NCBI GenBank assembly: GCA_021741585.1
Contig: JAIOXN010000001.1
Span: 921,059 to 985,058, forward strand
Origin: Aquiluna sp.
Lineage (GTDB): Bacteria; Actinomycetota; Actinomycetes; Actinomycetales; Microbacteriaceae
Direction of reading: 5' to 3'
DNA length: 64,000 nt
Part shown: in pieces, positions 1 through 64,000 of the stretch
How positions within the stretch are numbered: position 1 is the stretch's first letter
How the letters are laid out: each line of letters begins with the position of its first letter
The notes under the pieces: generated by a model
The model's database searches: none
Told to the model about the DNA's origin: nothing
Seen by the model: only the letters and a program-made list of their open reading frames with translations
Position numbers and translations under genes: made by a program

Positions 1-126
1 ACCAGCTGTGAAGATGTCACCCCCCTTAGCTAGAGTCACATCTGCATCAAGAACGACAACGCTAAGAACTGGCTAGTTGTCTAGCAACCCGGTCCCACGA
101 TTCAGGGTGCTCCAGTAATAGATGCG

Positions 127-170
127 GCAGCTGCAGAAAGCAGCTGCAAGTCGTGGGGCCATTGGCCCCA
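127..170. other. Two adjacent stem-loops upstream of the first gene
   Basis: Positions 127-147 form an 8-bp perfect stem (GCAGCTGC, loop AGAAA, GCAGCTGC). Positions 154-170 form a 7-bp perfect stem (TGGGGCC, loop ATT, GGCCCCA). Neither is followed by a clear T-run, so they are not canonical terminators. They end 17 bases before the ATG at 188, just upstream of its AGGAGG Shine-Dalgarno sequence, so they could be leader structures of that gene or the end of an upstream transcript. I see no gene in bases 1-187. Confidence 0.4.
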
Positions 171-187
171 AAGAATAGGAGGCCAAT

Positions 188-583
188 ATGCCAGATTTCA
201 ACCCGATCAAATGTGCTCTCTACACACCAGGTCACAACGTTCACTACATCCAAGCCAAGGTCTACCGAGAAGCAAAGAAATACCCGGCAACAGTCGAACT
301 AATCTCAACTACTCAGGTGAGGGTAAAGACCAGAAGGCAAGACCAGGTTCTCTATAACCACAACGCAACCGAGCTCTACATGCAGGCACTTGCTGCACTC
401 AACGGCGAGATCAACTACGCCCCAAACTCGCACCTTCTCTACATCCTCCACGAGCAAGCCAGCAAGAGCGTGAAGGAAGCCTGGCTAATGGCCAGCCTCT
501 CCGAGAAGCCAATGGGAGATTGCAAGTCACAAGAAGAGGTTTGGCCGGTAGAAGAATTGCTCACGCTAGAAGGGGAGGATTAG
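188..583 (+). CDS. Hypothetical protein
   Basis: 131-residue protein that I do not recognise. The ATG is preceded by a strong AGGAGG at 177-182, which fixes the start. The sequence is hydrophilic, lacks a signal peptide or membrane segment, and has an acidic C-terminal tail (ends LTLEGED). The middle contains a run of tyrosine- and asparagine-rich segments (for example VLYNHNATELY). It sits alone and faces a minus-strand membrane protein gene. Translation is supported by the ribosome-binding site and intact length; function is unknown. Confidence 0.6.
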   Translation: MPDFNPIKCALYTPGHNVHYIQAKVYREAKKYPATVELISTTQVRVKTRRQDQVLYNHNATELYMQALAALNGEINYAPNSHLLYILHEQASKSVKEAWLMASLSEKPMGDCKSQEEVWPVEELLTLEGED

Positions 584-638
584 AAGTCCTTCTTGTGAGC
601 TTCAGCCAGTGAGCTCCATTAGAAGAGGACCGGTGAGG

Positions 639-1385
639 TTAGCCCTTTGGGTTCTTGCTCCAGTACTCAGCAGTCTTATCCCGCACATCCTGCACGATCT
701 TCATTGCCTCTGCTCTGGCAGCTTCTTCACCTTCTTGGAACATCTCCACGCAAATCACCGCCATGATTCCAGGGGTGATGCCCGTGCGGCTATCAGCCGC
801 AAGGGTTGAAGCCCTGTTCCTGTTGCTCACAGCAAGGTCAACCTCAAAGCCGTTATCACCAGCGAAAAGATTGATTAGTTTGTCGAAGTCCCACTCTCTT
901 GCGTGATTGGGACCAGCAAACAAGATTCTTTGGTTTGTGAAGATTGCAGTTCCAACATCTATGGTTGTTTGCTCTTCAGGGTTTGGGGTGATGTTTCCGT
1001 CGCTACCACCCACACTGAAGCTGACGTTTTTGCTCACCCTCAAATTCACACCGCCATAGCTACTGGAGATCTTTGAGCCTGCACCTTTATATTCCCTGAG
1101 CTCAACCTGCCCGCGCTGATAGATGACTTTCTCACCTTTGCGAAGAGCCAGATAAGTATCAATACCCCCGAAGTCACTAACCACAGCCTCAAGCTGATCT
1201 GCCAGTTTCCCCATGTGGCCCATGTTGCGCTCAATGCGCTGCTTTCTAAGCAAACGCCAAATAGCAACCGCGAACACAGCAAACAAGAGGATCAGCAGCC
1301 AACCAACCGGTTGTTGTTGCAGTTCCGTCAACAGCCAAGCAACCATGAGAACGATAGCCACGATGCCAATGAAAATTAAAGCCAT
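639..1385 (-). CDS. Hypothetical membrane protein with cytosolic PH/GRAM-like domain
   Basis: 248 residues from the ATG at 1385, which has GGGGG about nine bases upstream; a TTG at 1403 would add six residues. Two hydrophobic segments lie in the first ~55 residues (ALIFIGIVAIVLMVAWLL and GWLLILLFAVFAVAIW), followed by a basic stretch, so the rest is probably cytosolic. The soluble part holds a motif of the kind seen in bacterial PH/GRAM-like domains (TAIFTNQRILFAG, about residue 155). I infer a membrane-anchored lipid- or protein-binding module, but I do not recognise a specific family. It stands alone, convergent with the preceding gene. Confidence 0.6.
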   Translation of the reverse strand: MALIFIGIVAIVLMVAWLLTELQQQPVGWLLILLFAVFAVAIWRLLRKQRIERNMGHMGKLADQLEAVVSDFGGIDTYLALRKGEKVIYQRGQVELREYKGAGSKISSSYGGVNLRVSKNVSFSVGGSDGNITPNPEEQTTIDVGTAIFTNQRILFAGPNHAREWDFDKLINLFAGDNGFEVDLAVSNRNRASTLAADSRTGITPGIMAVICVEMFQEGEEAARAEAMKIVQDVRDKTAEYWSKNPKG

Positions 1386-1702
1386 TGCTAGATACCCCCA
1401 CAAAGACTCGAATCAATGCAAAGAAGTTTCAATTTCGACTCAATTCACTAGAAGTTTGGGCAATTCCTGGAGATCAAAAAACAAATCCCCAGGTTCAAAA
1501 TCGTATTACCTAGCTGAGACATTTAAATGAAGTGATGGGTCATGTAGTTGATTCTTAGGCTTTAGGTGCGAACTAGGGTTCTGAGAACCAAGATGGCTAT
1601 GTTTAGTCTCGATATGAGTTCGAATAGATTAGCTTGCCCTTGAATCATTAGGCTCCGTGAATTCAACTAGCATGAACTAAAGGGCGCAAGGGGGAAGTGT
1701 TG
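1386..1702. other. Intergenic region with two small dyads
   Basis: About 317 bases without a convincing gene, between a minus-strand and a plus-strand gene, so it should hold divergent promoters. A perfect 6-bp dyad GGTTCT-G-AGAACC lies at 1577-1589. An overlapping GAAC-N4-GTTC (1570-1581) resembles the core of an actinobacterial LexA box but matches its flanks poorly. Nothing else stands out. Confidence 0.35.
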
Positions 1703-2284
1703 ATGGAATTAGCAAATATCTCGATAAGCAAGTGCGAAATCGAGTTCATTCCCGGTTCAAAGCCATACCGAGGAAAGCCCATAGCTATTCGAAAAGAAGG
1801 CGCAGAACAAACTGGCAAACTAACAACTTTTCGCGTCACTAGTTCCGATGAGCTAAACCTAATCGTCGGGCTCATCGAATGGCCAGATGCAGAGCCAGAG
1901 GTTACTCCAATTGACATGATCTCTGGTTTACAAAAACACAATGAGCTAGTCAATCGTGGTCGTATGTCGATAAAGACCTCCCATGATGGCAAGTGGCTAG
2001 TTGTTCTAAGTGTTATGAAATACAACCCTACAAAGCAGTACTTCACACTGCATGGGGGAGTACTTGAGGACATTGATGCATATCTGGGCCATAGCCTCAA
2101 AGAAATAATGCTTGGTTCAGGTGCGTTGAGATTCGGAACCCGAGGCGAAATAGATGCTGACACCTCCAGAACAGCAAATCAGCTGGCGGTTGTGATTGAG
2201 CCAGGAGACATAGAAGCACTGGCCATTGCCTATACAGTCACCAGGCCACTTGCGGTCATCAATGACTATGGATTGGACATCTAA
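1703..2284 (+). CDS. Hypothetical protein
   Basis: 193 residues starting at ATG 1703, preceded by AGGGGGAAG (about 1690-1697) at good spacing. In-frame GTG (1697) and TTG (1700) codons immediately upstream overlap that site and are less likely starts. No signal peptide or transmembrane segment is visible and I do not recognise a family. The stop overlaps the start of the next gene (TAATG at 2282-2286), so the two are translationally coupled and probably act together. The pair lies directly upstream of the restriction-modification operon and may be part of the same accessory region. Confidence 0.6.
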   Translation: MELANISISKCEIEFIPGSKPYRGKPIAIRKEGAEQTGKLTTFRVTSSDELNLIVGLIEWPDAEPEVTPIDMISGLQKHNELVNRGRMSIKTSHDGKWLVVLSVMKYNPTKQYFTLHGGVLEDIDAYLGHSLKEIMLGSGALRFGTRGEIDADTSRTANQLAVVIEPGDIEALAIAYTVTRPLAVINDYGLDI

Positions 2285-3381
2285 TGTCTTTTGTTCTTCC
2301 GGAAAATGACAATGACGTCACCATCCTTGGAATCATGGCTTCAATGGAGATTTCAGCCGCCAAGGAGTTTTCGGATTTCTTGAACAACCATTTCTCCGCA
2401 GCTGGAAAGCCGGACTGGTTTGAGGATGTTCGTTTCTACCGCAGATCTCTTGGCGCACCGTTTAACTACAGTTCAGCTAACGATCTTCGTTTTGTTTTGA
2501 ATGAGGCAACTCAACAAGACTCTCAAATCTGGCATTTGATTCCAAACATGAATGAGATCTGGGTGAATGCTGCGGACAACTTGAGAAGGAAGCTCAACCA
2601 ACTACACCACCAGCAACTCAAGCCAGACCTCAACACTCTTTACCAAATCTCCAGTTTGTTTCAACAGGTCACCGAGGATCCGGGGCTCGAAGTTGCTGGA
2701 TGGGCTAGGGCAGTGAGTTCTCGAGTGAAGTCGATCCTTGCCGGTACCTTCCAGCAACCAGAGGTCCCAAGCCCAGAACCAGAAATGCCAGCTGCAGTTA
2801 AGGAAATCGAACGAGAGTACGAAAGTGTCAAGAAAGAGTTTGAGAAGCGTCCACCATGGGGAGCAAAGTGGCCTGGGGAAAAGCCAAAAAGGAAGCTAAA
2901 TCTTGACTCCCACACTCAAGACATCTATGACGAAAATGGGCTATCTGTAAAGCACGAACTTGGAGAGCTTGGAGATCAAGTCACCTCAATGTGGCTGCGC
3001 TACTTCCCTAGAGGTGGCGAGGTTTGGGTCGACGAAGATGGTGCCACTATGGCTTATGTGAAGGGCACCCAAACCATGGTCGGCTGGTTTGGTCCAGCAC
3101 CAGATGAAGACAAGGACAATGTCCGAGGATTCGTGCTCCCAAGAGAGTATGTTTTCACGGGTGCTGACATCCAGGACATTGGGTCCAAGTTGATGCTTTC
3201 CAACAACGCAGAAGAACCTATAAAAGAACACCTGGCGCTTCTGTCAAAAAAGATTACCGAGGGCACAAAGCTAAACATCACCGACTACGGCGACCTATTT
3301 ATTCCCGTCAACGAGGGCGACCCAATTCGAATCACAAGAATGCACAAGGGGATTTGGTTCCCGGGACAGTTGCCGGGTTGA
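2284..3381 (+). CDS. Hypothetical protein, possible HEPN-like N-terminus
   Basis: 365 residues, coupled to the preceding gene by a 1-nt stop/start overlap. The first ~150 residues are predicted helical. The stretch around residues 100-130 (basic residues, then RKLNQLHH, then a helical D-N-L-Y-Q-I segment) is reminiscent of the Swt1/HEPN type of helical domain, which commonly carries an R-x(4-6)-H motif. This is a weak resemblance, not an assignment. A proline- and charge-rich linker (residues ~155-205) joins it to a C-terminal domain containing several W/G-rich beta segments. No membrane segment. It ends 41 bases before the Dam-type methylase, so it may belong to the defence island. Confidence 0.6.
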   Translation: MSFVLPENDNDVTILGIMASMEISAAKEFSDFLNNHFSAAGKPDWFEDVRFYRRSLGAPFNYSSANDLRFVLNEATQQDSQIWHLIPNMNEIWVNAADNLRRKLNQLHHQQLKPDLNTLYQISSLFQQVTEDPGLEVAGWARAVSSRVKSILAGTFQQPEVPSPEPEMPAAVKEIEREYESVKKEFEKRPPWGAKWPGEKPKRKLNLDSHTQDIYDENGLSVKHELGELGDQVTSMWLRYFPRGGEVWVDEDGATMAYVKGTQTMVGWFGPAPDEDKDNVRGFVLPREYVFTGADIQDIGSKLMLSNNAEEPIKEHLALLSKKITEGTKLNITDYGDLFIPVNEGDPIRITRMHKGIWFPGQLPG

Positions 3382-3410
3382 CCCTTCGCTAAATTGTCGT
3401 AGGCCCAAGG

Positions 3411-3422
3411 TATATTCACAGC
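3411..3422 (+). promoter_or_regulatory. Candidate leaderless -10 element of the R-M operon
   Basis: TATATT at 3411-3416 is followed by six bases (CACAGC) and then the ATG of the methylase at 3423. This TANNNT-N6-ATG arrangement places the transcription start at or beside the initiation codon and recurs elsewhere in the window. I see no good -35 at 17 bp. Confidence 0.45.
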
Positions 3423-4265
3423 ATGACTAAAGTGGAGCCGGTTCTTAAGTGGGTTGGTGGTAAGCGAGCAATATTGTCCGAATTGGATGCTCACTTCCCA
3501 TCTCGACTGGACGGCACTTACTTCGAGCCATTTTTGGGCGGAGGTGCTGTCGCGTTTTCACGCGAGTACTCAAAAATTTCCGTTTCGGATGCAAACCAAG
3601 AGTTAATACGTTTCTACGAGGTGGTTAGAGATCACCCAACGGAGTTGTTCGAAGTAGTTAGTGGGTTTCCAGTAGACGAAAAATTTTTCTATGAGATTAG
3701 AGGATGGGACAGGGCGTCGATATTTGATTCAAAATCAAAAGTCCAACTTGCAGCAAGGACCTTGTACCTCAACCGCTGTGGCTTCAACGGCTTGTTCCGA
3801 GTGAATAGCAGGGGTCAATTTAATGTCCCCTTTGGAAAGAAGACGTCTCTTGATGTCCGTATGGAAAAGCTGCTTGCTTTATCCCGCAAGCTTTCAGGAG
3901 AGCTGGGAAACCAAATAGAAATTATGCACTCAGACTTTGACTCAGTCCTGGGAAAAGCTCGTCCAGGTGATTTGGTTTATTTCGACCCTCCTTACCTGCC
4001 CTTGTCTAGCACCTCTAATTTCGTGTCCTATTCCATAACCGGCTTTTCCAATTTTGATCATTTACGCTTGGCTAATTCAATTGAGCAACTCACGAAAATG
4101 GGGGTTAGGGTTCTGATGAGTAATTCCGACACCCCTAGAACCAGAGAAATTTTTGGTGGCCTTGGAGCTCTAATCAGCCTAAATGTCCAAAGGAATCTTT
4201 CGGCCGATGGTTCTAAAAGAGGAAAAGTTGCTGAAGTCATATTCGACAACGCTGGGAGGCTCTAG
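3423..4265 (+). CDS. Dam-family N6-adenine DNA methyltransferase
   Basis: 280 residues, the usual length for a D12-class (Dam/DpnM-type) adenine methylase. It transfers a methyl group from S-adenosylmethionine to adenine N6 in a short duplex site. Visible motifs in family order are LKWVGGKR near the N-terminus (motif X), EPFLGGGAV at about residue 38 (AdoMet-binding motif I) and the catalytic DPPY at about residue 188 (YFDPPYLPL). The target could be GATC or a related site; specificity cannot be read from the sequence. It is the first gene of a tight four-gene operon and most likely protects host DNA from the endonuclease encoded three bases downstream. Confidence 0.93.
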   Translation: MTKVEPVLKWVGGKRAILSELDAHFPSRLDGTYFEPFLGGGAVAFSREYSKISVSDANQELIRFYEVVRDHPTELFEVVSGFPVDEKFFYEIRGWDRASIFDSKSKVQLAARTLYLNRCGFNGLFRVNSRGQFNVPFGKKTSLDVRMEKLLALSRKLSGELGNQIEIMHSDFDSVLGKARPGDLVYFDPPYLPLSSTSNFVSYSITGFSNFDHLRLANSIEQLTKMGVRVLMSNSDTPRTREIFGGLGALISLNVQRNLSADGSKRGKVAEVIFDNAGRL

Positions 4266-4268
4266 AGA

Positions 4269-5540
4269 ATGCAGCCTCAATCAAATCGGGATGCTGCGTG
4301 GACCAAAGCGATTGACGAGCTTAACCTAAAGGATTTAGTTAGCCGGCATGGATATGCCGAAGTCGATGCCTCGGCACTAAAGAAATTCGGGGAGCCAAGA
4401 CTCCTTGCAAAGATGGACTCGCTTAGTGACATACCTCCAGTTTTGCGCCAATTGGGCTGGTCAGTTTTTGCAGTGACCAATTCTAAGTATCTAATTGGGG
4501 AGTTGGATTTACATTTTAGGCTTCCTTCAGGAGCCCCTCTAGAAACGAGTTTCACATGGAACAACCCGTTCCAGTCCCTCAGCCCTGAAACGGTAAATGG
4601 AGAGTCTCAGGCTGCATTACTTGCACTTCATTCGGGAATTTTAGAAGACTTCTTAGGTGCAAAATTTAGTCTCACAAATTTTGGTCGGATGCGGACGGAT
4701 GCATATGACTTGACTTTGAATGTTCGCGATGAACCGCAACAGATTCGAGTGTCAGGTGTCCAATTCGAGCTGGATGCAGGATTCGAAAGCTCAGAAGCTA
4801 TCGCTCTACTCGAAGTGAAGGCAGTCCCCACGGAGTCTCTGAACCTGCGTCAAATATACTTTCCATTCAGGCACTGGGTGGATCGAACAACAAAGTTAGT
4901 AATCCCGATTTTTGGGGTTTGGTCAAACAAGTCATTTGAGTTACACCGAATGAACTTCTCTCTTATTGACGATATTAATTCAATGGAGATAATCGAGTCT
5001 AGGGTTTATAGATTTTCAAACGGGGCTATGTCTGTGGGGCTTTTAGAAGTTGCTGCGGCTAAAGCAGCTATGCACAGCGATAGCACAAGTTACCCTTTTC
5101 CGCAGGCGGATGATGCTTCAAAACTAGTTCAAATTCTGGAGTCAATGCCCAAACAGTTTGCAATTCACGACGTAGCAAAAGAGTTCAACTTTGACGAAAG
5201 ACAAGCCGCGTACTATGTAAACGCACTCGGGTTCTTGGGCGTTATTCGCCGAAAAGATACTGGCTGGTCAGTGGTAGAGCCCGAAAGGCCTTTGAATTCC
5301 TTCGGGGGTGCCAGATCGTGGTCAGAAGTTCTCATATATAGAATGCTGGACATCCCCCCTCTGGCATCAGTCTTTTTGCAGGGAAACTCATTTTCAAGGG
5401 GAAACTTCTCTATGGAGGTAGCTAGACGATCGCTTAGGGATTCAAGTTGGGGAGCAGACTTGGGCGAATCAACACAAACCAGGAGAGCTAGAACAATAGT
5501 TTCGTGGTGCAAATGGATAGACTCTCAACTAGGTAACTAA
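4269..5540 (+). CDS. Probable type II restriction endonuclease (cognate of the Dam-type methylase)
   Basis: 423 residues. The gene starts 3 bases after the methylase stop. The central region carries a PD-(D/E)XK-like signature: FELDAGFES at about residue 166, then ALLEVKA about 15 residues later, giving the expected acidic residue followed by E-x-K. The C-terminal third (from about residue 280) contains a winged-helix-like stretch (FAIHDVAKEFNFDERQAAYY) that could read DNA. The architecture recalls proteins annotated as type II restriction enzymes with DUF6996/DUF6997 regions, but I cannot confirm that by search. Position and active-site pattern make it the best candidate for the restriction subunit. 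Confidence 0.7.
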   Translation: MQPQSNRDAAWTKAIDELNLKDLVSRHGYAEVDASALKKFGEPRLLAKMDSLSDIPPVLRQLGWSVFAVTNSKYLIGELDLHFRLPSGAPLETSFTWNNPFQSLSPETVNGESQAALLALHSGILEDFLGAKFSLTNFGRMRTDAYDLTLNVRDEPQQIRVSGVQFELDAGFESSEAIALLEVKAVPTESLNLRQIYFPFRHWVDRTTKLVIPIFGVWSNKSFELHRMNFSLIDDINSMEIIESRVYRFSNGAMSVGLLEVAAAKAAMHSDSTSYPFPQADDASKLVQILESMPKQFAIHDVAKEFNFDERQAAYYVNALGFLGVIRRKDTGWSVVEPERPLNSFGGARSWSEVLIYRMLDIPPLASVFLQGNSFSRGNFSMEVARRSLRDSSWGADLGESTQTRRARTIVSWCKWIDSQLGN

Positions 5541-5558
5541 GAAACTGGGGAATTTTCG

Positions 5559-6803
5559 ATGTATAAGACCGGAAAACTATTAATCAAAAATTGTGTCCTA
5601 GGCACCAATCTAAACGTGGTGTCAATAATGGGGTTTGAAAGATTAGATAATCTCGCCGACATTAGCTCTGCCGATGTTTTTGATCAGGTCGATAATAAAT
5701 TTGGTACTCAACGAGAACTCAAATCAAAGCATGCGAGGGAGGCTGGAGAGTACGCCCTCGGCTCTGGATCTAGTGATTCGCTAAATGACCCTAGGGCATT
5801 CACCGCGGTGATTCTAAATGTTCGAGACCTTAGTCTTGTGCGCGTTTTTCATGAAGGAGCAGAGATAAACATCTCTTCTTCAGGCACAAACCTAACCGAA
5901 ACAAGAATTGTTGACGTTGAAATTGACCGAAGCCAAATTATTTATCCTCAGCCGAAGTTCAATCCTCAGATTTCTAGGGTAGATGGCAATCACCGTTTGA
6001 GTGCAGTTCCCGCCGTGGACGAGCGCGAAAACTTGATATTCCCAACGGTGCCATTTGATTTGTTTGTCGGCCTTAGTACCGATCAGGAGAGAAAGCTTTT
6101 CAGGGATATCAATGGCACTCAAGTGAAGATGAACACCGCTCATCTTGCACAAATTCATATTTCGCTTGAAGGAGACGGTGCACTTCTTGACAATAAATCA
6201 CGAAGTATTTGGCTGGCAAAGCGTCTGGCGGGACCCGGGTTCGCATTTCAAGATATGGTTTACATGGGCGGAGCAAAGGTTGGTCTCAAGAATGCATCTG
6301 GGTCTCTTCCGCCTATAAACCTGAACTCTCTAGATTCCATGATGAAAGAAACTTTGCGGGGGCTGGAAACTCTTCAGGTGGAGCTTTTCCCAGAGGAACT
6401 CATCGACGAAGCAAGGGCTGGCGACTCGATCGCTTTCGAGGAGATAGTCCAAAATGGAGAGAAGCTTGCAACGCTTTTAAATAGATTTTGGCTAGCAGTA
6501 AGAAATAATTTTCCTGAAGCTTGGCAGGACAAGAAAAACCACATCTTATTGCAGTCAATTGGCCTTATGGGGACAAGTAAGTTTGCCACTGAGGTCATCA
6601 GAGATCTGATTTCAGAACACAAAGTTGACCAGCCATCCTTTGACATGGAACTCAAAAAGCTCGTGTCAGTTGGTTTCAATTTCGATAAGTCGAATTACTC
6701 CGGATTTGCGGGTGGAGCGGGCGCCTCAAAGGTATTTGTGCAACTTGTAGAGAAACGAGTCGAGGGTAAGGCTAGCGTTGGCCCCGTACTGGGCCAACTT
6801 TAG
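5559..6803 (+). CDS. DGQHR-domain protein (DndB/DpdB-like)
   Basis: 414 residues. Residues ~142-149 read DGNHRLSA, a variant of the DGQHR motif. About 40 residues later comes the family's second signature, FRDINGTQVKMN. DGQHR proteins include DndB, regulator of phosphorothioate DNA modification, and DpdB of 7-deazaguanine DNA modification, and share a ParB/sulfiredoxin-like fold with possible nucleotidase or DNA-binding activity. None of the dnd or dpd modification genes is present here, so its role beside a Dam-type R-M pair is unclear; a regulator or a helper nuclease/NTPase is plausible. It follows the endonuclease gene by 18 bases, with a GGGGAA upstream of the ATG. Confidence 0.8.
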   Translation: MYKTGKLLIKNCVLGTNLNVVSIMGFERLDNLADISSADVFDQVDNKFGTQRELKSKHAREAGEYALGSGSSDSLNDPRAFTAVILNVRDLSLVRVFHEGAEINISSSGTNLTETRIVDVEIDRSQIIYPQPKFNPQISRVDGNHRLSAVPAVDERENLIFPTVPFDLFVGLSTDQERKLFRDINGTQVKMNTAHLAQIHISLEGDGALLDNKSRSIWLAKRLAGPGFAFQDMVYMGGAKVGLKNASGSLPPINLNSLDSMMKETLRGLETLQVELFPEELIDEARAGDSIAFEEIVQNGEKLATLLNRFWLAVRNNFPEAWQDKKNHILLQSIGLMGTSKFATEVIRDLISEHKVDQPSFDMELKKLVSVGFNFDKSNYSGFAGGAGASKVFVQLVEKRVEGKASVGPVLGQL

Positions 6804-6813
6804 CTGAGCTTCT

Positions 6814-7269
6814 ATGAACTCCGTGCCAGATATCGGTGACTTATTTAGTCGTTTAGTTTGGCAGCCACCTCTTCTGAATGAGTTAGAGCCAAGTTATTCA
6901 AGGCGATGCATATATCCTCAGCTAAGAAGGCTTGTTGCCAGGTACTATCCTCACTTCGTAGTTCGGTCAGACGGCCACCTAAGGCCACAGCCCGTGATTG
7001 TATCTGGAGGGTCATACTATCCAGACCTTGCAATCAATTTTGGCCATGAGAGAAGGGTGGCTGTCGAAGTCAAGTTTTACACGGATGCCGCGAATCGAGG
7101 TGGGTTGATGTCTGGTCTTGGTCAAGCATCCACTTATCAAGCATTTGGATATACGGAAGCCTTCCTGGTCCTCATCTCCAAATTTGAAGGGCAAGGCCTA
7201 ACTTTGGACGAAGTATGCAATTACAACTCACGGACGGCTAATGGGGTCAGAGTGTTACAGCTTTCTTAG
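6814..7269 (+). CDS. Small PD-(D/E)XK nuclease-like protein
   Basis: 151 residues. YYPDLAINFG (about residue 69) followed about ten residues later by VAVEVKFY forms a clear D-x(n)-E-V-K catalytic pattern of the PD-(D/E)XK superfamily. A GQAST-QAFGYTEAFLVLI segment downstream matches the usual helix plus strand after the core. The size suggests a minimal nuclease domain acting as an accessory subunit. It is the last gene of the tight operon, 10 bases after the DGQHR gene. The exact family is unknown to me; a DNA end- or modification-directed nuclease is the inferred role. Confidence 0.7.
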   Translation: MNSVPDIGDLFSRLVWQPPLLNELEPSYSRRCIYPQLRRLVARYYPHFVVRSDGHLRPQPVIVSGGSYYPDLAINFGHERRVAVEVKFYTDAANRGGLMSGLGQASTYQAFGYTEAFLVLISKFEGQGLTLDEVCNYNSRTANGVRVLQLS

Positions 7270-7522
7270 AAATCAGTTCGAATGAACATTTCCAAGATCC
7301 AAACTTTGCAATTTGGGCTCGCAAAGAACAATTAATTTGTCACCTGATTACCATGCACGAAAATTGTTCATCCAGTTGCTGGCGACCGGCGACCACATGA
7401 AACCACCTTCAAGCTCTTGCCAGTAAGTCTGCTTTTGATTAACCCACCAGTAATTCATGATTCCCCCAAGACTTGTATCGATTCACTCTATTCTTTAGTG
7501 AGAGGGTTAGCCAGGGGGCGTA

Positions 7523-10500
7523 GTGATTGATTTTCTTTCATCAGAGGATGACTATTTCTATCTTGGGGAAGGAGGGCTGCATCAGTCTCTGAAGCTCATT
7601 GACCACAAATTGACGAAGTATCTAAGCGTGGTCGGTTCAAGTCTTGGAGTCGGCGATCCGCGACCTGAACTCCAGGCAGAGTTTCGGGTTCTGCAGGGTC
7701 AAGGTTTGGCAGATGATTTTGCTTCAGGTCTGTACCTGAAGAGAAGCGCGGGTCGGTTCGAAGCAATATTTGTCCAGTCGAGTCTGGTGCCAACTGAGGC
7801 GTATTCGGTAAGCAGCGTTTACAGCGTCGCAGATCCGTGTTTTGAGTTGTTTGGTGAATTTGATGATTGGTGGCAACGGGGCGAGTCGGCATCCGCCCCG
7901 GCCCCTTTTAAAGTGGGGGATTGGGCATACCGTCAGTTCAGCGATGAATTTGTCCAGGTCGTGGACGTCTTCTTCAACAACAGTGGATATTCCATAGAAA
8001 TTGATAGTGGAGAACACGGCAGAACCTCAGTGCTACCCAGTGACTTGAAGGTGCTAGTGGGTGACCCGAGGAAGGTTGAGACTTGGAGGCGCCAGGACCC
8101 AGCAAGCGGTGAGGTCTTCTTGCGAACTCTCGCGTGGGCAAAGCTCCATTTCCCTCTTACTAACCTTCTTTACTCCTTCGCTGCGACGCAAACGGTCTTT
8201 CGCCCTTACCAGTTTTTGCCTGCATTGAAGATGGTGAAGTCCCAGAGAGGAAGGCTTCTAGTCGCCGACGAAGTCGGATTGGGCAAGACGATTGAAGCCG
8301 GCCTTATTTGGGCCGAGCTCGAACAAAGACATAACTTGAGAAAAGTGCTGGTCATTGCTCCCTCATCTCTAACTAATAAATGGCGAGAAGAGATGAAACG
8401 TCGATTCATGAGAGATGTGGAGATTCTCCGAGTCTCAGAGTTCGCATCGTTTCTTGAATCCCTAAGTCATGATCCAGACGTCCCGCTCTCTGCGATAGTG
8501 AGCTTGGAAGGGCTAAGGGGCAAAGAGTCAATCCAAGAGCAGATAGAACTCTCCGAGATCGAATTTGATCTCGTCATTATCGATGAAGCCCACGCCTTGC
8601 GAAATGCAGGCACCCAGGGAAACCGATTGGCACAGATCATTTCAAACGCATCAAAATTCTTGGTACTTCTTTCGGCGACACCGTTGAATTTAGGAAAAGA
8701 AGACCTTTTCAATCTTATGAACCTGATGGAGCCGCATCAGTTCGCTGATTTCCAGGTATTTGTATCACAAGTTGAACCCAATAAGCATTTGCTAGAGGCT
8801 CACCGTCGGATGCTTGAGGGGGACACTCAGGGAGCCTTGGGCGAACTTGAGCTACTGAAGAATCTCCAATTCGGTGGGCCAATTGCCCAACGACCTGCAT
8901 TTAGAAAACTTGAAGAATTAGCAGGGAGTGAAAATCTATCTCTTGCCGATAAAGCACAAGTGAATTGGCTAGTGAACGAGCTAAATACCCTGTCTTCAAG
9001 TCTCAACCGAACACGTAAGAGAGACACTCAGGACTTCCAAGCGACTCGCAGGTCAGAAACCATTGAAGTTGAATGGACCCAGGAAGAGTGGGACTTTTAT
9101 GAGGCCGTTCGCCGGCACTTTATTGAGAAGGCCAATAAGTCCAAGTTGCCAAGGGGCTTCATTTTGCAGATGCCGCTGAGGCAAACTTGCAGCTCCTTAC
9201 CTGTCATGGCGAAGAACCTTCGGGACAAGAGATTACTGGCCGAAGAGCTCATTGAGGAAGAGGAGCTCATCGAATACGACGAAGATGAGCTAGAGGCACT
9301 TACAGAAGTCGGCAACGGAGCATTTCTCAGTGTCCCGGCTCCACGAAGGGATAGCAAGTTTGAGGCTTTTAGGGAGCTTCTCGAGAGAATAAAAGCGGAA
9401 GGCCGAAGCAAAGTTTTGGTCTTTAGCTTCTTCCGCGGGACGGTGAATTACCTCACCGAAAAACTAGCTGCCCAAGGATACAGAGTAAAGGGAATCCATG
9501 GCGGTGTTGCACCGGCCGACAGATATCAACTAATCAAAGATTTCCGGGCCGGAGACTTTGACATCATGATTTCTAATCAGGTGGGTGCTGAGGGTCTTGA
9601 CTTTGAGTTTTGCGACGTGCTGGTGAATTACGACCTGCCTTGGAATCCAATGCAGGTTGAACAACGCATTGGTCGCTTAGATCGATTTGGTCAAAAGAGT
9701 GATGTGATCTCGATCTATAACTTGGTGGTTCCTCACACAATCGAGTACGACATTTTCAGCCGGCTTTACGATCGAATTCAAATTTTCACAGAGACAGTGG
9801 GTGACCTGGAAGTTATTCTCCAAAAAACAATGGTCAACCTTAATGAAATCAGCGTCGATCCGAACCTGACCCCCATAGAGATTCAAGCGCGAGTTGATAG
9901 AGAGGGTATTGCTCTTGAGAATGAGCGCAAGACTCGAGAAAAAATTGAAGAGGAGAAGCAGAGCCTGTCAATTGTCGAACAGCTTGAGGTCCAGGGACTT
10001 CAAAACAATGGCCCTAGTCGCGGCCAGTATATTTCCACAGCCGAGCTACTCGGTCACCTAGAGTTCATTCTGACTATGCATGGTGGAAAAGTAACTATTA
10101 GAAACGCAGATTTGACGCACGTTGATATCTTCGGAACCGATTCTCTTGTGGCCGCTTTGAGGCAAGATAAAAATTGGCCAGTAGGTTCCCAACTCGGGAA
10201 TGAACTATTGCAAAGATTGCGGGGCGGCGGAGCTATCCAGTGTGTTCTGGATACCAGAATTCTGAACACGGAATCATCCCCGATTGGGGAGACAGAAATC
10301 GTGTCGTCAAGACACCCACTAATTCGTCTCGCCCAGAGGGAATTGCGCGAAAGTAGATTGCTAGAGGGCAGATTTACAGATATGCAGGTGCGGCACCCGT
10401 CAATGTCTGGAAGCTATCTAGCTCAATGGTCAATATTTGAGTCATTTGGCGTGGATGATCGAACCGAACTCTGGGTCACTGCAATCAACCTTCAAAGCGG

Positions 10501-10933
10501 GGAAAGAGCGGTAGAGGTTGAGGAATATCTTCTGGCCAACGCAGGCAAAATCAGAGAGAGCTCAACTAGATCAAAATCAATTCTTGGCGACAGTGAGATC
10601 GCTGCCCTGAGGGATATCGAAAACGCAAGGTTTCAACAGCAACGCTCGGAACTCCAACTTGAAAATGATGCAATTATTGGGGCTAGATTTGAGGCAAGAC
10701 TGGCGGTCGCAGAGCGAAGGTTGCAAAGCATCGTAGACACTCATAATAAGAATGTTGCCAATGAGAGAGCGGAGTCGATTCTGAGACTTGGCCTTGGCCA
10801 AATCGAGAAAAAAAGAGCTGAGATCGAAAGGATTCATTCAGAGTTCGAAGCAAAATCTCAACTCTCGACTCAATCTCACAAAATCGCGTTAGCCAGAGTC
10901 CAGTTCTTAGGAAGCTCTACTCCCACCACATAG
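7523..10933 (+). CDS. SNF2/RapA-like ATP-dependent helicase or translocase
   Basis: 1136 residues from a GTG preceded by AGGGGGCG. The N-terminal ~230 residues are unrecognised. The SNF2 motor follows: ADEVGLGKT (Walker A, about residue 247), IIDEAHAL (motif II, ~352), LSATP (motif III, ~382), then the C-terminal RecA lobe with NQVGAEGLDF and RIGRLDRFGQ (motif VI, ~715). The last ~350 residues contain long charged helices, probably coiled coil, that could contact partners. Such motors track on double-stranded DNA; relatives occur in DISARM (DrmD) and Dpd (DpdE), but no other gene of those systems is here. It follows the R-M operon after a 253-base gap in the same direction, and its 3' end overlaps the convergent Hsp70 gene by 17 bases. 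Confidence 0.85.
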   Translation: MIDFLSSEDDYFYLGEGGLHQSLKLIDHKLTKYLSVVGSSLGVGDPRPELQAEFRVLQGQGLADDFASGLYLKRSAGRFEAIFVQSSLVPTEAYSVSSVYSVADPCFELFGEFDDWWQRGESASAPAPFKVGDWAYRQFSDEFVQVVDVFFNNSGYSIEIDSGEHGRTSVLPSDLKVLVGDPRKVETWRRQDPASGEVFLRTLAWAKLHFPLTNLLYSFAATQTVFRPYQFLPALKMVKSQRGRLLVADEVGLGKTIEAGLIWAELEQRHNLRKVLVIAPSSLTNKWREEMKRRFMRDVEILRVSEFASFLESLSHDPDVPLSAIVSLEGLRGKESIQEQIELSEIEFDLVIIDEAHALRNAGTQGNRLAQIISNASKFLVLLSATPLNLGKEDLFNLMNLMEPHQFADFQVFVSQVEPNKHLLEAHRRMLEGDTQGALGELELLKNLQFGGPIAQRPAFRKLEELAGSENLSLADKAQVNWLVNELNTLSSSLNRTRKRDTQDFQATRRSETIEVEWTQEEWDFYEAVRRHFIEKANKSKLPRGFILQMPLRQTCSSLPVMAKNLRDKRLLAEELIEEEELIEYDEDELEALTEVGNGAFLSVPAPRRDSKFEAFRELLERIKAEGRSKVLVFSFFRGTVNYLTEKLAAQGYRVKGIHGGVAPADRYQLIKDFRAGDFDIMISNQVGAEGLDFEFCDVLVNYDLPWNPMQVEQRIGRLDRFGQKSDVISIYNLVVPHTIEYDIFSRLYDRIQIFTETVGDLEVILQKTMVNLNEISVDPNLTPIEIQARVDREGIALENERKTREKIEEEKQSLSIVEQLEVQGLQNNGPSRGQYISTAELLGHLEFILTMHGGKVTIRNADLTHVDIFGTDSLVAALRQDKNWPVGSQLGNELLQRLRGGGAIQCVLDTRILNTESSPIGETEIVSSRHPLIRLAQRELRESRLLEGRFTDMQVRHPSMSGSYLAQWSIFESFGVDDRTELWVTAINLQSGERAVEVEEYLLANAGKIRESSTRSKSILGDSEIAALRDIENARFQQQRSELQLENDAIIGARFEARLAVAERRLQSIVDTHNKNVANERAESILRLGLGQIEKKRAEIERIHSEFEAKSQLSTQSHKIALARVQFLGSSTPTT

Positions 10934-12566
10934 GTTCATAGGGCAAGTGCTGCACCTTTTTTTGCACAAGAACCTTTCTCCCACTTGGGTCGTTCAACAC
11001 TGGCCAGCTGGCAACACGTACCTGATGGAGTGGCACTCCTTGTCCAATCACCTGAAGGTTTCCATTTGGCGCCAGGTTGATGTGTCGTAATGACGATGAG
11101 GCGTAATCCAAAACCATCGATTCATTGCGATCGTTTATATTTCTGAATTGAATGTGCTCGCCAGTTTTCCTGTCAACGACTTTGAGGCTTGAGTGAGATG
11201 AGTATGGAATCCTCGGGTCCCCATCCCATCTAAATGCAGGGATATTGCCTGAAGTTGCAGAGCTATAAAGCGGAGAATAGGCCTCGTATATAACAACCTC
11301 ACCTGATTCATCTACGCTGACCTCGCCATCGCTGTCCGTGCTGTATTTTGCCCATTCAACTACGAGATCAAATGCCGGTCTTGCAAGGTTGAGCTGCTGA
11401 GATTCTAGGTTTTCCGCAAGTCCCCGACTGATTGCCTCGTTTGGTGCTCCCAATCGGCCACCGGCGATATGAATTTTTTGAGGTGATACTCCGTAGTCAA
11501 GAAACATCTCCTGAATCGCCTTCATTGGCGCCATTCCGCCCGCAAGAACTACATGGTCTAAGTCTTGAAGTAGAGCATCGGTGCTCTTGATAAAGATCTC
11601 AGAGAAATGGACTCCTGTATTCCACCCTCCTTCATTGAAGTGTGTCAATCGAGAGTCTCTGAGGGCGGCTGTCACAGTTTCCCAAGCCTTGTTTAGTAGC
11701 GGCTTGGTAATGCTTGCCAGCGCGGTACCCGATAGTGACAGGTGCACCTCTCCAAAACCGGGAAGAGAGAATAGTTGACGGGAAACATGATCTACTGAGC
11801 TGAGTCGTTCTTTTATTTCACGAGCAGGTCGCTTGAGCCATGCGAAGCTCTGTCTAATGTTCTCCACAGAAGTTTTTTTCTCATCAGCGATTTGATGGCA
11901 GAAGTACTCAGCTATTTCCTCGTCGATTTTTTCACCCGCGATGTCGATTCCACGACTAGATTTCACAAAATATTTTGGCGTGAGTCCAGAAACCGTATCA
12001 ACGGCAATCACTGCGACATCCAGGGTTCCGCCACCCATGTCGTAAACCAGGACGTTGCCCTTAACTTGACGACCCGCTGTTATCTCGTCTTGAACCCATG
12101 AGATACATGCCGCGATTGGTTCGTCAACCAAAGGGTCCTCACCAATTGCGAATCCTGCAGACTCTGCCAAGTTCAAAAGTCTTTGTCTTCTAGGCCCATC
12201 CCACATCGCAGGGCATCCAAATCTTGCAGTCACATCATCCGAAACAAGATTCCGTTCGGCCAGAAAGCGAAGCTTCTTCAGGAGTCCTAGGACTATTTCG
12301 TCAACGCTCGCTTCGCGCATCTGTTCACCAACACCAATAGAAACGGAGTCGTGGTTGCCCTCTGTGATTCTTCGTTTTACAGCGCGAATAATGCTGGCAT
12401 CAGAAAGGTTCTCGGCGTCCTCGCCAAAAATGAACCTGTCGTCCCTGAGTCCAGCAATACTGGGAATCCAGTTAGTTGCAGATCCAAGCGGAGCAGTTCT
12501 CACAGCCTGTCCCGATGAGTAGCTCAGCAAAGATGTGCTGGTCCCAAAATCAATCCCCCAAAGCAT
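10917..12566 (-). CDS. Divergent Hsp70-family chaperone ATPase
   Basis: 549 residues, shorter than DnaK (about 620-640). All three nucleotide-binding signatures of the actin/Hsp70 fold are present: GIDFGTSTSLLSY at the N-terminus (phosphate 1), VYDMGGGTLDVAVI at about residue 190 (phosphate 2) and VVLAGGMAPM at about 345 (adenosine). The remaining ~150 residues are beta-rich and end without the helical lid of DnaK, so the substrate domain is atypical. It is the second gene of a two-gene operon, 8 bases after a protein with a GrpE-like C-terminus, and is therefore probably a dedicated chaperone rather than the housekeeping DnaK. No J-domain gene is nearby. Confidence 0.85.
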   Translation of the reverse strand: MLWGIDFGTSTSLLSYSSGQAVRTAPLGSATNWIPSIAGLRDDRFIFGEDAENLSDASIIRAVKRRITEGNHDSVSIGVGEQMREASVDEIVLGLLKKLRFLAERNLVSDDVTARFGCPAMWDGPRRQRLLNLAESAGFAIGEDPLVDEPIAACISWVQDEITAGRQVKGNVLVYDMGGGTLDVAVIAVDTVSGLTPKYFVKSSRGIDIAGEKIDEEIAEYFCHQIADEKKTSVENIRQSFAWLKRPAREIKERLSSVDHVSRQLFSLPGFGEVHLSLSGTALASITKPLLNKAWETVTAALRDSRLTHFNEGGWNTGVHFSEIFIKSTDALLQDLDHVVLAGGMAPMKAIQEMFLDYGVSPQKIHIAGGRLGAPNEAISRGLAENLESQQLNLARPAFDLVVEWAKYSTDSDGEVSVDESGEVVIYEAYSPLYSSATSGNIPAFRWDGDPRIPYSSHSSLKVVDRKTGEHIQFRNINDRNESMVLDYASSSLRHINLAPNGNLQVIGQGVPLHQVRVASWPVLNDPSGRKVLVQKKVQHLPYEPMWWE

Positions 12567-12574
12567 TTTTCCCC

Positions 12575-14596
12575 TTATTTGCTTGTTACAACAGCCCTAA
12601 GCACAATTACCTCTTTACCGTCATCCTGCCACCGGAAGCCGACATTATGGACTACACCCTCAGATCCAATCTCTAATGATCCCTCTGGATCTTCATGCAA
12701 CGCTTTTGAAAACTCAACTTCCTCGCCTGGTTTCCCAATGGTGAAGAGATTCACCTGTTCAGCAATCATTTCTAGTCTTGAAATTGCGCTTGGTTTTGAA
12801 TCTAGTAGTTCGATGGAAGCGGAGAGCGCACGTGCCATTGCCTTGATCACTGGAATCTTGGCGGACCGGATGTCACTCAAAATACTCTCTTCATGCTCTT
12901 TTCTAGATTCGGTAGCCAGTGAGGTGAGTCTTGCGATCTGGGCTTTGTCATTTGCAGAAATTGAAGTCAACTCTTCTACCTGAAGAGTGGCTATTTCGAC
13001 TTGTTTTCTCAGCTCAGATAGTTCGAATTCCGTTGCAGCAAGTTGTTCATCGTTTGAGAGCCCAGCAACTAGGTTGCGTGTCTTTGGAGACGCTTGTAAA
13101 GAGCGCTTCAGGGCTGTGCCGAAAGCTTTAGGTTCGACTTCCAGGCCATATTTCTCTACCAATTCTAGAATCCTAAAGATAGCCCCAGAATTAGTTGGCT
13201 TTCTTAGAACCTCACCGAGTAGTAAATCCACAGAGGTGAGCAGAGAGCTACGGTCGATGTTTTCAATATGGAAAGCAAGGTTAAGGGCTAGCTCTAGATC
13301 TTTAAGTTCGGCACCTTGAAGCAGTTCAGAAAATTCAATGTCCACCCCAAAGCCCGTCATTATCTTGAGTCCGAACTCAATCCTCTGGGCATCAAAAGGG
13401 AGGCCGATTGCCAGGTCAATAATCTTTCTAGACAGAAGTCCAGGGTTGGCTTTTTCCTCAATCTTGAATTTTCTATCGAAAGATTTGTTTGTGAGTATGT
13501 GATGCCTGAAAACTTGTGAGGGTTTCGATTCGGCACCAGTGTGCTTGAGAGTATTGAGTGCAGCAGTAAGAACTTCGATGCAGGTGTGGGAGGGGAGGCT
13601 CGCTGCAAGTGACTCGCAAGCTGAATCTAGAGCTTTTGAGAACCACTTCATTTCGAACATCGCTTGTGAATTATTCAAAGACAAAAGGCCAACCACTGAA
13701 CTGTTGAAAGCTTTATAAAAAGCACCTACTTCTTCCTTAGTGCTGGAGTGTTCAGGTCCGAGAAGGGCTATAACGGGAAGATGCTCCTTCTTCGCTTTCA
13801 GGATCGAGAGCTCACCGCTAGTAGAGAAGTCGTTAAGTAATTCCCTTGACGCGATAAGAGGGTCTGCTAGCCAATCCTCGAAACCTTCCGGCAGGGGTGG
13901 CTTTTTTCCTAGAAGCTGAGCTCTAAGAGCGCCAACTTTGGTTAAAGGCTCGGGGGGATATTCTTCTGGAGAGGGGGTCGCTGGAGTTGAAGAGGACTTG
14001 GAGACAATCGCCGGTAAGGAGGGTAGCTCCCGGGTGTTCGAGTGCTGATCCAGCAGCCAAGAGCGCTCCTCAGGCACTAGCGAAACTAATTGATTGCCGA
14101 CCACTCTAAAATTGGTGGTTTCTGTCGCTGGCATTTTGACGGATTCAGCGACCCCTAATTTTACAAGATCCTTGAGTTGCTTCAAGATTTCCGAACGGCA
14201 CGGGTCTTTCTCTTTAGGCGCGTCGTCTGTATTTCCCCTCACCCTTTTGGGGACCTCGTCCTTCACTTCGATAAGTGGGTGTGGTTGGCTTCGTAGCACT
14301 TCACAAAGATCTTTAGCAGATCTACCCGTCTCAGGCTTCTCTGACAGGAGAAGTAGAAGAACATCAGCTGGTGACTCTTTCCAGATTTTTTCCAGATGCT
14401 CAACTGCCGCGTATTGTAGAAAGCGGAAAGAGTTAACAGGGACGACTACAGTCAGTGAGCCATTGGCTGTTCTGTTTTTAAAGATTTCTGGTTTTTGCCC
14501 AGGGCCCCAGATGACGAGGGGTGATTTTTCAAAACCAAGAACTTGAAGGCCAACTCTTTTCGAGTCCACCTCAATTACTGCCGCTACCCCGCTCAT
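12575..14596 (-). CDS. Large coiled-coil protein with GrpE-like C-terminus
   Basis: 673 residues. The first ~450 residues are unrecognised and include a proline/serine-rich linker near residue 200-220. Residues ~520-590 form long charged helices (coiled coil). The last ~65 residues resemble the GrpE beta domain: LFTIGKPGEEVEF, then KALHEDPEG, then GVVHNVGFRW and VIVLRAVVTSK correspond to GrpE's I-G-E-x-G-E-x-F-D-P, LHEAV and V-x-x-V-x-x-x-GY-x-x-x-x-x-LRPA pattern. GrpE proteins are Hsp70 nucleotide exchange factors of only ~200 residues, so this is a tripled-size derivative. It is transcribed just before its Hsp70 partner. The GrpE link is my reading by eye. Confidence 0.75.
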   Translation of the reverse strand: MSGVAAVIEVDSKRVGLQVLGFEKSPLVIWGPGQKPEIFKNRTANGSLTVVVPVNSFRFLQYAAVEHLEKIWKESPADVLLLLLSEKPETGRSAKDLCEVLRSQPHPLIEVKDEVPKRVRGNTDDAPKEKDPCRSEILKQLKDLVKLGVAESVKMPATETTNFRVVGNQLVSLVPEERSWLLDQHSNTRELPSLPAIVSKSSSTPATPSPEEYPPEPLTKVGALRAQLLGKKPPLPEGFEDWLADPLIASRELLNDFSTSGELSILKAKKEHLPVIALLGPEHSSTKEEVGAFYKAFNSSVVGLLSLNNSQAMFEMKWFSKALDSACESLAASLPSHTCIEVLTAALNTLKHTGAESKPSQVFRHHILTNKSFDRKFKIEEKANPGLLSRKIIDLAIGLPFDAQRIEFGLKIMTGFGVDIEFSELLQGAELKDLELALNLAFHIENIDRSSLLTSVDLLLGEVLRKPTNSGAIFRILELVEKYGLEVEPKAFGTALKRSLQASPKTRNLVAGLSNDEQLAATEFELSELRKQVEIATLQVEELTSISANDKAQIARLTSLATESRKEHEESILSDIRSAKIPVIKAMARALSASIELLDSKPSAISRLEMIAEQVNLFTIGKPGEEVEFSKALHEDPEGSLEIGSEGVVHNVGFRWQDDGKEVIVLRAVVTSK

Positions 14597-14603
14597 TATT
14601 GGA

Positions 14604-14609
14604 ATTCTA
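14604..14609 (-). promoter_or_regulatory. Candidate leaderless -10 of the GrpE-like/Hsp70 operon
   Basis: On the minus strand TAGAAT (14609 to 14604) is followed by seven bases and then the ATG at 14596. No Shine-Dalgarno sequence is visible, consistent with a leaderless transcript. No clear -35 was seen. Confidence 0.4.
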
Positions 14610-14794
14610 ACCGCTAGTTCGCCCCCATTATTTTTTTCTGAAGGTGCGGTTATTCATTTTCTCGCGGAAGTGCCATTTCGACGTCTCATTGCATTGCATC
14701 TCTCGAGGCTAGAGCCTCTTTGGATATTAACCCTTGTCCCTTCCGAGAGTCGACTCTGTCGAGTGGCACTCCTTAGAACTACTAACCTTCTCCC

Positions 14795-15982
14795 ATGATC
14801 AAACTCCAAGCCACCAAAGCGCGCAATGCGCTTTGGATGATGTTCTTTGTGATGGGCGTTGTCTCAATGGCTTGGGTGCCAAGAATCCCTGAGATCAAAG
14901 AGGCTAATGGGCTCTCTGATACTGCCTTTGGTTTGGTGTTGATTTCTTCTTCTGTGGGGGCGGTCTTTGGGGCTCAACTTGCCGGCAGATTGATTCACCG
15001 CTTTGGCTCTAGGCCGGCTATGTATTTCTCTTCGGTGGTTGTGCCACTGGGGGTTGTGATTATGGGGCTGAGCACCAACGCCTTTGTGTTGGTGCTCGGC
15101 TTGTTTGTGATGGGCTTCTCCTATGCAGCACTGGATGTAGGGGGTAATGCACAGGCGGTTGCGATTGAGAAGCACTTGTCCAAGGGGTACATGGCTTCTT
15201 TCCATGGGATGTGGTCTTTGGGGACTTTGTTCTCGACAATTCTTGGGGCTTTGGTTGCGTATTTATTGACTCCTGCTCAGAACTTGTTTTTGGTGGCCGG
15301 TGTTGGCTTCGTGTTGTTTTTTGTGGCGGCAAGAAGGCTGCTGCCATTTGATCTGGATGGTCATAAAGGCGATGGCGAGACTGAAACTAAGAACTCGGTT
15401 CCTTGGTTTGCCATCGCCACTATTCCGCTTTGGTTTATGGGGATTGGTGCTGCGGCATCTTTTATTGCCGAAGGTTCAGCAGCTGATTGGGGAGCCTTAT
15501 TGTTGCGTGACTTCATGAATGTGGAGAAAGGGTTTAACGCATCTGCGTTTGCGACCTTTGCTCTGGCGATGATTCTCTCTAGGTTCTTGGGGGATTCTTG
15601 GTTGGAGAGATTTGGGCCATATCGGGTTGTTCGCTACCTGGGTGTTGGTGGCGGAGTGGTCTGGGGTGTTTTGATCTTGGCTGGTGTTGCTCTGAGTGAT
15701 GCGAATCCACTATTGGCTTTGGTGATTGTGAACTTTGGTTTCTTCTGGGCGGGTATTGCAATAGGTCCAATGTTCCCTGCATTTATTGTTGGCGCTGCTG
15801 CCATTAAGGGCATTGCGCCATCAATAGGTATTGCAAGGGTCGGTGTGATATCTATTGGTGCGTTTTTCCTTGGGCCGTCTTTGGTTGGCTATCTCTCTGA
15901 CTTGATCACATTGCCTTTAGCGATGATGTATCCGGCGGCTGCTTTGGTTTTGGCTGGGGTATTGGCAAAGGTACTGCGCTAG
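14795..15982 (+). CDS. MFS transporter (YbjJ/fucose-permease-like)
   Basis: 395 residues, highly hydrophobic with about twelve predicted membrane spans, the length of a 12-TM major facilitator. The MFS motif A region appears between TM2 and TM3 (GRLIHRFGSRPAMYF). The N-terminal segment WVPRIPEIKEANGLSD is typical of YbjJ-like permeases. The substrate cannot be inferred. TAACCT followed by six bases precedes the ATG, so the mRNA may be leaderless. The gene marks the right edge of the defence-like region and is convergent with purL. Confidence 0.8.
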   Translation: MIKLQATKARNALWMMFFVMGVVSMAWVPRIPEIKEANGLSDTAFGLVLISSSVGAVFGAQLAGRLIHRFGSRPAMYFSSVVVPLGVVIMGLSTNAFVLVLGLFVMGFSYAALDVGGNAQAVAIEKHLSKGYMASFHGMWSLGTLFSTILGALVAYLLTPAQNLFLVAGVGFVLFFVAARRLLPFDLDGHKGDGETETKNSVPWFAIATIPLWFMGIGAAASFIAEGSAADWGALLLRDFMNVEKGFNASAFATFALAMILSRFLGDSWLERFGPYRVVRYLGVGGGVVWGVLILAGVALSDANPLLALVIVNFGFFWAGIAIGPMFPAFIVGAAAIKGIAPSIGIARVGVISIGAFFLGPSLVGYLSDLITLPLAMMYPAAALVLAGVLAKVLR

Positions 15983-15999
15983 CAGATCTTCAAAAACAA

Positions 16000-18285
16000 C
16001 TAGCCAAACAACTCTGGCAGAGCTTTAGCCCAACCTTCGCGAACCTCGTTTAGCTGCATGGTGCCAATGCCCTGAATCTCAAGTGCCTCAGACTCTTTGT
16101 CTGTAACACCTATCCTCACGCATGGGACGCCTCTTGCTTCACAAAGTGCTTGGAACTTCACGTCATCCTCGCGGCCAACTGCAACTAAGACTCTGGCCTG
16201 AGACTCTGAGAACAAAGCTGCTGTCATATCGATGTTGTCGCGATCGATTAGATCGCCCAACCAGATTCTGGCTCCAACGTTGAATCGAAGGCAGCTCTCG
16301 GCAATTGCAACTGCAACGCCACCCTCAGAAATATCGTGGGCTGATTCGATCAAGCCCTGAATGGCTGCGCCATGCAGGAGCTGAGCGAGTTGTTCTTCTT
16401 TTTTGAGATCAACAATTGGTGGCTTGCCACCAAGGTGTGAGTGGATGGTTTCTGCCCAGGCGGAACCATCTAGTTCGTCTCTGGTCTCTCCAAGCAAGTA
16501 GATGTTGTTGCCTTCGTCTTGCCAGCCTGAAGGGATCCTTCTTGCAACATCGTCGATAACACCAAGCACTCCAACAACCGGGGTTGGGTAGATGGCGACA
16601 TCGCCGGTTTGGTTATAGAAGCTAACGTTTCCACCGGTAACAGGAATGCCTAGTTCCAGGCAGCCATCGGCCAGTCCCTGAGTTGCCTCTTTGAACTGCC
16701 ACATTACTTCTGGATTCTCAGGGGAGCCAAAGTTCAAACAGTTGGTGACAGCCTTTGGCTTCGCACCGGTCACTGCGACGTTTCTGTATGCCTCGGCAAG
16801 AGCAAGCTTGACGCCCTGTTGCGGGTCTAGCTGGCAGTACTTGCCGTTGGCATCGGTTGCAATGGTGATGCCGAGTCCGGTCTCTTCTGAGACTCGAACC
16901 ATGCCGGCATCATCTGGCATAGCAAGCGCGGTGTTACCCATGACGTACTTGTCGTACTGGGCAGTCACCCAAGACTTATCAGCCTGGTTAGGAGAGGACA
17001 GGATTGCTAGCAGCTGCGCTGCTAGCTCTGCTGGATTTTCTGCCCTCTTGAGGCTTGATGAACTGTTGGCGTTTAGTGCGTCTTGGTAGGAAGGGTATGC
17101 AACTGGTCGGTTGTAGACAGGTCCATCGTGAGCCACGGTTCTTGGTGGGACATTGACGATCTCTTTGTCGCCCCAGTTGATATACAAACGGTCTTCGTCG
17201 ATTACTTCGCCTAGGACCGAGTATTCAACTTCCCACTTGTTGACGATTGCTTCGAACGCCTCAAGTGATTCTTTTGGAACAATGCCCATCATGCGCTCTT
17301 GGGACTCAGACATCAGAATCTCTTCTGGGGTTAGTGAGTCATCGCGCAATAGAACATCTTGCAGTTGGACTCTCATGCCCTTGCCACCATTTGATGCAAG
17401 CTCCGATGTTGCACAAGAAATACCAGCACCACCAAGGTCCTGGATTCCCGCAACTACTCCGGCATAGAAGAGCTCTAGGCAGCACTCAATCAAAACCTTC
17501 TCGGCGAATGGGTCGCCAACCTGAACCGCAGGTCTCTTGGTTGGACCGGTTGAGTCAAAGGTCTCAGAGGCAAGGACAGAAACGCCGGCCATTCCCTCGG
17601 CGCCGGTTCTGGCACCAAACAGAATCACTAGATCGCCTGGGTTTGTTGCCTTGGCAAGCTTTAGATCTTCGTGCTTCATAACGCCAACTGCGAGTGCGTT
17701 CACCAAAGGATTGCCTTGGTAGACCTTGTCGAATACCGTCTCGCCACCAATGTTTGGAAGACCTAGGCAGTTGCCATAGAAAGAAATACCGGCTGTGACA
17801 CCGTGAACAACTCTCGCGGTGTCTGCAGATTCTGGTGCACCAAATCGAAGCTGGTCCATGACTGCAACAGGTCTTGCACCCATTGTCAGAATGTCTCTCA
17901 CGATGCCGCCAACGCCTGTTGCAGCTCCCTGGAATGGTTCAATGTAGCTTGGGTGGTTGTGGCTCTCGACCTTGAAGGTAACCGCTAGGCCCTCACCCAC
18001 ATCAACGACACCGGCATTCTCGCCCATGCCAACCATGAGATCTTTTTTCATCTCTGGGGTAACCTTTTCGCCAAATTGGCGAAGGTAGATCTTGGAGGAT
18101 TTATAGCTGCAGTGTTCGGACCACATCACCGAATACATTGCTAGCTCTGAGGAGGTTGGCCTTCTGCCAAGGATGTCCTTGATGCTCTGGTACTCGTCCT
18201 CTTTGAGGCCAAGTTCTTTCCAGGGCTGGTCTTTATCGGACTCTTCAAAAGCCTGGGTTACGGTGTCAACGTTTGTCACTCTCAT
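16000..18285 (-). CDS. purL: Phosphoribosylformylglycinamidine synthase subunit PurL
   Basis: 761 residues, the small-type PurL used with separate PurQ and PurS. It catalyses the ATP-dependent conversion of FGAR to FGAM in purine synthesis, with ammonia supplied by PurQ. Recognisable conserved segments include [10 protein letters not shown] (about residue 56), [33 protein letters not shown] and [10 protein letters not shown] toward the C-terminus. The ATG overlaps the purQ stop by 4 nt (ATGA), making purS-purQ-purL one transcription unit. Confidence 0.97.
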
Positions 18286-18977
18286 GCGTTCACCAATGCC
18301 TTCAATACGCTCTGGAAAAACTTCAAACCATCAACACCTGATCGCATTGCAATTTCGGTATCGGGACCAAAGCCTGGTTCAACCGCGTGCTCTGGGTGAG
18401 GCATTAGACCCACAACATTGCCACGCTCATTTGTGAGTCCGGCAATGTCGTTCATCGAACCGTTTGGGTTCACTTCTGAGTAGCGGAACACAACGCGGTT
18501 TTCTGCTTCAAGCATCTTTAGCGTTTCATCGCTTGCGATATAGCCACCCTCACCGTTCTTTAGAGGAATGGTGATTTCTTGACCCTCTTCAAACAAGTTT
18601 GTCCAAGCCGTTTTATTGTTTTCAACAATTAGCTTTTGGTCTCTGCAAATAAAGTGCTGGTGCTCATTGCGAATCAGACCACCTGGCAATAGGTGAGACT
18701 CAACCAAGACCTGGAAACCATTGCAAATGCCCAATACCGGCAAGCCCTGCTTGGCCAGACGCACTACCTCTTGGGTGGCAGGAGCCTTGGCGGCGATTGC
18801 GCCACAGCGAAGGTAATCTCCGTAGGAAAAACCTCCTGGCAAGACCACTGCATCGACACCCTTGAGGCTGTCGTCTGCATGCCACAGTGGCACTGGTGTG
18901 CCACCTGCGAGCCTCACGGCTCGCTGGGCATCGCGGTCGTCTAGGGTTCCTGGGTAGGTGATGACGCCGATCTTCAT
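18282..18977 (-). CDS. purQ: Phosphoribosylformylglycinamidine synthase glutaminase subunit PurQ
   Basis: 231-residue class I glutamine amidotransferase that hydrolyses glutamine and passes ammonia to PurL. The nucleophile cysteine lies in [11 protein letters not shown] (about residue 85) and the catalytic His/Glu in [11 protein letters not shown] (about 195). The N-terminus [17 protein letters not shown] is typical. The start directly abuts the purS stop and the stop overlaps purL by 4 nt. Confidence 0.97.
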
Positions 18978-19226
18978 TTAGTCCTCTTTTGTGATTGCAA
19001 CCACGTCTTCGATGACGTCGTTGGAGAGGAAAGATGAGGCGATTTCTTTGGCTGCATCCAAGTCACCCTGGGTGATGGCACGGTCAAAGTGAAGCTCGAT
19101 GCGCTTGCCGATTCGAACATTCGTGATCTCGTTGTGGCCGGAGCGGTGCAGGGCGTTTGCAACAGCCTTACCCTGGGGGTCTAGAAGATCCTGCTTTGGC
19201 ATGATCTCAACGATGATTTTTGGCAC
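18978..19226 (-). CDS. purS: Phosphoribosylformylglycinamidine synthase subunit PurS
   Basis: 82 residues, the usual PurS length. This small dimeric subunit bridges PurL and PurQ in the FGAM synthetase complex. The opening MPKIIVEIMPKQDLLDPQGKA and the VRIGKRIEL segment are characteristic. First gene of purS-purQ-purL. A purine-rich AAGGGGAAAAG precedes the ATG. Confidence 0.96.
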   Translation of the reverse strand: MPKIIVEIMPKQDLLDPQGKAVANALHRSGHNEITNVRIGKRIELHFDRAITQGDLDAAKEIASSFLSNDVIEDVVAITKED

Positions 19227-19351
19227 TTTTCCCCTTCGGTTTGCTCACTTGGAGTTTCGGGATGGACGTTTGATTTGCTCGCGGCACTGCGTTTAACCAA
19301 TAGTTTACTGGCCCATAAATGCCACTCTCCACAGACATGCGAATTGGTTAG

Positions 19352-19360
19352 TTATCCACA
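19352..19360 (+). promoter_or_regulatory. Perfect DnaA box (TTATCCACA)
   Basis: Exact match to the DnaA 9-mer, followed by GAT. It lies between purS and the small ORF at 19494, in a 267-base gap otherwise without recognisable content. Two further copies with the same GAT extension are at 19698 and 26507. Confidence 0.5.
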
Positions 19361-19493
19361 GATATTGACGTTGCGCTCATATGGCAACTGTGCAATTTTG
19401 GACTTTAGACACATACAGTGCATAAAAAGGTAAATTCTCAACACATGTTGGGCAGTGATAAGGGCAAACAGAATCCAACAAGAGGACTTCACA

Positions 19494-19670
19494 ATGAATC
19501 CAGGACAAGAAGAATCAGACCTTGCAAAGGTCGGTAGAGACTCGCCTAAGTTGAATTTAGGCGCACTCGCTGAGGAGATGAGTGACTGGGTGGACTTTGA
19601 TCTCGATGGAATTGATTGGGTGAAAGAAATACCTCAATGGGCTGAGCTCTATTCCAGCGACTCGAATTAA
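19494..19670 (+). CDS. Small acidic hypothetical protein
   Basis: 58 residues from ATG 19494, chosen because AGAGGA (19481-19486) sits seven bases upstream; an in-frame ATG at 19455 lacks such a site. The peptide is acidic and tryptophan-containing (DWVDFDLDGIDWVKEI) with no membrane segment. No family recognised. It lies between two DnaA boxes and upstream of a toxin-antitoxin module. The good ribosome-binding site argues it is real. Confidence 0.5.
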   Translation: MNPGQEESDLAKVGRDSPKLNLGALAEEMSDWVDFDLDGIDWVKEIPQWAELYSSDSN

Positions 19671-19697
19671 TTTCGCGCATGGCTATCATCCGGTCAC

Positions 19698-19706
19698 TTA
19701 TCCACA
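19698..19706 (+). promoter_or_regulatory. Perfect DnaA box (TTATCCACA)
   Basis: Second exact DnaA 9-mer with GAT extension, about 100 bases upstream of the Phd/PIN toxin-antitoxin start and just after the stop of the small acidic ORF. Confidence 0.5.
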
Positions 19707-19765
19707 GATTGGGTAATTCCGAATCACTGCGAAGAGGTTTACGCATAGCTTTTTAAGCCGAACAA

Positions 19766-19790
19766 AAATTTGACCATATTGGTCAAATTT
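19766..19790. promoter_or_regulatory. Palindromic operator of the Phd/PIN module
   Basis: Perfect inverted repeat with 10-bp arms, AAATTTGACC and GGTCAAATTT, separated by ATATT. It contains a TTGACC that could serve as -35; TAACAT at 19795-19800 then lies six bases before the antitoxin ATG (19807). Phd/YefM antitoxins bind such palindromes with the toxin to repress their own operon. Confidence 0.7.
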
Positions 19791-19806
19791 CAAATAACAT
19801 CAAGAC

Positions 19807-20085
19807 ATGGAGAAATTTGTGAGTGTTTATAAGGCGAAGACGGAACTCTCGTCGCTGATTGATCAGGTGCTTGAAGGTGATGAAGTGGTGATTACCCGCC
19901 ACGGGAAGCCGACCGTGCGAATCGTGATTGAGGAACGTCCTCCCCTAAGACCAGGGCTACTAAGAGAAATGTTTCCCGATGCAGTGTTTAGCGATGTCGA
20001 CATTGACGCAAGCACGCCAGAGATGGATGCGCAGTGGGAACTCTGGCGCAAAAATATTCAGAAATTGGGTACAGATGCTATTTGA
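19807..20085 (+). CDS. Phd/YefM-family antitoxin
   Basis: 92 residues. The N-terminal DNA-binding fold shows the family pattern: FVSVYKAKTELSSLIDQVLEGDEVVITRHGKPTVRI split over residues 4-40 with the conserved K-A-K, L, and TRHGKP turn. The C-terminal half is acidic and likely wraps the toxin. It neutralises the PIN toxin encoded in a 11-nt overlapping frame and autorepresses through the palindrome just upstream. Confidence 0.9.
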   Translation: MEKFVSVYKAKTELSSLIDQVLEGDEVVITRHGKPTVRIVIEERPPLRPGLLREMFPDAVFSDVDIDASTPEMDAQWELWRKNIQKLGTDAI

Positions 20086-20455
20086 TACAAATGCACTAAT
20101 CCGTTGGCTCCAAGAGCCAGAGAAGCTTGGAAAACGATTCACGCAGAAGATAGGCAACTCAAAGGTCTGTTATTACTCACCAATTAGCCTTTTTGAGCTA
20201 CTTCAAAAAAGGGACAAATTTAGCCTCCTCACGACAGATAACTTGACGGATTTATTTGCCAACACCGGCTTGAAGGAGCTGCCGGTAACAACGGCCCACA
20301 TTGCCGAGTCCAACAGATTCGGCTCGCTGAGAAACACGGACCCTTTTGACAGAATCCTGATTGGCCAAGCCGCAAGTGAGGGCTTAGATTTCTACACCTC
20401 AGATCAGCGACTTTTGGCGCTGGGTTTTAGCTGGATAAAAGATTCCACAGCCTAG
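20075..20455 (+). CDS. PIN-domain ribonuclease toxin (VapC-like)
   Basis: 126 residues from ATG 20075, overlapping the antitoxin stop. PIN-domain acidic residues are in place: MLFDTNALIRW (first Asp), SLFELL (Glu, about residue 38), DPFDRILIGQA (~90) and TSDQRL (~108). Such toxins are Mg-dependent RNases cutting tRNA or other RNAs. The NTDPFDRILI segment is typical of the PIN group paired with Phd/YefM-type antitoxins. Its stop is immediately adjacent to the convergent hutG stop. Confidence 0.9.
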   Translation: MLFDTNALIRWLQEPEKLGKRFTQKIGNSKVCYYSPISLFELLQKRDKFSLLTTDNLTDLFANTGLKELPVTTAHIAESNRFGSLRNTDPFDRILIGQAASEGLDFYTSDQRLLALGFSWIKDSTA

Positions 20456-21325
20456 TTACCTAGAGCAATAACCCGTCACAGCTTCTAGAACCAGCAGTGC
20501 ACCAAGTCTTATTGTTCTTTGGTCCTCCGAGTCCTTTGAGGCATCAATCTCTGTGATGTCAATGCCAAGAACTTGAGAGTGATTGGTAAGGATCCGAGCC
20601 GCTTGTCGGATTTCAAATGCTGATATTCCGCCAGGAGCCGCAGCCGGGCAGGCTGGGACAACACTTCGATCACAAACATCAACATCAAGGTCAACGTGGA
20701 TTGGGCCATCGGCACTGCCCGCGATTCGCAAAGCAATTTGGCAGGACTCCTTGATACCAATTTCGGCAACCATCTCGCGAGAAATAACCGTGATGCCCAG
20801 ATCTTTTGCGAGCTTGGCGTATTGGGGAGAATTCGAGAAGTCGTTGATTCCAATTTGAACAATTCTTTTTGGATCAAGACCAGCATCAATAAGCCTTCGG
20901 ACCGGTGAGCCGTTCGATTTGCCATCTCTTAGATCGTGATGGGCATCAAGGGTTATTAGTCCGGCGCTCGCCAAGTCCTCCCCAAAGACTCCCAATGCGG
21001 TTGCGTAGGTAATGGAGTTGTCTCCACCAAGGGCAATCAGGAGGTCCTTGTTGGCCTCTTTGATTGTGGCGATTGTGTGATCTTCGTTTTGCTCGGGTTC
21101 TTGAATCCCTCCGAGGTCCTGAAGGCTTATCTGACCAATGTCTAAATCTGCCGAATAGCTCATGGTGGAAAATCTTTGGAGTGCTTCTCTTATTGCCCTT
21201 GGGGTTTGGTGGGCATTGGTTGCGCTGATAGAGGTTTTGTGGGCAGGGATATCGAGAAGCCCAATTTCAGAGTCGCTATTGGAGATCAGCGATGCGGCTC
21301 TTGGCCACTTCAAATCTTCAGCCAT
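20456..21325 (-). CDS. hutG: Formimidoylglutamase (arginase/agmatinase family)
   Basis: 289 residues from ATG 21325, which overlaps the regulator stop by 8 nt; a TTG at 21334 is a weaker alternative. The binuclear manganese site of ureohydrolases is visible: IALGGDNS (about residue 97), TLDAHHDLRD (~125), VDLDVDVCDRS (~215). The hut neighbourhood points to hydrolysis of N-formimidoyl-L-glutamate to glutamate and formamide, the last step of histidine degradation. By sequence alone agmatinase or arginase cannot be excluded. Transcribed after the IclR-type regulator, divergently from hutU-hutI-hutH. Confidence 0.85.
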   Translation of the reverse strand: MAEDLKWPRAASLISNSDSEIGLLDIPAHKTSISATNAHQTPRAIREALQRFSTMSYSADLDIGQISLQDLGGIQEPEQNEDHTIATIKEANKDLLIALGGDNSITYATALGVFGEDLASAGLITLDAHHDLRDGKSNGSPVRRLIDAGLDPKRIVQIGINDFSNSPQYAKLAKDLGITVISREMVAEIGIKESCQIALRIAGSADGPIHVDLDVDVCDRSVVPACPAAAPGGISAFEIRQAARILTNHSQVLGIDITEIDASKDSEDQRTIRLGALLVLEAVTGYCSR

Positions 21326-22088
21326 GATGACCAAACTTTCTGGATAGGTCCTCGGCGGATTTGATTAGCACCGCCGCTAACTCTGATAACACTAGCTTTT
21401 CTAGTTCTCTTGATTGCAAGGTGATCGCAAGACCCGCGATTGGGTGCCTTAGGTGATCCAAGATCGCAACTCCCACAGAGGCATATCCCATCGAAACCTC
21501 ATCCACTTCAAGCGAATATCCCCGGGATCTCTCCATCTCAAGAAGCTGCTTTAGTTCCAGCAGGTTCTTGGGCCCAATTCCGGTTCTCTGAGAAAGCTCT
21601 CTGCCGCGAAACGATGCAGCAATCTGCTTCTGTTCTAGATTTGCCAGCATCGCTCTGCCGGAAGCTGTGAGGTGAGCGGGGAGTCTGACTCCGACATCTG
21701 TCACCAATTTGAGTGATCTCAATGGTCTTTGCTCCAGGAGGTAAAGCACATCTGAACCATCCAGGACGCCAAGGTGCCCAACGACAGCGGTCTTTTTGCC
21801 AAGCTCTGCAACGAGCTTGTTTAGAACCGGAGTCGCGAGCCGCTCAAGCGGCTCATGCCGCTGATAGGCGCTTCCTAATTCCCAGACAGCCAAGCCCAAC
21901 CCCCAGCGCTTTTGATCCTCAAAGTGGATAGCGAAGCCATTGTCTTTTAGCACTTCAAGTAGCTGATAGCAGGAGGATCTTGGGAGGTTAAGTTTTTTGG
22001 CAAGCCGGTCGGCAGTTGCAGGCTGACCTATCTCCGCCATGGCTCGCAGCAGATCTAAAGTTCGCTGAGCTGCGGGGATCTTGGTCAC
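21318..22088 (-). CDS. IclR-family transcriptional regulator of the hut cluster
   Basis: 256 residues from GTG 22088. N-terminal winged helix-turn-helix (ATADRLAKKLNLPRSSCYQLLEVL, shown in part: residues ~24-47) and C-terminal IclR effector-binding domain (HLTASGRAML at about residue 137; GYSLEVDEVSMGYASVGV ~190) are clear. Divergent from hutU, cotranscribed with hutG, so it most likely senses a histidine-pathway intermediate such as urocanate. A palindrome lies ten bases upstream of its start, suggesting autoregulation. Confidence 0.9.
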   Translation of the reverse strand: MTKIPAAQRTLDLLRAMAEIGQPATADRLAKKLNLPRSSCYQLLEVLKDNGFAIHFEDQKRWGLGLAVWELGSAYQRHEPLERLATPVLNKLVAELGKKTAVVGHLGVLDGSDVLYLLEQRPLRSLKLVTDVGVRLPAHLTASGRAMLANLEQKQIAASFRGRELSQRTGIGPKNLLELKQLLEMERSRGYSLEVDEVSMGYASVGVAILDHLRHPIAGLAITLQSRELEKLVLSELAAVLIKSAEDLSRKFGHHG

Positions 22089-22098
22089 CTATCCAGTA

Positions 22099-22116
22099 TG
22101 TCTGAAATACCAGACA
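22099..22116. promoter_or_regulatory. Inverted repeat, candidate IclR-type operator
   Basis: TGTCTG-AAATAC-CAGACA, perfect 6-bp arms with a 6-base spacer, inside the 81-base gap between the divergent regulator and hutU. Its position suits control of both directions. Binding is inferred. Confidence 0.5.
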
Positions 22117-22169
22117 CTAGAAAGCATATCCGCATTGTTTCAGGTGCCACTTGGTTGTGAACTTTGTTC

Positions 22170-23831
22170 ATGAATGCAATGGCGCGTACTCTCAGGGCAG
22201 CAACCGGATCAACTTTGACGGCCCAAGGCTGGCAACAAGAGGCAGCACTTCGGATGCTGCACAACAATCTCGACCCATCAGTTGCCGAGCATCCAGAGGA
22301 ACTGATTGTTTACGGCGGAAACGGTAAAGCGGCAAGAAACTGGCAGAGCTTTGATGCTTTGGTCAACACGCTCACACATTTGAAGAATGACGAGACCATG
22401 CTGGTCCAGTCCGGCAAGCCTGTCGGTGTTTTCCAGACTCACGAGTGGGCACCAAGAGTGATTCTCGCAAACTCCAACCTTGTTGGTGACTGGGCTACCT
22501 GGCCAGAATTCCGCCGCTTAGAAAAACTGGGCTTGACGATGTATGGGCAGATGACGGCAGGGTCCTGGATCTATATCGGAACCCAAGGAATCCTGCAGGG
22601 AACCTATGAGACCTTTGCCGCCGTTGCCGAAAAACGCTTTGGTGGATCATTGGCCGGAACCCTAACTTTGACCGGTGGCTGCGGAGGAATGGGCGGTGCC
22701 CAGCCGCTAGCCGTAACCATGAACGAGGGCACCTGTTTGATTGTTGATATCGATGAATCAAGGTTGCGCAAGCGTCTTGAAACAAGGTATTTGGATGAAA
22801 TTGCAGACAACCTAGATGACGCGATTGAAAGGGTTGTTCGATACAAAAACCAGAAGAAGGCAATCTCAGTCGGACTGGTTGGTAATGCTGCAACCATCTT
22901 CCCGGAACTTCTAAAACGTGATGTGCCGATTGACATCGTCACCGATCAAACCTCTGCCCACGACCCGATGTATTACATCCCTGAGGGCGTTGAGTTTGCA
23001 GATGCTAGAGAGTATGCAACCAACAACCCCGAGGAGTTCAGCCTCAGATCAAAAGCTTCGATGGCAAAGCATGTCGAGGCAATGGTTGGCTTTATGGCCA
23101 AAGGTGCCGAAGTCTTTGACTATGGAAACTCGATTCGAGATGAAGCTCGCCAAGGTGGTTTTGCGGATGCATTTAAGTTCCCGGGATTCATCCCTGCATA
23201 TATCCGTCCCTTGTTCTGCGAAGGAAAGGGCCCATTCCGTTGGGTTGCCCTCTCGGGAGATCCAAAAGATATCTATAAGACCGATAAGGCTGTGCTCGAT
23301 CTGTTCCCTGAGAATAAGCACCTGCACCGCTGGATAAACCTTGCGCAAGAAAGAGTGGAATTCCAAGGACTGCCAGCCAGAATCTGCTGGCTTGGCTACG
23401 GCGAACGGGACAAGGCCGGGGCTGCCTTCAACGAATTGGTTCGCAAGGGTGAGGTTTCAGCTCCGATCGTGATTGGCCGTGACCACTTGGATTGCGGTTC
23501 AGTTGCTTCTCCATATCGTGAATCTGAGGCAATGCTGGATGGTTCAGATGCGATCGCGGACTGGCCACTATTGAATGCCATGATCAACGTCGCATCCGGG
23601 GCATCTTGGGTTTCCATCCACCACGGTGGTGGGGTTGGCATGGGCAGGTCCATCCATGCCGGACAGGTTTCAGTCGCCGATGGCACCGAATTGGCTGCTC
23701 AGAAGCTGCAGCGAGTGCTCACCAACGATCCTGGCATGGGTGTGATTCGCCACGTTGATGCTGGCTACCCAGAAGCGCAAGAGGTCGCTCGTCACAAGCA
23801 TGTCCACGTCCCAATGTTGGATACCGAGTAA
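22170..23831 (+). CDS. hutU: Urocanate hydratase
   Basis: 553 residues from ATG 22170; ATG 22179 is equally possible and no strong Shine-Dalgarno decides. The enzyme hydrates urocanate to imidazolone propionate using tightly bound NAD+. Family hallmarks include [11 protein letters not shown] near the N-terminus, [12 protein letters not shown], the glycine-rich [16 protein letters not shown] (about residue 170) and the catalytic-cysteine region [13 protein letters not shown] (about 440). First gene of the plus-strand hut operon. Confidence 0.97.
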
Positions 23832-23832
23832 T

Positions 23833-24999
23833 TTGAAAACCCTCTTTACCAACATCAAAGAACTGGTGGACACGGGCCCAACGGTTGGTGACCTGCACAT
23901 CTCAAATAATCAAGCGGTCTTGGTTGATGACGGACTGATTGCATTTATTGGAGATGAAGAATCTGCACCGGATGCTGATGTCACTATCGACACCGAAGGT
24001 GCGGTGATGATCCCCGGCTTTGTTGATTCCCATGCGCACTTGGTTTTTGCAGGATCGCGCCACGAAGAGTTTTCGCATCGGATGGCAGGCCATTCCTACA
24101 GCGCCGGCGGAATCAAAACCACCGTTGCGGCAACAAGGGGCGCGACTGACCAAGATCTCAGAGAGAATCTTAAAAAGCTAATTGCTGAACTGCATGCAAG
24201 CGGCATCACCCACTTTGAAACCAAAAGCGGTTATGGCTTGGAAGTTGAGACCGAAATCAGATCTCTCATGCTCGCCTCCGAAGTCACCGAGGATGTCACA
24301 TTCTTAGGAGCCCACGTTGTCCCGCAAGGGGTAAACCGTGAGGAATATCTAGAACTTGTCCTGGGTGAGATGTTGGAAAAAGCTGCGCCATTGGCAAAGT
24401 GGATAGACGTGTTTTGCGATGCAGGTGCGTTCAGCGTTGAAGAATCAAGAATGGTTCTTGAGGCTGGAATCAAAAAAGGTTTGCTACCAAGAATGCACTC
24501 AAACCAGCTTGAGAATTTAGGAGGAATCGCTTTGGCGGTGGAGCTGGATTGCGCATCAGTCGATCACTGCACACATCTGAACCCTGAAGACATTGAACTT
24601 CTAGCAAAGAGCAATACGGTTGCAACCTTCGTGCCGGGTGCTGAATTTTCAACCAGGTCCAAATATCCAAATGTTCGCTCATTGATTGATGCTGGTGCCA
24701 AAGTCGCGATCGCAACCGACTGCAATCCTGGCTCGAGTTACACGACTTCAATGCCTTTCTGTATCGCGGTCGCAGTTAGAGAAATGGGCTTTAGTGTGGA
24801 CGAGGCGATCTGGGCTGCAACCAAAGGTGGAGCGCTGGCATTGAGAAATGATCTGGGAACTTTGAAAGTCGGCGCTCGCGCCGACTTCGCATTACTTGAT
24901 GCAAAGTCATATATCGATCTCGCCTACAGGCCGGGTGTCGCCCTTGTCTCCGCCACATATGTTGCCGGCAAAAAAGTCTTTGAAAGGACTTCCAATTGA
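23833..24999 (+). CDS. hutI: Imidazolonepropionase
   Basis: 388 residues from TTG 23833, one base after the hutU stop. An in-frame upstream extension would lie inside hutU and is rejected. Amidohydrolase-fold metal ligands appear as DSHAHLVFAGSRHEE (about residue 60) with later metal-binding segments around SNQLENLGG and ATDCNPGSSYTT (~296). It opens the imidazolone ring to give formimidoylglutamate. Translation is probably coupled to hutU, and its own stop overlaps the hutH start. Confidence 0.96.
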   Translation: MKTLFTNIKELVDTGPTVGDLHISNNQAVLVDDGLIAFIGDEESAPDADVTIDTEGAVMIPGFVDSHAHLVFAGSRHEEFSHRMAGHSYSAGGIKTTVAATRGATDQDLRENLKKLIAELHASGITHFETKSGYGLEVETEIRSLMLASEVTEDVTFLGAHVVPQGVNREEYLELVLGEMLEKAAPLAKWIDVFCDAGAFSVEESRMVLEAGIKKGLLPRMHSNQLENLGGIALAVELDCASVDHCTHLNPEDIELLAKSNTVATFVPGAEFSTRSKYPNVRSLIDAGAKVAIATDCNPGSSYTTSMPFCIAVAVREMGFSVDEAIWAATKGGALALRNDLGTLKVGARADFALLDAKSYIDLAYRPGVALVSATYVAGKKVFERTSN

Positions 25000-26495
25000 A
25001 AACCGTAATCTCCACCAGCGGCATGAGCATGCAAGATGTTGTTGACATTGCTCGGCACGGATCAAAGATTGAGATCTCGCAAGAAGCCTTGGATGCCATG
25101 GCAAAGACCCGAGCAGATGTTGAGGCAAAGGCTGCCAGCGATACTCCGGTTTATGGCATCTCAACGGGATTCGGGGCACTTGCTCAAAGACACATCCCGA
25201 TTGAAGACCGTGTGCAGTTGCAGAAATCCTTGATTCGATCCCATGCCGCAGGCATGGGAGATCCGGTTGAAACTGAAGTGGTCCGAGCACTGATGGCGCT
25301 TCGTCTGAAGACAATGTGTTCTGGGCGAACTGGGGTCAGGCCATTAGTTGCGCAAACCTATGCCGCCATTTTGAATGCCGGAATCACACCAAGGGTTCTT
25401 GAATATGGCTCGCTTGGTTGCAGTGGCGACTTGGCCCCATTGTCGCACTGTGCACTTGTGTTGATGGGAGAGGGCAGGGCCTTTGGTCCAGATGGCGTCG
25501 AGGCACCGGTGCCAGAGCTCTTCAAAGCCGCAGGGATTGCGCCAGTCGAGCTGAGGGAAAAAGAAGGCTTAGCGCTAATCAATGGCACCGACGGAATGCT
25601 GGGAATGCTGATCCTTGCTTTGAGCGATATCGACAGGCTTTTGGATCAGGCAGATTTGATTGCGGCGATGAGCGTCGAGGGCCAGATGGGCACCGATCAG
25701 GTCTTTAGGTCTGAATTGCATGAAGACCTGAGGCCGCACCCAGGTCAAGCAAAAAGTGCCGCGAACATGTTCGCGGCACTCCAGGGAAGCGAAATTGTCT
25801 CCTCACATCGCCATGGTGATGGCGTGGTTCAAGACGCCTATTCACTTCGATGTGCTCCGCAGGTTGCCGGTGCAGTTCGAGACACCGCGGATCACGCTCG
25901 CCTGGTGGCATCAAGGGAGATTCGTGCAATTATCGATAACCCGGTTGTCTTGGAAGATGGTGAGGTTACATCTAACGGCAATTTCCATGGTGCTCCAGTT
26001 GCTTATGTATTGGATTTCCTGGCTATCGCACTGGCAGATCTAGGTTCCATTTCAGAGCGCAGAACCGATCGCTTTTTGGATGTCTCGAGAAACAGAGGGC
26101 TGCCACCATTCTTGGCCTCAGATCCTGGAGTCGACTCCGGTTTGATGATCGCCCAATACACCCAAGCGGCAATGGTTTCTGAGAATAAGAGATTGGCTAA
26201 TCCGGCCAGCGTTGATTCAATCCCGTCTTCAGCGATGCAGGAAGATCACGTTTCTATGGGTTGGCACGCTGGTCGCAAGTTGCGAAAGGTGGTCGACAAC
26301 ACAAGAAGAATCTTGGCAATTGAGCTCACCGCAGCGGCCAGGGGAGTAGAGCTTCGCGCACCTTATAAGCCAGCTCCCAAAACCGGCAAACTCATTGACG
26401 AACTCCGAAAAAGCGTCCAAGGCATTGGGCCAGATCGCGATCTTGGCCCGGAGCTTGAGGCAGCCAATCTCTTGCTGAAAAACTGGCAGGGCTAG
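24996..26495 (+). CDS. hutH: Histidine ammonia-lyase
   Basis: 499 residues from TTG 24996, overlapping the hutI stop (ATTGA) with AAAGGA at 24983-24988 as ribosome-binding site. The enzyme deaminates histidine to urocanate with the self-made MIO cofactor. The MIO triad region reads GSLGCSGDLAPLSH: Cys142-Ser143-Gly144 rather than the textbook Ala-Ser-Gly. Other family features are YGISTGFG near residue 50, QEDHVSMG at about 413 and NGTDGMLG. It is the last gene of hutU-hutI-hutH although it encodes the first step. Confidence 0.97.
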   Translation: MKTVISTSGMSMQDVVDIARHGSKIEISQEALDAMAKTRADVEAKAASDTPVYGISTGFGALAQRHIPIEDRVQLQKSLIRSHAAGMGDPVETEVVRALMALRLKTMCSGRTGVRPLVAQTYAAILNAGITPRVLEYGSLGCSGDLAPLSHCALVLMGEGRAFGPDGVEAPVPELFKAAGIAPVELREKEGLALINGTDGMLGMLILALSDIDRLLDQADLIAAMSVEGQMGTDQVFRSELHEDLRPHPGQAKSAANMFAALQGSEIVSSHRHGDGVVQDAYSLRCAPQVAGAVRDTADHARLVASREIRAIIDNPVVLEDGEVTSNGNFHGAPVAYVLDFLAIALADLGSISERRTDRFLDVSRNRGLPPFLASDPGVDSGLMIAQYTQAAMVSENKRLANPASVDSIPSSAMQEDHVSMGWHAGRKLRKVVDNTRRILAIELTAAARGVELRAPYKPAPKTGKLIDELRKSVQGIGPDRDLGPELEAANLLLKNWQG

Positions 26496-26506
26496 ATTTC
26501 AGTTAG

Positions 26507-26515
26507 TTATCCACA
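26507..26515 (+). promoter_or_regulatory. Perfect DnaA box (TTATCCACA)
   Basis: Third exact DnaA 9-mer with GAT extension, between hutH and the RHH/Doc toxin-antitoxin module, 47 bases upstream of the antitoxin start. Confidence 0.5.
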
Positions 26516-26532
26516 GATTTAATAATTGAGCA

Positions 26533-26554
26533 TCTGATACCACTCTGATACCAT
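26533..26554 (+). promoter_or_regulatory. Tandem repeat operator and -10 of the RHH/Doc module
   Basis: TCTGATACCA occurs twice, at 26533-26542 and 26544-26553, spaced 11 bp, one helical turn, as expected for cooperative ribbon-helix-helix dimers. TACCAT (26549-26554) followed by seven bases and the ATG at 26562 suggests a leaderless promoter overlapping the second repeat. Confidence 0.55.
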
Positions 26555-26561
26555 TATTGTC

Positions 26562-26768
26562 ATGGCTATGACATTGAGATTGACAGCAGAAGACGAAGCA
26601 ACCCTTGAACGGCTTGCAGAACAACTAGGCGTTTCCAAGCAAAAGGCCTTGATTGCTGCCATGAACAACATGGAGCACAATGCTAAACGCAAGCGTGACC
26701 TTGCCTTCGCTCGAGAGTACGTGATGACTCACGATAAAGAACTCATGGAGCGTCTGGCAGACGCATGA
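26562..26768 (+). CDS. Ribbon-helix-helix-like antitoxin
   Basis: 68 residues. The N-terminal strand MTLRLTAEDEATLERLAEQ and following helix SKQKALIAAMNN resemble a CopG/RHH DNA-binding domain; the charged C-terminal half should bind the toxin. It overlaps the Doc gene by 4 nt (ATGA). Doc toxins are classically paired with Phd antitoxins, so an RHH-type partner is a variant arrangement. Confidence 0.75.
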   Translation: MAMTLRLTAEDEATLERLAEQLGVSKQKALIAAMNNMEHNAKRKRDLAFAREYVMTHDKELMERLADA

Positions 26769-27136
26769 CCAACTTTCTTGAGCTGGAAGATGCTCTGGAG
26801 CAGGTTAAATTCCTGGGCTTTCACGTCAAGGATTTAGGGCTACTCGACTCGGCACTTCAGAGACCAAAAACAACTGTCTTTGGTGAGGATGCTTATCCAG
26901 ACCTGTCAACCAAAGCCGCAGCTTTGATGCATTCGATGGTGAAAAATCATGCCCTTGTGGATGGAAATAAAAGAACTAGTTGGCTGCTTTTTGTCTCATT
27001 CATTGCTGCAAATGGCTACCGGCATGACATGAACACCCAGCAAGCGTTCGATCTGACACTTGGAATTGCGACTGACCAGCTAGATCTAGAAGCTGCTGCA
27101 GTAATAATCAAGCAACACTTGATCCGTAGAAATTAG
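26765..27136 (+). CDS. Doc/Fic-family toxin
   Basis: 123 residues, the usual length for Doc. The catalytic motif [12 protein letters not shown] (about residues 59-70) matches the Doc H-x-F/L-x-(D)-x-N-K-R pattern. P1 Doc phosphorylates and inactivates EF-Tu; other Fic proteins AMPylate. Start overlaps the antitoxin stop. The stop overlaps the convergent gcvP stop by 4 nt. Confidence 0.9.
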
Positions 27137-29961
27137 TTTTTGGCAAAACTTTCAATCGGCGGGCAGGTGCAGGTGAGGTTGCGGTCTCCAAAAGCACCGT
27201 CAATTCTTCTAACCGGTGGCCAGTACTTTCCCTTGGCCTGACCCGTGACTGGGAACACTGCAATCTCTCTTGAATACGGGTGATCCCAATCCGATGCCAA
27301 GTGCTCGGCAGTGTGGGGAGCATTTACCAAAGGATTATTGTCGTGTGGCCAAACTCCATCTTGAACCTGCTGTGCCTCCGCACGAATTGCCAACATTGCC
27401 TCAATGAAACGATCTAGTTCTTCCTTGGGTTCTGACTCGGTTGGTTCAATCATCAGGGTTCCTGCAACCGGGAAGCTCATGGTTGGGGCGTGGAAGCCAT
27501 AGTCAACCAATCGCTTAGCTACATCGTCGTTTGAGATCCCAGCCTCTTTCTGAAGTGGGCGGATGTCGATGATCGCCTCGTGAGCTACCAAACCATGCTT
27601 GCCTGTGTAGAGCAGCGGGAAGGCATCCGAGAGTTTCTTCGCAACGTAGTTAGCGCTCAATACTGCAACTGAAGTTGCTGCCATCAGACCCTCGTTACCC
27701 ATCATCTGGACATAGGCCCAGGAGATTGGCAAGATGCTTGGCGAACCAAATGGCGCTGCCGAAACCGGACCATAGCTTGGCAGTTCAGTCTGTGCCATCG
27801 AGTGTCCTGGCAAGAATTCAGAGAGGTGACTTCTCGCTACTACTGGGCCAACGCCTGGTCCACCACCACCGTGAGGGATGCAGAAGGTCTTGTGGAGATT
27901 CAAGTGTGAAACATCTCCTCCGAATTCACCAAACTTTGCAAACCCAACTACTGCATTGGTGTTTGCTCCATCAATGTATACCTGGCCACCTGCTGCGTGG
28001 ACCAAGTCGCAAATTTCAACCACGGCTTCTTCATAAACGCCGTGGGTTGAAGGGTAGGTAATCATCAAAGCGGCGAGCTTCTCGCCGCTATCTGCAATCT
28101 TTTGCTTTAGATCTGCGACATCAACGTTGCCCTCTTCATCGCAGGCAACAACCACAACTTCCATGCCCGCAAGAACGGCGCTCGCGGCATTGGTGCCGTG
28201 AGCAGATGATGGAATAAGGCAGATGCTTCTTTGGAAATCCCCACGGGAGCGGTGGTAACCACGGATCGCTAGAAGGCCTGCAAGTTCGCCCTGGCTACCT
28301 GCATTTGGCTGTAGTGAGACCGCTTCATATCCGGTGATGTCACTCAACCAAGAGGAGAGTTCGCCAATAAGTTCCAAATATCCTTGGGTGTCCTCGGCCG
28401 GTGCAAACGGGTGGAGGTTTGCAAATTCTGGCCAGGTGACGGCTTCCATCTCGGTCACAGAGTTGAGCTTCATGGTGCAGGAGCCCAGTGGAATCATCCC
28501 GCGATCTAGCGCGTAGTCAAAGTCAGCAAGCCTCTTGAGATAGCGCAACATGGCGGTCTCGGAATGGTGGGTATTGAATACCGGGTGCTGGAGATATTCA
28601 CTGGTTCTGTGGTTTGAAAGTTGATCCGATGCGTCTTCTGGCTTTGGAGCTCTTGCACCAAAGGCTGCGGCAAGATCTGCAAGCTGTTGCCAGGTTGTGC
28701 TCTCATCAACTGAGATGCCAAGTGTGTCCTCGTCAACTTTCAAGATGGTGAGATCTTTGGCTCTTGCATTTTGGTAGAAAGTCTCTGCATCGCTGGTCGA
28801 GATTCTCAGGGTGTCAAAGTAGTTCTGATCCTGAACCTTTATCCCGACCTCCGCCAAAACCTTTGCAAGCGAAGTCGCCTTGCTGTGGATTTCTTGGGCG
28901 ATTGCTTTTAGATCTTTTGGACCGTGGTAGACGGCATACATTCCGGCCATTACCGCCAGCAACACTTGAGCGGTACAAATGTTGGAGGTCGCCTTCTCGC
29001 GTCTAATGTGCTGTTCGCGAGTCTGCAGGGTCAAACGATATGCGGGGGATCCTTCGGCATCAACTGAGACGCCCACCAAACGTCCTGGCATTGTCCGCTC
29101 GAGTTTGTCTCGCACCGCTAGGTAGCCAGCGTGAGGACCACCGAATCCCATGGGGATTCCAAATCTTTGGGTGGTGCCACAAACAACATCAGCTCCCATT
29201 TCACCCGGAGGGGTGATCAGGGTAAGTGCCATCAAGTCGGCAGTGGCAATCGCAAGCCCACCAAACTCATGCACCTTTGCAAACAGGTTTTCAAAGTTCA
29301 GGATTCTTCCGGATGCGCCAGGGTATTGAACCACTGCACCAAATGCTTCCTCGTCCAACTCTTGAGAATTCGCTGCATCAAAATAACGAATCACAATCCC
29401 AAGCGGTTCGGCTCGATGCTCCAAGAGTTGTTTGGTTTGTGGGAAGAGATCTTTATCGGCAAAGAAGATGTTTGATTCGGATGTCGCGCTTCTCTTTGCG
29501 ATCATCATGGCTTCAACCACTGCGGTTGACTCATCAAGCATCGAGGCGTTGGAGGTTTTCATCCCGGTCAGATCGGTTACAACAGTCTGGAAGTTGATAA
29601 GAGCCTCAAGCCTGCCCTGGCTAATCTCAGGTTGATACGGGGTGTAGGCGGTGTACCAACTTGGGTTCTCCAGAACATTGCGCTTGATTACGCCGGGAGT
29701 TCTAGTTCCGTAGTACCCAAGCCCAATGAAGGACTGTGTGATTCGGTTCTTTGAAGCAATCTCATGCAATCGGCCAAGCGCTTCATCTTCGCTAATTGGC
29801 TCTGGCAATGCGCTCCCACCGCGATAGTGAATGGCTTCTGGAAGCGCCTGCTCCATCAAATCAGAAAGCGAAGATGCTCCAATAAATTGGAGCATCTCTT
29901 GCTGTTCTTTTTGATCTGGTCCGATGTGGCGGAATTTGAAGTTGTGGTGCGGCTTGAGCAA
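27133..29961 (-). CDS. gcvP: Glycine dehydrogenase (decarboxylating), P protein
   Basis: 942 residues, full length for the single-chain P protein. It decarboxylates glycine with PLP and transfers aminomethyl to the lipoyl arm of GcvH. The PLP lysine lies in [18 protein letters not shown] (about residue 690), and [10 protein letters not shown] (about 480) is conserved. TTG 29961 is chosen because GGAG lies eight bases upstream and gcvH ends three bases before. Last gene of purD-purC-gcvT-gcvH-gcvP. Confidence 0.97.
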
Positions 29962-29964
29962 TTA

Positions 29965-30336
29965 CTACTCTCCGATCAGAGCGTTGTATTCGGATGCACT
30001 TAGTAGTTCTGGAAGCGAGCTGAACTTGATCTTGACCAACCAACCAGCTCCAAATGGGTCGGAGTTCACGCCCTCTGGGTTTGAGGAGAGAGAATCGTTG
30101 GCTTCAACAACCTCACCATCCATTGGGGCGTAAAGCTCACCGACAGACTTGGTGGATTCGATCTCGCCACAAATCTTCATGTAGCTAGTTGAGGACCCAA
30201 CCTTTGGCAGGTCAACATAGACAATCTCACCAAGTGCATCAGCCGCATATTGGGTAATTCCAACGGTGGCAACATCGCCATCGATTAGAACCCACTCGTG
30301 CTCTTTGGTGTATTTGAGATTCTCTGGATTTGCCAT
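29965..30336 (-). CDS. gcvH: Glycine cleavage system H protein
   Basis: 123 residues. The lipoyl-carrying lysine is K63 in [14 protein letters not shown], and the C-terminal GWLVKIKFS strand is typical. It shuttles the aminomethyl group between P, T and L proteins. Lies between gcvT (4-base gap) and gcvP. The L protein is not in this window. Confidence 0.97.
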
Positions 30337-30340
30337 TTTT

Positions 30341-31429
30341 CTACTTTCCCCGCTTATAGAACGGAAGTTCTACTACCTCGTAGGGCACCTTTGTCCCACG
30401 AACATCTGCTTCTAGTTTGCTACCTATTTCAAGACCCAAAGAACCGTCGAGCATTGCCATCGCAATTGGGTAACCAAGGGTTGGAGAAAGCGCTCCTGAA
30501 GTCACCGTGCCGATAGTTGTTTCAGCTCCTGCAACAAAAATTTCATAGTCAGCCCGAGCCGCTCTGCGACCCTCGCCCCTGATTCCAAACAACAGCTTCT
30601 TCGGGGTTGAATCCTTCAGAAGTCCTAGAGCACTGCCGCTAAAAGATTCCCCTTTGTCGTGGCGAACAACTCGGCCTAGGTTGACATCACAGGGAGTGGT
30701 TTCCAAAGAGAGCTCGTGACCATAAAGCGGCATCCCGGCTTCGAGTCGGAGGGTGTCTCGACAGGCCAGACCACAAGGAACTAGTTGAGTATCGCTTTCT
30801 AGAAGCAGATTCCAAACCTTGGCCGCTTGATCGTTTGAAACAAAAACCTCAAAGCCGTCTTCGCCGGTGTAACCGGTGCGGGCTAGCAAAACGGATATTC
30901 CAGAAAGCGATGCGGCATCGATTGCGTAGTACTTGATTTGAGCAAGATCAATGTCAACCTGCTGCTGCAAAATCTCCGCAGCCATAGGGCCCTGGATGGC
31001 AATTAGTGACCAGTCTTGAGACTCATCAGTGACTGTGACATCAAAGCCCTTAGTTCTTGCGCTTAGCTCTCTGAAGACAACTTCGCGGTTTCCGGCATTG
31101 GCAACAATCAGGTACTCGTCTTCTGCCATGCGATAACCGATCAGGTCATCGATAATGCCACCCTGCTCATTGCAGATCATGGTGTATTTGGCTTTGCCGA
31201 TTTTGAGTTCTGAGAGTTTTGAAATCAGCGCAAAATCTAGAGAGTTTGCTGCATCGCCCTTGATTCTGATTTCACCCATGTGGGAAATATCAAAAAGACC
31301 TGCGTAGTTTCGGACAGCGTGGTGTTCATCTAGATCCGATCCATACCGGACCGGCATATTCCAACCACCAAAATCGGTGAAGCTGGCACCAAGTTTTTTG
31401 TGCTCATCGGCGAGCGCGGTTTCTAACAC
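30341..31429 (-). CDS. gcvT: Aminomethyltransferase, glycine cleavage T protein
   Basis: 362 residues from a GTG. T protein releases ammonia from the aminomethyl-lipoyl arm and forms 5,10-methylene-tetrahydrofolate. Conserved segments: [13 protein letters not shown] at about residue 45, [13 protein letters not shown] at about 190 and the C-terminal [14 protein letters not shown]. Only 31 bases separate it from purC upstream, too short for a glycine riboswitch, so it appears cotranscribed with purine genes. It supplies one-carbon units and uses the same glycine pool as PurD. Confidence 0.96.
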
Positions 31430-31460
31430 CCACCCAGCCTAAAGCACTATCTTGCCTTGT

Positions 31461-32309
31461 TTAGACGGCGCCTAGTTTTTGGGCTAATTCGGCATATTTT
31501 GCAGCCGTTTGAGTGACGATTTCTGTCGGCAAAACTGGAGGGTCTCCAGTTTGGTCCCAGTTTGCAGCTAACCAGTTGCGGACAATTTGCTTGTCGAAGC
31601 TCTGGTCGCGAACTCCCTGTTGCCAAAGCTCCTTGTCCCAATATCTGGATGAGTCTGGAGTGAGAACCTCATCACCCAAAGTGAGCATATTGGTCTTTGG
31701 GTCGTTGCCAAATTCAAACTTGGTGTCGGCGAGAATCAATCCAGCCTTGCTGGCAAGATCGCTTGCTTTCATGAAGATCTCGATTGAGACATCGCGCAAT
31801 CTTTCGGCGATGTTCTCGCCGACCAGCTCAACAACTCTTTCGTAGCTGATGTTCTCATCGTGATCTCCCTGTTCGGCTTTGAACGCCGGGGTGAAAATTG
31901 GGTTGGGTAGTCGGTCTCCAAATTGCAAACCAGCGGGAAGCTCGATCCCGCAAACCGTTCCGGAGGCTAGATATTCTTTCCAGCCAGAGCCGGAGATATA
32001 GCCACGAACCACGCACTCCACCGGATACATTTCCAGCTTCTTGGCGATCATCGCCCTTCCGGCTACTACTTCTGGGACAGCAAGTTCAGCGGATCGGTGA
32101 TTTTGGATATCGAGGCGATCAAACCACCAATTGGTCATCTCGGTTAGGTTCGCACCCTTGCCTGGAATCTCAGGTGCTAGCACGTGGTCAAATGCGCTGA
32201 CTCGATCGCTTGCAACAATCAAAACAAGGTGATCAAAGCTCTCATCTAGCGGAGCATAAAGCTCGCGGACTTTGCCGGTGTAAAGGTGCCTGAAGCCAGG
32301 AATCTCCAT
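31461..32309 (-). CDS. purC: SAICAR synthase
   Basis: 282 residues. Joins aspartate to CAIR with ATP in purine synthesis. YTGKVRELY at the N-terminus, SDRVSAFDHVL (about residue 34), RGYISGSGWKEY (about 103) and ADTKFEFG (about 194) are diagnostic. The ATG overlaps the purD stop by one base (TAATG). Confidence 0.97.
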   Translation of the reverse strand: MEIPGFRHLYTGKVRELYAPLDESFDHLVLIVASDRVSAFDHVLAPEIPGKGANLTEMTNWWFDRLDIQNHRSAELAVPEVVAGRAMIAKKLEMYPVECVVRGYISGSGWKEYLASGTVCGIELPAGLQFGDRLPNPIFTPAFKAEQGDHDENISYERVVELVGENIAERLRDVSIEIFMKASDLASKAGLILADTKFEFGNDPKTNMLTLGDEVLTPDSSRYWDKELWQQGVRDQSFDKQIVRNWLAANWDQTGDPPVLPTEIVTQTAAKYAELAQKLGAV

Positions 32310-33529
32310 TAGTCCGCAACCCGCAGAGCAATATCGTGGCGGTAGAAGCCACCCTCAAGGGAAATTCTTGCCATGCCTTCGTAGGCCAAGGTTCTAGCCT
32401 CCTGGAAAGTCTCTCCCGATCCAACAACGCTCAAGACTCTTCCAGTTGGACTTGCCTTGCAAACCTCAACCCCATCAATGCTCTCTGCAGACTCGATGCC
32501 TACAACGTCTCTAACTGGAGCGTTTGAAACTGGATACCCTTCGGATGCCAAAACAACTGTGACGGCAACATCTTCCGAGAATGTTGCAACCGGACCGACG
32601 TCTAATTTGCCGGTTGCGGCGCGCATCAACAGATCGCTGAGGTCATTGTTAAGTCTGCGCAAAACAACTTGCGTCTCAGGGTCCCCAAAGCGAGCGTTGA
32701 ATTCGATTACCTTCACGCCGCGCTCGGTGATGATTAACCCGCAATACAGCAGTCCAACAAAAGGGGTCCCGCGCTTCGCCATCTCGGTGATTGTTGGCTG
32801 AGCGACTCTTTGGGTCACTTCTTCAATGAAGCCTTCTGGCAACCACGGCAGTGGCGAGTAGGCACCCATCCCACCGGTGTTTGGGCCTTCATCGTTGTCA
32901 TAAGCACGCTTATAGTCCTGGGCAGGAGAGAGTGGCATAACGGTCTTGCCGTCAGCCAAGAAGAACAGGCTTACTTCTTGTCCATCCAAGAACTCCTCAA
33001 CCAAGACACCGTCTTGAATGAATTTCGCAGCATGTTCAAGAGCGGCTTCCTTGTCGCTTGTGACAATCACACCCTTGCCGGCAGCAAGGCCATCGGCCTT
33101 GATAACAAAAGGAGCACCAAACTGAGCCATCGCTGATTCAACTTCTTCGGTGGTTGAACACTCCCTTGCCATGCCGGTTGGAATATCTGCTGCCGCCATG
33201 ATCTCTTTGGCAAATTGTTTGCTGCCTTCAAGTGCGGCTGCATCTTGGTTAGGGCCAAATACTGCAGTTCCTTGTTCGCGCAATGCATCTGCTATGCCGG
33301 CAACAAGGGGAGCCTCTGGGCCGATTACAACCAGATCTACTCGTTCTTCAAGAGCAAGCTTCACGACCGAAAGCTTGTCGGTGGCATCCACTTCTCTAAC
33401 TTCAACTTCATTCCCAATCCATGGGTTGCCCGGAGCACAAACGATATTGTCGCGGGATGTGCCGGTCCTGATGAGCGCTTTGATGATGGCGTGCTCTCTT
33501 GCACCGGAGCCTAGAACGAGGATTTTCAC
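32309..33529 (-). CDS. purD: Phosphoribosylamine-glycine ligase
   Basis: 406-residue ATP-grasp enzyme forming GAR from phosphoribosylamine and glycine. VLGSGAREHAI at the N-terminus, VIKADGLAAGKGV (about residue 140), EGPNTGGMGAYSP (about 205) and EFNARFGDPETQ (about 273) are conserved. First gene of the purD-purC-gcvTHP run, divergent from the sterol-carrier/purF/purM operon. Confidence 0.97.
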   Translation of the reverse strand: MKILVLGSGAREHAIIKALIRTGTSRDNIVCAPGNPWIGNEVEVREVDATDKLSVVKLALEERVDLVVIGPEAPLVAGIADALREQGTAVFGPNQDAAALEGSKQFAKEIMAAADIPTGMARECSTTEEVESAMAQFGAPFVIKADGLAAGKGVIVTSDKEAALEHAAKFIQDGVLVEEFLDGQEVSLFFLADGKTVMPLSPAQDYKRAYDNDEGPNTGGMGAYSPLPWLPEGFIEEVTQRVAQPTITEMAKRGTPFVGLLYCGLIITERGVKVIEFNARFGDPETQVVLRRLNNDLSDLLMRAATGKLDVGPVATFSEDVAVTVVLASEGYPVSNAPVRDVVGIESAESIDGVEVCKASPTGRVLSVVGSGETFQEARTLAYEGMARISLEGGFYRHDIALRVAD

Positions 33530-33606
33530 AAGGTGAGTTTAGCGTTTTGGAGAAATCTGAAGATTTGGAAAGCACTAACCCTTTTCTAACTGGTGATAAT
33601 TGCTCC

Positions 33607-33954
33607 ATGGGTAAAAAACGAATCTCGAGTGCGATTGGTAAGGCTGCCTTGCTCGCGGAGAGTTTCGATGAGGCAACCGCTGTCCGCTTTTTACTCCAAG
33701 AACTTGAGGCCGCTTCCCCCGGTGGCACGGTGGAGATTCGAGTTCCACCATATGGAGCGGTGCAATGTATTGGTGGGTTAGATCACCGCAGAGGAACCCC
33801 TCCGAACGTGATTGAAATGGATGCGCAAACCCTGATTGGGCTCTGCAATGGGTCGCTAGATCTTTCTAATGAGGTGCTTTCTGGAAAAGTTTTTCTATCG
33901 GGTTCTCGCGCAGGGGAAATTTCCGAGCTTTTTCCCGCTTTAATTAGGGAGTGA
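33607..33954 (+). CDS. Sterol-carrier (SCP2-like) family protein
   Basis: 115 residues from ATG 33607; an upstream in-frame extension runs into the purD 5' end and is rejected. GATAAT lies six bases before the ATG, so a leaderless start is plausible. The PGGTVEIRVPPYGAVQCI and GTPPNVIEMDAQT segments match the small sterol-carrier family found next to purF in many actinobacteria. The ligand and role are unknown. First gene of an operon with a small membrane protein, purF and purM. Confidence 0.75.
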   Translation: MGKKRISSAIGKAALLAESFDEATAVRFLLQELEAASPGGTVEIRVPPYGAVQCIGGLDHRRGTPPNVIEMDAQTLIGLCNGSLDLSNEVLSGKVFLSGSRAGEISELFPALIRE

Positions 33955-34232
33955 CTAAATCCGAGAAAGACCAACCCCTCGAGGTTGAGATTCGTAGAGC
34001 CCCAAAACTCCTAGCTTTTTTGCTCACCGGAGCCGCAATTGGTGTTGCTGTCGCATTTATTTTGTATTTGTTTATCCCAGAGGATGCTCGCTCAGCAGCC
34101 AACATCCTTGGCCTCTTGATTGTTGCCCTGGGTAGTTTGGGTTTGGGGTTGGGAATAACACTTTCTATTTTCATTGATATCCGAACCGCCAAAAGAACTA
34201 AGTCCGCACTAGTGAACAGGGTCAAAAAATGA
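33951..34232 (+). CDS. Small two-span membrane protein
   Basis: 93 residues from GTG 33951, overlapping the upstream stop by 4 nt (GTGA) and overlapping purF by 4 nt (ATGA). Two hydrophobic helices (LLAFLLTGAAIGVAVAFILY and ILGLLIVALGSLGLGLGITL) flank a short loop; the C-terminus is basic. No specific function known; conserved position before purF in this group is my recollection. Confidence 0.75.
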   Translation: MTKSEKDQPLEVEIRRAPKLLAFLLTGAAIGVAVAFILYLFIPEDARSAANILGLLIVALGSLGLGLGITLSIFIDIRTAKRTKSALVNRVKK

Positions 34233-35731
34233 TTCGTGGCGATGGGCTTTTGAATCACGACATCCTTCCAAATGAGAAGGGTCCGCAGGACCAGTGCGGG
34301 GTGTTCGGGGTTTGGGCTCCGGGTGAAGAGGTTGCAAAGCTCACCTACTTCGGTCTTTATGCTTTGCAGCACCGTGGCCAAGAGTCTGCCGGAATCGCGA
34401 CATCAACCGGCGACAAGATCATGATTTATAAGGACATGGGATTGGTTTCCCAGGTCTTTAATGAAGCGGCTCTGGAGTCTTTGCAGGGTTACATCGCCGT
34501 TGGTCACACCAGGTATTCCACAACCGGAGCATCACACTGGAGAAATGCCCAGCCAACGCTTGGCCGCACCGCTTATGGCACCTTGGCCCTTGGCCACAAC
34601 GGAAACCTCACCAACACCGCAGAGCTTATGGAGCTTCTAGAAAAGCGCTACCCAAACCACGAGTCTGAGCTCAGCGGTGGAAACACCACAGACACCGCAG
34701 TCTTGAGCGCTTTGATGACCGGAAACCCGGATTCTTCTTTGGAGGCAACAGCGCTTGAGCTTTTGCCAAAGGTTAAGGGCGCTTACTGCTTAGTGTTCAT
34801 GGACGAAAAGACTTTGTATGCAGCGCGTGACCCGCAAGGAGTCAGGCCGCTTGTTCTTGGTCGCCTAGAGCGCGGCTGGGTAGTGGCCTCTGAATCTGCT
34901 GCACTGGACATTGTTGGTGCTTCTTATGTGCGAGAAGTTGAACCGGGCGAGTTGATAGCAATTGACGAAAACGGCTTGAGAACCACCAGGTTTGCCCCTG
35001 AAAAGCGTGCCGGTTGTGTCTTTGAATATGTTTATCTTGCTCGCCCAGACACCTCAATCAGCGGCCGAGTGGTTTATGAAGCACGAGTTGAAATGGGCCG
35101 CACTCTTGCCAAGGAATACCCAGTCGAAGCGGATTTGGTGATTCCAACTCCAGAGTCTGGAACGCCTGCGGCAATTGGTTATTCGGAAGCCTCAGGGATT
35201 CCTTTTGGCCATGGCCTTGTGAAGAACGCCTATGTGGGTAGAACCTTCATTCAGCCATCGCAGACTATTCGCCAACTTGGAATTCGTTTGAAGCTGAACC
35301 CGCTGCGTGAGGTAATCGCAGGAAAGAGACTGATCGTTGTTGACGATTCAATCGTGCGAGGGAACACTCAACGAGCATTGGTGAAGATGCTCAAAGAAGC
35401 CGGAGCCGCCGAGGTGCACGTGAGGATCTCCTCACCGCCGATTACTTGGCCATGTTTCTACGGAATCGACTTTGCATCGCGAGCAGAGCTGATCGCCACC
35501 GGTCTTGGAGTTGATGATGTTCGTCAATCAATCGGTGCGGATTCGCTTGGTTATCTTTCTAAAGAAGGCATGATCGCCGCAACCGACCAGAAAGAAGAGT
35601 CGATGTGTACCGCCTGCTTCACTGGCAAGTACCCAATCGAGCTTCCGGTTGCTGATGCACTTGGCAAGAACCTATTGGAGCGTGGAGTAGCAACCATCCG
35701 CGAGGAAGGCCACGTCCACAAAAATGTCTAA
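34229..35731 (+). CDS. purF: Amidophosphoribosyltransferase
   Basis: 500 residues. First committed step of purine synthesis (PRPP plus glutamine to phosphoribosylamine). The N-terminal nucleophile is Cys23 in DQCGVFG, implying a 22-residue propeptide removed by self-processing. LQHRGQESAGIA (about residue 47) and the PRPP loop VVDDSIVRGNT (about residue 370) are clear. Cysteines near the C-terminus (MCTACFTGKYP) fit the Fe-S-containing Bacillus-type enzyme. Overlaps purM. Confidence 0.97.
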   Translation: MIRGDGLLNHDILPNEKGPQDQCGVFGVWAPGEEVAKLTYFGLYALQHRGQESAGIATSTGDKIMIYKDMGLVSQVFNEAALESLQGYIAVGHTRYSTTGASHWRNAQPTLGRTAYGTLALGHNGNLTNTAELMELLEKRYPNHESELSGGNTTDTAVLSALMTGNPDSSLEATALELLPKVKGAYCLVFMDEKTLYAARDPQGVRPLVLGRLERGWVVASESAALDIVGASYVREVEPGELIAIDENGLRTTRFAPEKRAGCVFEYVYLARPDTSISGRVVYEARVEMGRTLAKEYPVEADLVIPTPESGTPAAIGYSEASGIPFGHGLVKNAYVGRTFIQPSQTIRQLGIRLKLNPLREVIAGKRLIVVDDSIVRGNTQRALVKMLKEAGAAEVHVRISSPPITWPCFYGIDFASRAELIATGLGVDDVRQSIGADSLGYLSKEGMIAATDQKEESMCTACFTGKYPIELPVADALGKNLLERGVATIREEGHVHKNV

Positions 35732-36830
35732 TCCATACGCATCCTCAGGTGTTGACACCGAAGCCGGCGACAAGGCCGTAGAGCTAATGAAGGTGGCAGT
35801 TTCTGCCACCCACAATAAGAACATCCTCGGGGGAGTCGGTGGCTTTGCCGGCATGATGGATGCCAAATTCCTAAAGGACTACGATCACCCAATTCTTGCC
35901 ACCTCAACCGATGGGGTTGGCACCAAAGTAGCGATTGCTCAGGCGATAGATAAGCACGACACCATTGGCCAGGATCTGGTTGGCATGGTGGTCGACGACA
36001 TCGTGGTGGTCGGCGCTCGCAGCTTGTTTATGACCGACTACATCGCCACCGGAAAGATTGAACCAAACCGGATTGCAGATATCGTCCGCGGCATTGCTCA
36101 GGCCTGCAGCGCAGTTGATGTTGCCCTTGTCGGCGGCGAAACCGCCGAGCACCCAGGACTTCTAGGGGAGCACGAATACGATGTCGCGGGAGCTGCGACC
36201 GGTGTGGTTGAGAAGAGCAAGATGCTTGGTGCCCAGAGGGTTCAAGTTGGCGATATCGTTCTCGGTTTAGAAGCATCTGGACTGCACTCCAACGGATATT
36301 CGTTGGTTAGAAAAATTGTTGCCGATCGTGGATTGAAGTACACAGATCAGGTCCCAGAGTTTGATGTTTCACTTGGTGAGAAACTGCTTGAACCAACCAG
36401 GCTCTACACCGGCGTCCTCAACAAGATTATGGACAATCCAGCGTTTGAAAACCAGATCTCAACCATGAGCCACATCACCGGTGGCGGCATCGCGGCAAAC
36501 CTCTCGAGAGTTTTGCCAGAGACCGTTTCTCTAGATGTTGAGCGCTCAAGCTGGTTGCCGGAAGATGTTTTCCAGGTCTTGGCACAGTGGGGTGGCTATG
36601 ACCTAAAGGATCTCGAATCAACCTGGAATCTAGGTCTTGGATTCGCAGTTGTGGTTCGCAAGGATTCAGCCGAGGCAATTTCCAAAGAGATCAACGCATT
36701 AGGAATCAAGGCATGGAACCTGGGGGTAATTGAATCCACCCCTTGCGATTCTGAGCTGCCTGGATATATCTCCGAGGCCAAAGGTGTTCGCGGTGGAGCG
36801 GTTCGCTTGGTGGGTAACTATGCAAAATAA
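35724..36830 (+). CDS. purM: Phosphoribosylformylglycinamidine cyclo-ligase
   Basis: 368 residues. Makes AIR from FGAM with ATP. STDGVGTKVAIA (about residue 60), GGETAEHPGLL (about 138) and SHITGGGIAANL (about 250) are AIR synthetase signatures. Start overlaps the purF stop by 8 nt; the stop overlaps the next small gene by 11 nt. Confidence 0.97.
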   Translation: MSNPYASSGVDTEAGDKAVELMKVAVSATHNKNILGGVGGFAGMMDAKFLKDYDHPILATSTDGVGTKVAIAQAIDKHDTIGQDLVGMVVDDIVVVGARSLFMTDYIATGKIEPNRIADIVRGIAQACSAVDVALVGGETAEHPGLLGEHEYDVAGAATGVVEKSKMLGAQRVQVGDIVLGLEASGLHSNGYSLVRKIVADRGLKYTDQVPEFDVSLGEKLLEPTRLYTGVLNKIMDNPAFENQISTMSHITGGGIAANLSRVLPETVSLDVERSSWLPEDVFQVLAQWGGYDLKDLESTWNLGLGFAVVVRKDSAEAISKEINALGIKAWNLGVIESTPCDSELPGYISEAKGVRGGAVRLVGNYAK

Positions 36831-37191
36831 GACAACGGTTTTGGTTGGAGTCCTTGGGCTTCTTCTGGCTTCCATCGCTTTTGTAATGGGCATCAACCTA
36901 GGGTCTGCACCAAGCAATGTTTACGGTGTTGAAAACGGTCCGAACGAATATTGCTACCCAGATCCAAGCCCCGAGCAATTCACTCCGAAGCATGTTGAGA
37001 CCAAAGTGGTTGCCTGCCAGGTTGCTGGCATGTTTGAAAATGATGCGATTGCCCTCATTGAAGAAGCAGGCATCACCCACAGAATCGCTTCCCGCGACAC
37101 CGAAGGCTATGCACTCACCGAAGACTATTCGGATTCCAGGATCAATCTGGATATCGTGATGGGCATCGTTGTTGGGGCTACTGCCTGGTAG
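36820..37191 (+). CDS. Exported or membrane-anchored small protein with I78-like domain
   Basis: 123 residues from ATG 36820, inside the purM end. An N-terminal hydrophobic helix (VLVGVLGLLLASIAFVMGI) looks like a signal anchor. The C-terminal half (IEEAGITHRIASRDTEG, then LTEDYSDSRINLDI) resembles the peptidase-inhibitor I78 fold, where a similar T-x-D-Y-x-x-x-R-x-N strand occurs; this is a by-eye resemblance. Two cysteines (CYPD and VACQ) may form a disulfide. A strong terminator follows three bases after the stop. Confidence 0.65.
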   Translation: MQNKTTVLVGVLGLLLASIAFVMGINLGSAPSNVYGVENGPNEYCYPDPSPEQFTPKHVETKVVACQVAGMFENDAIALIEEAGITHRIASRDTEGYALTEDYSDSRINLDIVMGIVVGATAW

Positions 37192-37193
37192 CA

Positions 37194-37223
37194 AAAGGCC
37201 CCCGGGTTTCCCCGAGGGCCTTT
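37194..37223. terminator. Bidirectional intrinsic terminator
   Basis: AAAGGCCCCCGGG, loop TTTC, then CCCGAGGGCCTTT: about a 13-bp stem with one mismatch, with A-run before and T-run after, so it works in both directions. It ends the purF-purM operon on the plus strand and can also terminate the long minus-strand sugar operon, whose last gene stops at 37252. Confidence 0.9.
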
Positions 37224-37251
37224 CTATAGGAGGCGAGTAATCTAGCGTTGG

Positions 37252-37521
37252 CTAACTAGTCGCATCACCCTCTTCTGAAGCGACATTCGGCTTGTCGTTT
37301 TTTTCATTAAGGGAGTTTTTAAAGAGGCTGGAGACCACCTTCGTTGGCGAATGGCCGGTATCCATGTTTGCCAGCAGTTCCTTTTTTGAGAATCGCAAAA
37401 CGCCGCCACATTTCTGACACTTTGAGCCTATTTGAGTCTTCCCTGCAAACATCGGCAAACGATCGCCTTCGAATTTGCAGAATCCGCACCGAGAAAAGCC
37501 AGTGACACTGGGTACTGTCAT
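37252..37521 (-). CDS. Small zinc-ribbon protein
   Basis: 89 residues from an ATG preceded by GGAGGG. Two CxxC pairs (SRCGFCKFEG and SKCQKCGG) about 20 residues apart form a probable treble-clef or ribbon zinc site; the C-terminal half is polar and acidic. No specific family recognised. It follows the COG4091-type oxidoreductase by 19 bases in the same direction and may be the last gene of the PTS operon. Confidence 0.65.
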   Translation of the reverse strand: MTVPSVTGFSRCGFCKFEGDRLPMFAGKTQIGSKCQKCGGVLRFSKKELLANMDTGHSPTKVVSSLFKNSLNEKNDKPNVASEEGDATS

Positions 37522-37540
37522 AAACCCTCCGTTTGAGTAT

Positions 37541-38818
37541 TTAGAGACCTAGCTCATCCTGGATTTTGCGAAGTTTGTAGATTGTCTGCTCGGTGTTTAG
37601 GTCGACATCTTCATATGTCACAAGGTGATCAATTGGTAGATCGCGCTTGGCGGTTGCACCCTGCAGTAATCCAATAGGAACCAAGTTGTCTGCCTTGGCA
37701 TCTTCAACTCGGTCTGCAACACCACGAGCGGAGAATCCACCAATCGCATCAAACTTCTCACCTGCGACGTGCGCCTTCTTAGTTGACGAGATGACCTCAG
37801 ACATGCGCTTGCCGCTAACCAAAGTAGCCCGACCATCGACCAGCATCTTGGCAACGGTTAGGGGAGCCTCAACGCTGGCTAGGTGGTATGGGCGATAGAT
37901 TGCAAAATATGGCCCCTTACCCATTGATAGATAGCTCATTTCCTCGGTGACATATGGAGAGTCAGATTTGACCACCACGAAGACACCCGGGGCAACATCT
38001 CCGGTGCAGTAGTCAACGACACCGGTCTCGGTCAAGACACCGCCTGCCTCAGTTGGACAGAACACATCTTGGAGAGTTGTCCTGGTGGCGTGCGGGCCAA
38101 TCATTGAGCGCTTCGAGAGCTTTAGCCCGGTTGCGTTGGCAAGGGCTGCCATCTCAATCATGGTCTTTGAGCCGTCAGTGAATGAAGAGAGCATCTTAGG
38201 GTTCATGTGCTTCGCCATGGCGCGCTCGTGGACGGTCTCTGGGTTGGAGTGAGGTTCGAAGGGGTTGTTTTTTCCCTTGCCGGCGCAAATCACTTCGAAG
38301 GAGAGGTCAAGTGCAAAGTCAACTAGCTCTTTGGCTTCGGCAGGCTCGTCACCATTGCAAACTGAGTAGAGCACTCCGTGTTCCTCAGCTGTCTTAGCCA
38401 GGATTGGACCAATAGTCACATCACATTCAACATTCAAAGTCGCAACGTGCTTGTTGTTGATTAGTGCATTGTAGATAACTTGAGCACCGATTTCGGCAAC
38501 GCCGGTCGCCTCAACTACGACGTCAACATCTAAAAGTGGAACAACGGAAGCGTCAGTAACACCAACCGGTTTGCCAGCTGCAATCGCAGCGTTTAGAGCA
38601 GCAACGTCTGAAGAGATCAGAGGCTCTGGGCGACCAAGGTCTTTATATGCCTGCAGGATTCTCTCCACGGCGATATCTGCGACAACAGCTACTTCAAGAC
38701 CAAGGCCCTGGGATTGATTGGCAAAGCCACGACCCATTTGCCCTGCGCCTACAAGTGCAATACGAAATTGCCGCCCCTGCTCTTTAGCTATTTCTTGCAA
38801 TTTCAATTTGTACTGCAT
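37541..38818 (-). CDS. COG4091-type NAD(P)-dependent oxidoreductase with SAF domain
   Basis: 425 residues. A Rossmann fold near the N-terminus (IALVGAGQMGRGFANQ, about residue 20; VVVEATGVAEIG, ~100) resembles homoserine dehydrogenase. The C-terminal part has SAF-like segments (GDVAPGVFVVVKSD; YLSMGKGPYFAIYRPYHLASVEAPLT, shown in part). This is the predicted-homoserine-dehydrogenase-plus-SAF family which, as I recall, includes DRL, the DXR-like enzyme of Brucella making methylerythritol phosphate from DXP. Homoserine biosynthesis is unlikely in a PTS operon; oxidation of a phosphorylated polyol is the better inference. Start overlaps the IIA stop by one base. Confidence 0.8.
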   Translation of the reverse strand: MQYKLKLQEIAKEQGRQFRIALVGAGQMGRGFANQSQGLGLEVAVVADIAVERILQAYKDLGRPEPLISSDVAALNAAIAAGKPVGVTDASVVPLLDVDVVVEATGVAEIGAQVIYNALINNKHVATLNVECDVTIGPILAKTAEEHGVLYSVCNGDEPAEAKELVDFALDLSFEVICAGKGKNNPFEPHSNPETVHERAMAKHMNPKMLSSFTDGSKTMIEMAALANATGLKLSKRSMIGPHATRTTLQDVFCPTEAGGVLTETGVVDYCTGDVAPGVFVVVKSDSPYVTEEMSYLSMGKGPYFAIYRPYHLASVEAPLTVAKMLVDGRATLVSGKRMSEVISSTKKAHVAGEKFDAIGGFSARGVADRVEDAKADNLVPIGLLQGATAKRDLPIDHLVTYEDVDLNTEQTIYKLRKIQDELGL

Positions 38819-39189
38819 TATTTGTTCTTTCTAATCTCAAACCTGGTGCCAGGTTGTACCGTTGGGAGCTTGATTGGAGCAATGCAGACATCCCCCGGTA
38901 GGTCTGCAACAAGATTTCCGTCGGCCTTTAGATTCAAGTGCCCAAGGTTCATCAGGTTCTCATTGGCGACCGAACCGACGGCCAAAATTTCAAATTCGTG
39001 CTCGTCCAACAGGATGAAGTCACCAGCTGCCAATTCCCCAGATTGCAGTTCAACTCTGTGCATTGCGCAGAACTCGTGCAATTCTTCCGGGGCACTTTCG
39101 CCAAAGAAGACCAAGATGCCTTCTTCTGTGAAGGTGGGCACCAATTCGCCGACTGCGATCACGGTGCTCTGGTAATAGACAGCTGGCAT
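38818..39189 (-). CDS. PTS glucitol/sorbitol-family EIIA component
   Basis: 123 residues, the usual GutA/SrlB length. It accepts phosphate from HPr and passes it to EIIB. The likely phosphohistidine lies in ELHEFCAMHRVELQ (about residue 43), followed by the family's AAGDFILLDEHEFEILAVG segment. Specificity within the family cannot be read from EIIA. Three bases separate it from the EIIB gene. Confidence 0.92.
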   Translation of the reverse strand: MPAVYYQSTVIAVGELVPTFTEEGILVFFGESAPEELHEFCAMHRVELQSGELAAGDFILLDEHEFEILAVGSVANENLMNLGHLNLKADGNLVADLPGDVCIAPIKLPTVQPGTRFEIRKNK

Positions 39190-39192
39190 GAC

Positions 39193-39567
39193 TTACTCGA
39201 CCGGTGTTACGTTGGCAGGCTTCACACCAGAAACAAAAAGCTCCTCGGTGATAAACATGGCCAATGGTCCTGCAGGTGAGGTGCCGTGGATGTCAACGGT
39301 GAGAACCTTCTTCATTGGATAGACACCAACGCGAGCGGTGCCACCACAGTCGATTACTGCAACGGCGATCTTGTCAAACGGCGCACTCGACTTGAAGCCG
39401 TCAAATGGTTCGCCGCCGGTTAGATCTGCGATGTGCTGAGCTAGCGGGTGGATGCCGCCACCAGTCACGCAATAGATGAGTGGGCGCTCGGCGGTTGGCT
39501 TTACGATGAGCGGTCCGCCCCAGCCTCCTGCACCTTTTTCAATTCTTACTGCTTTGTAATCTGCCAT
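39193..39567 (-). CDS. PTS glucitol/sorbitol-family EIIB domain protein
   Basis: 124 residues matching the N-terminal (EIIB) part of E. coli SrlE: KGAGGWGGPLIVKP at the start and VAVIDCGGTARVGVYP (about residue 70) containing the probable phosphocysteine, then the FVSGVKPANVTPVE ending. In E. coli this domain is fused to a membrane domain; here it stands alone and is encoded after the membrane part. Confidence 0.9.
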   Translation of the reverse strand: MADYKAVRIEKGAGGWGGPLIVKPTAERPLIYCVTGGGIHPLAQHIADLTGGEPFDGFKSSAPFDKIAVAVIDCGGTARVGVYPMKKVLTVDIHGTSPAGPLAMFITEELFVSGVKPANVTPVE

Positions 39568-39619
39568 TGCTACTCCTTAGAAACGACTTTGTTTGTTGTC
39601 AGAGAAAAGTTTATGAAGT

Positions 39620-39657
39620 CTTCGAGGGGCTAGTTAATTGCCGCTAGCCCCTCGAAG
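39620..39657. other. Perfect intra-operon stem-loop between EIIC and EIIB genes
   Basis: Arms CTTCGAGGGGCTAG (39620-39633) and CTAGCCCCTCGAAG (39644-39657) are perfectly complementary, 14 bp, with a 10-base loop. On the coding (minus) strand no U-run follows, so it is probably not a full terminator; a role in RNA stability, processing or partial attenuation is inferred. Confidence 0.7.
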
Positions 39658-39674
39658 GCTGTACCCATGTTTAT

Positions 39675-40217
39675 TTAGGACTGGTATAGACCGAAGCTTG
39701 CGAAGTAAGCAAGAACTACGGCTAGGGGACCTGTGATCAAGCGGGAGAACAGCACCGCTGGAACACCAATCTCTACAGTCTCTGGCTCTGCTTCTCCAAG
39801 GGCAAGACCCACTGGAATGAAGTCACAACCAACCTGAGGGTTGATAGCGAATAGAGCTGGAAGTGCGTACTGAGGAGGGATGGTTCCCTTTCCAATCTCG
39901 ACACCTAGCAAGGTTCCAACAATCTGAGCGATAACAGCTCCAGGCCCAAGTAGTGGACTTAGAAGTGGAATAGCACAAACGATCGAAACGATTAGCAGGC
40001 CAACAAGGCTTCCTGCTAGTCCCTTGATGCCGTTAGCAATCACGTCACCAATACCGGTAACAAGTACCAAACCGATGATGAATGAGATGAATGCCATGAA
40101 TGGAATGATGTTGCGGATAACTGTGTCAACGGTCTCACGACCTGCCTGATACAGGGTTCCAACAACGCCGCCAACACCGCGGCCGATTGTTACGAGTAAC
40201 TTGTTAAAACCACCCAT
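39675..40217 (-). CDS. PTS glucitol/sorbitol-family EIIC, SrlE C-terminal-type membrane subunit
   Basis: 180 residues with several hydrophobic spans (NIIPFMAFISFIIGLVLVTG; GSLVGLLIVSIVCAIPLLSPLLG, each shown in part). It corresponds to the membrane half of SrlE (RNIIPFMAF and INPQVGCDFIPVGLALGEAE are recognisable). It forms the sugar translocation path with the SrlA-type subunit. Start overlaps the upstream gene by one base. The EIIB domain normally fused to it is a separate gene downstream. Confidence 0.9.
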   Translation of the reverse strand: MGGFNKLLVTIGRGVGGVVGTLYQAGRETVDTVIRNIIPFMAFISFIIGLVLVTGIGDVIANGIKGLAGSLVGLLIVSIVCAIPLLSPLLGPGAVIAQIVGTLLGVEIGKGTIPPQYALPALFAINPQVGCDFIPVGLALGEAEPETVEIGVPAVLFSRLITGPLAVVLAYFASFGLYQS

Positions 40218-40807
40218 TAGGCTGCCGCTCCTTCACGCTTGGCCATCATTCTCGAGGTAATGAACTCAGTCACAATTCCGCGGATGAAGATGACAACTAG
40301 ACCAATTAGCAAGTACCGAAGAGCCAAGTCTCCAAGTCCATAGCCCAACTGAGTAATACCCGCTGCAATACCTAGGTAAACAAAGAGCTCACCTGGGTTT
40401 GCGTGTGGGAAGATACCGGTAATTGGGTGAACGTAAGAAACCGCCGCATCGTAAAATGCTGGCTTGAAACGTTCTGGTAGGAAACGGCCCATGGTGTAAG
40501 CCATTGGGTTGGTTAGGAAAAATACCGCCACGAATGGCAGCACGATGTAGCGAACTGGATACCAAATCAGACCAGGCTGTGCTGCTTTTCTGCCTAGGCC
40601 TTCAATTTTCTCCGGTCCGATGATGCGCACTAATGCGTTAACTGCTGTAAGTAGAACAACTAGTGTCGGAAGGATTCCTCCCATCAAACTCCAGAGGACT
40701 TCACCACCTTTGTTGAATATCGAAATGAAATATTCAGCACCACCAGCAATTGCTCCCCAGACACCAGTTGGATCTCCAACTGTGGCCTCGGCTGCTAGTA
40801 AATTCAT
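40217..40807 (-). CDS. PTS glucitol/sorbitol-family EIIC, SrlA-type membrane subunit
   Basis: 196 residues from ATG 40807, which has an AAAGGAGGG ribosome-binding site; upstream in-frame starts are rejected for lack of one. Hydrophobic throughout, with KGGEVLWSLMGGILPTLVVLL near residue 30, PVRYIVLPFVAVFFLTNPMAY near 95 and YVHPITGIFPHANPGELFVYLG near 130 (in part), typical of SrlA. First PTS gene after gutM, about 100 bases downstream of it. Confidence 0.93.
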   Translation of the reverse strand: MNLLAAEATVGDPTGVWGAIAGGAEYFISIFNKGGEVLWSLMGGILPTLVVLLTAVNALVRIIGPEKIEGLGRKAAQPGLIWYPVRYIVLPFVAVFFLTNPMAYTMGRFLPERFKPAFYDAAVSYVHPITGIFPHANPGELFVYLGIAAGITQLGYGLGDLALRYLLIGLVVIFIRGIVTEFITSRMMAKREGAAA

Positions 40808-40909
40808 CAACCCTCCTTTGGATCGAAGCATCGTCACCTTTGACCATGCTTAGGTCAGGCTAATGGCGTTTACTAGCTTCCGGAAGGGGATTCTTAATCA
40901 CATTTGTGA

Positions 40910-41284
40910 TTATTTTTTCAGCAAAGTCTCAGCTGCGTTCTGGGTGGCAAGAACAATCTTCTTTTTCTGGCCTTCTAGGCCCTTGCCTGCGGCAAGGTCT
41001 TTCAAAGAGCGGCCAACAACCAAGTCAAAATCTTTTGGATTAGCCAAGACCGTAAATCCTGTCATCACTCTAGCGCCGGTGACCACGCCATCTTTTTGTG
41101 CAAGCGCAACATACGCTCTTCCACCCTTATAGCGAAATCCGCCCATGCCGACGGTCGTTGTCGTTCCTTCGGTGCGAATCTCTTTCAAGCGCTCACCAAA
41201 GCGTCGCGATTGCTTCACGGTTAGGTAAAGCTGGAAGACCCACATCACGGCCACAACTACAAAAATCCAAGGTAGAACTTCCAT
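40910..41284 (-). CDS. Glucitol operon activator GutM/SrlM-like protein
   Basis: 124 residues. An N-terminal hydrophobic helix (LPWIFVVVAVMWVFQLYL) followed by a soluble domain with VGMGGFRYKGGRAYVALAQKDG and a TGFTVLANPKDFDLVVGRSL stretch matches GutM family proteins, auxiliary activators of glucitol-type PTS operons. Two bases separate it from the SorC-type regulator gene. How GutM acts mechanistically is not settled. Confidence 0.88.
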   Translation of the reverse strand: MEVLPWIFVVVAVMWVFQLYLTVKQSRRFGERLKEIRTEGTTTTVGMGGFRYKGGRAYVALAQKDGVVTGARVMTGFTVLANPKDFDLVVGRSLKDLAAGKGLEGQKKKIVLATQNAAETLLKK

Positions 41285-41286
41285 TT

Positions 41287-42255
41287 TTACTCCATTCCGG
41301 AATCGGTAGATTCGGCCATCTCAAGTACTTTGAGGGCACAGTTTGAGCTAGTTACCAACTCAGAGATTAGCTTGCCTCTGAGCGCCCCGAGAATACCGCT
41401 GGCCTTGTCTTCGCCGGCAGCAACCCCCACCACATGCTTTATTTTCTGAATCTCTGCGATCGTAAGGCCCACGGTGCGGCGCTCCAGTTGTGGGTCAACT
41501 GAGCGACCGTCCTTGTCATAGAAGCGTCCTGCTATATCCCCGACCATGTCCTGGAAGAACTTAGGGTTATCGTCCCGCGTCACGCCGGCTGCTTGAAGGA
41601 TGTAGTTCGAAGAGGTCGCCAGCCTGGAACCGATTCCGACATACGCGCGATCTGCGTTTTTGGCTGAATCAATTACTCCCCTAATGCTCGGCTCTAGCAT
41701 GAGAGCATTACGCATTTCGGGGGATTGCACGATCGCCGGAGCGTGCATCAAAAGTCCCTCGGCTTGTAATTTTGAAGCCATTGTTTGAATCAAAGTTTCG
41801 CCGTTGATGCTAGATGGGATATCGGTCATGCCTCCCATGATTGGTATCAGCGTGACATCCGGCCGATGGTCTTCCTTGATTTCCTGAACCATGGCCTGAA
41901 CCGAACGGCCCCAAGAGACTGCGATTCGGATATTTGGCTTAAGATTGCTCGAGAAGTTTGAGGCGGCTAGCGTGCCTACAGCTTTATATTCATTGGAATC
42001 AGCTGGGCAATAGGCAACATATGCTGCCCTGATGCCGAAGCGTGCGACCAACAGTGCTTCCAGTTCAGTATCGCGCTGAGAGGCCTCAACAATCCGAATC
42101 TCAACAATCCCCTTTTCCTTGGCTGCGCTAAGAATTCGAGAGATGTTTGACCGGCTGGTAATTAGTTCGCGAGCAATTTGATCCTGTGAGAAATTCTGCT
42201 CGTAATACATCCGCGCAACTTTGACAATTAGAGCCCTATCTCTAACCGATGCCAT
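41287..42255 (-). CDS. SorC-family sugar-binding transcriptional regulator
   Basis: 322 residues. N-terminal helix-turn-helix (QDQIARELITSRSNISRILS, about residues 25-44) and the C-terminal SorC effector domain that binds a phosphorylated sugar (SWGRSVQAMVQEI ~110; YVGIGSR ~205; GRFYDKDGRSVD ~245). The gene directly follows the E2 stop. The inverted repeat overlapping the -35 of the operon promoter at 45381-45414 is the natural candidate operator, with the PTS product or a downstream phosphate ester as inducer. Confidence 0.93.
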   Translation of the reverse strand: MASVRDRALIVKVARMYYEQNFSQDQIARELITSRSNISRILSAAKEKGIVEIRIVEASQRDTELEALLVARFGIRAAYVAYCPADSNEYKAVGTLAASNFSSNLKPNIRIAVSWGRSVQAMVQEIKEDHRPDVTLIPIMGGMTDIPSSINGETLIQTMASKLQAEGLLMHAPAIVQSPEMRNALMLEPSIRGVIDSAKNADRAYVGIGSRLATSSNYILQAAGVTRDDNPKFFQDMVGDIAGRFYDKDGRSVDPQLERRTVGLTIAEIQKIKHVVGVAAGEDKASGILGALRGKLISELVTSSNCALKVLEMAESTDSGME

Positions 42256-43317
42256 TTAGCCCCCATTCAAAAGTTGCTCTAAGTCCCTCAATGCTATTGC
42301 AGCTTCACCTGGGTCAGCGATCCTGTGATCTACAACCAAAGTTGCGTGCATTATCTCTGTCTGACCTTGTTGGAAACCCTTCCCGATTACTAAAGCAGTT
42401 GACTGTCCGGGCAATAGAAGTACGTTGGCCTGGCCAATTCCAAATTCCGCAAAGTCATAAATCGCCGTCGTTGCACCCGAGAGATTCTCAAATGGAATCT
42501 TGTTCATCTTGGCTTTCGCCAAAAGACCTGGAAGCTCTGTTTCCCAGCCGGTACCCTGATCGATTGCAATCACAGGAGAGACAAATCCGATCTGAGTCTT
42601 GGTGAGAATAGCAATCTTAACCAGCCCAACTTCAGAGATGTTTTCTGAGACGAAACTTGAATTCAAAACCGAGTTCTTACGAAGCGTTTTCTCCCAGGCC
42701 CTGCAAAGTTCTTGCATTCGAACACCAGAGTCTCCGGGTAGGGACTTCTTCAGAACTAGCTCACTTGTGATGGTGAACTGTGGGATCGCAAGAGAAAGCG
42801 AAACCATCTTTGCCATTTGCAGCCGTGCTTTCTGGGCCCGTTCCGGGTCCTCCGGGGCGGCTAAATCTGAGACCTTAATTACCCCACTTGGGCTTGCAGG
42901 CTTAATGGAGTTGAGATCTATTCCGGTCTCAGCTGCCAGCTTTCTTGCCCCAGGCATCGCCAAAATTTCGCTAGAAATATGGGCAACCATCGGAGCCTGA
43001 ACCTCGGGAGCCGGCGCCACGGCAACCGGTGTTTGGCTTGCCGCGGGGGTAAACAGGTCGGCAAGCAAATCCTCACCTTCGGTTTCTAAAATCAGCATTG
43101 GCTTGCCGACTTCTAGAACATCGAGCGGATTGGCACACAATTCGATGACGGTGCCATCGACCTCGGCCTCAACCTCCATGTTGGTCTTATCAGTTCCAAC
43201 CACTGCAACCACGTCGCCGGATTTGATTTGCTGCCCAACAATGACGATGTATTCAACTAATTCGCCCTCTGTCATGGTCATTGACATTTTGGGCATCACG
43301 ATAGGTGTCTTGGGCAT
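42256..43317 (-). CDS. Dihydrolipoamide acyltransferase E2 of an acetoin/2-oxo acid dehydrogenase complex
   Basis: 353 residues from ATG 43317 (TAATG overlap with E1beta). An N-terminal lipoyl domain carries K44 in VVGTDKTNMEVEAE. A peripheral-subunit-binding segment follows at about residue 115 (AMPGARKLAAETGIDL). The C-terminal catalytic domain ends with TLVVDHRIADPGEAAI, where the active-site His is kept but the usual D-G after it reads D-P-G. Short for an E2, with a single lipoyl domain, as in acetoin dehydrogenases. It transfers the acyl group to CoA. No E3 gene is nearby. Confidence 0.9.
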   Translation of the reverse strand: MPKTPIVMPKMSMTMTEGELVEYIVIVGQQIKSGDVVAVVGTDKTNMEVEAEVDGTVIELCANPLDVLEVGKPMLILETEGEDLLADLFTPAASQTPVAVAPAPEVQAPMVAHISSEILAMPGARKLAAETGIDLNSIKPASPSGVIKVSDLAAPEDPERAQKARLQMAKMVSLSLAIPQFTITSELVLKKSLPGDSGVRMQELCRAWEKTLRKNSVLNSSFVSENISEVGLVKIAILTKTQIGFVSPVIAIDQGTGWETELPGLLAKAKMNKIPFENLSGATTAIYDFAEFGIGQANVLLLPGQSTALVIGKGFQQGQTEIMHATLVVDHRIADPGEAAIALRDLEQLLNGG

Positions 43318-44306
43318 TAGACCCCCCTGAGCAATTCTTGAGCAGCGGAAATGATTCCGGGAAGCTGGGGCACAACCGCCTTTTCCAGCTGCGGAGCATA
43401 TGGAATTGGAACGTCCATTCCGCAAACTCGTTTGATTGGTTCAAGCAGCGAGTAAATGGCAGGGCCTTCTGATATTCGAGCGGCAATCTCTGCCATGTAA
43501 CCAACGTGCTTTGGGGCTTCCTGCACCAACATCACTCGACCGGTCTTGCGGATCTGATCTTCGATTGGACCCATGTCCAATGGGGTAAGTGAACGGACGT
43601 CCACCACGCTGACGTCTATGCCAATAGCAGACAGTTCTTGGGCCGCTTCAAGGCAGCGGGAAACCATAATTCCGGTAGCAACCATAACCAGGTCCTTACC
43701 TTCTCGAACCAGGTTGGAAACCCCAATTGGGATGCGATACATCTCTTCTGGAACTTCACCAGATGTCTTATAGAGCAGCTTGTGTTCCAAAACAATCACC
43801 GGGTTCGGGTCATCAATTGCCGAAAGCAACAGCCCTTTCACCTCATATGGACTCGATGGCATGACGACCTTTAGCCCTGGCACGTGAGCAAACCAGCTCT
43901 CCAAGCTCTGGGAGTGCTGAGCTGCTGCGCCGGTTCCAGAACCTGTCGGCGCACGCAGCACCATTGGCACCGAGAGCTCGCCACCAAGCATGAAGTGGAT
44001 CTTGGCGGCCTGGTTCACAATCTGATCCATCGCCTGCGCGGTGAAATCCGAGAATTGAATCTCAACGATTGGTTTCATCCCAACAAGGGCGGCACCTACC
44101 GCGGCTCCAACAATCCCAAGTTCAGAAATTGGAGTGTCGCGGATGCGCTCTGGGCCAAAGCGCTGAATCAAGTCTCCGGAAACCCCAAAGGCTCCGCCGT
44201 AGATTCCGATGTCCTCTCCAAGCATGAACACACTCGGGTCGGCTTCCATCGCCTGGCCAATAGCTTCGCGGACAGCCTCGGCGTATGTAATAACTCTCTG
44301 ACTCAT
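43317..44306 (-). CDS. TPP-dependent E1 beta subunit (acetoin dehydrogenase-like)
   Basis: 329 residues, normal for E1beta of acetoin, pyruvate or branched-chain dehydrogenases. FMLGEDIGIYGGAFGVSGD near the N-terminus, EIQFSDFTAQAMDQIVNQAAK (in part, ~80) and VDVRSLTPLD (~230) are conserved. With E1alpha it forms the alpha2beta2 TPP enzyme. Stop and start overlap the flanking E1alpha and E2 genes by one base each. Confidence 0.94.
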   Translation of the reverse strand: MSQRVITYAEAVREAIGQAMEADPSVFMLGEDIGIYGGAFGVSGDLIQRFGPERIRDTPISELGIVGAAVGAALVGMKPIVEIQFSDFTAQAMDQIVNQAAKIHFMLGGELSVPMVLRAPTGSGTGAAAQHSQSLESWFAHVPGLKVVMPSSPYEVKGLLLSAIDDPNPVIVLEHKLLYKTSGEVPEEMYRIPIGVSNLVREGKDLVMVATGIMVSRCLEAAQELSAIGIDVSVVDVRSLTPLDMGPIEDQIRKTGRVMLVQEAPKHVGYMAEIAARISEGPAIYSLLEPIKRVCGMDVPIPYAPQLEKAVVPQLPGIISAAQELLRGV

Positions 44307-45313
44307 TATGCAACCCTAAATACGCTTGAAATTAGTTCATCTGGTGAGGAGTCAGGCGCCTCCGAAGCGCTGCGAATCGCTTCGCGAATCGTTTCGCGAA
44401 CCTTGGCGTTGACCTGGTCGACCTCTTCCTTGGTGAGTAGGTTCTTTTCCATGCAGAGGTGCTCAAATTTCCCAATTGGGTCTCTGAGTTTCCAGTCTTC
44501 AATTTCCTCTTTGGTGCGGTAGAGATTCTTGTCGCTTTTTGAGTGACCCTTGTGTCGGTAGGTCTCAGCTTCAATCAGGGTTGGTCCGCCACCCTGCCGA
44601 GCTCGGTCAACAGCTTCCTTGGCTGCAAGGTAAACCGCGTCAATATCATTGCCATCAACTGTCACGGCTGGGATACCGTATGCGGCACCACGCTCAGCAA
44701 TGTGACCAATGTTCATTGAGAACTCTGTTGAGTTGGACATACCGTATTTATTGTTTTCACAAACAAAGATCACAGGCAATTGCCAAACTGCAGCGAGGTT
44801 CAACGCTTCATGGAATGCACCCTCATTGGTTGCGCCGTCGCCGAAGAAGCTGACCACGACGTTGTCCAGTCCCTTCATTTTCTGGGCAAGTGCGGCCCCT
44901 GTGGCAATTGGAATTCCACCGGCCACGATTCCATTGGCTCCTAGGTTTCCGGTCTTGGCGTCCGCTATGTGCATTGAGCCGCCGCGCCCACGGCAATAGC
45001 CGGTCTGCTTGGCCAATAGCTCAGCCATCATTCGGGTAAGGTCGGCACCTTTAGCTATGCAGTGGGAGTGGCCGCGATGAGTCGATGTAATAAAGTCCGA
45101 TTCCTTCAATGCTGCACAAACTCCAGTTGCAACAGCTTCCTGACCAATCGAGAGGTGCATCGTTCCGTGCATCATTCCGCGAGCAAATAGTCCATCTACA
45201 GCTTCCTCGAAGGATCGAATCGAATGCAAAGATTCGAGCGCTGCAAGAGCGGCCTCCTTGCTTTCTGATATCGCACCGGCATCATTGCCGAGCAGGGGGG
45301 TAATGGTAGCCAC
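44306..45313 (-). CDS. TPP-dependent E1 alpha subunit (acetoin dehydrogenase-like)
   Basis: 335 residues from GTG 45313, with GAGGAT upstream. The TPP motif spans [14 protein letters not shown] (about residue 166) to [29 protein letters not shown] and [14 protein letters not shown] are closer to AcoA of acetoin dehydrogenase than to pyruvate E1alpha by my reading. Acetoin enzymes cleave an acyloin, CH3-CO-CHOH-R, to acetyl-lipoate plus aldehyde. First gene of the long operon ending at 37541 or 37252. Confidence 0.92.
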
Positions 45314-45362
45314 TCTTTATCATCCTCACATATGTGCGTCAAGTAATTCACATCTGTTCGCA

Positions 45363-45391
45363 ACATTATTACAAAAAAAATTTAGTGACAA
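45363..45391 (-). promoter_or_regulatory. Sigma70-type promoter of the E1/E2-PTS operon
   Basis: On the minus strand TTGTCA (45391 to 45386), a 17-base spacer, then TAATGT (45368 to 45363). The expected start near 45356 leaves a leader of about 43 bases containing GAGGAT before the GTG at 45313. A 10-bp palindrome CACATATGTG (45327-45336) lies in the leader. Confidence 0.6.
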
Positions 45392-45414
45392 CTCCCTCAA
45401 GGAAATTCACTAAA
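45381..45414. promoter_or_regulatory. Inverted repeat, candidate SorC-regulator operator
   Basis: TTTAGTGA (45381-45388) and TCACTAAA (45407-45414), perfect 8-bp arms with centres 26 bp apart. One arm overlaps the -35 hexamer, the other lies upstream. Assignment to the SorC-type regulator is inferred from operon membership. Confidence 0.55.
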
Positions 45415-45470
45415 AAGACAAACCACGCAAAGGTGATTTCGCACACACTTATCGCATTTCAGCGCTTCGG

Positions 45471-45887
45471 TCAGGCGCTTACCTCAAGACCAGTTGGAAC
45501 ATGCGCATCCTTGAGGACCGCCCATTCCTCATCGGTAAACATTCTTGATCTGGTGATAAACCTTTTGCCCTCAGTGGACTCAAGCGAAAAGCCACCCCCA
45601 CGACCAACTACAACATCGATGGTCAGGTGAGTGTGCTTCCAATATTCAAACTGCTCGGCAGACATCCAGAACTTGATGGTTCCAGGAACTCCTTCAACCG
45701 TCAGCTCCTCGAGCATCACATCAGATCCACCGGTTCTAAACTCACCGGCCAAGTAACACATCGGCGAAGACCCATCGCAGCAACCGCCAGATTGGTGAAA
45801 CATTAGTGGCCCATTGCGCTTGGCTAGGGTCCGCAGCAGTTCCTCACACTCGGGGGTGAAGGCAACTCGTTTTGGCAATTTCGACAT
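45471..45887 (-). CDS. DUF779-family protein
   Basis: 138 residues from ATG 45887, preceded by AAAGGAG at ideal spacing; an upstream in-frame start is rejected. Contains the cysteine-rich HQSGGCCDGSSPMCY (about residue 33) and WKHTHLTIDVVVGRGGGFSLE (in part), hallmarks of DUF779. This family nearly always neighbours acetaldehyde/aldehyde dehydrogenases, as here; its function is unknown, a metal- or redox-related accessory role being possible. Confidence 0.9.
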   Translation of the reverse strand: MSKLPKRVAFTPECEELLRTLAKRNGPLMFHQSGGCCDGSSPMCYLAGEFRTGGSDVMLEELTVEGVPGTIKFWMSAEQFEYWKHTHLTIDVVVGRGGGFSLESTEGKRFITRSRMFTDEEWAVLKDAHVPTGLEVSA

Positions 45888-45922
45888 TTTTGTCTCCTTT
45901 GACAATTTCAGGATAAAGCAAT

Positions 45923-45948
45923 GCGGGTTGCGATAAATCGCAACCCGC
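45923..45948. terminator. Strong hairpin between aldehyde dehydrogenase and DUF779 genes
   Basis: GCGGGTTGCGAT, loop AA, ATCGCAACCCGC: a perfect 12-bp stem. On the minus strand it is followed by ATTGCTTTATCC, a weak U-tract, so it may be a partial terminator giving less DUF779 mRNA than dehydrogenase mRNA, or a stabilising 3' end. Confidence 0.55.
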
Positions 45949-45959
45949 TAGCTTTTGGT

Positions 45960-47483
45960 TTAGAAAAATCCGAGCTTGTTCTCTGAGTAGCTAACAAGCA
46001 GGTTCTTGGTCTGCTGGTAGTGCTTGAGCATCATTAGGTGGTTCTCTCTTCCGATACCGGATGACTTGTATCCACCGAAGGCTGCGTGAGCAGGGTATGC
46101 GTGGTAGCAGTTTGTCCAAACGCGGCCAGCCTGGATAGATCTTCCAGCGCGGTAAGCGGTGTTCATCTTGCGGGTCCAAACACCTGCACCTAGACCGTAG
46201 AGAGTGTCATTGGCAATCTCCATGGCTTGGTCATGTCCGTCGAACTTGGTCACTGCCAAGACTGGTCCAAAGATTTCCTCCTGGAACAATCTCATGGAGT
46301 TCTTGCCTTCGAAGACGGTTGGTGTTACGTAGTAACCACCGGCTAGGTCGCCACCGAGGTCGTTCCGCTCGCCACCAAGAAGCAGCTTGGCTCCCTCTTG
46401 CTTGCCGATGTCGATGTAGCTGAGGATCTTCTCCAGCTGGTCGTTTGATGCCTGGGCACCAATCATCGTCTCGGTGTCAAGCGGGTTGCCCTGCTTGATT
46501 GCCTTTACGCGCTCTAGGGCGTCGCCCAAGAACTTGTCGTAAATTGGTGCGTCAATCAATGCGCGGGATGGGCAGGTGCAAACCTCACCCTGGTTTAGGG
46601 CAAACATTGTGAAGCCCTCGAGACACTTGTCGTAGAAAGCATCGTTTTCTTCTGCGATGTCGCGGTAGAAAATGTTTGGGCTCTTGCCACCAAGTTCTAG
46701 GGTGACCGGAATGATGTTGTCCGATGCGTACTGCATGATCAAGCGACCGGTTGTGGTCTCTCCGGTGAAGGCAATCTTTGAGATGCGCCTTGAGGATGCC
46801 AGTGGCTTTCCTGCCTCAACACCGAAGCCATTCACGATGTTGATTACACCGGCTGGGATCAAGTCGGCAATCAAATCCATCAGGAACAGAATCGAGACTG
46901 GAGTCTGCTCGGCAGGCTTCAGCACGATGCAGTTTCCCGCAGCCATAGCCGGAGCAAGCTTCCAAGCAGCCATCAAGATTGGGAAGTTCCAAGGGATGAT
47001 CTGGCCTACGACACCAAGTGGCTCGTGGAATTGGTAGCTCACGGTGTCGTGATCTAGCTCTCCCATGGAACCCTCTTGGGCGCGAATAACGCCTGCGAAG
47101 TAGCGGAAGTGGTCGATTGCCAAAGGAATGTCGGCGGCCATGGTCTCGCGAACAGGCTTGCCGTTTTCCCAGGTCTCAGCAACCGCAATCTTTTCTAGGT
47201 TTGCCTCCATGCGGTCGGCAATCTTGTTCATGATGATTGAGCGCTCGGTTGGGGAGGTCTTTCCCCAGGTTTTGAATGCAGCGTGAGCGGCATCAAGTGC
47301 CTTGTCAATGTCTGCGGCATTGCCTCTTGCTACCTCGCAAAAAACCTTGCCTGTGACGGGGGTGATGTTTTCGAAATATTCTCCGGAACTTGGAGCAACA
47401 TATTGCCCACCGATCCAGTGGTCATAACGGGAGCGGAACTCTGCAACCGCTCCGGCGCTACCGGGTTGTGCATAAACAGTCAT
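45960..47483 (-). CDS. Aldehyde dehydrogenase, acetaldehyde-type (ExaC/AldB-like)
   Basis: 507 residues from ATG 47483, preceded by GGAGGT; a longer upstream frame lacks such a site. NAD(P)-dependent oxidation of an aldehyde to its acid. [16 protein letters not shown] (about residue 155), the catalytic glutamate in [14 protein letters not shown] (~255) and the catalytic cysteine in [14 protein letters not shown] (~294) are visible. The ExaC-like sequence and the DUF779 partner point to acetaldehyde or ethanol metabolism, and acetaldehyde is the by-product of acetoin cleavage. Confidence 0.93.
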
Positions 47484-47569
47484 CTTTGACTTACCTCCAG
47501 ATTTGTGGCGCCTCATTGCACCAACAGGTTTGAAAATACGCCTGCAAAAAATCTTTGTCACACAGATGG

Positions 47570-47585
47570 TTCGGAACTATCCGAA
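47570..47585. promoter_or_regulatory. Inverted repeat in the aldehyde dehydrogenase/LuxR intergenic region
   Basis: TTCGGA-ACTA-TCCGAA, perfect 6-bp arms with a 4-base spacer, midway between the divergent dehydrogenase and response-regulator genes. A candidate binding site for the latter. Confidence 0.4.
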
Positions 47586-47655
47586 ACCACCCCATAGGGA
47601 CAGCTCGAGACCTATACATATGGACAGGTAGCACAAAACCTTCTAACATCGAGTA

Positions 47656-48342
47656 ATGGCCAATGATGCTCGCGGAGATGTCGCCCTAGGGCGCCGTTCT
47701 CCCCTTGCAAAATCCAGGGTGGTTGTTGCAGACAACACCGTAATCTCTCGCGTTGGCATCAGAACAATTCTTGAGAGAACCGCTGGAACCGCAGTGGTGG
47801 CAGAAGCATCAACTTATGACGCAACTCTGCTAGCTGTCGAGGAGCACGCTCCCGATGTTCTTGTGATTGACCTAGACCTAGGCGATGACACCACAAAAGG
47901 TTTGCAACTTTGCGAGACCATCAGCAATAAGTATTCAGACACCAAAATCTTGGTACTGGTTAAAACCGTCTCCGAGTTCGTGGTTGTCGACGCACTGCGC
48001 CGAGGAGCTCTCGGGTTTTTTCTCAAAGAGCAGGTTTCCGCAGACGAACTTCAAAGAGCTGTTCGAGCAGTCCAAAAAGGCGAGACGGTTCTGGGTCAGG
48101 GAGTCTCAAAGCTAATTGCCAAATCTCTCGGTAGCTCAAAATCGGATTCGCTCTCGGATCGAGAGCTTGATGTGATTCGGCTCTTGGGTCGTGGACTTGG
48201 CAATAAAGAAATTGCTAAAGAGCTATTTATTTCTGAAAGCACCGTGAAATTTCACGTTCACAATATTTGCAAGAAGTTTGGTTGCACAAAGAGAACCCAG
48301 GTGGTGCATCACGCAACCGCGGCAGGGCTATTGGCTAATTAG
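47656..48342 (+). CDS. NarL/LuxR-type response regulator
   Basis: 228 residues. N-terminal receiver domain with the likely phosphoacceptor aspartate in VLVIDLDLGDD (about residue 75) and the conserved lysine in GFFLKEQ (about residue 120); C-terminal LuxR helix-turn-helix (LSDRELDVIRLLGRG; GNKEIAKELFISESTVKFHV in part, ~183-202). TAACAT followed by six bases precedes the ATG, so the transcript may be leaderless. No histidine kinase is adjacent. Divergence from the aldehyde dehydrogenase suggests it controls that gene. Confidence 0.92.
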   Translation: MANDARGDVALGRRSPLAKSRVVVADNTVISRVGIRTILERTAGTAVVAEASTYDATLLAVEEHAPDVLVIDLDLGDDTTKGLQLCETISNKYSDTKILVLVKTVSEFVVVDALRRGALGFFLKEQVSADELQRAVRAVQKGETVLGQGVSKLIAKSLGSSKSDSLSDRELDVIRLLGRGLGNKEIAKELFISESTVKFHVHNICKKFGCTKRTQVVHHATAAGLLAN

Positions 48343-48554
48343 TCTTCTTCTAGTTCGACGACTCTGTCGTCGTCCAACGGGGATTCTTCTTCCTCGTCTT
48401 CGTAGAGATCAGCCCACTTGTCCTCATAGTCAGGCTCTGCGTCAGTTTTGTGGCTGAGTTCTGCCTGTAGGGCTGAGTAATCGGTTGAGGGGCTGAAGTA
48501 CTTCAGCTCGCGAGCAACCTTGGTGTTCTTAGCTTTTTGACGGCCACGCCCCAT
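48339..48554 (-). CDS. DUF3073 family protein
   Basis: 71 residues. The opening MGRGRQKAKNTKVARELKYF is the signature of DUF3073, a small conserved actinobacterial protein with a basic N-terminus and acidic C-terminus (EDEEEESPLDDD). Function unknown. AGGGGG precedes the ATG. The stop overlaps the convergent response-regulator stop by 4 nt. Confidence 0.92.
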   Translation of the reverse strand: MGRGRQKAKNTKVARELKYFSPSTDYSALQAELSHKTDAEPDYEDKWADLYEDEEEESPLDDDRVVELEED

Positions 48555-48640
48555 GGCGAGCCCCCTTATTCTCTATGCGATCGGAGCTAAAAAATAGCTC
48601 CTCGAAACTTATGGAAACCTTGGCGTAGATTCTACCATCG

Positions 48641-48988
48641 CTAGCCCAGTTGCAAAACAAGGCTGAGGATAACTAGCGGCAAAAATAGATTTAGCACCAA
48701 AGTGAAGGCCATCTGTGTGAGTCTGCCTCGATGCCAAAAGTCAAAGGCGGCTTTGGATACCCCGGAGAAAGTTGAAAGCCCACCGGCTACTCCAACCATT
48801 GCAATGGCTAGAGTTTCTGGATAAAGCTCTGGACCGGAAAGAACAACTCCAACAAAGGCTGCCGCCAAAGAATTTGTGAGAATTAGCCCATACGGCAACT
48901 TCCCAGCCCAATTGGTGATCAATACCCTCAGGACGCTCGCCAGACCACCAGCCAGAGCCAGCAGTAGCAGAAAGATTCCTTGATTCAT
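48641..48988 (-). CDS. crcB: Fluoride channel subunit FluC/CrcB (second copy)
   Basis: 115 residues, four hydrophobic helices. The GVAGGLSTFSGVS motif (about residue 66) and the N-S-L-A-A segment in TM2 identify a Fluc channel, which exports fluoride and assembles as a dual-topology dimer. It overlaps the paired paralogue upstream by one base (TAATG). In actinobacteria two crcB genes in tandem generally make a heterodimer. Confidence 0.92.
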   Translation of the reverse strand: MNQGIFLLLLALAGGLASVLRVLITNWAGKLPYGLILTNSLAAAFVGVVLSGPELYPETLAIAMVGVAGGLSTFSGVSKAAFDFWHRGRLTQMAFTLVLNLFLPLVILSLVLQLG

Positions 48989-49353
48989 TAAGACTGTTCA
49001 GCTTTCTTTTTTGCCAAGCGCCCCTGTCTAAAGCCAAAACCGTAGACCAAAACCCCGAGGGCAAGCATCAAGAAGATCTCCCAACTCAGGCCAGAGGAAT
49101 CAACAAACAAAGTCAATGCACTCATGGTTGTGAAGCCTCCGGCAAATCCAGCACCCCAGAGATTTCTGCACCATTCGAGTTGGAAATATGGGTGGCGAGC
49201 AGACAGTCCCAAGAAATAGGAACCCAAAAGGTTCACTGTGAACAGGCTAAGTAGTTCTGCCGAGTAGCCAAGGTCTAGATTCTGCATGAGCTCAAAAATC
49301 ACGTACCTGGCCAAGGTGCCAAGCGCCCCACCAATGAACACAAACTTCAGCAT
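48988..49353 (-). CDS. crcB: Fluoride channel subunit FluC/CrcB (first copy)
   Basis: 121 residues from ATG 49353 with AGAGGA four bases upstream; a longer in-frame start at 49395 is less likely. Hallmarks are FIGGALGTLARYVIF at the N-terminus, VNLLGSYFLG in TM2 and AGGFTTMSALTLF (about residue 75). Paired with the second copy. I see no fluoride riboswitch in the short gap to the divergent merR-type gene. Confidence 0.93.
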   Translation of the reverse strand: MLKFVFIGGALGTLARYVIFELMQNLDLGYSAELLSLFTVNLLGSYFLGLSARHPYFQLEWCRNLWGAGFAGGFTTMSALTLFVDSSGLSWEIFLMLALGVLVYGFGFRQGRLAKKKAEQS

Positions 49354-49405
49354 GTTTCCTCTAACAACCACATTGTCAAGAATACTGGTGGGCAATTTTC
49401 ATCGC

Positions 49406-49436
49406 TTGACATTGACGTTGCGTCAACTACTACAGT
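49406..49436 (+). promoter_or_regulatory. MerR-type promoter with 19-bp spacer and palindromic operator
   Basis: TTGACA at 49406-49411, then a 19-base spacer, then TACAGT at 49431-49436. The spacer contains the perfect palindrome TTGACG-TTG-CGTCAA (49412-49426). The over-long spacer with a central dyad is the classic MerR-activated design. The ATG at 49443 is six bases after the -10, implying a leaderless autoregulated mRNA. Confidence 0.8.
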
Positions 49437-49442
49437 GCAATT

Positions 49443-50186
49443 ATGAACTCGGAAATTTCAATTAGAGAGCTGACTTCACTAACAGGAGTCACATCTCGGG
49501 CGCTTCGCCATTACGACCAGATTGGCTTGCTAAAGCCAAGTCGTCGCGCGAATTCAGGCGAGCGGCTCTATTCAGACAGCGATTTGTTGCGTCTGCAGCA
49601 AATTCTGCTTCTCAAGGAGCTGGGCCTTGGCCTTGGAGAGATTGCTAGCAATCTAGATGACAATGCCCCAGCGGATTTCCTAAGTGACCATCTGCAAAAG
49701 CTAAAAAGAGAGCAGCTAAGACTTGGAGACATGATTGCCTCCGTTGAAATGACAATCGAAAAATTAGATAAAGGAGAGCCACTTTTGCCCGAAGATCTGT
49801 TTGAAGGATTTAGTAATGACCCATATGCTCAAGAAGCCCAAGAGCGCTGGCCAGATAAATACCAAGAATCCCAACAGCGCTTATCAAAGCTGTCAAAGAG
49901 CGAGCAGCAAGCTGTCTTCAAGGAAATGGAAACCAACACTCTTGAGCTTGCGCGGTTAAAGAAACTCGGCACGGAACCTGATTCGATGGAGGCGCAAGTA
50001 GCGATCGGCAAGCACTACGCATGGCTTTCCAACTTCTGGATTGCAGATCAAAATGCATACATTGCCCTAGGGGAAATGTATGTGAGCGATCCTCGCTTCA
50101 CCGCAACCTACGATAAATACGAGCCGGGTCTGGCCGTATTTATGAGCGCTGCGATGACCGCTTGGGCGCTCGCGAACCTAGCTTGA
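49443..50186 (+). CDS. MerR-family regulator with TipAS-type effector domain
   Basis: 247 residues. N-terminal MerR helix-turn-helix (LTSLTGVTSRALRHYDQIGLL in part, residues ~10-30), a coiled-coil dimerisation helix (about 80-110) and a C-terminal TipAS domain (AQERWPDKYQES ~135; HYAWLSNFWIADQNAYIALGEMY in part ~195) that in TipAL binds cyclic thiopeptide antibiotics. Likely activates its own promoter and possibly the convergent multidrug exporter, with whose 3' end it overlaps by 47 bases. Confidence 0.92.
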   Translation: MNSEISIRELTSLTGVTSRALRHYDQIGLLKPSRRANSGERLYSDSDLLRLQQILLLKELGLGLGEIASNLDDNAPADFLSDHLQKLKREQLRLGDMIASVEMTIEKLDKGEPLLPEDLFEGFSNDPYAQEAQERWPDKYQESQQRLSKLSKSEQQAVFKEMETNTLELARLKKLGTEPDSMEAQVAIGKHYAWLSNFWIADQNAYIALGEMYVSDPRFTATYDKYEPGLAVFMSAAMTAWALANLA

Positions 50187-51762
50187 AGGTAGAGGCAAAT
50201 CCCAGAAGCAAGAAGATTGCTGCAGACCAAGCCGACCACTTCGCACCATCGGTGAAAGAGTCTCCAGCAGCAGTTTGAATCTCAATTGCGAGAGACTCTG
50301 GAACCTGCTGTGAAGTCAAAATGTCGACAATGCCGGGGATTGCTCCACCTGCAGAATCCACAACCGCATCAACCAAGAACGCTTGCTGAGATGCCGGAAC
50401 ACTCAGCTCATCTAGACGATCCTCAAAGGTTGATTGAGTGCCTGTGAACAACAGGGTTCCCAGAACCGCAATACCAAGAGCCGACCCAACCTGGCGAACC
50501 GTGGACTGAGATCCAGAAGCCTGGCCAATCTTTTCCATTGGGACATCCACCATGATCACTCCGGTTAGCTGCGCTGTTGCAAGACCAATACCTAGACCGT
50601 AGACAAACAGGAATGGCGCAATCCAGCCCCAGCCAGTTTCCGCGCTTGCCACCAAAGCAATACCGATAACACCGATCAACTCAAAGGCAACACCGGCCTG
50701 GACTGCACGAGCCGCAGGAAGCTTGCCACTAAGTGCCCCACCAACACCCGAAGCCATGAATGCTCCACCGGCCAGCCAAAGCAAAACCAGTCCCGAGCTG
50801 ATTGGGGAAAGCCCTAGGACGTTCTGCAACCAAAGCGGGATTGCAAACAGAATTCCGAATTCACCCATCGAGATAATTAGTGCCGCAATCGAACCATTGC
50901 GGAAGGAGGCGATGCTGAAAAGATTCAGATCAAGAAGCACATTCTTGTGCTGCTTCTCGCGGTGACGCTCCCAGAGTGCAAACAGAACCATGGAGAGTGC
51001 AGAGATCAAGAGAGCAACTGGGATAACCGATATGCCAGTCTCTGGCCAAACAAAATCACCAATTGCAAACTGGTTCTTGGAATTGACTTCCCACCAGCCA
51101 TAAACGCGGCCCTCGATAAGACCAAACACCAAAGTTGCGAACATAACAACAGAAATCAGCGCGCCGACAATGTCGATGCCACCGGCTCTTTGCTCTGCCT
51201 TTGATTCTGGAACAAAGAACAAAAGGCCAACCAAGATGATGATTCCAAGTGGCAAGTTGATTCCAAAGGCCCAACGCCAAGAGAAATCAGTCGCTAGCCA
51301 GCCACCAAGAACCGGGCCAACAGCGACCATCCCACCGATGGTTGCTCCCCAAACCGCAAATGCAATGCCACGTTCTTTGCCTTGGAAGTTTGCATTCACA
51401 AGCGAAAGCGTGGTTGGCAGAACCATGGCTCCACCAATACCCTGGACAACTCGAGCCAAGATCATGCTGGAGGCTGAGTCAGTGAGGCCTGCCCAAACTG
51501 AGGCAACGATGAAGATTGCAATTCCAATATTTAGAAGCAGCTTGCGGCCAATGCGGTCAGCCAAAGAGCCCCAGACCAACAAAAGTGCTGCAAAGACCAA
51601 CACGTAGCTTTCCTGGACCCACTGAACCTCTGTGGAGTTGAGATTTAGGTCATTGATGATCGCCGGGAAGATTGTGTTGACAATCGTGCCGTCGATGATC
51701 ACCAGCGAGATGGCCATTGAGATGAAAACTAGACCGATCCAACGGTTTCTTGATTTTGGCAT
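50140..51762 (-). CDS. DHA2-family multidrug MFS transporter
   Basis: 540 residues from ATG 51762 with AGAGAG upstream. About fourteen membrane spans. The DHA2 (EmrB/QacA) hallmarks are present: VIIDGTIVNTIFPAI in TM1, WGSLADRIGRKLLL (motif A, ~70) and RVVQGIGGAMVLPTTLSLV (motif B/C region, ~105). A drug/H+ antiporter is expected. Convergent with the TipAL-like regulator. Confidence 0.92.
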   Translation of the reverse strand: MPKSRNRWIGLVFISMAISLVIIDGTIVNTIFPAIINDLNLNSTEVQWVQESYVLVFAALLLVWGSLADRIGRKLLLNIGIAIFIVASVWAGLTDSASSMILARVVQGIGGAMVLPTTLSLVNANFQGKERGIAFAVWGATIGGMVAVGPVLGGWLATDFSWRWAFGINLPLGIIILVGLLFFVPESKAEQRAGGIDIVGALISVVMFATLVFGLIEGRVYGWWEVNSKNQFAIGDFVWPETGISVIPVALLISALSMVLFALWERHREKQHKNVLLDLNLFSIASFRNGSIAALIISMGEFGILFAIPLWLQNVLGLSPISSGLVLLWLAGGAFMASGVGGALSGKLPAARAVQAGVAFELIGVIGIALVASAETGWGWIAPFLFVYGLGIGLATAQLTGVIMVDVPMEKIGQASGSQSTVRQVGSALGIAVLGTLLFTGTQSTFEDRLDELSVPASQQAFLVDAVVDSAGGAIPGIVDILTSQQVPESLAIEIQTAAGDSFTDGAKWSAWSAAIFLLLGFASTFKLGSRAPKRSSQRS

Positions 51763-51772
51763 TTGAGCTCTC

Positions 51773-52633
51773 TTATCCAAGGGCGAGTAGGGCGCAAGCC
51801 CCAAGCGCTATAACGATGCCTATCGATTGCGATAGGGCAATTCTTTCTTTCAAAACAATTCGAGCTAGCAAAATAGTCCCCACCGGATACAGCGAGGTGA
51901 GCACCGCGGCGATTGCCAGTGCCCCATTTCTGGTGGCAATCAAAAATGCCACGTTACCCAAAACATCACCGGAACCGGCCAGCATGACAAGCCAGAGAAT
52001 TTTCTTGCTAAAAAGCTCCTTCTCAAAAAAGGAATTCTTGCGGTTGCGCAGCCACAGATAGGTCAGCCCTGCAAGCAACAGCGCTATGCCAATAACTCTC
52101 ATCACAATTAGCGGCCCAAGGCCAGATTCTGCGCTGGTGGAATCTAGAAAAACAAAAATGCCAGAGAAACCAAGACCCGCACCAAGCGCATAAACAATTG
52201 CCGGCAATGTGGGAAGGCGAACATCTTGTCCTGGGACAAAAGCAACCAAAACCACCGCAATCAAAATCAGCACGATCGCCACTCCCGCGAAGGAGCTGAG
52301 CGCTTGACCGGTTGCGACATCAACGACGATCGGGATGATTGCCGAGACCACCGCAGTCAAGGGCGAAACAATCGAGATTGGTCCAAGGGCGAGTGCTGCA
52401 TAAAGACAGCTGATTGCTATTGCCGAGGAAATACCCGCATAGATTCCGGCGGTAATGGTTTGTGAAGAGAAATCAGCACCGAGCCAAAAGGCAGCGAGTA
52501 TGGCTAGAACTAGCCCGAAAGTGAATGAGATTGTTGTTACTGCAACTGCTCTGACTTTTTGAGCCGCAATTGCACCGAAGAAATCCGCATAACCATAGGA
52601 AAAGGCGGATAGTAGGCCAAAAATTATTGTCAC
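51773..52633 (-). CDS. EamA/DMT-family transporter
   Basis: 286 residues from GTG 52633, with AGGAGG upstream. Ten predicted hydrophobic helices and two EamA repeats; the second ends with AVLTSLYPVGTILLARIVLKER (in part), the typical EamA closing motif. Drug/metabolite exporter of unknown substrate. Ten bases upstream of the DHA2 exporter, same strand. Confidence 0.88.
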   Translation of the reverse strand: MTIIFGLLSAFSYGYADFFGAIAAQKVRAVAVTTISFTFGLVLAILAAFWLGADFSSQTITAGIYAGISSAIAISCLYAALALGPISIVSPLTAVVSAIIPIVVDVATGQALSSFAGVAIVLILIAVVLVAFVPGQDVRLPTLPAIVYALGAGLGFSGIFVFLDSTSAESGLGPLIVMRVIGIALLLAGLTYLWLRNRKNSFFEKELFSKKILWLVMLAGSGDVLGNVAFLIATRNGALAIAAVLTSLYPVGTILLARIVLKERIALSQSIGIVIALGACALLALG

Positions 52634-52650
52634 TATCCGCCTCCTAGCGG

Positions 52651-52723
52651 TGGCTCCGACCGGCGTCGATCCGGTGACCTAACGATTTTCAGTCGTTCGC
52701 TCTACCAACTGAGCTACAGAGCC
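52651..52723 (-). tRNA. tRNA-Phe (GAA)
   Basis: 73 bases; acceptor GGCTCTG pairs with CGGAGCC, the anticodon loop CTGAAAA gives GAA, and the T-arm and D-arm (AGCTCAGTTGGTAGAGC) are normal. CCA is not encoded. Third of a Glu-Asp-Phe cluster. Confidence 0.96.
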
Positions 52724-52760
52724 GAGGAGAAAATCTCCCCCAATTCGGATTTCTCCGAAG

Positions 52761-52837
52761 TGGCGACTCCGACGGGACTTGAACCCGCGACCTCCGCCGT
52801 GACAGGGCGGCGCGCTAACCAACTGCGCTACGGAGCC
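52761..52837 (-). tRNA. tRNA-Asp (GTC)
   Basis: 77 bases including an encoded CCA. Acceptor GGCTCCG pairs with CGGAGTC (one G-U); the anticodon loop CTGTCAC gives GTC. Second of the Glu-Asp-Phe cluster. Confidence 0.96.
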
Positions 52838-52862
52838 AGAGTGGTACTAAAAAACATCGCCT

Positions 52863-52938
52863 TGGTGACCCCAACGGGATTCGAACCCGTGCTACTGCCG
52901 TGAAAGGGCAGCGTCCTAGGCCACTAAACGATGGGGCC
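52863..52938 (-). tRNA. tRNA-Glu (TTC)
   Basis: 76 bases including an encoded CCA. Acceptor GGCCCCA pairs with TGGGGTC; the anticodon loop CTTTCAC gives TTC. First of the Glu-Asp-Phe cluster. Confidence 0.96.
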
Positions 52939-52972
52939 GTGAAGTTGGCGACTTCAGTAGCACCGACGGATA

Positions 52973-53002
52973 AGACTAGTAGTGAAATGGGGTGTTGTGC
53001 AA
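52973..53002 (-). promoter_or_regulatory. Candidate promoter of the tRNA cluster
   Basis: On the minus strand TTGCAC (53002 to 52997), 18-base spacer, TAGTCT (52978 to 52973), about 35 bases before tRNA-Glu. Confidence 0.45.
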
Positions 53003-53063
53003 CACAAATCAAACTCTCAGGTAATACTTGAAAGTTGATTGTAAATTTATCCCCGGAGGAAAA

Positions 53064-54272
53064 TTGAGAAATAGAACCAGAATTGCCGTTGCAGCCCTTG
53101 CCGGGCTTGGCATTCTGACAACCTCAATGGTTATTTCCCCGGCTTGGGCGGTTCCCGATTACCCATCGGCTGCCGAGGTAGCTGCTGCAAAAAAGAGCGT
53201 TACCGAGAAAAAGGCAATGATCGAGCGCATCGAAGGCATTCTTGATGAACTCGAAGCAGAAGCACGTGCACTTGAAGCTGTGGCACTGGAGAAGACCAAG
53301 CAGTACAACGCAGCGGTTAAAGCTGTGGATGAAATGGCTGCCAAGGTTGACGGCCTTGAGACAAAAGCTGTTGAGGCAAAATCTGAGGCAGAACAAGCCC
53401 TTCTTCAAATTGGTCAGATTGGCGCTCAGCTTTATCGCCAGGGGACCTCGGGCGACACAACACTGCAATTATTTTTCAACCCAGAAGGTTCCGACAGGCT
53501 TTTATATCAGCTTGGCGCCCAGGCGCTGATTGCTCAGCGCACTGATGCGATCTACCAGGCGGCCCTCGACAAAGAGGCTCAGGCCACGCAGCTTGCAAAT
53601 GAGCTTGAAAGCGCTAAATCCGAGCTGGATGAGCGCAGGGCTGCTGCAAAGACCTTGGCTGACGAGGCAAAATCTGCGGCTAATGCTGTGATTTCAAAGG
53701 TCAATGCCTCGGAGCGCGAACGCGCCACCATGATGAATCAACTGGATTCACTCCAGGACAACGCGGATGATCTGGCCAGGCAGCGCGCAGAGGGCCTAGA
53801 GGCCGAGCGTAGACAGAATCTTGTGAAGTCTGCGCCAACGGCTCCCGAGCTTTATACCGTGGGAGCTCCTAATGAGGCGTTAGTTGAGCAGGCAATCGCG
53901 TTTGCCTATGAGCAGCTTGGTGAGAGATATGTTTTGGGCGGGGCTGGACCAAACGTCTGGGACTGCTCGGGCATCACTATGAAGTCCTATGCCTCTGCAG
54001 GTGTTTACATTGGTTGGCACTCAGCAACCGCCCAGTTCAACATCATGGCCGCCAACAAGAAGCTCGTGCCATTCCAGGATGCCCAGCGCGGAGATTTGAT
54101 CTGGTGGACCCAGTCATCCAACTTCTCGGGAGACAAGTACCACACCGCAATTTATCTCGGTAACGGAATGATGCTAGAAGCGCCAAACCCCGCAAGAACA
54201 GTGAGAGTTGTTCCAGTTCGCTACGGTGAGCTCTTCCCTTATGCAGCTAGGCCAACTGCAACCTCAAACTAG
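53064..54272 (+). CDS. Secreted NlpC/P60 peptidoglycan endopeptidase with coiled-coil domain
   Basis: 402 residues from TTG 53064, chosen because GGAGGA lies directly upstream; a TTG at 53028 has none. Signal peptide (RIAVAALAGLGILTTSMVI, then AWA cleavage site), long coiled coil (residues ~35-240) and C-terminal NlpC/P60 domain with catalytic Cys in VWDCSGITM (about residue 305), His in KYHTAIYLG (~365). RipA/Cgl-type actinobacterial hydrolases of this design split septal peptidoglycan during cell separation; the coiled coil usually autoinhibits or binds a FtsEX-like partner. Confidence 0.92.
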   Translation: MRNRTRIAVAALAGLGILTTSMVISPAWAVPDYPSAAEVAAAKKSVTEKKAMIERIEGILDELEAEARALEAVALEKTKQYNAAVKAVDEMAAKVDGLETKAVEAKSEAEQALLQIGQIGAQLYRQGTSGDTTLQLFFNPEGSDRLLYQLGAQALIAQRTDAIYQAALDKEAQATQLANELESAKSELDERRAAAKTLADEAKSAANAVISKVNASERERATMMNQLDSLQDNADDLARQRAEGLEAERRQNLVKSAPTAPELYTVGAPNEALVEQAIAFAYEQLGERYVLGGAGPNVWDCSGITMKSYASAGVYIGWHSATAQFNIMAANKKLVPFQDAQRGDLIWWTQSSNFSGDKYHTAIYLGNGMMLEAPNPARTVRVVPVRYGELFPYAARPTATSN

Positions 54273-54655
54273 TAGGTGGAAACCTGTTGATAGAGCTTGG
54301 CAATAATCCACCACTTGCCATCCAGTTTGATGAGGTTCAAATAGTCCTGCATCACTCCACCAAACATCTGGAGTTGCACCTTGGCCCAAGCCATGTTCTC
54401 CGAAATTTGATCAAAATCTAGAATTTCATCTTTACGAGGGTTTCCAAGTTCCTTTGGCGACTGCCGATTCGCAACTGCGTCGCGATAGGCCTTGTATGGC
54501 CTGAGCACAGTCTGGTTATCCTGCACGCCATAGAGACAGCAGTCTTTGTGGAAGACCTGATCAAAGAGCTCAAGATCTTGGGCGTGAATCACCTCAAAGT
54601 AGTTGTCTAGGAGTGTGATGATTCCAGTGTCGATGCTTGAAGTGTTTGGGTACAT
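54269..54655 (-). CDS. NTF2/SnoaL-like fold protein
   Basis: 128 residues. Pattern of a cone-shaped NTF2-like domain: helix LLDNYFEVIHAQDLELFDQVF (in part), then beta strands ending in DGKWWIIAKLYQQ. Resembles small proteins annotated as nuclear transport factor 2 or lumazine-binding-like enzymes/ligand binders. No substrate known. Convergent with the NlpC/P60 gene, overlapping by 4 nt. Confidence 0.75.
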   Translation of the reverse strand: MYPNTSSIDTGIITLLDNYFEVIHAQDLELFDQVFHKDCCLYGVQDNQTVLRPYKAYRDAVANRQSPKELGNPRKDEILDFDQISENMAWAKVQLQMFGGVMQDYLNLIKLDGKWWIIAKLYQQVSTY

Positions 54656-54695
54656 GACCCAAACCTACTCCCGTTAAGTTTCTAGTGCGGGGAAC

Positions 54696-55175
54696 TCAGT
54701 GCTTGTAGTTTGCGTAGGCAGCAGCAATAACCTCTTCGGCCTTTGCCTTTGACTCCCAGCCCTGAATCTTTACCCACTTACCAGGCTCTAGGTCCTTGTA
54801 GTGAGAGAAGAAGTGCTCAATCTCGTTCTTGGTTTGTGCAGGAACGTCTGCAAGGTCCTGGATGTGGCTCCAACGCGGGTCCTTCACGGGTACGCAAAGC
54901 ACCTTCTCGTCCACACCGCCGTCATCTTCCATGACCAACATGCCAACTGGGCGAACCTTGACGCCAACGCCTGGGAAGAGTGGGAACTGCAAAAGCACTA
55001 GGGCGTCTAGCGGGTCTCCGTCGCCACCAAGTGTGTTCTCAAAGAAGCCGTAGTCGGTTGGATAAACAAAAGGGGTGAAGAGAACTCGGTCTAGATAGAC
55101 CCGACCGGTTTCGTGGTCGACTTCATATTTATTGCGGCTTCCGGCAGGAATCTCGATGACAACGTCGTAAGACAA
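54696..55175 (-). CDS. ppa: Inorganic pyrophosphatase
   Basis: 159 residues from TTG 55175, which has GGAG five bases upstream and gives the normal bacterial length; longer frames overlap tilS. Hydrolyses pyrophosphate with Mg2+. [14 protein letters not shown] at the N-terminus, [23 protein letters not shown] (in part, ~38-60) and the [11 protein letters not shown] segment are diagnostic. Divergent from tilS. Confidence 0.97.
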
Positions 55176-55223
55176 GGCTTCTCCTAAATAGGCTGTTTCT
55201 GAAAGATTACCGAATCGAGAGCA

Positions 55224-56216
55224 ATGCAAAAGCGCCCAAGGCTAATTCCTGAGGTTGCGCATGCCAGGACCAAATTGACCCAGGCTCTCGAAAATGCCGG
55301 TGTAGCTGCCGGCGATCGAGTCGTTCTGGCTGTTTCCGGGGGTTCGGATTCGCTCGCTTTGGCTCTCGCCATGAGCTTTGTTGGTCCCAAACTGGGCATT
55401 GAATCTCAGGTTGTCGTGGTTGATCACGATCTTCAAGCTGGCTCTGGAGAGATTGCACTGGCAGCGGTTGCCGCCTGCAAAGAGATGGGCCTGACTGATT
55501 CAAGGGTTGTCAGGGTGAAGGTGGCGCAAAACGGCGAGGGCTTGGAGGCTGCCGCGAGAACTGCTCGCTACAAGGTTTTAGAAGAGGCACGACAAAGCAT
55601 TTCCGCAAAGGCAATAATCCTTGCTCACACCAAAGACGACCAAGCGGAGTCAGTGATGCTTGGGCTAGTCCGGGGCTCCGGATTAGCTTCAATTGCCGGC
55701 ATGGCTCCATGGGATCCAGACAGGCACTTGCTGCGTCCATTCTTGGGTCTAACTAAAGCGGAACTCAGATCAGCTTTGACCGCCAACGAGATTTCCTATT
55801 GGGAAGACCCGCACAACCAGGATCCAAAGTTCAAAAGGGTTGCCGTTCGTCAGGCGCTAATCCAATTGGAGGAGAGTCTGGGGCCGGGCATTGCCCAGGC
55901 GCTTTCTCAAACTGCAGATATTGCCCGCGAGGCGCAGGACTATATCGCTTCGCAAGCTGCTCAGTTGCTTTTTGAGATAAGGGTGTCCGAGGGTCAATAC
56001 CAATTGGAAAAGCTTGAGAGTGCCCACGCTGCTTTGCGAAACAAAACCTTGCATTTGATGTGTCAAGAATTCGGCGCTCGCAGTTTGTCTTTTGACCTGG
56101 TGGAGATGGTTGCGGGGCTAGTCACCAATTGGCACGGGCAGAAGCCCATCGCGCTTTCTGGCATTACAGTAGAGCGGGTAAAGGACCTACTGGTTCTAAG
56201 CCGCCAATCCAAATAG
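55224..56216 (+). CDS. tilS: tRNA(Ile)-lysidine synthase
   Basis: 330 residues, short form. The PP-loop ATP site SGGSDS is at residues 38-43, followed by DHDLQAGS (about 73) and a later [12 protein letters not shown] (~137). It converts the wobble cytidine of CAU-anticodon tRNA-Ile to lysidine so that AUA is read as isoleucine. Upstream of hpt and ftsH, the conserved bacterial order. Confidence 0.96.
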
Positions 56217-56228
56217 CAGGAGTCGATT

Positions 56229-56774
56229 TTGCACCTCACTCACCCGGATATCACAAAGACTCTTGTTACAGCTGAGCAAATCCGCGAAAGGATCGCAGAA
56301 CTGGCTCTGGAGATTGATCAGGCCTATCAAGGCAAAGACATTTTGCTGATTGGCGTCCTAAAGGGTGCGGTGCCATTTATGGCAGATCTTTCCAGAGCAA
56401 TGCAGATCCCAACCAAGCAGGATTGGATGGCAGTTTCCTCTTATGGTTCGGGAACCATCTCCTCGGGTGTTGTTCGCATTCTCAAGGATCTAGACACCGA
56501 TGTGAAGGATCGCAACGTTTTGATTGTCGAGGACATCATCGATTCTGGCTTGACGCTTTCTTGGCTCACAGCCAACCTGAAGGCCAGAGAGGCAAAATCG
56601 GTTGAGATCGTAACTCTGCTTCGCAAGCCAGATGCCGCCAAGGTTGCAATAGATGTCAGATGGGTGGGGTTTGATATCCCAAACGAATTTGTGGTTGGTT
56701 ATGGCCTTGATTTCAACGAGAATTACCGCTCGCTAGATGGTGTTGGAGTTCTTTCTCCCTCGGTCTACAGCTAA
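56229..56774 (+). CDS. hpt: Hypoxanthine phosphoribosyltransferase
   Basis: 181 residues from TTG 56229 with AGGAG upstream, 12 bases after tilS. Salvages hypoxanthine/guanine with [19 protein letters not shown] (about residue 40), the PRPP loop [11 protein letters not shown] (~100) and the [13 protein letters not shown] ending are typical. Confidence 0.96.
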
Positions 56775-56800
56775 CCCAAGATAGGAATCAACGAAGCTTT

Positions 56801-58858
56801 ATGAAGATGAAGAAATTCTTGCGTGGTCCATGGCTTTGGGTTGCACTCGCGCTTTCGGTCGTGTTTATCGGCAGCCAGCTAATCTCCGGAAGCACCTTCA
56901 CAAAGGTTGACACCAAGGTTGGTCTTGAGATCATTGCATCCGGCCAGGCCAAGACAGTCAAGATTTTCGACACCGACCAGCGCGTTGATGTTGAGTTGGT
57001 CAAGGAAAGCTCTGAGTACGGCACTGCGGTTCAGTTTTCTTATGTCTCAGGCAGAGCTGTTGCGGTCGCCGAGACCATTGCCAACGCAAACATTTCTGAA
57101 GGCTGGACCGACGAGTTCCCAAGAACCCCTTGGTATCTGGCAATTTTGGGAACACTGCTTCCATTCATAATCATCTTCGCCCTCTTCTATTTCTTGATGG
57201 GCTCAATGGCCGGCGGCGGCCGCGGAGTCATGAACTTCGGAAAATCCAAAGCCAAGATGGTCACCAAGGAAACCTCAAACATCACCTTTGAAGATGTTGC
57301 GGGCATCGAAGAAGCGATGGAAGAGCTAATCGAGATCAAGGATTTCCTCAAGGACCCAAAGAAGTTTCAGGCACTTGGCGCCAAGATTCCAAAGGGCGTT
57401 TTGCTCTATGGTCCTCCGGGAACTGGAAAGACTTTGGTTGCCAAGGCAGTTGCCGGCGAAGCTGGCGTTCCATTCTTCTCAATCTCAGGTTCTGATTTTG
57501 TTGAGATGTTTGTTGGTGTCGGTGCTTCGCGAGTCAGAGATCTTTTTGAGCAAGCCAAGCAGGCAGCGCCTGCCATCATTTTCGTTGATGAGATTGATGC
57601 TGTTGGTCGCCACCGCGGCACCGGAATCGGTGGCGGTAACGACGAGCGCGAGCAGACTCTGAACCAGCTCTTGGTTGAGATGGATGGTTTTGATACCAAC
57701 ACAAATGTGATTCTGATTGCTGCTACCAACCGCCCGGATGTCTTGGACCCTGCGCTTCTGCGCCCGGGTCGATTCGACCGCCAAGTTGGCGTTAGCGCAC
57801 CAGATTTGAAGGGTCGCGAGCAGATTCTCAAGGTGCACGTGAAGACCAAGCCTTTGGCCAAGGATGTTGATTTGGCTCTGGTTGCAAGGCGGACACCTGG
57901 GTTCACTGGTGCCGATTTGGCAAACGTCCTAAACGAGGCTGCGCTGCTTGCAGCAAGACTCAACCGCACCGAGATCAACAATGAAATCATCGATGAGGCC
58001 ATCGACCGCGTAATTGGTGGACCGCAAAAGAAGTCGACCTTGATGCGCGATCAGGAGCGCCTGATCACCGCCTATCACGAAGCCGGTCACGCTCTAGTTG
58101 CAGGCTCACTCAACTTCTCAGACCCGGTCACCAAGGTGACTATTTTGCCAAGAGGTCGTGCCCTTGGTTACACCATGGTGATGCCGCTTGAGGATCGCTA
58201 CTCGATCACTAGGAACCAGCTGCTTGACCAAATCGCTTATGCAATGGGCGGTCGTATTGCTGAGGAAATCATCTTCAAGGACCCAACCACCGGTGCATCG
58301 AATGACTTTGAGAAGGCCACCGGAATCGCTCGTTCGATGGTGACCAAATACGGCATGAGCTCAAAGATTGGTGCGATTACTTTGGGCAGCGGCACCTCAG
58401 AGCCATTCCTTGGCCGCGAACTTGCAACCCACTCAAACTATTCAAACGAAATGGCGCAAGAGGTCGACAACGAGGTTCGGGCGATTTTGGAGGGTGCGCT
58501 TGATGAAGCTCACAAGGCCCTAACCCAAAACCGCAGAATTTTGGATCGTCTGGCCAAGGAGCTCTTGGAAAAAGAAACCCTGAACCAAGAGGAGATCGCA
58601 GAGATTTTCAAGGGAGTCAAGAAGCTTCCAGACCGCGGAACCTGGCGCTCGTCCATGAAGCGTGCGGTTAGCACCAAGGGTCCAATTCCAGTTCCAGAGC
58701 GCAAGGTAAAGGAACTAGTTGCCCTGCCCGAGGCGCCAAAGCCTAAAGAATCCGAGGCAAAAGAAGGCGCTGCGGAAGCGACCCCAGAAACACCAAAGCC
58801 TAAGGCGAAAAGACCAAAGAAGACTGCCGAACCCGAATCGCAAAAAGATGCAAAGTGA
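56801..58858 (+). CDS. ftsH: ATP-dependent membrane metalloprotease FtsH
   Basis: 685 residues. Two transmembrane helices (about 9-27 and 108-132), AAA+ domain with Walker A GPPGTGKT at 204-211, Walker B IIFVDEID, second region of homology ([20 protein letters not shown] in part), and the zinc protease motif HEAGH at 426-430. The C-terminal ~70 residues are a low-complexity K/E/A/P-rich tail. Degrades misfolded membrane proteins and regulatory proteins. Its last 11 bases overlap folE. Confidence 0.98.
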
Positions 58859-59399
58859 TCGGATCAAGGCGGCAGTAGTCGAACTACTCATTGCGATAGG
58901 AGAGGACCCCAGTCGCAAGGAGCTGGCCTCCACTCCAACCAAGTTTGCGGAAGCCTATGAATCATTTTTCAAGGGCATAGGTGTTGACCCGGTCTCGGTT
59001 ATCGGCGAGACCTTTCCTGCCGAGAACAGTGAAGCCGTAATTCTTAAAGACATTGAGTTGGTTTCTATTTGTGAGCATCACCTACTTCCTTTCACCGGTC
59101 TTGCCGCAGTCGCCTATCTGCCCAACGAGAGAATTGCAGGCTTGGGCAGGATTGCTTCTGTAGTTGAAGTTTTGGCATCCCGCCCACAGTTGCAAGAAAA
59201 CCTGACTTCGGAAATTGCAGATGCGATCGCAGAGGGTCTTGATGCAAAAGGTGTGATTGTGGTTTTGGAGGCCAAGCATCAGTGTGTTGCCTCCAGGGGT
59301 GCCAGACAGCCAGAGGTCAACACCATTACCTTTGCCTCCAGGGGTGTCTATACCGATCCTGTAAACCGTGCTGAAATTATGGGATTGATTAACCGATAG
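58848..59399 (+). CDS. folE: GTP cyclohydrolase I
   Basis: 183 residues from ATG 58848; upstream in-frame extension lies within the ftsH tail and is rejected. Opens GTP to dihydroneopterin triphosphate, the first step of folate synthesis. Zinc ligands lie in [12 protein letters not shown] (about residue 74) and [10 protein letters not shown] (~145). First of folE-folP-folB-folK. Confidence 0.97.
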
Positions 59400-59401
59400 C
59401 C

Positions 59402-60232
59402 ATGACCAACTGGACTCGACCCCTGATCATGGGAGTGCTAAATATCACCCCGGATTCTTTCAGTGACGGTGGAGAGTATTTCGATCCCGAGAAGGCTGTG
59501 AACAGAGCCCGAGTTCTGTTTGAACAAGGTGCGGACATCATCGACATTGGCGGGGAATCCACTAGGCCTGGTGCCACCAGGGTAAGTCTTGCTGACGAGC
59601 AAGATCGAGTTTTGCCAATTATTGCTGCAATCAAAAAGGACCTAAAGGTCCAGGTCTCAATCGACACAATGAATGCCGAAACTGCGAAGCTCGCGGTATT
59701 GGCAGGTGCCGATATCGTCAACGATGTTTCTGGTGGTCTAAGTGACCCGAGCATGTTCTCAACACTTGCGCCTTTGTCTTGCAAATATATCCTTGGCCAC
59801 TGGCGTGGGCACTCGGATGTCATGGATTCCAGAAGTCAGTATTCAGATGTTGCTCGTGAGGTAATCGCTGAGCTGTCCGAGCAGGTTGCGATGGCAATTG
59901 CATCCGGAATCTCAAGAGATCGTTTGATTGTTGATCCCGGACTCGGCTTTGCCAAGGACATCAAGCAAAACTGGAATCTGGTGAATCGACTAGACGAATT
60001 AGAGTCCCTTGGTTTGCCGATTTTGGTTGGTGCTTCGCGCAAGCGATTCTTGGCGGCAGCTCTTAGCCCCCAAGAACCTGGGGAGGTATCCAATAGCAGG
60101 AGAGATCTAGCCACTGCGGTTCTAACAGCCCTGTTGTTGCAGAGAAAGCTCTACGGTGTCAGAGTTCATAATGTTGAGGCGACAGCGGATGCAATTGCAA
60201 TAGTTGAGTCATTGAAGAATTCGAGCAGATAG
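59402..60232 (+). CDS. folP: Dihydropteroate synthase
   Basis: 276 residues. Joins p-aminobenzoate to the pterin pyrophosphate; target of sulfonamides. GVLNITPDSFSDGG at residues ~10-23, GGESTRPGA (~56), ASRKRFL near 205 and the ATAVLTALLLQ segment are conserved. Starts two bases after folE and ends directly against folB. Confidence 0.97.
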   Translation: MTNWTRPLIMGVLNITPDSFSDGGEYFDPEKAVNRARVLFEQGADIIDIGGESTRPGATRVSLADEQDRVLPIIAAIKKDLKVQVSIDTMNAETAKLAVLAGADIVNDVSGGLSDPSMFSTLAPLSCKYILGHWRGHSDVMDSRSQYSDVAREVIAELSEQVAMAIASGISRDRLIVDPGLGFAKDIKQNWNLVNRLDELESLGLPILVGASRKRFLAAALSPQEPGEVSNSRRDLATAVLTALLLQRKLYGVRVHNVEATADAIAIVESLKNSSR

Positions 60233-60595
60233 ATGATTTATCAGATCAAGATTCAAGGCCTGAAGGTTTTTGGTTATCACGGGGTGCTGCCTCACGAAAC
60301 TCAATACGGTCAAGACTTCTATTTTGATTGCGTGTTTGAGGTCGCGGCAGAGTCAGACGATGAGCTCTCTGCAACAGTTTCTTATGCAACGGTGGCCGAC
60401 AAGATCGAAGAAATTGCCAAGACCAAAACTTTCCAGTTGATCGAATCGCTCGCTAGAGAATTGCTTGTTTCAATCATGGCGCTAGATTCCCGAATCCTCG
60501 GTGCTCGAATCACGGTTCATAAACCAAGCGCGCCACTTACTCAAGAGTTTCAAGATGTGAGCGTGAGCGTTGGCGGTGGGACGCTTGAAAACTAG
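60233..60595 (+). CDS. folB: Dihydroneopterin aldolase
   Basis: 120 residues. Converts dihydroneopterin to 6-hydroxymethyl-dihydropterin. GYHGVLPHETQYGQDFYFD (about residue 18) and the VSYATVADKIEEI and KPSAPL segments match. The stop lies inside the 5' end of folK. Confidence 0.96.
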   Translation: MIYQIKIQGLKVFGYHGVLPHETQYGQDFYFDCVFEVAAESDDELSATVSYATVADKIEEIAKTKTFQLIESLARELLVSIMALDSRILGARITVHKPSAPLTQEFQDVSVSVGGGTLEN

Positions 60596-61076
60596 AGCAA
60601 TTCTTGCCATGGGCGGGAACCTGGGGGACCGTGAAGCAACTATAAAAGCTGCCATCAAGTCGCTGGATAAGCACCCCAAAATCTCTGTGAAGCAAGTTTC
60701 CGAGTTGGTTGAGTCTCATGCGGTCACCAAAGAGGGCTTGAGCTACACAGAGCCCAATTACCTGAACTGCGTGATTGAAGTTTCCACCTCTCTCAAGCCA
60801 AAGGAGCTACTGTCCGCTCTCAATGAAGTTGAAAATGAATTCGGGCGCGTCCGGATAGAGCGCTGGGCAGCAAGAACTCTAGACATCGACATCATCACCT
60901 ATGGCATTGAGCTTGTGGAGACAAAATCATTAGTAATCCCGCACCCAAGAGCCTTCGAGCGGGCATTTGTATTAGTTCCCTGGGCTCAGATGGATTCCGA
61001 TGCAGTTCTTCCGGGTCACGGCAAGGTGGCAGACCTCGCTGGTGACTTGGCGGACCAAGTTTGGTTTTATAAATGA
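60585..61076 (+). CDS. folK: 6-hydroxymethyl-7,8-dihydropterin pyrophosphokinase
   Basis: 163 residues from TTG 60585, overlapping the folB end, with GGTGGG upstream; earlier TTG and GTG codons (60570, 60576) are possible. MGGNLGDRE near the N-terminus, GRVRIERWAARTLDIDII (about residue 88) and IPHPRAFERAFVLVPW (~122) are diagnostic. Confidence 0.96.
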   Translation: MKTRAILAMGGNLGDREATIKAAIKSLDKHPKISVKQVSELVESHAVTKEGLSYTEPNYLNCVIEVSTSLKPKELLSALNEVENEFGRVRIERWAARTLDIDIITYGIELVETKSLVIPHPRAFERAFVLVPWAQMDSDAVLPGHGKVADLAGDLADQVWFYK

Positions 61077-61540
61077 AGCTCAAGCTAGGTGGCTTGATTG
61101 GGGTTTTGGCAATCGGCTTTGTGCTTGGCCTCAGTGCCCCGCAGCTTGCAGCAGGACTTAGCCTGCAAGTTCCCAGCAGCCCCAACTCTTTGGTCCTTAC
61201 CTTGCCGCTGATAGGTGTTGCAATCTTCATTGTGACGCTGCCAATCAGGCGGTATCGAAAGGCGATTGAGACTGGCTCTGAGAAAAAACCTTCTCGTCTA
61301 AATCCCTTTCAGTCTTATCGCCTGATGATTCTCTCTCGTTCCATATTGATTGCAGGACTTGGTTTCTTGGGCTGGCATTTGGGCCTCTTGGTCTGGGTTT
61401 ATGGTTTCTCAGTTGCTGCAGCAGCCGTGGTTCAGCAGGCAACTTTTGGTGCTTTGGGTAGTTTTGTTATGGCGCTGGGTGGCTATCTGGCTCAGAACAA
61501 CTGCAAGACTCCAAAAGACCCAGAGGGCGAACCAAGTTGA
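61073..61540 (+). CDS. DUF3180 membrane protein
   Basis: 155 residues with about four hydrophobic spans; the RLNPFQSYRLMILSRS segment in the middle is characteristic of DUF3180, an actinobacterial family usually encoded after folK. Function unknown. Overlaps folK by 4 nt and the next gene by 4 nt. Confidence 0.88.
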   Translation: MKLKLGGLIGVLAIGFVLGLSAPQLAAGLSLQVPSSPNSLVLTLPLIGVAIFIVTLPIRRYRKAIETGSEKKPSRLNPFQSYRLMILSRSILIAGLGFLGWHLGLLVWVYGFSVAAAAVVQQATFGALGSFVMALGGYLAQNNCKTPKDPEGEPS

Positions 61541-62226
61541 GAATCGGAATCATCGGCAACGAGCCAGCAGGACCAATCCTTGCCAAGGCTTGGGCAAGTG
61601 CCGGCCATGAGCTAGTTGCCGCAGCTGTAGATTCCCCAGAGGCAATTGAGCGCATCGAAACTTTGTTGCCAGAGCTGAGGATTGATTCGATGGCAGCGAC
61701 TGTCGAGGACTCCGAGCTGGTTATCTTGGCCGTTCCGCAAAACGATGTGCGGATTGTCTGCGAGGGGCTTGCCGACTTAGGTCTATTTGGACCCAAAAAA
61801 ATTGTGCTCCATATTTCTCCTTTGGCAGGTCATGGAATCCTGGATTCCGCAGCGTTATCAGGTGCGGTTCCTATCGCGCTGCATCCGGTGATGCACTTCT
61901 CGGGAACCTCGGTTGATCTGCTGGTTCTCAAAAACACCACGGTCGCGGTCAGCGCCCCAGAGCTGTTATTGCCAATCGCCCAGGCTCTGGCAATCGAGCT
62001 TGGGGCCGAGCCGATTGTGGTTCGAGAAGACCAGCGGGCTGCGTATGCAGAAGCATTTGAGGTTGCCAGTGGTTTCTCCTCCTTGGTGGTTCAGCAGGCA
62101 ATTGGAATCCTTAGTGAAGCCGGAGTTGATGATGCGGCTAGGTTGATCGGGCCAGTCGTAAGAAGCGCAGTTGATGCGGCACTTGCGACTCCAATAAACC
62201 CACTGGATCCGAGAGACTTGCTCTAA
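61537..62226 (+). CDS. Rossmann-fold DUF2520 protein, possible ketopantoate-reductase-like enzyme
   Basis: 229 residues from TTG 61537 (TTGA overlap). N-terminal NAD(P)-binding fold (IGIIGNEPAGPILAKAW) and C-terminal helical DUF2520 region containing IALHPVMHFSG (about residue 110). It overlaps panC by one base (TAATG). The overall design is like 6-phosphogluconate dehydrogenase/ketopantoate reductase enzymes, so a pantothenate-pathway reductase is plausible but unproven. Confidence 0.8.
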   Translation: MRIGIIGNEPAGPILAKAWASAGHELVAAAVDSPEAIERIETLLPELRIDSMAATVEDSELVILAVPQNDVRIVCEGLADLGLFGPKKIVLHISPLAGHGILDSAALSGAVPIALHPVMHFSGTSVDLLVLKNTTVAVSAPELLLPIAQALAIELGAEPIVVREDQRAAYAEAFEVASGFSSLVVQQAIGILSEAGVDDAARLIGPVVRSAVDAALATPINPLDPRDLL

Positions 62227-63080
62227 TGAAACTTATTCACAGCAACAAAGAACTGAACCAAGCGATTACCCAGGCCAGGTCACAAGGCAAACGCATCGGT
62301 TTTGTTCCAACCATGGGTGCACTCCACAAAGGTCATCTCTCCTTGGTTTCAATTGCAAAAGCTCATGCCGATTTTGTTGTTGTCTCCGTTTTTGTGAATC
62401 CCTTGCAATTCAATGAGGGCGAGGACTTTGATAAGTATCCACGCTCAATTGGGCAGGATGCTCGGCTGCTCACCGATAACCAAGTAGACGTTTTGTATGC
62501 CCCAAGTGCCCAAGAGATCTATCCCAAAGATTTCGAGATTCCCAGATTGCTGGCAGGTGCACTGGGTGAGAAATACGAAGGTGCAGCAAGACCAGGGCAT
62601 TTTGACGGGATGCTCACGGTTGTCAGCAGGCTCTTCGATCTAGTCAAACCAGACATTGCGGTCTTTGGCGAGAAGGATGCTCAGCAGGTAGCGCTTGTTA
62701 CGCAGTTATTGAACAGCCAGATTAGGTCTGGACGAAGGTCACCAATGGCCCTCAAGATCGGCCCAACCGTGAGAGAGGAATCCGGTTTGGCGCTCTCCTC
62801 TAGAAATGTGCGGTTGAGTGATTCCGAGAAGCAAGTGGCCCAATCGCTCTCCAGGGCTTTATTTGCCGGAGCGAAAGCTGGTTCGAATGGGGAAACAATA
62901 AAATCCACTGCACTTGGGCTTTTGGACCCCGAGGCTAAACTTGAGTATCTGGAGTTAGTTGATGCTTTGAGCTTTGAGCCCATTTCATCTATTGGACCTA
63001 ATCCTGCGCGGTTGATCATTGCCGCTCAGGTAGGCAAGGTCCGACTAATTGACAATGTTTTGATTGATGGGAAAAAGTGA
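62226..63080 (+). CDS. panC: Pantothenate synthetase
   Basis: 284 residues. Condenses pantoate and beta-alanine using ATP. FVPTMGALHKGHLSLV (about residue 29, HxGH), VFVNPLQFNEGEDFDKYPR (in part, ~57), VFGEKDAQQ (~145) and LALSSRNVRLS (~185) are the family motifs. Its stop overlaps lysS by 4 nt. Confidence 0.97.
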   Translation: MKLIHSNKELNQAITQARSQGKRIGFVPTMGALHKGHLSLVSIAKAHADFVVVSVFVNPLQFNEGEDFDKYPRSIGQDARLLTDNQVDVLYAPSAQEIYPKDFEIPRLLAGALGEKYEGAARPGHFDGMLTVVSRLFDLVKPDIAVFGEKDAQQVALVTQLLNSQIRSGRRSPMALKIGPTVREESGLALSSRNVRLSDSEKQVAQSLSRALFAGAKAGSNGETIKSTALGLLDPEAKLEYLELVDALSFEPISSIGPNPARLIIAAQVGKVRLIDNVLIDGKK

Positions 63081-64000
63081 GCGAGAACGAGATCGAGGTC
63101 GATGACCTTCCTGAGCAAATTGCGTTTCGAATGGAGAAGCGCGAGAAGCTGAATCAGCTTTCTTCTGCATACCCAGTCACGCTGCCCATCACAAACACGA
63201 TTGAGGCAACCAAGGCTCACTACCCAAATCTTGAAGCGGATGTTTCAACTGGAGACAAGGTTGGACTTGCCGGTCGAATTATGTTCCTGAGAAACACTGG
63301 GAAACTTTGTTTCGCGACCCTGCAGTCCGGCACCGGCGAGCGCATCCAGGCAATGATTTCTTTGGACAAGGTTGGCGAAGCAGCCCTTGAATCCTGGAAA
63401 GAGTTGGTTGACCTTGGAGACCACGTCTTTGTTTCTGGCGAGGTGATCACCTCCAAGCGTGGCGAGTTGAGCGTTTTGGCAGATGAGTGGCTGATGGCTG
63501 CAAAAACCATTCGTCCAATGCCAAATCTTCACAACGAGCTGGGCGAAGAGTTCCGGGTGCGACACCGCTACATCGATTTGATTGTTCGCGATCGCGCTCG
63601 TGAGGTTGTGAAGATTCGTTCAGAGGTGATGCAATCACTTCGCAACACTTTTGCAAACCGAGCGTTCATGGAAATTGAAACTCCGATGCTTCAGGTCATG
63701 CACGGTGGCGCATCGGCTAGGCCATTCAAGACTCACTCCAATGCATTTGATACCGAACTCTTTTTAAGAATTGCCCCAGAGCTATTTCTGAAGCGTGCTG
63801 TGGTTGGTGGCTTGGAGCGAGTCTTTGAGATCAACCGCAACTTCCGTAACGAGGGTGCTGACCGCACTCACTCGCCCGAGTTTGCGATGCTTGAGGCCTA
63901 CGAGGCTTATGGCGATTACAACTCGATGGCGGAGTTGACCAAGACCTTGATTCAGAATTCCGCAATGGATGTTTTTGGCACCCACGTTGTCACTTTTGAT
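63077..64000 (+). CDS. lysS: Lysyl-tRNA synthetase, class II (5' part, runs off the window)
   Basis: First 308 codons, open to the last base. Start GTG 63077 overlaps the panC stop (GTGA). The N-terminal OB-fold anticodon-binding domain (AGRIMFLRNTGKLCFATLQ, about residue 65) is followed by the class II catalytic domain: RHRYIDLIVRDRAREVVKIR (in part), FMEIETPMLQ (motif 1) and FEINRNFRNEGADRTHSPEF (motif 2, ~250). Charges tRNA-Lys. Confidence 0.95.
   Translation, partial: MSENEIEVDDLPEQIAFRMEKREKLNQLSSAYPVTLPITNTIEATKAHYPNLEADVSTGDKVGLAGRIMFLRNTGKLCFATLQSGTGERIQAMISLDKVGEAALESWKELVDLGDHVFVSGEVITSKRGELSVLADEWLMAAKTIRPMPNLHNELGEEFRVRHRYIDLIVRDRAREVVKIRSEVMQSLRNTFANRAFMEIETPMLQVMHGGASARPFKTHSNAFDTELFLRIAPELFLKRAVVGGLERVFEINRNFRNEGADRTHSPEFAMLEAYEAYGDYNSMAELTKTLIQNSAMDVFGTHVVTFD

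Follow-up and report, generated by a model that had tools for sequence, protein, structure and literature searches.

Why should a glucitol-type PTS, a DXR-II/DRL-type oxidoreductase, and a thiamine-diphosphate-dependent dehydrogenase complex be encoded together? The three are joined in a ten-gene operon at positions 37541-45313 of the window, i.e., the whole stretch of 64,000 nt of Aquiluna sp. DNA that was analyzed (Table 1). The genes are contiguous and all lie on the minus strand, and every gene named in the original prediction (E1α, E1β, E2, SorC, GutM, the PTS, and the oxidoreductase) is present and backed by a Pfam match. Neighboring genes overlap or sit close together; the widest gap, 107 bases, lies between two pieces of EIIBC, which is split over two genes. 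The same ten genes occur in the same order in all eight Aquiluna-like loci (L034-L041), so the layout is not a matter of chance. In the six of these relatives that were folded (L034, L036, L038-L041), the same EIIBC gap also contains strong hairpins, of unlike sequence and with energies, taken without a shuffled control, of -30.2 to -46.5 kcal/mol. No shared operator is evident upstream of E1α.

Table 1. Features of the operon, listed from its first gene; positions are those of the window.
Feature	Positions	Strand	Details
E1 alpha, thiamine-diphosphate (acetoin/2-oxoacid type) dehydrogenase complex	44306..45313	-	335 aa, first gene of the operon; Pfam E1_dh 312 bits
E1 beta	43317..44306	-	329 aa; Pfam Transket_pyr 150.7 bits, Transketolase_C 114 bits
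E2 dihydrolipoamide acyltransferase	42256..43320	-	~354 aa from ATG at 43320; Biotin_lipoyl 52, E3_binding 31, 2-oxoacid_dh 48 bits, all over cut-off
SorC/LsrR-type sugar-binding regulator	41287..42255	-	322 aa; Pfam Sugar-bind 210 bits; NCBIfam LsrR 130.6 bits, below cut-off
GutM-like protein	40910..41284	-	124 aa; Pfam GutM 58 bits
Glucitol-type PTS EIIC (SrlA)	40217..40837	-	206 aa as called; Pfam EII-GUT 236 bits; NCBIfam SrlA equivalog 224 bits vs cut-off 150
EIIBC membrane part (C-terminal SrlE), own gene	39675..40217	-	180 aa; Pfam EIIBC-GUT_C 163.6 bits
Intergenic hairpin stretch between the two EIIBC pieces	39568..39674	-	folds at -31.8 kcal/mol
EIIB (N-terminal SrlE)	39193..39567	-	124 aa; Pfam EIIBC-GUT_N 168.4 bits
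EIIA (SrlB/GutA)	38818..39189	-	123 aa; Pfam PTSIIA_gutA 108.4 bits
DXR-II/DRL-type oxidoreductase	37541..38818	-	425 aa; Pfam DRL_cat 214.4 bits, NAD_binding_3 31 bits

With a probability that can be put at about 0.72 from the sequences, the operon would assimilate a 2-C-methyl tetritol, namely 2-C-methyl-D-erythritol or a compound very similar to it. In the proposed pathway, the glucitol-type PTS would take in 2-C-methyl-D-erythritol and phosphorylate it to 2-C-methylerythritol 4-phosphate (MEP). The oxidoreductase would then oxidize and rearrange MEP to 1-deoxyxylulose 5-phosphate (DXP), preferring NAD+, and the E1/E2 complex, drawing its E3 from another locus, would use thiamine diphosphate, lipoate, and CoA to cleave DXP, an acyloin, into acetyl-CoA and glyceraldehyde 3-phosphate. 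The SorC regulator is predicted to sense a sugar phosphate of the pathway. In many relatives MEP may also pass to IspD, so that this import could supply isoprenoid synthesis as well. The steps from uptake to DXP cleavage had been predicted at the outset, and they draw support from a separate dxr in the genome, the repeated association of the three modules, the grouping of the oxidoreductase with DXR-II, and the link to ispD. The DNA itself shows which genes and gene families are present, that they recur together, and that ispD is linked to them; which sugar is transported, which way the reaction runs, which cofactor is used, and whether DXP is cleaved are what we infer. Methylerythritol and its glucosides accumulate in plants, and both plants and certain bacteria export MEcDP (PMC11192765, accessible portion).

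The oxidoreductase, predicted to be a DRL-type member of COG4091, matches PDB 3UPL and 3UPY over its full length (residues 12-423 of 425, E ~1e-89); these entries, titled "Oxidoreductase" in the PDB, are the Brucella DRL (PMC3847144, accessible portion). Its SAF domain falls just under the Pfam cut-off (20.9 vs 21). In the accessible text of PMC3847144, K191, K193, and T229 of DXR-II are described as binding the substrate, with R320 at the dimer interface. All four are conserved in the window enzyme, and a GKGKNN motif is present; three operon-type homologues (G373, G028, G040) carry Ala at 229. Position 250 is Ile in the window enzyme, Tyr or Phe in the enzymes of f33 (a small-genome family of Actinomycetota), and Thr in most Pseudonocardiaceae. 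The same portion of PMC3847144 gives His at this position for published DXR-II proteins with four exceptions, and these exceptions show that His250 is not indispensable. In the tree, the window enzyme falls among 98 rows that include the Brucella enzyme, a join with 83% SH-aLRT only. Groups of 10, 4, and 6 rows, called DLO-type by their own residues rather than via the DLO sequences named in PMC3847144, stand apart from the DXR-II rows. A DLO-type identity was thus rejected on both residues and tree, and the enzyme groups with DXR-II. Its Rossmann strand 2 ends in an acidic residue, an NAD-type motif, where the Brucella enzyme reads SARR. However, f33 enzymes without the operon keep this motif too, and so it is no proof of catabolism.

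A survey of co-occurrence, proposed originally as a check, finds a glucitol PTS and E1 at 54 of the 95 loci that bear the DRL gene, in several gene orders and in two phyla. Elsewhere the PTS is replaced by an ABC transporter with a PfkB-type or sugar kinase, or by an MFS transporter with an FGGY kinase, and DRL and E1/E2 stay together. Since transporters with kinases can stand in for the PTS, phosphorylation would come first. Three operons, those with ABC plus kinase or MFS plus kinase, contain lpdA.

MEP is the substrate of IspD, and ispD is present in or beside 35 of the 54 loci with PTS, E1, and DRL, separated from DRL by 5 bases to 7.3 kb (the other 19, some of them incomplete, have none). 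It follows DRL by 5 bases in two of the eight Aquiluna-like loci (L040, L041; absent from the other six), sits inside the operon in Actinomarina (L090, L092), lies behind E1/E2 in Nonomuraea L061 and 14/14 Pseudonocardiaceae loci, adjoins the operon as a fused ispDF in Cryobacterium, and is on the strand opposite to DRL in L086 and L098. At eight further loci, which lack both PTS and E1, ispD is no more than 70 bases from DRL. In a class-genome survey, 49 of 394 genomes matched, and 24 were carried forward to searches for dxr, DXS, and ispD, the other 25 being weaker matches. An ispD lies within 5 kb in 11 of 14 genomes whose DRL has at least 49% identity, compared with none of ten comparison genomes with a DLO-type homologue. 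Because ispD recurs in or beside these operons, MEP is a well-supported candidate for the metabolite, as had been predicted.

E1α, E1β, and all three domains of E2 (lipoyl, E3-binding, and catalytic) score over the Pfam cut-offs, as expected of an acetoin/2-oxoacid dehydrogenase complex. Against the NCBIfam pyruvate dehydrogenase equivalog PDH_E1_alph_y (TIGR03182), E1α scores 370.6 bits, below the cut-off of 393.85. The genome also encodes an AceE-type pyruvate dehydrogenase (1309 bits vs a cut-off of 859.9), and the idea that E1/E2 is its only pyruvate dehydrogenase was rejected. Across 14 DRL-bearing genomes searched for E1α, eight of nine matches with at least 62% identity lie within 8 kb of DRL; none of 21 weaker matches does. 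In the tree, the window E1α belongs to a clade of mostly DRL-linked E1s, a linkage that is partly built in, most rows having been drawn from loci fetched via DRL. The clade was delimited after the tree had been seen, and it counts as linked, by relabeling after an initial limit of 7 kb, the E1s of f33 operons at 8.3-8.5 kb from DRL and short G-handle loci; the window's own E1α (L129) does not enter the count. Two Aerophobetes rows next to DRL (L083, L085) are sister to the clade with weak support (84/34), five rows outside it (L057_18340, L058_18297, L100, L107, L108) also have a DRL gene no farther than 9.2 kb away, and no proven acetoin dehydrogenase is knowingly among the rows. A residue scan yields candidate residues special to the DRL-linked clade (e.g., R45, H49, Y106, N123, and N127 of E1α) and no clear phosphate-binding site. 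Mutants of E. coli pyruvate dehydrogenase E1 raise DXP in vivo (PMC3424233, accessible portion), which indicates that E1 chemistry can reach DXP. Gene linkage and chemistry together suggest cleavage of DXP by E1/E2.

Conversion of MEP to DXP is uphill and needs a pull. The window genome has a separate classical dxr, which was to be checked for, together with DXS, IspF, and IspD (the ispD being ~0.4 Mb from the operon), and the oxidoreductase was therefore rejected as the sole DXR. The proposal that the MEP pathway runs backwards is supported by Sediminivirga luteola: its locus reads PTS-DRL-E1a-E1b-E2 with no ispD, and a search of its genome for dxr and ispF detected neither, which argues for catabolism. 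In addition, ispF was not found in 8/8 Chloroflexi with DRL, among which L099 and L108 were searched for dxr. However, backward flow is probably not the whole story. Classical DXR was not found in 8/8 DRL-bearing f33 genomes, which have DXS and DRL-ispD and in which DRL is apparently the only DXR, nor was dxr detected in 2/2 Actinomarina genomes. Where the operon occurs without a detected classical dxr (e.g., three f33 genomes, Actinomarina), the enzyme probably also runs forwards, making MEP. Two Aerophobetes genomes (L085, L107) likewise have ispF and no detected dxr, and the operon thus need not be purely catabolic. In draft genomes, a missing dxr or ispF may be an assembly gap.

If imported MEP went mainly to IspD, the operon would salvage isoprenoid precursors; the oxidoreductase would keep MEP and DXP in balance to serve thiamine, pyridoxal, and isoprenoids, and E1/E2 would drain only surplus DXP. 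This would suit the frequent ispD and the f33 and Actinomarina genomes in which the oxidoreductase is needed for MEP. Yet the S. luteola operon, in a genome with no detected dxr or ispF, and the PTS and E1 loci that have no ispD speak against it, and a dedicated E1/E2 complex, accompanied in three operons by lpdA, points to carbon and energy flow, making salvage an unlikely main function. Still less probable is a branched polyol of another kind, such as apiitol or hamamelitol, handled by analogous chemistry. Homologues of DRL in Chloroflexi, Planctomycetes, and Clostridia do adjoin genes for an FGGY kinase, a SIS-domain protein, and a zinc alcohol dehydrogenase. Listeria and Ligilactobacillus have PTS and DRL without E1/E2, which in Ligilactobacillus is replaced by an aldolase and a transketolase. 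Neighborhoods with such kinase, dehydrogenase, or aldolase genes suggest a possible role of the family for more than one branched sugar. In Actinomycetota, however, the ispD link indicates MEP, and, on chemical grounds, acyloin cleavage should release acetyl-CoA only from a CH3-CO-CHOH product, and such a product arises from 2-C-methyl polyols but not from those with a hydroxymethyl branch.

An ordinary operon for an unbranched polyol (e.g., sorbitol), in which the oxidoreductase would simply dehydrogenate a polyol phosphate and E1/E2 would act on acetoin or pyruvate, seems very improbable. The PTS is of the glucitol family and complete, as claimed, with EIIA, EIIB, and EIIC over cut-off (PF03829, PF03612, PF07663, PF03608), and one of its genes reaches the SrlA equivalog cut-off. 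Moreover, four DLO1/DLO2 relatives did not pass DXR complementation (PMC3847144, accessible portion). The sorbitol-specific NCBIfam cut-offs are not reached by GutA (111.6 vs 189.55 bits) or the SrlE pieces (153 and 285 vs 400), and the ten genes include no dehydrogenase of the SrlD type. The enzyme carries DXR-II rather than DLO-type residues, ispD recurs nearby, a separate AceE-type pyruvate dehydrogenase exists, and the PTS can be swapped while DRL and E1/E2 remain together; all of this speaks against an ordinary polyol. Mannitol is a less likely substrate for the glucitol PTS because a PTS_EIIC gene clusters elsewhere in the genome with a mannitol dehydrogenase-family gene, EI, and HPr.

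Assimilation of methylerythritol or a close 2-C-methyl tetritol, if true, would mean that a free intermediate of the MEP pathway can be catabolized and that an E1/E2 complex has a new substrate. Small-genome aquatic Actinomycetota would be tied to plant and algal methylerythritol, perhaps to isoprene-derived methyltetrols, and some such bacteria are predicted to bypass the first two steps of the MEP pathway by uptake. Among the matches listed in open-licence PubMed Central literature (subscription papers being mostly outside its scope), there was nothing on methylerythritol catabolism, on E1/E2 cleavage of DXP, or on DXR-II in PTS operons. A word search of the accessible text of PMC3847144 gave neither "catabol" nor "sorbitol". 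That text describes a puzzle: DXR-II occurs in bacteria that already have DXR-I, that have only the mevalonate pathway, or that have neither pathway (Finegoldia, Chloroflexus). A catabolic role would explain this seeming redundancy. More broadly, the balance tilts somewhat toward a widespread, undescribed bacterial assimilation of methylerythritol with an IspD branch to isoprenoids, in which DXR-II would be a mainly catabolic family whose biosynthetic role (Brucella, f33 Actinomycetota) was recruited after loss of classical DXR.

Each module has a known counterpart. The oxidoreductase resembles Brucella DXR-II/DRL in its full-length homology, catalytic domain, and residues K191, K193, T229, and R320. 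It differs in lying in a PTS-E1/E2 operon of a genome that also has a DXR-I, in Ile250, and in its acidic NAD-type residue; the known activity of DXR-II is NADPH-dependent, and the role known in Brucella is biosynthetic whereas that proposed here is catabolic. Acetoin dehydrogenase cleaves an acyloin to acetyl-CoA and an aldehyde. Complexes of this type and of the pyruvate dehydrogenase type share the E1α-E1β-E2 subunits and the thiamine diphosphate and lipoyl chemistry, but the window E1α is below the pyruvate dehydrogenase equivalog cut-off, falls in the mostly DRL-linked clade, and would act on a phosphorylated acyloin, DXP. The E. coli srl/gut operon has the same EIIA, EIIB, EIIC, and GutM families and includes the sorbitol-6-phosphate dehydrogenase SrlD and SrlR; the window operon has no SrlD, has SorC in place of SrlR, adds DRL and E1/E2, and divides EIIBC in two. 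Finally, the AI-2 lsr pathway likewise pairs a SorC/LsrR regulator with the conversion of a C5 sugar phosphate carrying a methyl ketone to acetyl-CoA and triose phosphate. It does so, however, with an ABC importer, a kinase, and a thiolase, where the window operon would employ a PTS, a reductoisomerase, and thiamine-dependent cleavage.

The operon predicted to combine E1alpha/E1beta/E2, a SorC regulator, GutM, a glucitol-type PTS and a COG4091 oxidoreductase is indeed present, and gene calls and profile searches resolve it into ten genes lying head to tail (see table) in the order E1alpha, E1beta, E2, SorC, GutM, EIIC, EIIBC membrane part, EIIB, EIIA and DRL-type oxidoreductase. In the proposed route, the PTS would import methylerythritol as 2-C-methylerythritol 4-phosphate (MEP), DRL would turn MEP into 1-deoxyxylulose 5-phosphate (DXP), and E1/E2 would split DXP into acetyl-CoA and glyceraldehyde 3-phosphate. 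The probability of this full catabolic route, from methylerythritol via MEP and DXP to acetyl-CoA, is put at about 0.72; that MEP is the metabolite of the operon is likelier still. The nearest relatives are Aquiluna and other Microbacteriaceae (top identity 82%), and the ten-gene set and its order are identical in L034-L041 (L numbers denote loci holding a DRL homologue). Immediately upstream, in the same orientation, lie a DUF779 gene and an aldehyde dehydrogenase gene, probably a separate unit.

Coordinates of the operon and of other features
Feature	Location	Strand
Ten-gene operon	window 37541-45313	-
Hairpin between EIIBC halves	window 39568-39674	
DUF779 and aldehyde dehydrogenase genes	window 45471-47561	-
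Second IspD-family gene	L042:12664-13311	-
Gene directly after ispD	L042:12339-12650	+
Gene directly after ispD	L040:11986-12327	+
DXS frame	G262:C18:431-1150	
DXS frame	G393:C101:34745-35467	
DXS frame	G114:C2:301264-301947	
Short E2 match, Actinomarina	L090:13207, L092:13207	
thiC and thiazole synthesis genes	L117, L119, about 15.7-19.2 kb	

The expected co-occurrence of these modules extends well beyond the window. Among 95 loci (80 named loci, the best 80 of 123 from one scan, plus 15 plasmid regions taken among the matches listed, 40 of 111 plasmid records with a match), a set that includes near-duplicates (L079/L096; L064/L067) and shortened loci, DRL is accompanied by both E1 (>250 bits) and glucitol PTS in 54, 35 with ispD (>55 bits) and 19 without. 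Ten loci have E1 without glucitol PTS, eight have only DRL and ispD, and three have PTS without E1 (one with ispD, at a contig end); the remaining 20 have none of the three, although the record of one, Priestia L115, has E1/E2 partly beyond the stretch. The order is E1-SorC-PTS-DRL in Aquiluna and f33 (a family of probably aquatic, small-genome Actinomycetota), PTS-DRL-E1 in Pseudonocardiaceae and Salinibacterium, and E1-PTS-DRL in Cryobacterium; E1 is divergent in Streptomyces, and the PTS is on the opposite strand in Nonomuraea. Two Rhizobium plasmids (L117, L119) carry GutM-IIC-IIB-IIA-PtsP-SorC-DRL-E1a-E1b-E2. Agrobacterium and R. sophoriradicis have lpdA and, instead of the PTS, an ABC importer with a PfkB-type or sugar kinase; in Priestia, E1a-E1b-E2-lpdA is accompanied by an MFS transporter, DRL and an FGGY kinase. 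In genome G028, E1/E2, a galactitol-type EIIC, SorC and ispD are clustered, with DRL on a different contig. The misfits are Listeria and Ligilactobacillus (PTS and DRL, no E1/E2), Phyllobacterium (DRL with neither PTS nor E1/E2) and Aminobacter (DRL-E1-E2, sugar kinase not obvious).

Several neighborhoods carry other genes. Where E1/E2 would be expected, the Ligilactobacillus DRL-PTS operon (L116) terminates with a fructose-6-phosphate aldolase-type gene and a transketolase, a possible alternative means of splitting the product. In several of L097-L113, DRL of Chloroflexi, Planctomycetes, Clostridia or Calditrichota lies with FGGY kinase, SIS-domain and zinc alcohol dehydrogenase genes, in some cases also near fucose-isomerase-C genes, and perhaps serves another branched sugar. 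The E2 frame beside E1 in Actinomarina L090 spans just 90 aa and seems to be a lone lipoyl domain; L092 has the same short match. Genes for thiC and thiazole synthesis adjoin the operon on both Rhizobium plasmids; DXP is also the thiazole precursor.

Full-length alignment with the solved Brucella DXR-II structure is obtained for the window oxidoreductase. In an excerpt of PMC3847144, three groups are recognized in the family, DXR-II, DLO1 and DLO2, and K191, K193 and T229 are described as substrate anchors and R320 as a dimer residue. In the alignment the window protein retains all four, as well as the GKGKNN motif, which is absent from the rows assigned here as DLO-type; its position 250 is Ile in place of His, and three operon-type homologues (from genomes G373, G028 and G040) have Ala at 229. 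In the tree it falls among 98 rows that include the Brucella enzyme (SH-aLRT of the join 83%), separate from the DLO-type groups (10, 4 and 6 rows). DLO-type homologues of L123 and L126 are clustered with rfbF and rfbC, which suggests a role in surface-polysaccharide sugar synthesis. An acidic residue at the end of Rossmann strand 2 signals NAD preference. By eye, D or E stands there in every row of the 98 except Brucella DXR-II, which reads SARR; the operon enzymes are therefore predicted to use NAD and the Brucella enzyme NADP. Since f33 enzymes without the operon retain a plain D, and L091 and L095 (Nitriliruptorales, no operon in view) have D-R, the motif is no clean marker of direction.

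IspD takes MEP as its substrate, and its gene is a frequent neighbor of DRL. In L040 and L041 it lies 5 bases downstream of DRL, and Actinomarina L090 and L092 have it within the operon. In Nonomuraea L061 and all 14 Pseudonocardiaceae loci (L055, L057, L058, L059, L062, L063, L066, L068-L071, L073, L074, L089) it follows E1/E2, 3.1-3.5 kb downstream of DRL. An ispDF gene adjoins the operon in Cryobacterium (L075 by Pfam) and Salinibacterium (by similarity and length), and ispD is on the opposite strand in L086 and L098. In the eight loci with only DRL and ispD, the two are on the same strand 15-58 bases apart in six (L043, L046, L052, L053, L060, L065) and on opposite strands 67-68 bases apart in two (L091, L095). 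Of 394 genomes sampled from the class, 14 encode a DRL with 49% identity or more. In 11 of them ispD lies no more than 5 kb from DRL (8 of the 11 from one family; 4/7 counted by family), versus 0/10 of the next-best genomes, which have a DLO-type homologue; the window genome belongs to the other three. A further IspD-family gene in L042, which scores lower (50 bits) and does not match the start of the profile, lies beside DRL and convergent to ispD; its cluster recurs in 14 other loci. A gene of 103-113 aa without a Pfam match directly follows ispD in L042 and L040; frames resembling it were clustered in 14 loci.

The structure of DXP is CH3-CO-CHOH-R. Operon E1alphas from Actinomycetota and Alphaproteobacteria form one clade (support 98/96) in which 60 of 61 rows are near DRL, with 25 other rows outside; most rows were obtained via DRL, and a search of the 14 DRL-bearing genomes is the fairer test of linkage. 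There, DRL is no more than 8 kb away for 8/9 matches at 62% identity or more and for 0/21 weaker matches. An excerpt of PMC3424233 reports that mutants of the E1 of E. coli PDH increase DXP some 20-fold when the strain has neither DXS nor DXR; an E1 of such kind is thus able to make DXP and, by reversibility, could cleave it.

The window genome (1.39 Mb, 99.76% complete) encodes the separate classical DXR that the original prediction called for, together with DXS, IspD, IspF and an AceE-type pyruvate dehydrogenase; consequently, DRL is not its sole MEP enzyme, nor E1/E2 its sole means of converting pyruvate to acetyl-CoA. EI and HPr genes lie elsewhere in the genome, alongside a PTS_EIIC gene and a gene of the mannitol dehydrogenase family. 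In the eight f33 genomes with DRL (96-100% complete), classical DXR was not found in any and DXS is present in all. Three (G262, G393, G114) carry the PTS operon and an E1a of 62-64% identity. In the remaining five, E1a matches are absent or reach at most 45%, and no PTS was seen in the three whose broader surroundings were inspected (G294, G318, G210). DXS of the three operon-bearing genomes is a shorter frame (about 600 aa) matched in two pieces, perhaps altered, and a full match in the other five.

Thirty further genomes (completeness unstated) divide into 13 with classical DXR and 17 in which it was not found. IspF was found in 26 of 35 genomes, the nine where it was not being Sediminivirga luteola and all eight Chloroflexi. 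The Sediminivirga locus contains PTS, DRL, E1a, E1b, E2 and SorC; because neither dxr nor ispF was detected in the genome and ispD is absent from the locus, catabolism is the simplest role for this operon, provided that the draft has no gaps. In Aerophobetes L085 and L107 (DRL and E1), ispF is present and dxr was not detected, so their enzyme may also be biosynthetic. An excerpt of PMC3847144 reports functional DXR-II in Finegoldia, which is without MEP or mevalonate genes, and in Chloroflexus, with the mevalonate route only; a catabolic role, if true, would account for both. As to the source of the substrate, in an excerpt of PMC11192765, plants and microbes (bacteria not always) export MEcDP when it accumulates, and in plants the amount of MEcDP is correlated with that of methylerythritol and its glucosides. 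Catabolism of methylerythritol remains the preferred reading of the window operon. Methyltetrols also arise from isoprene.

Each part of the operon belongs to a known family. The pathway, a DXP-cleaving complex and a catabolic role for DXR-II appear undescribed in the open-licence literature searched. EIIBC, a single protein in E. coli, is split over two genes in the window, with a strong hairpin between them. By folding, a strong hairpin also lies between the EIIBC halves in L034, L036 and L038-L041, with structure retained among relatives and sequence hardly; it may tune the balance between membrane and soluble subunits of the PTS.
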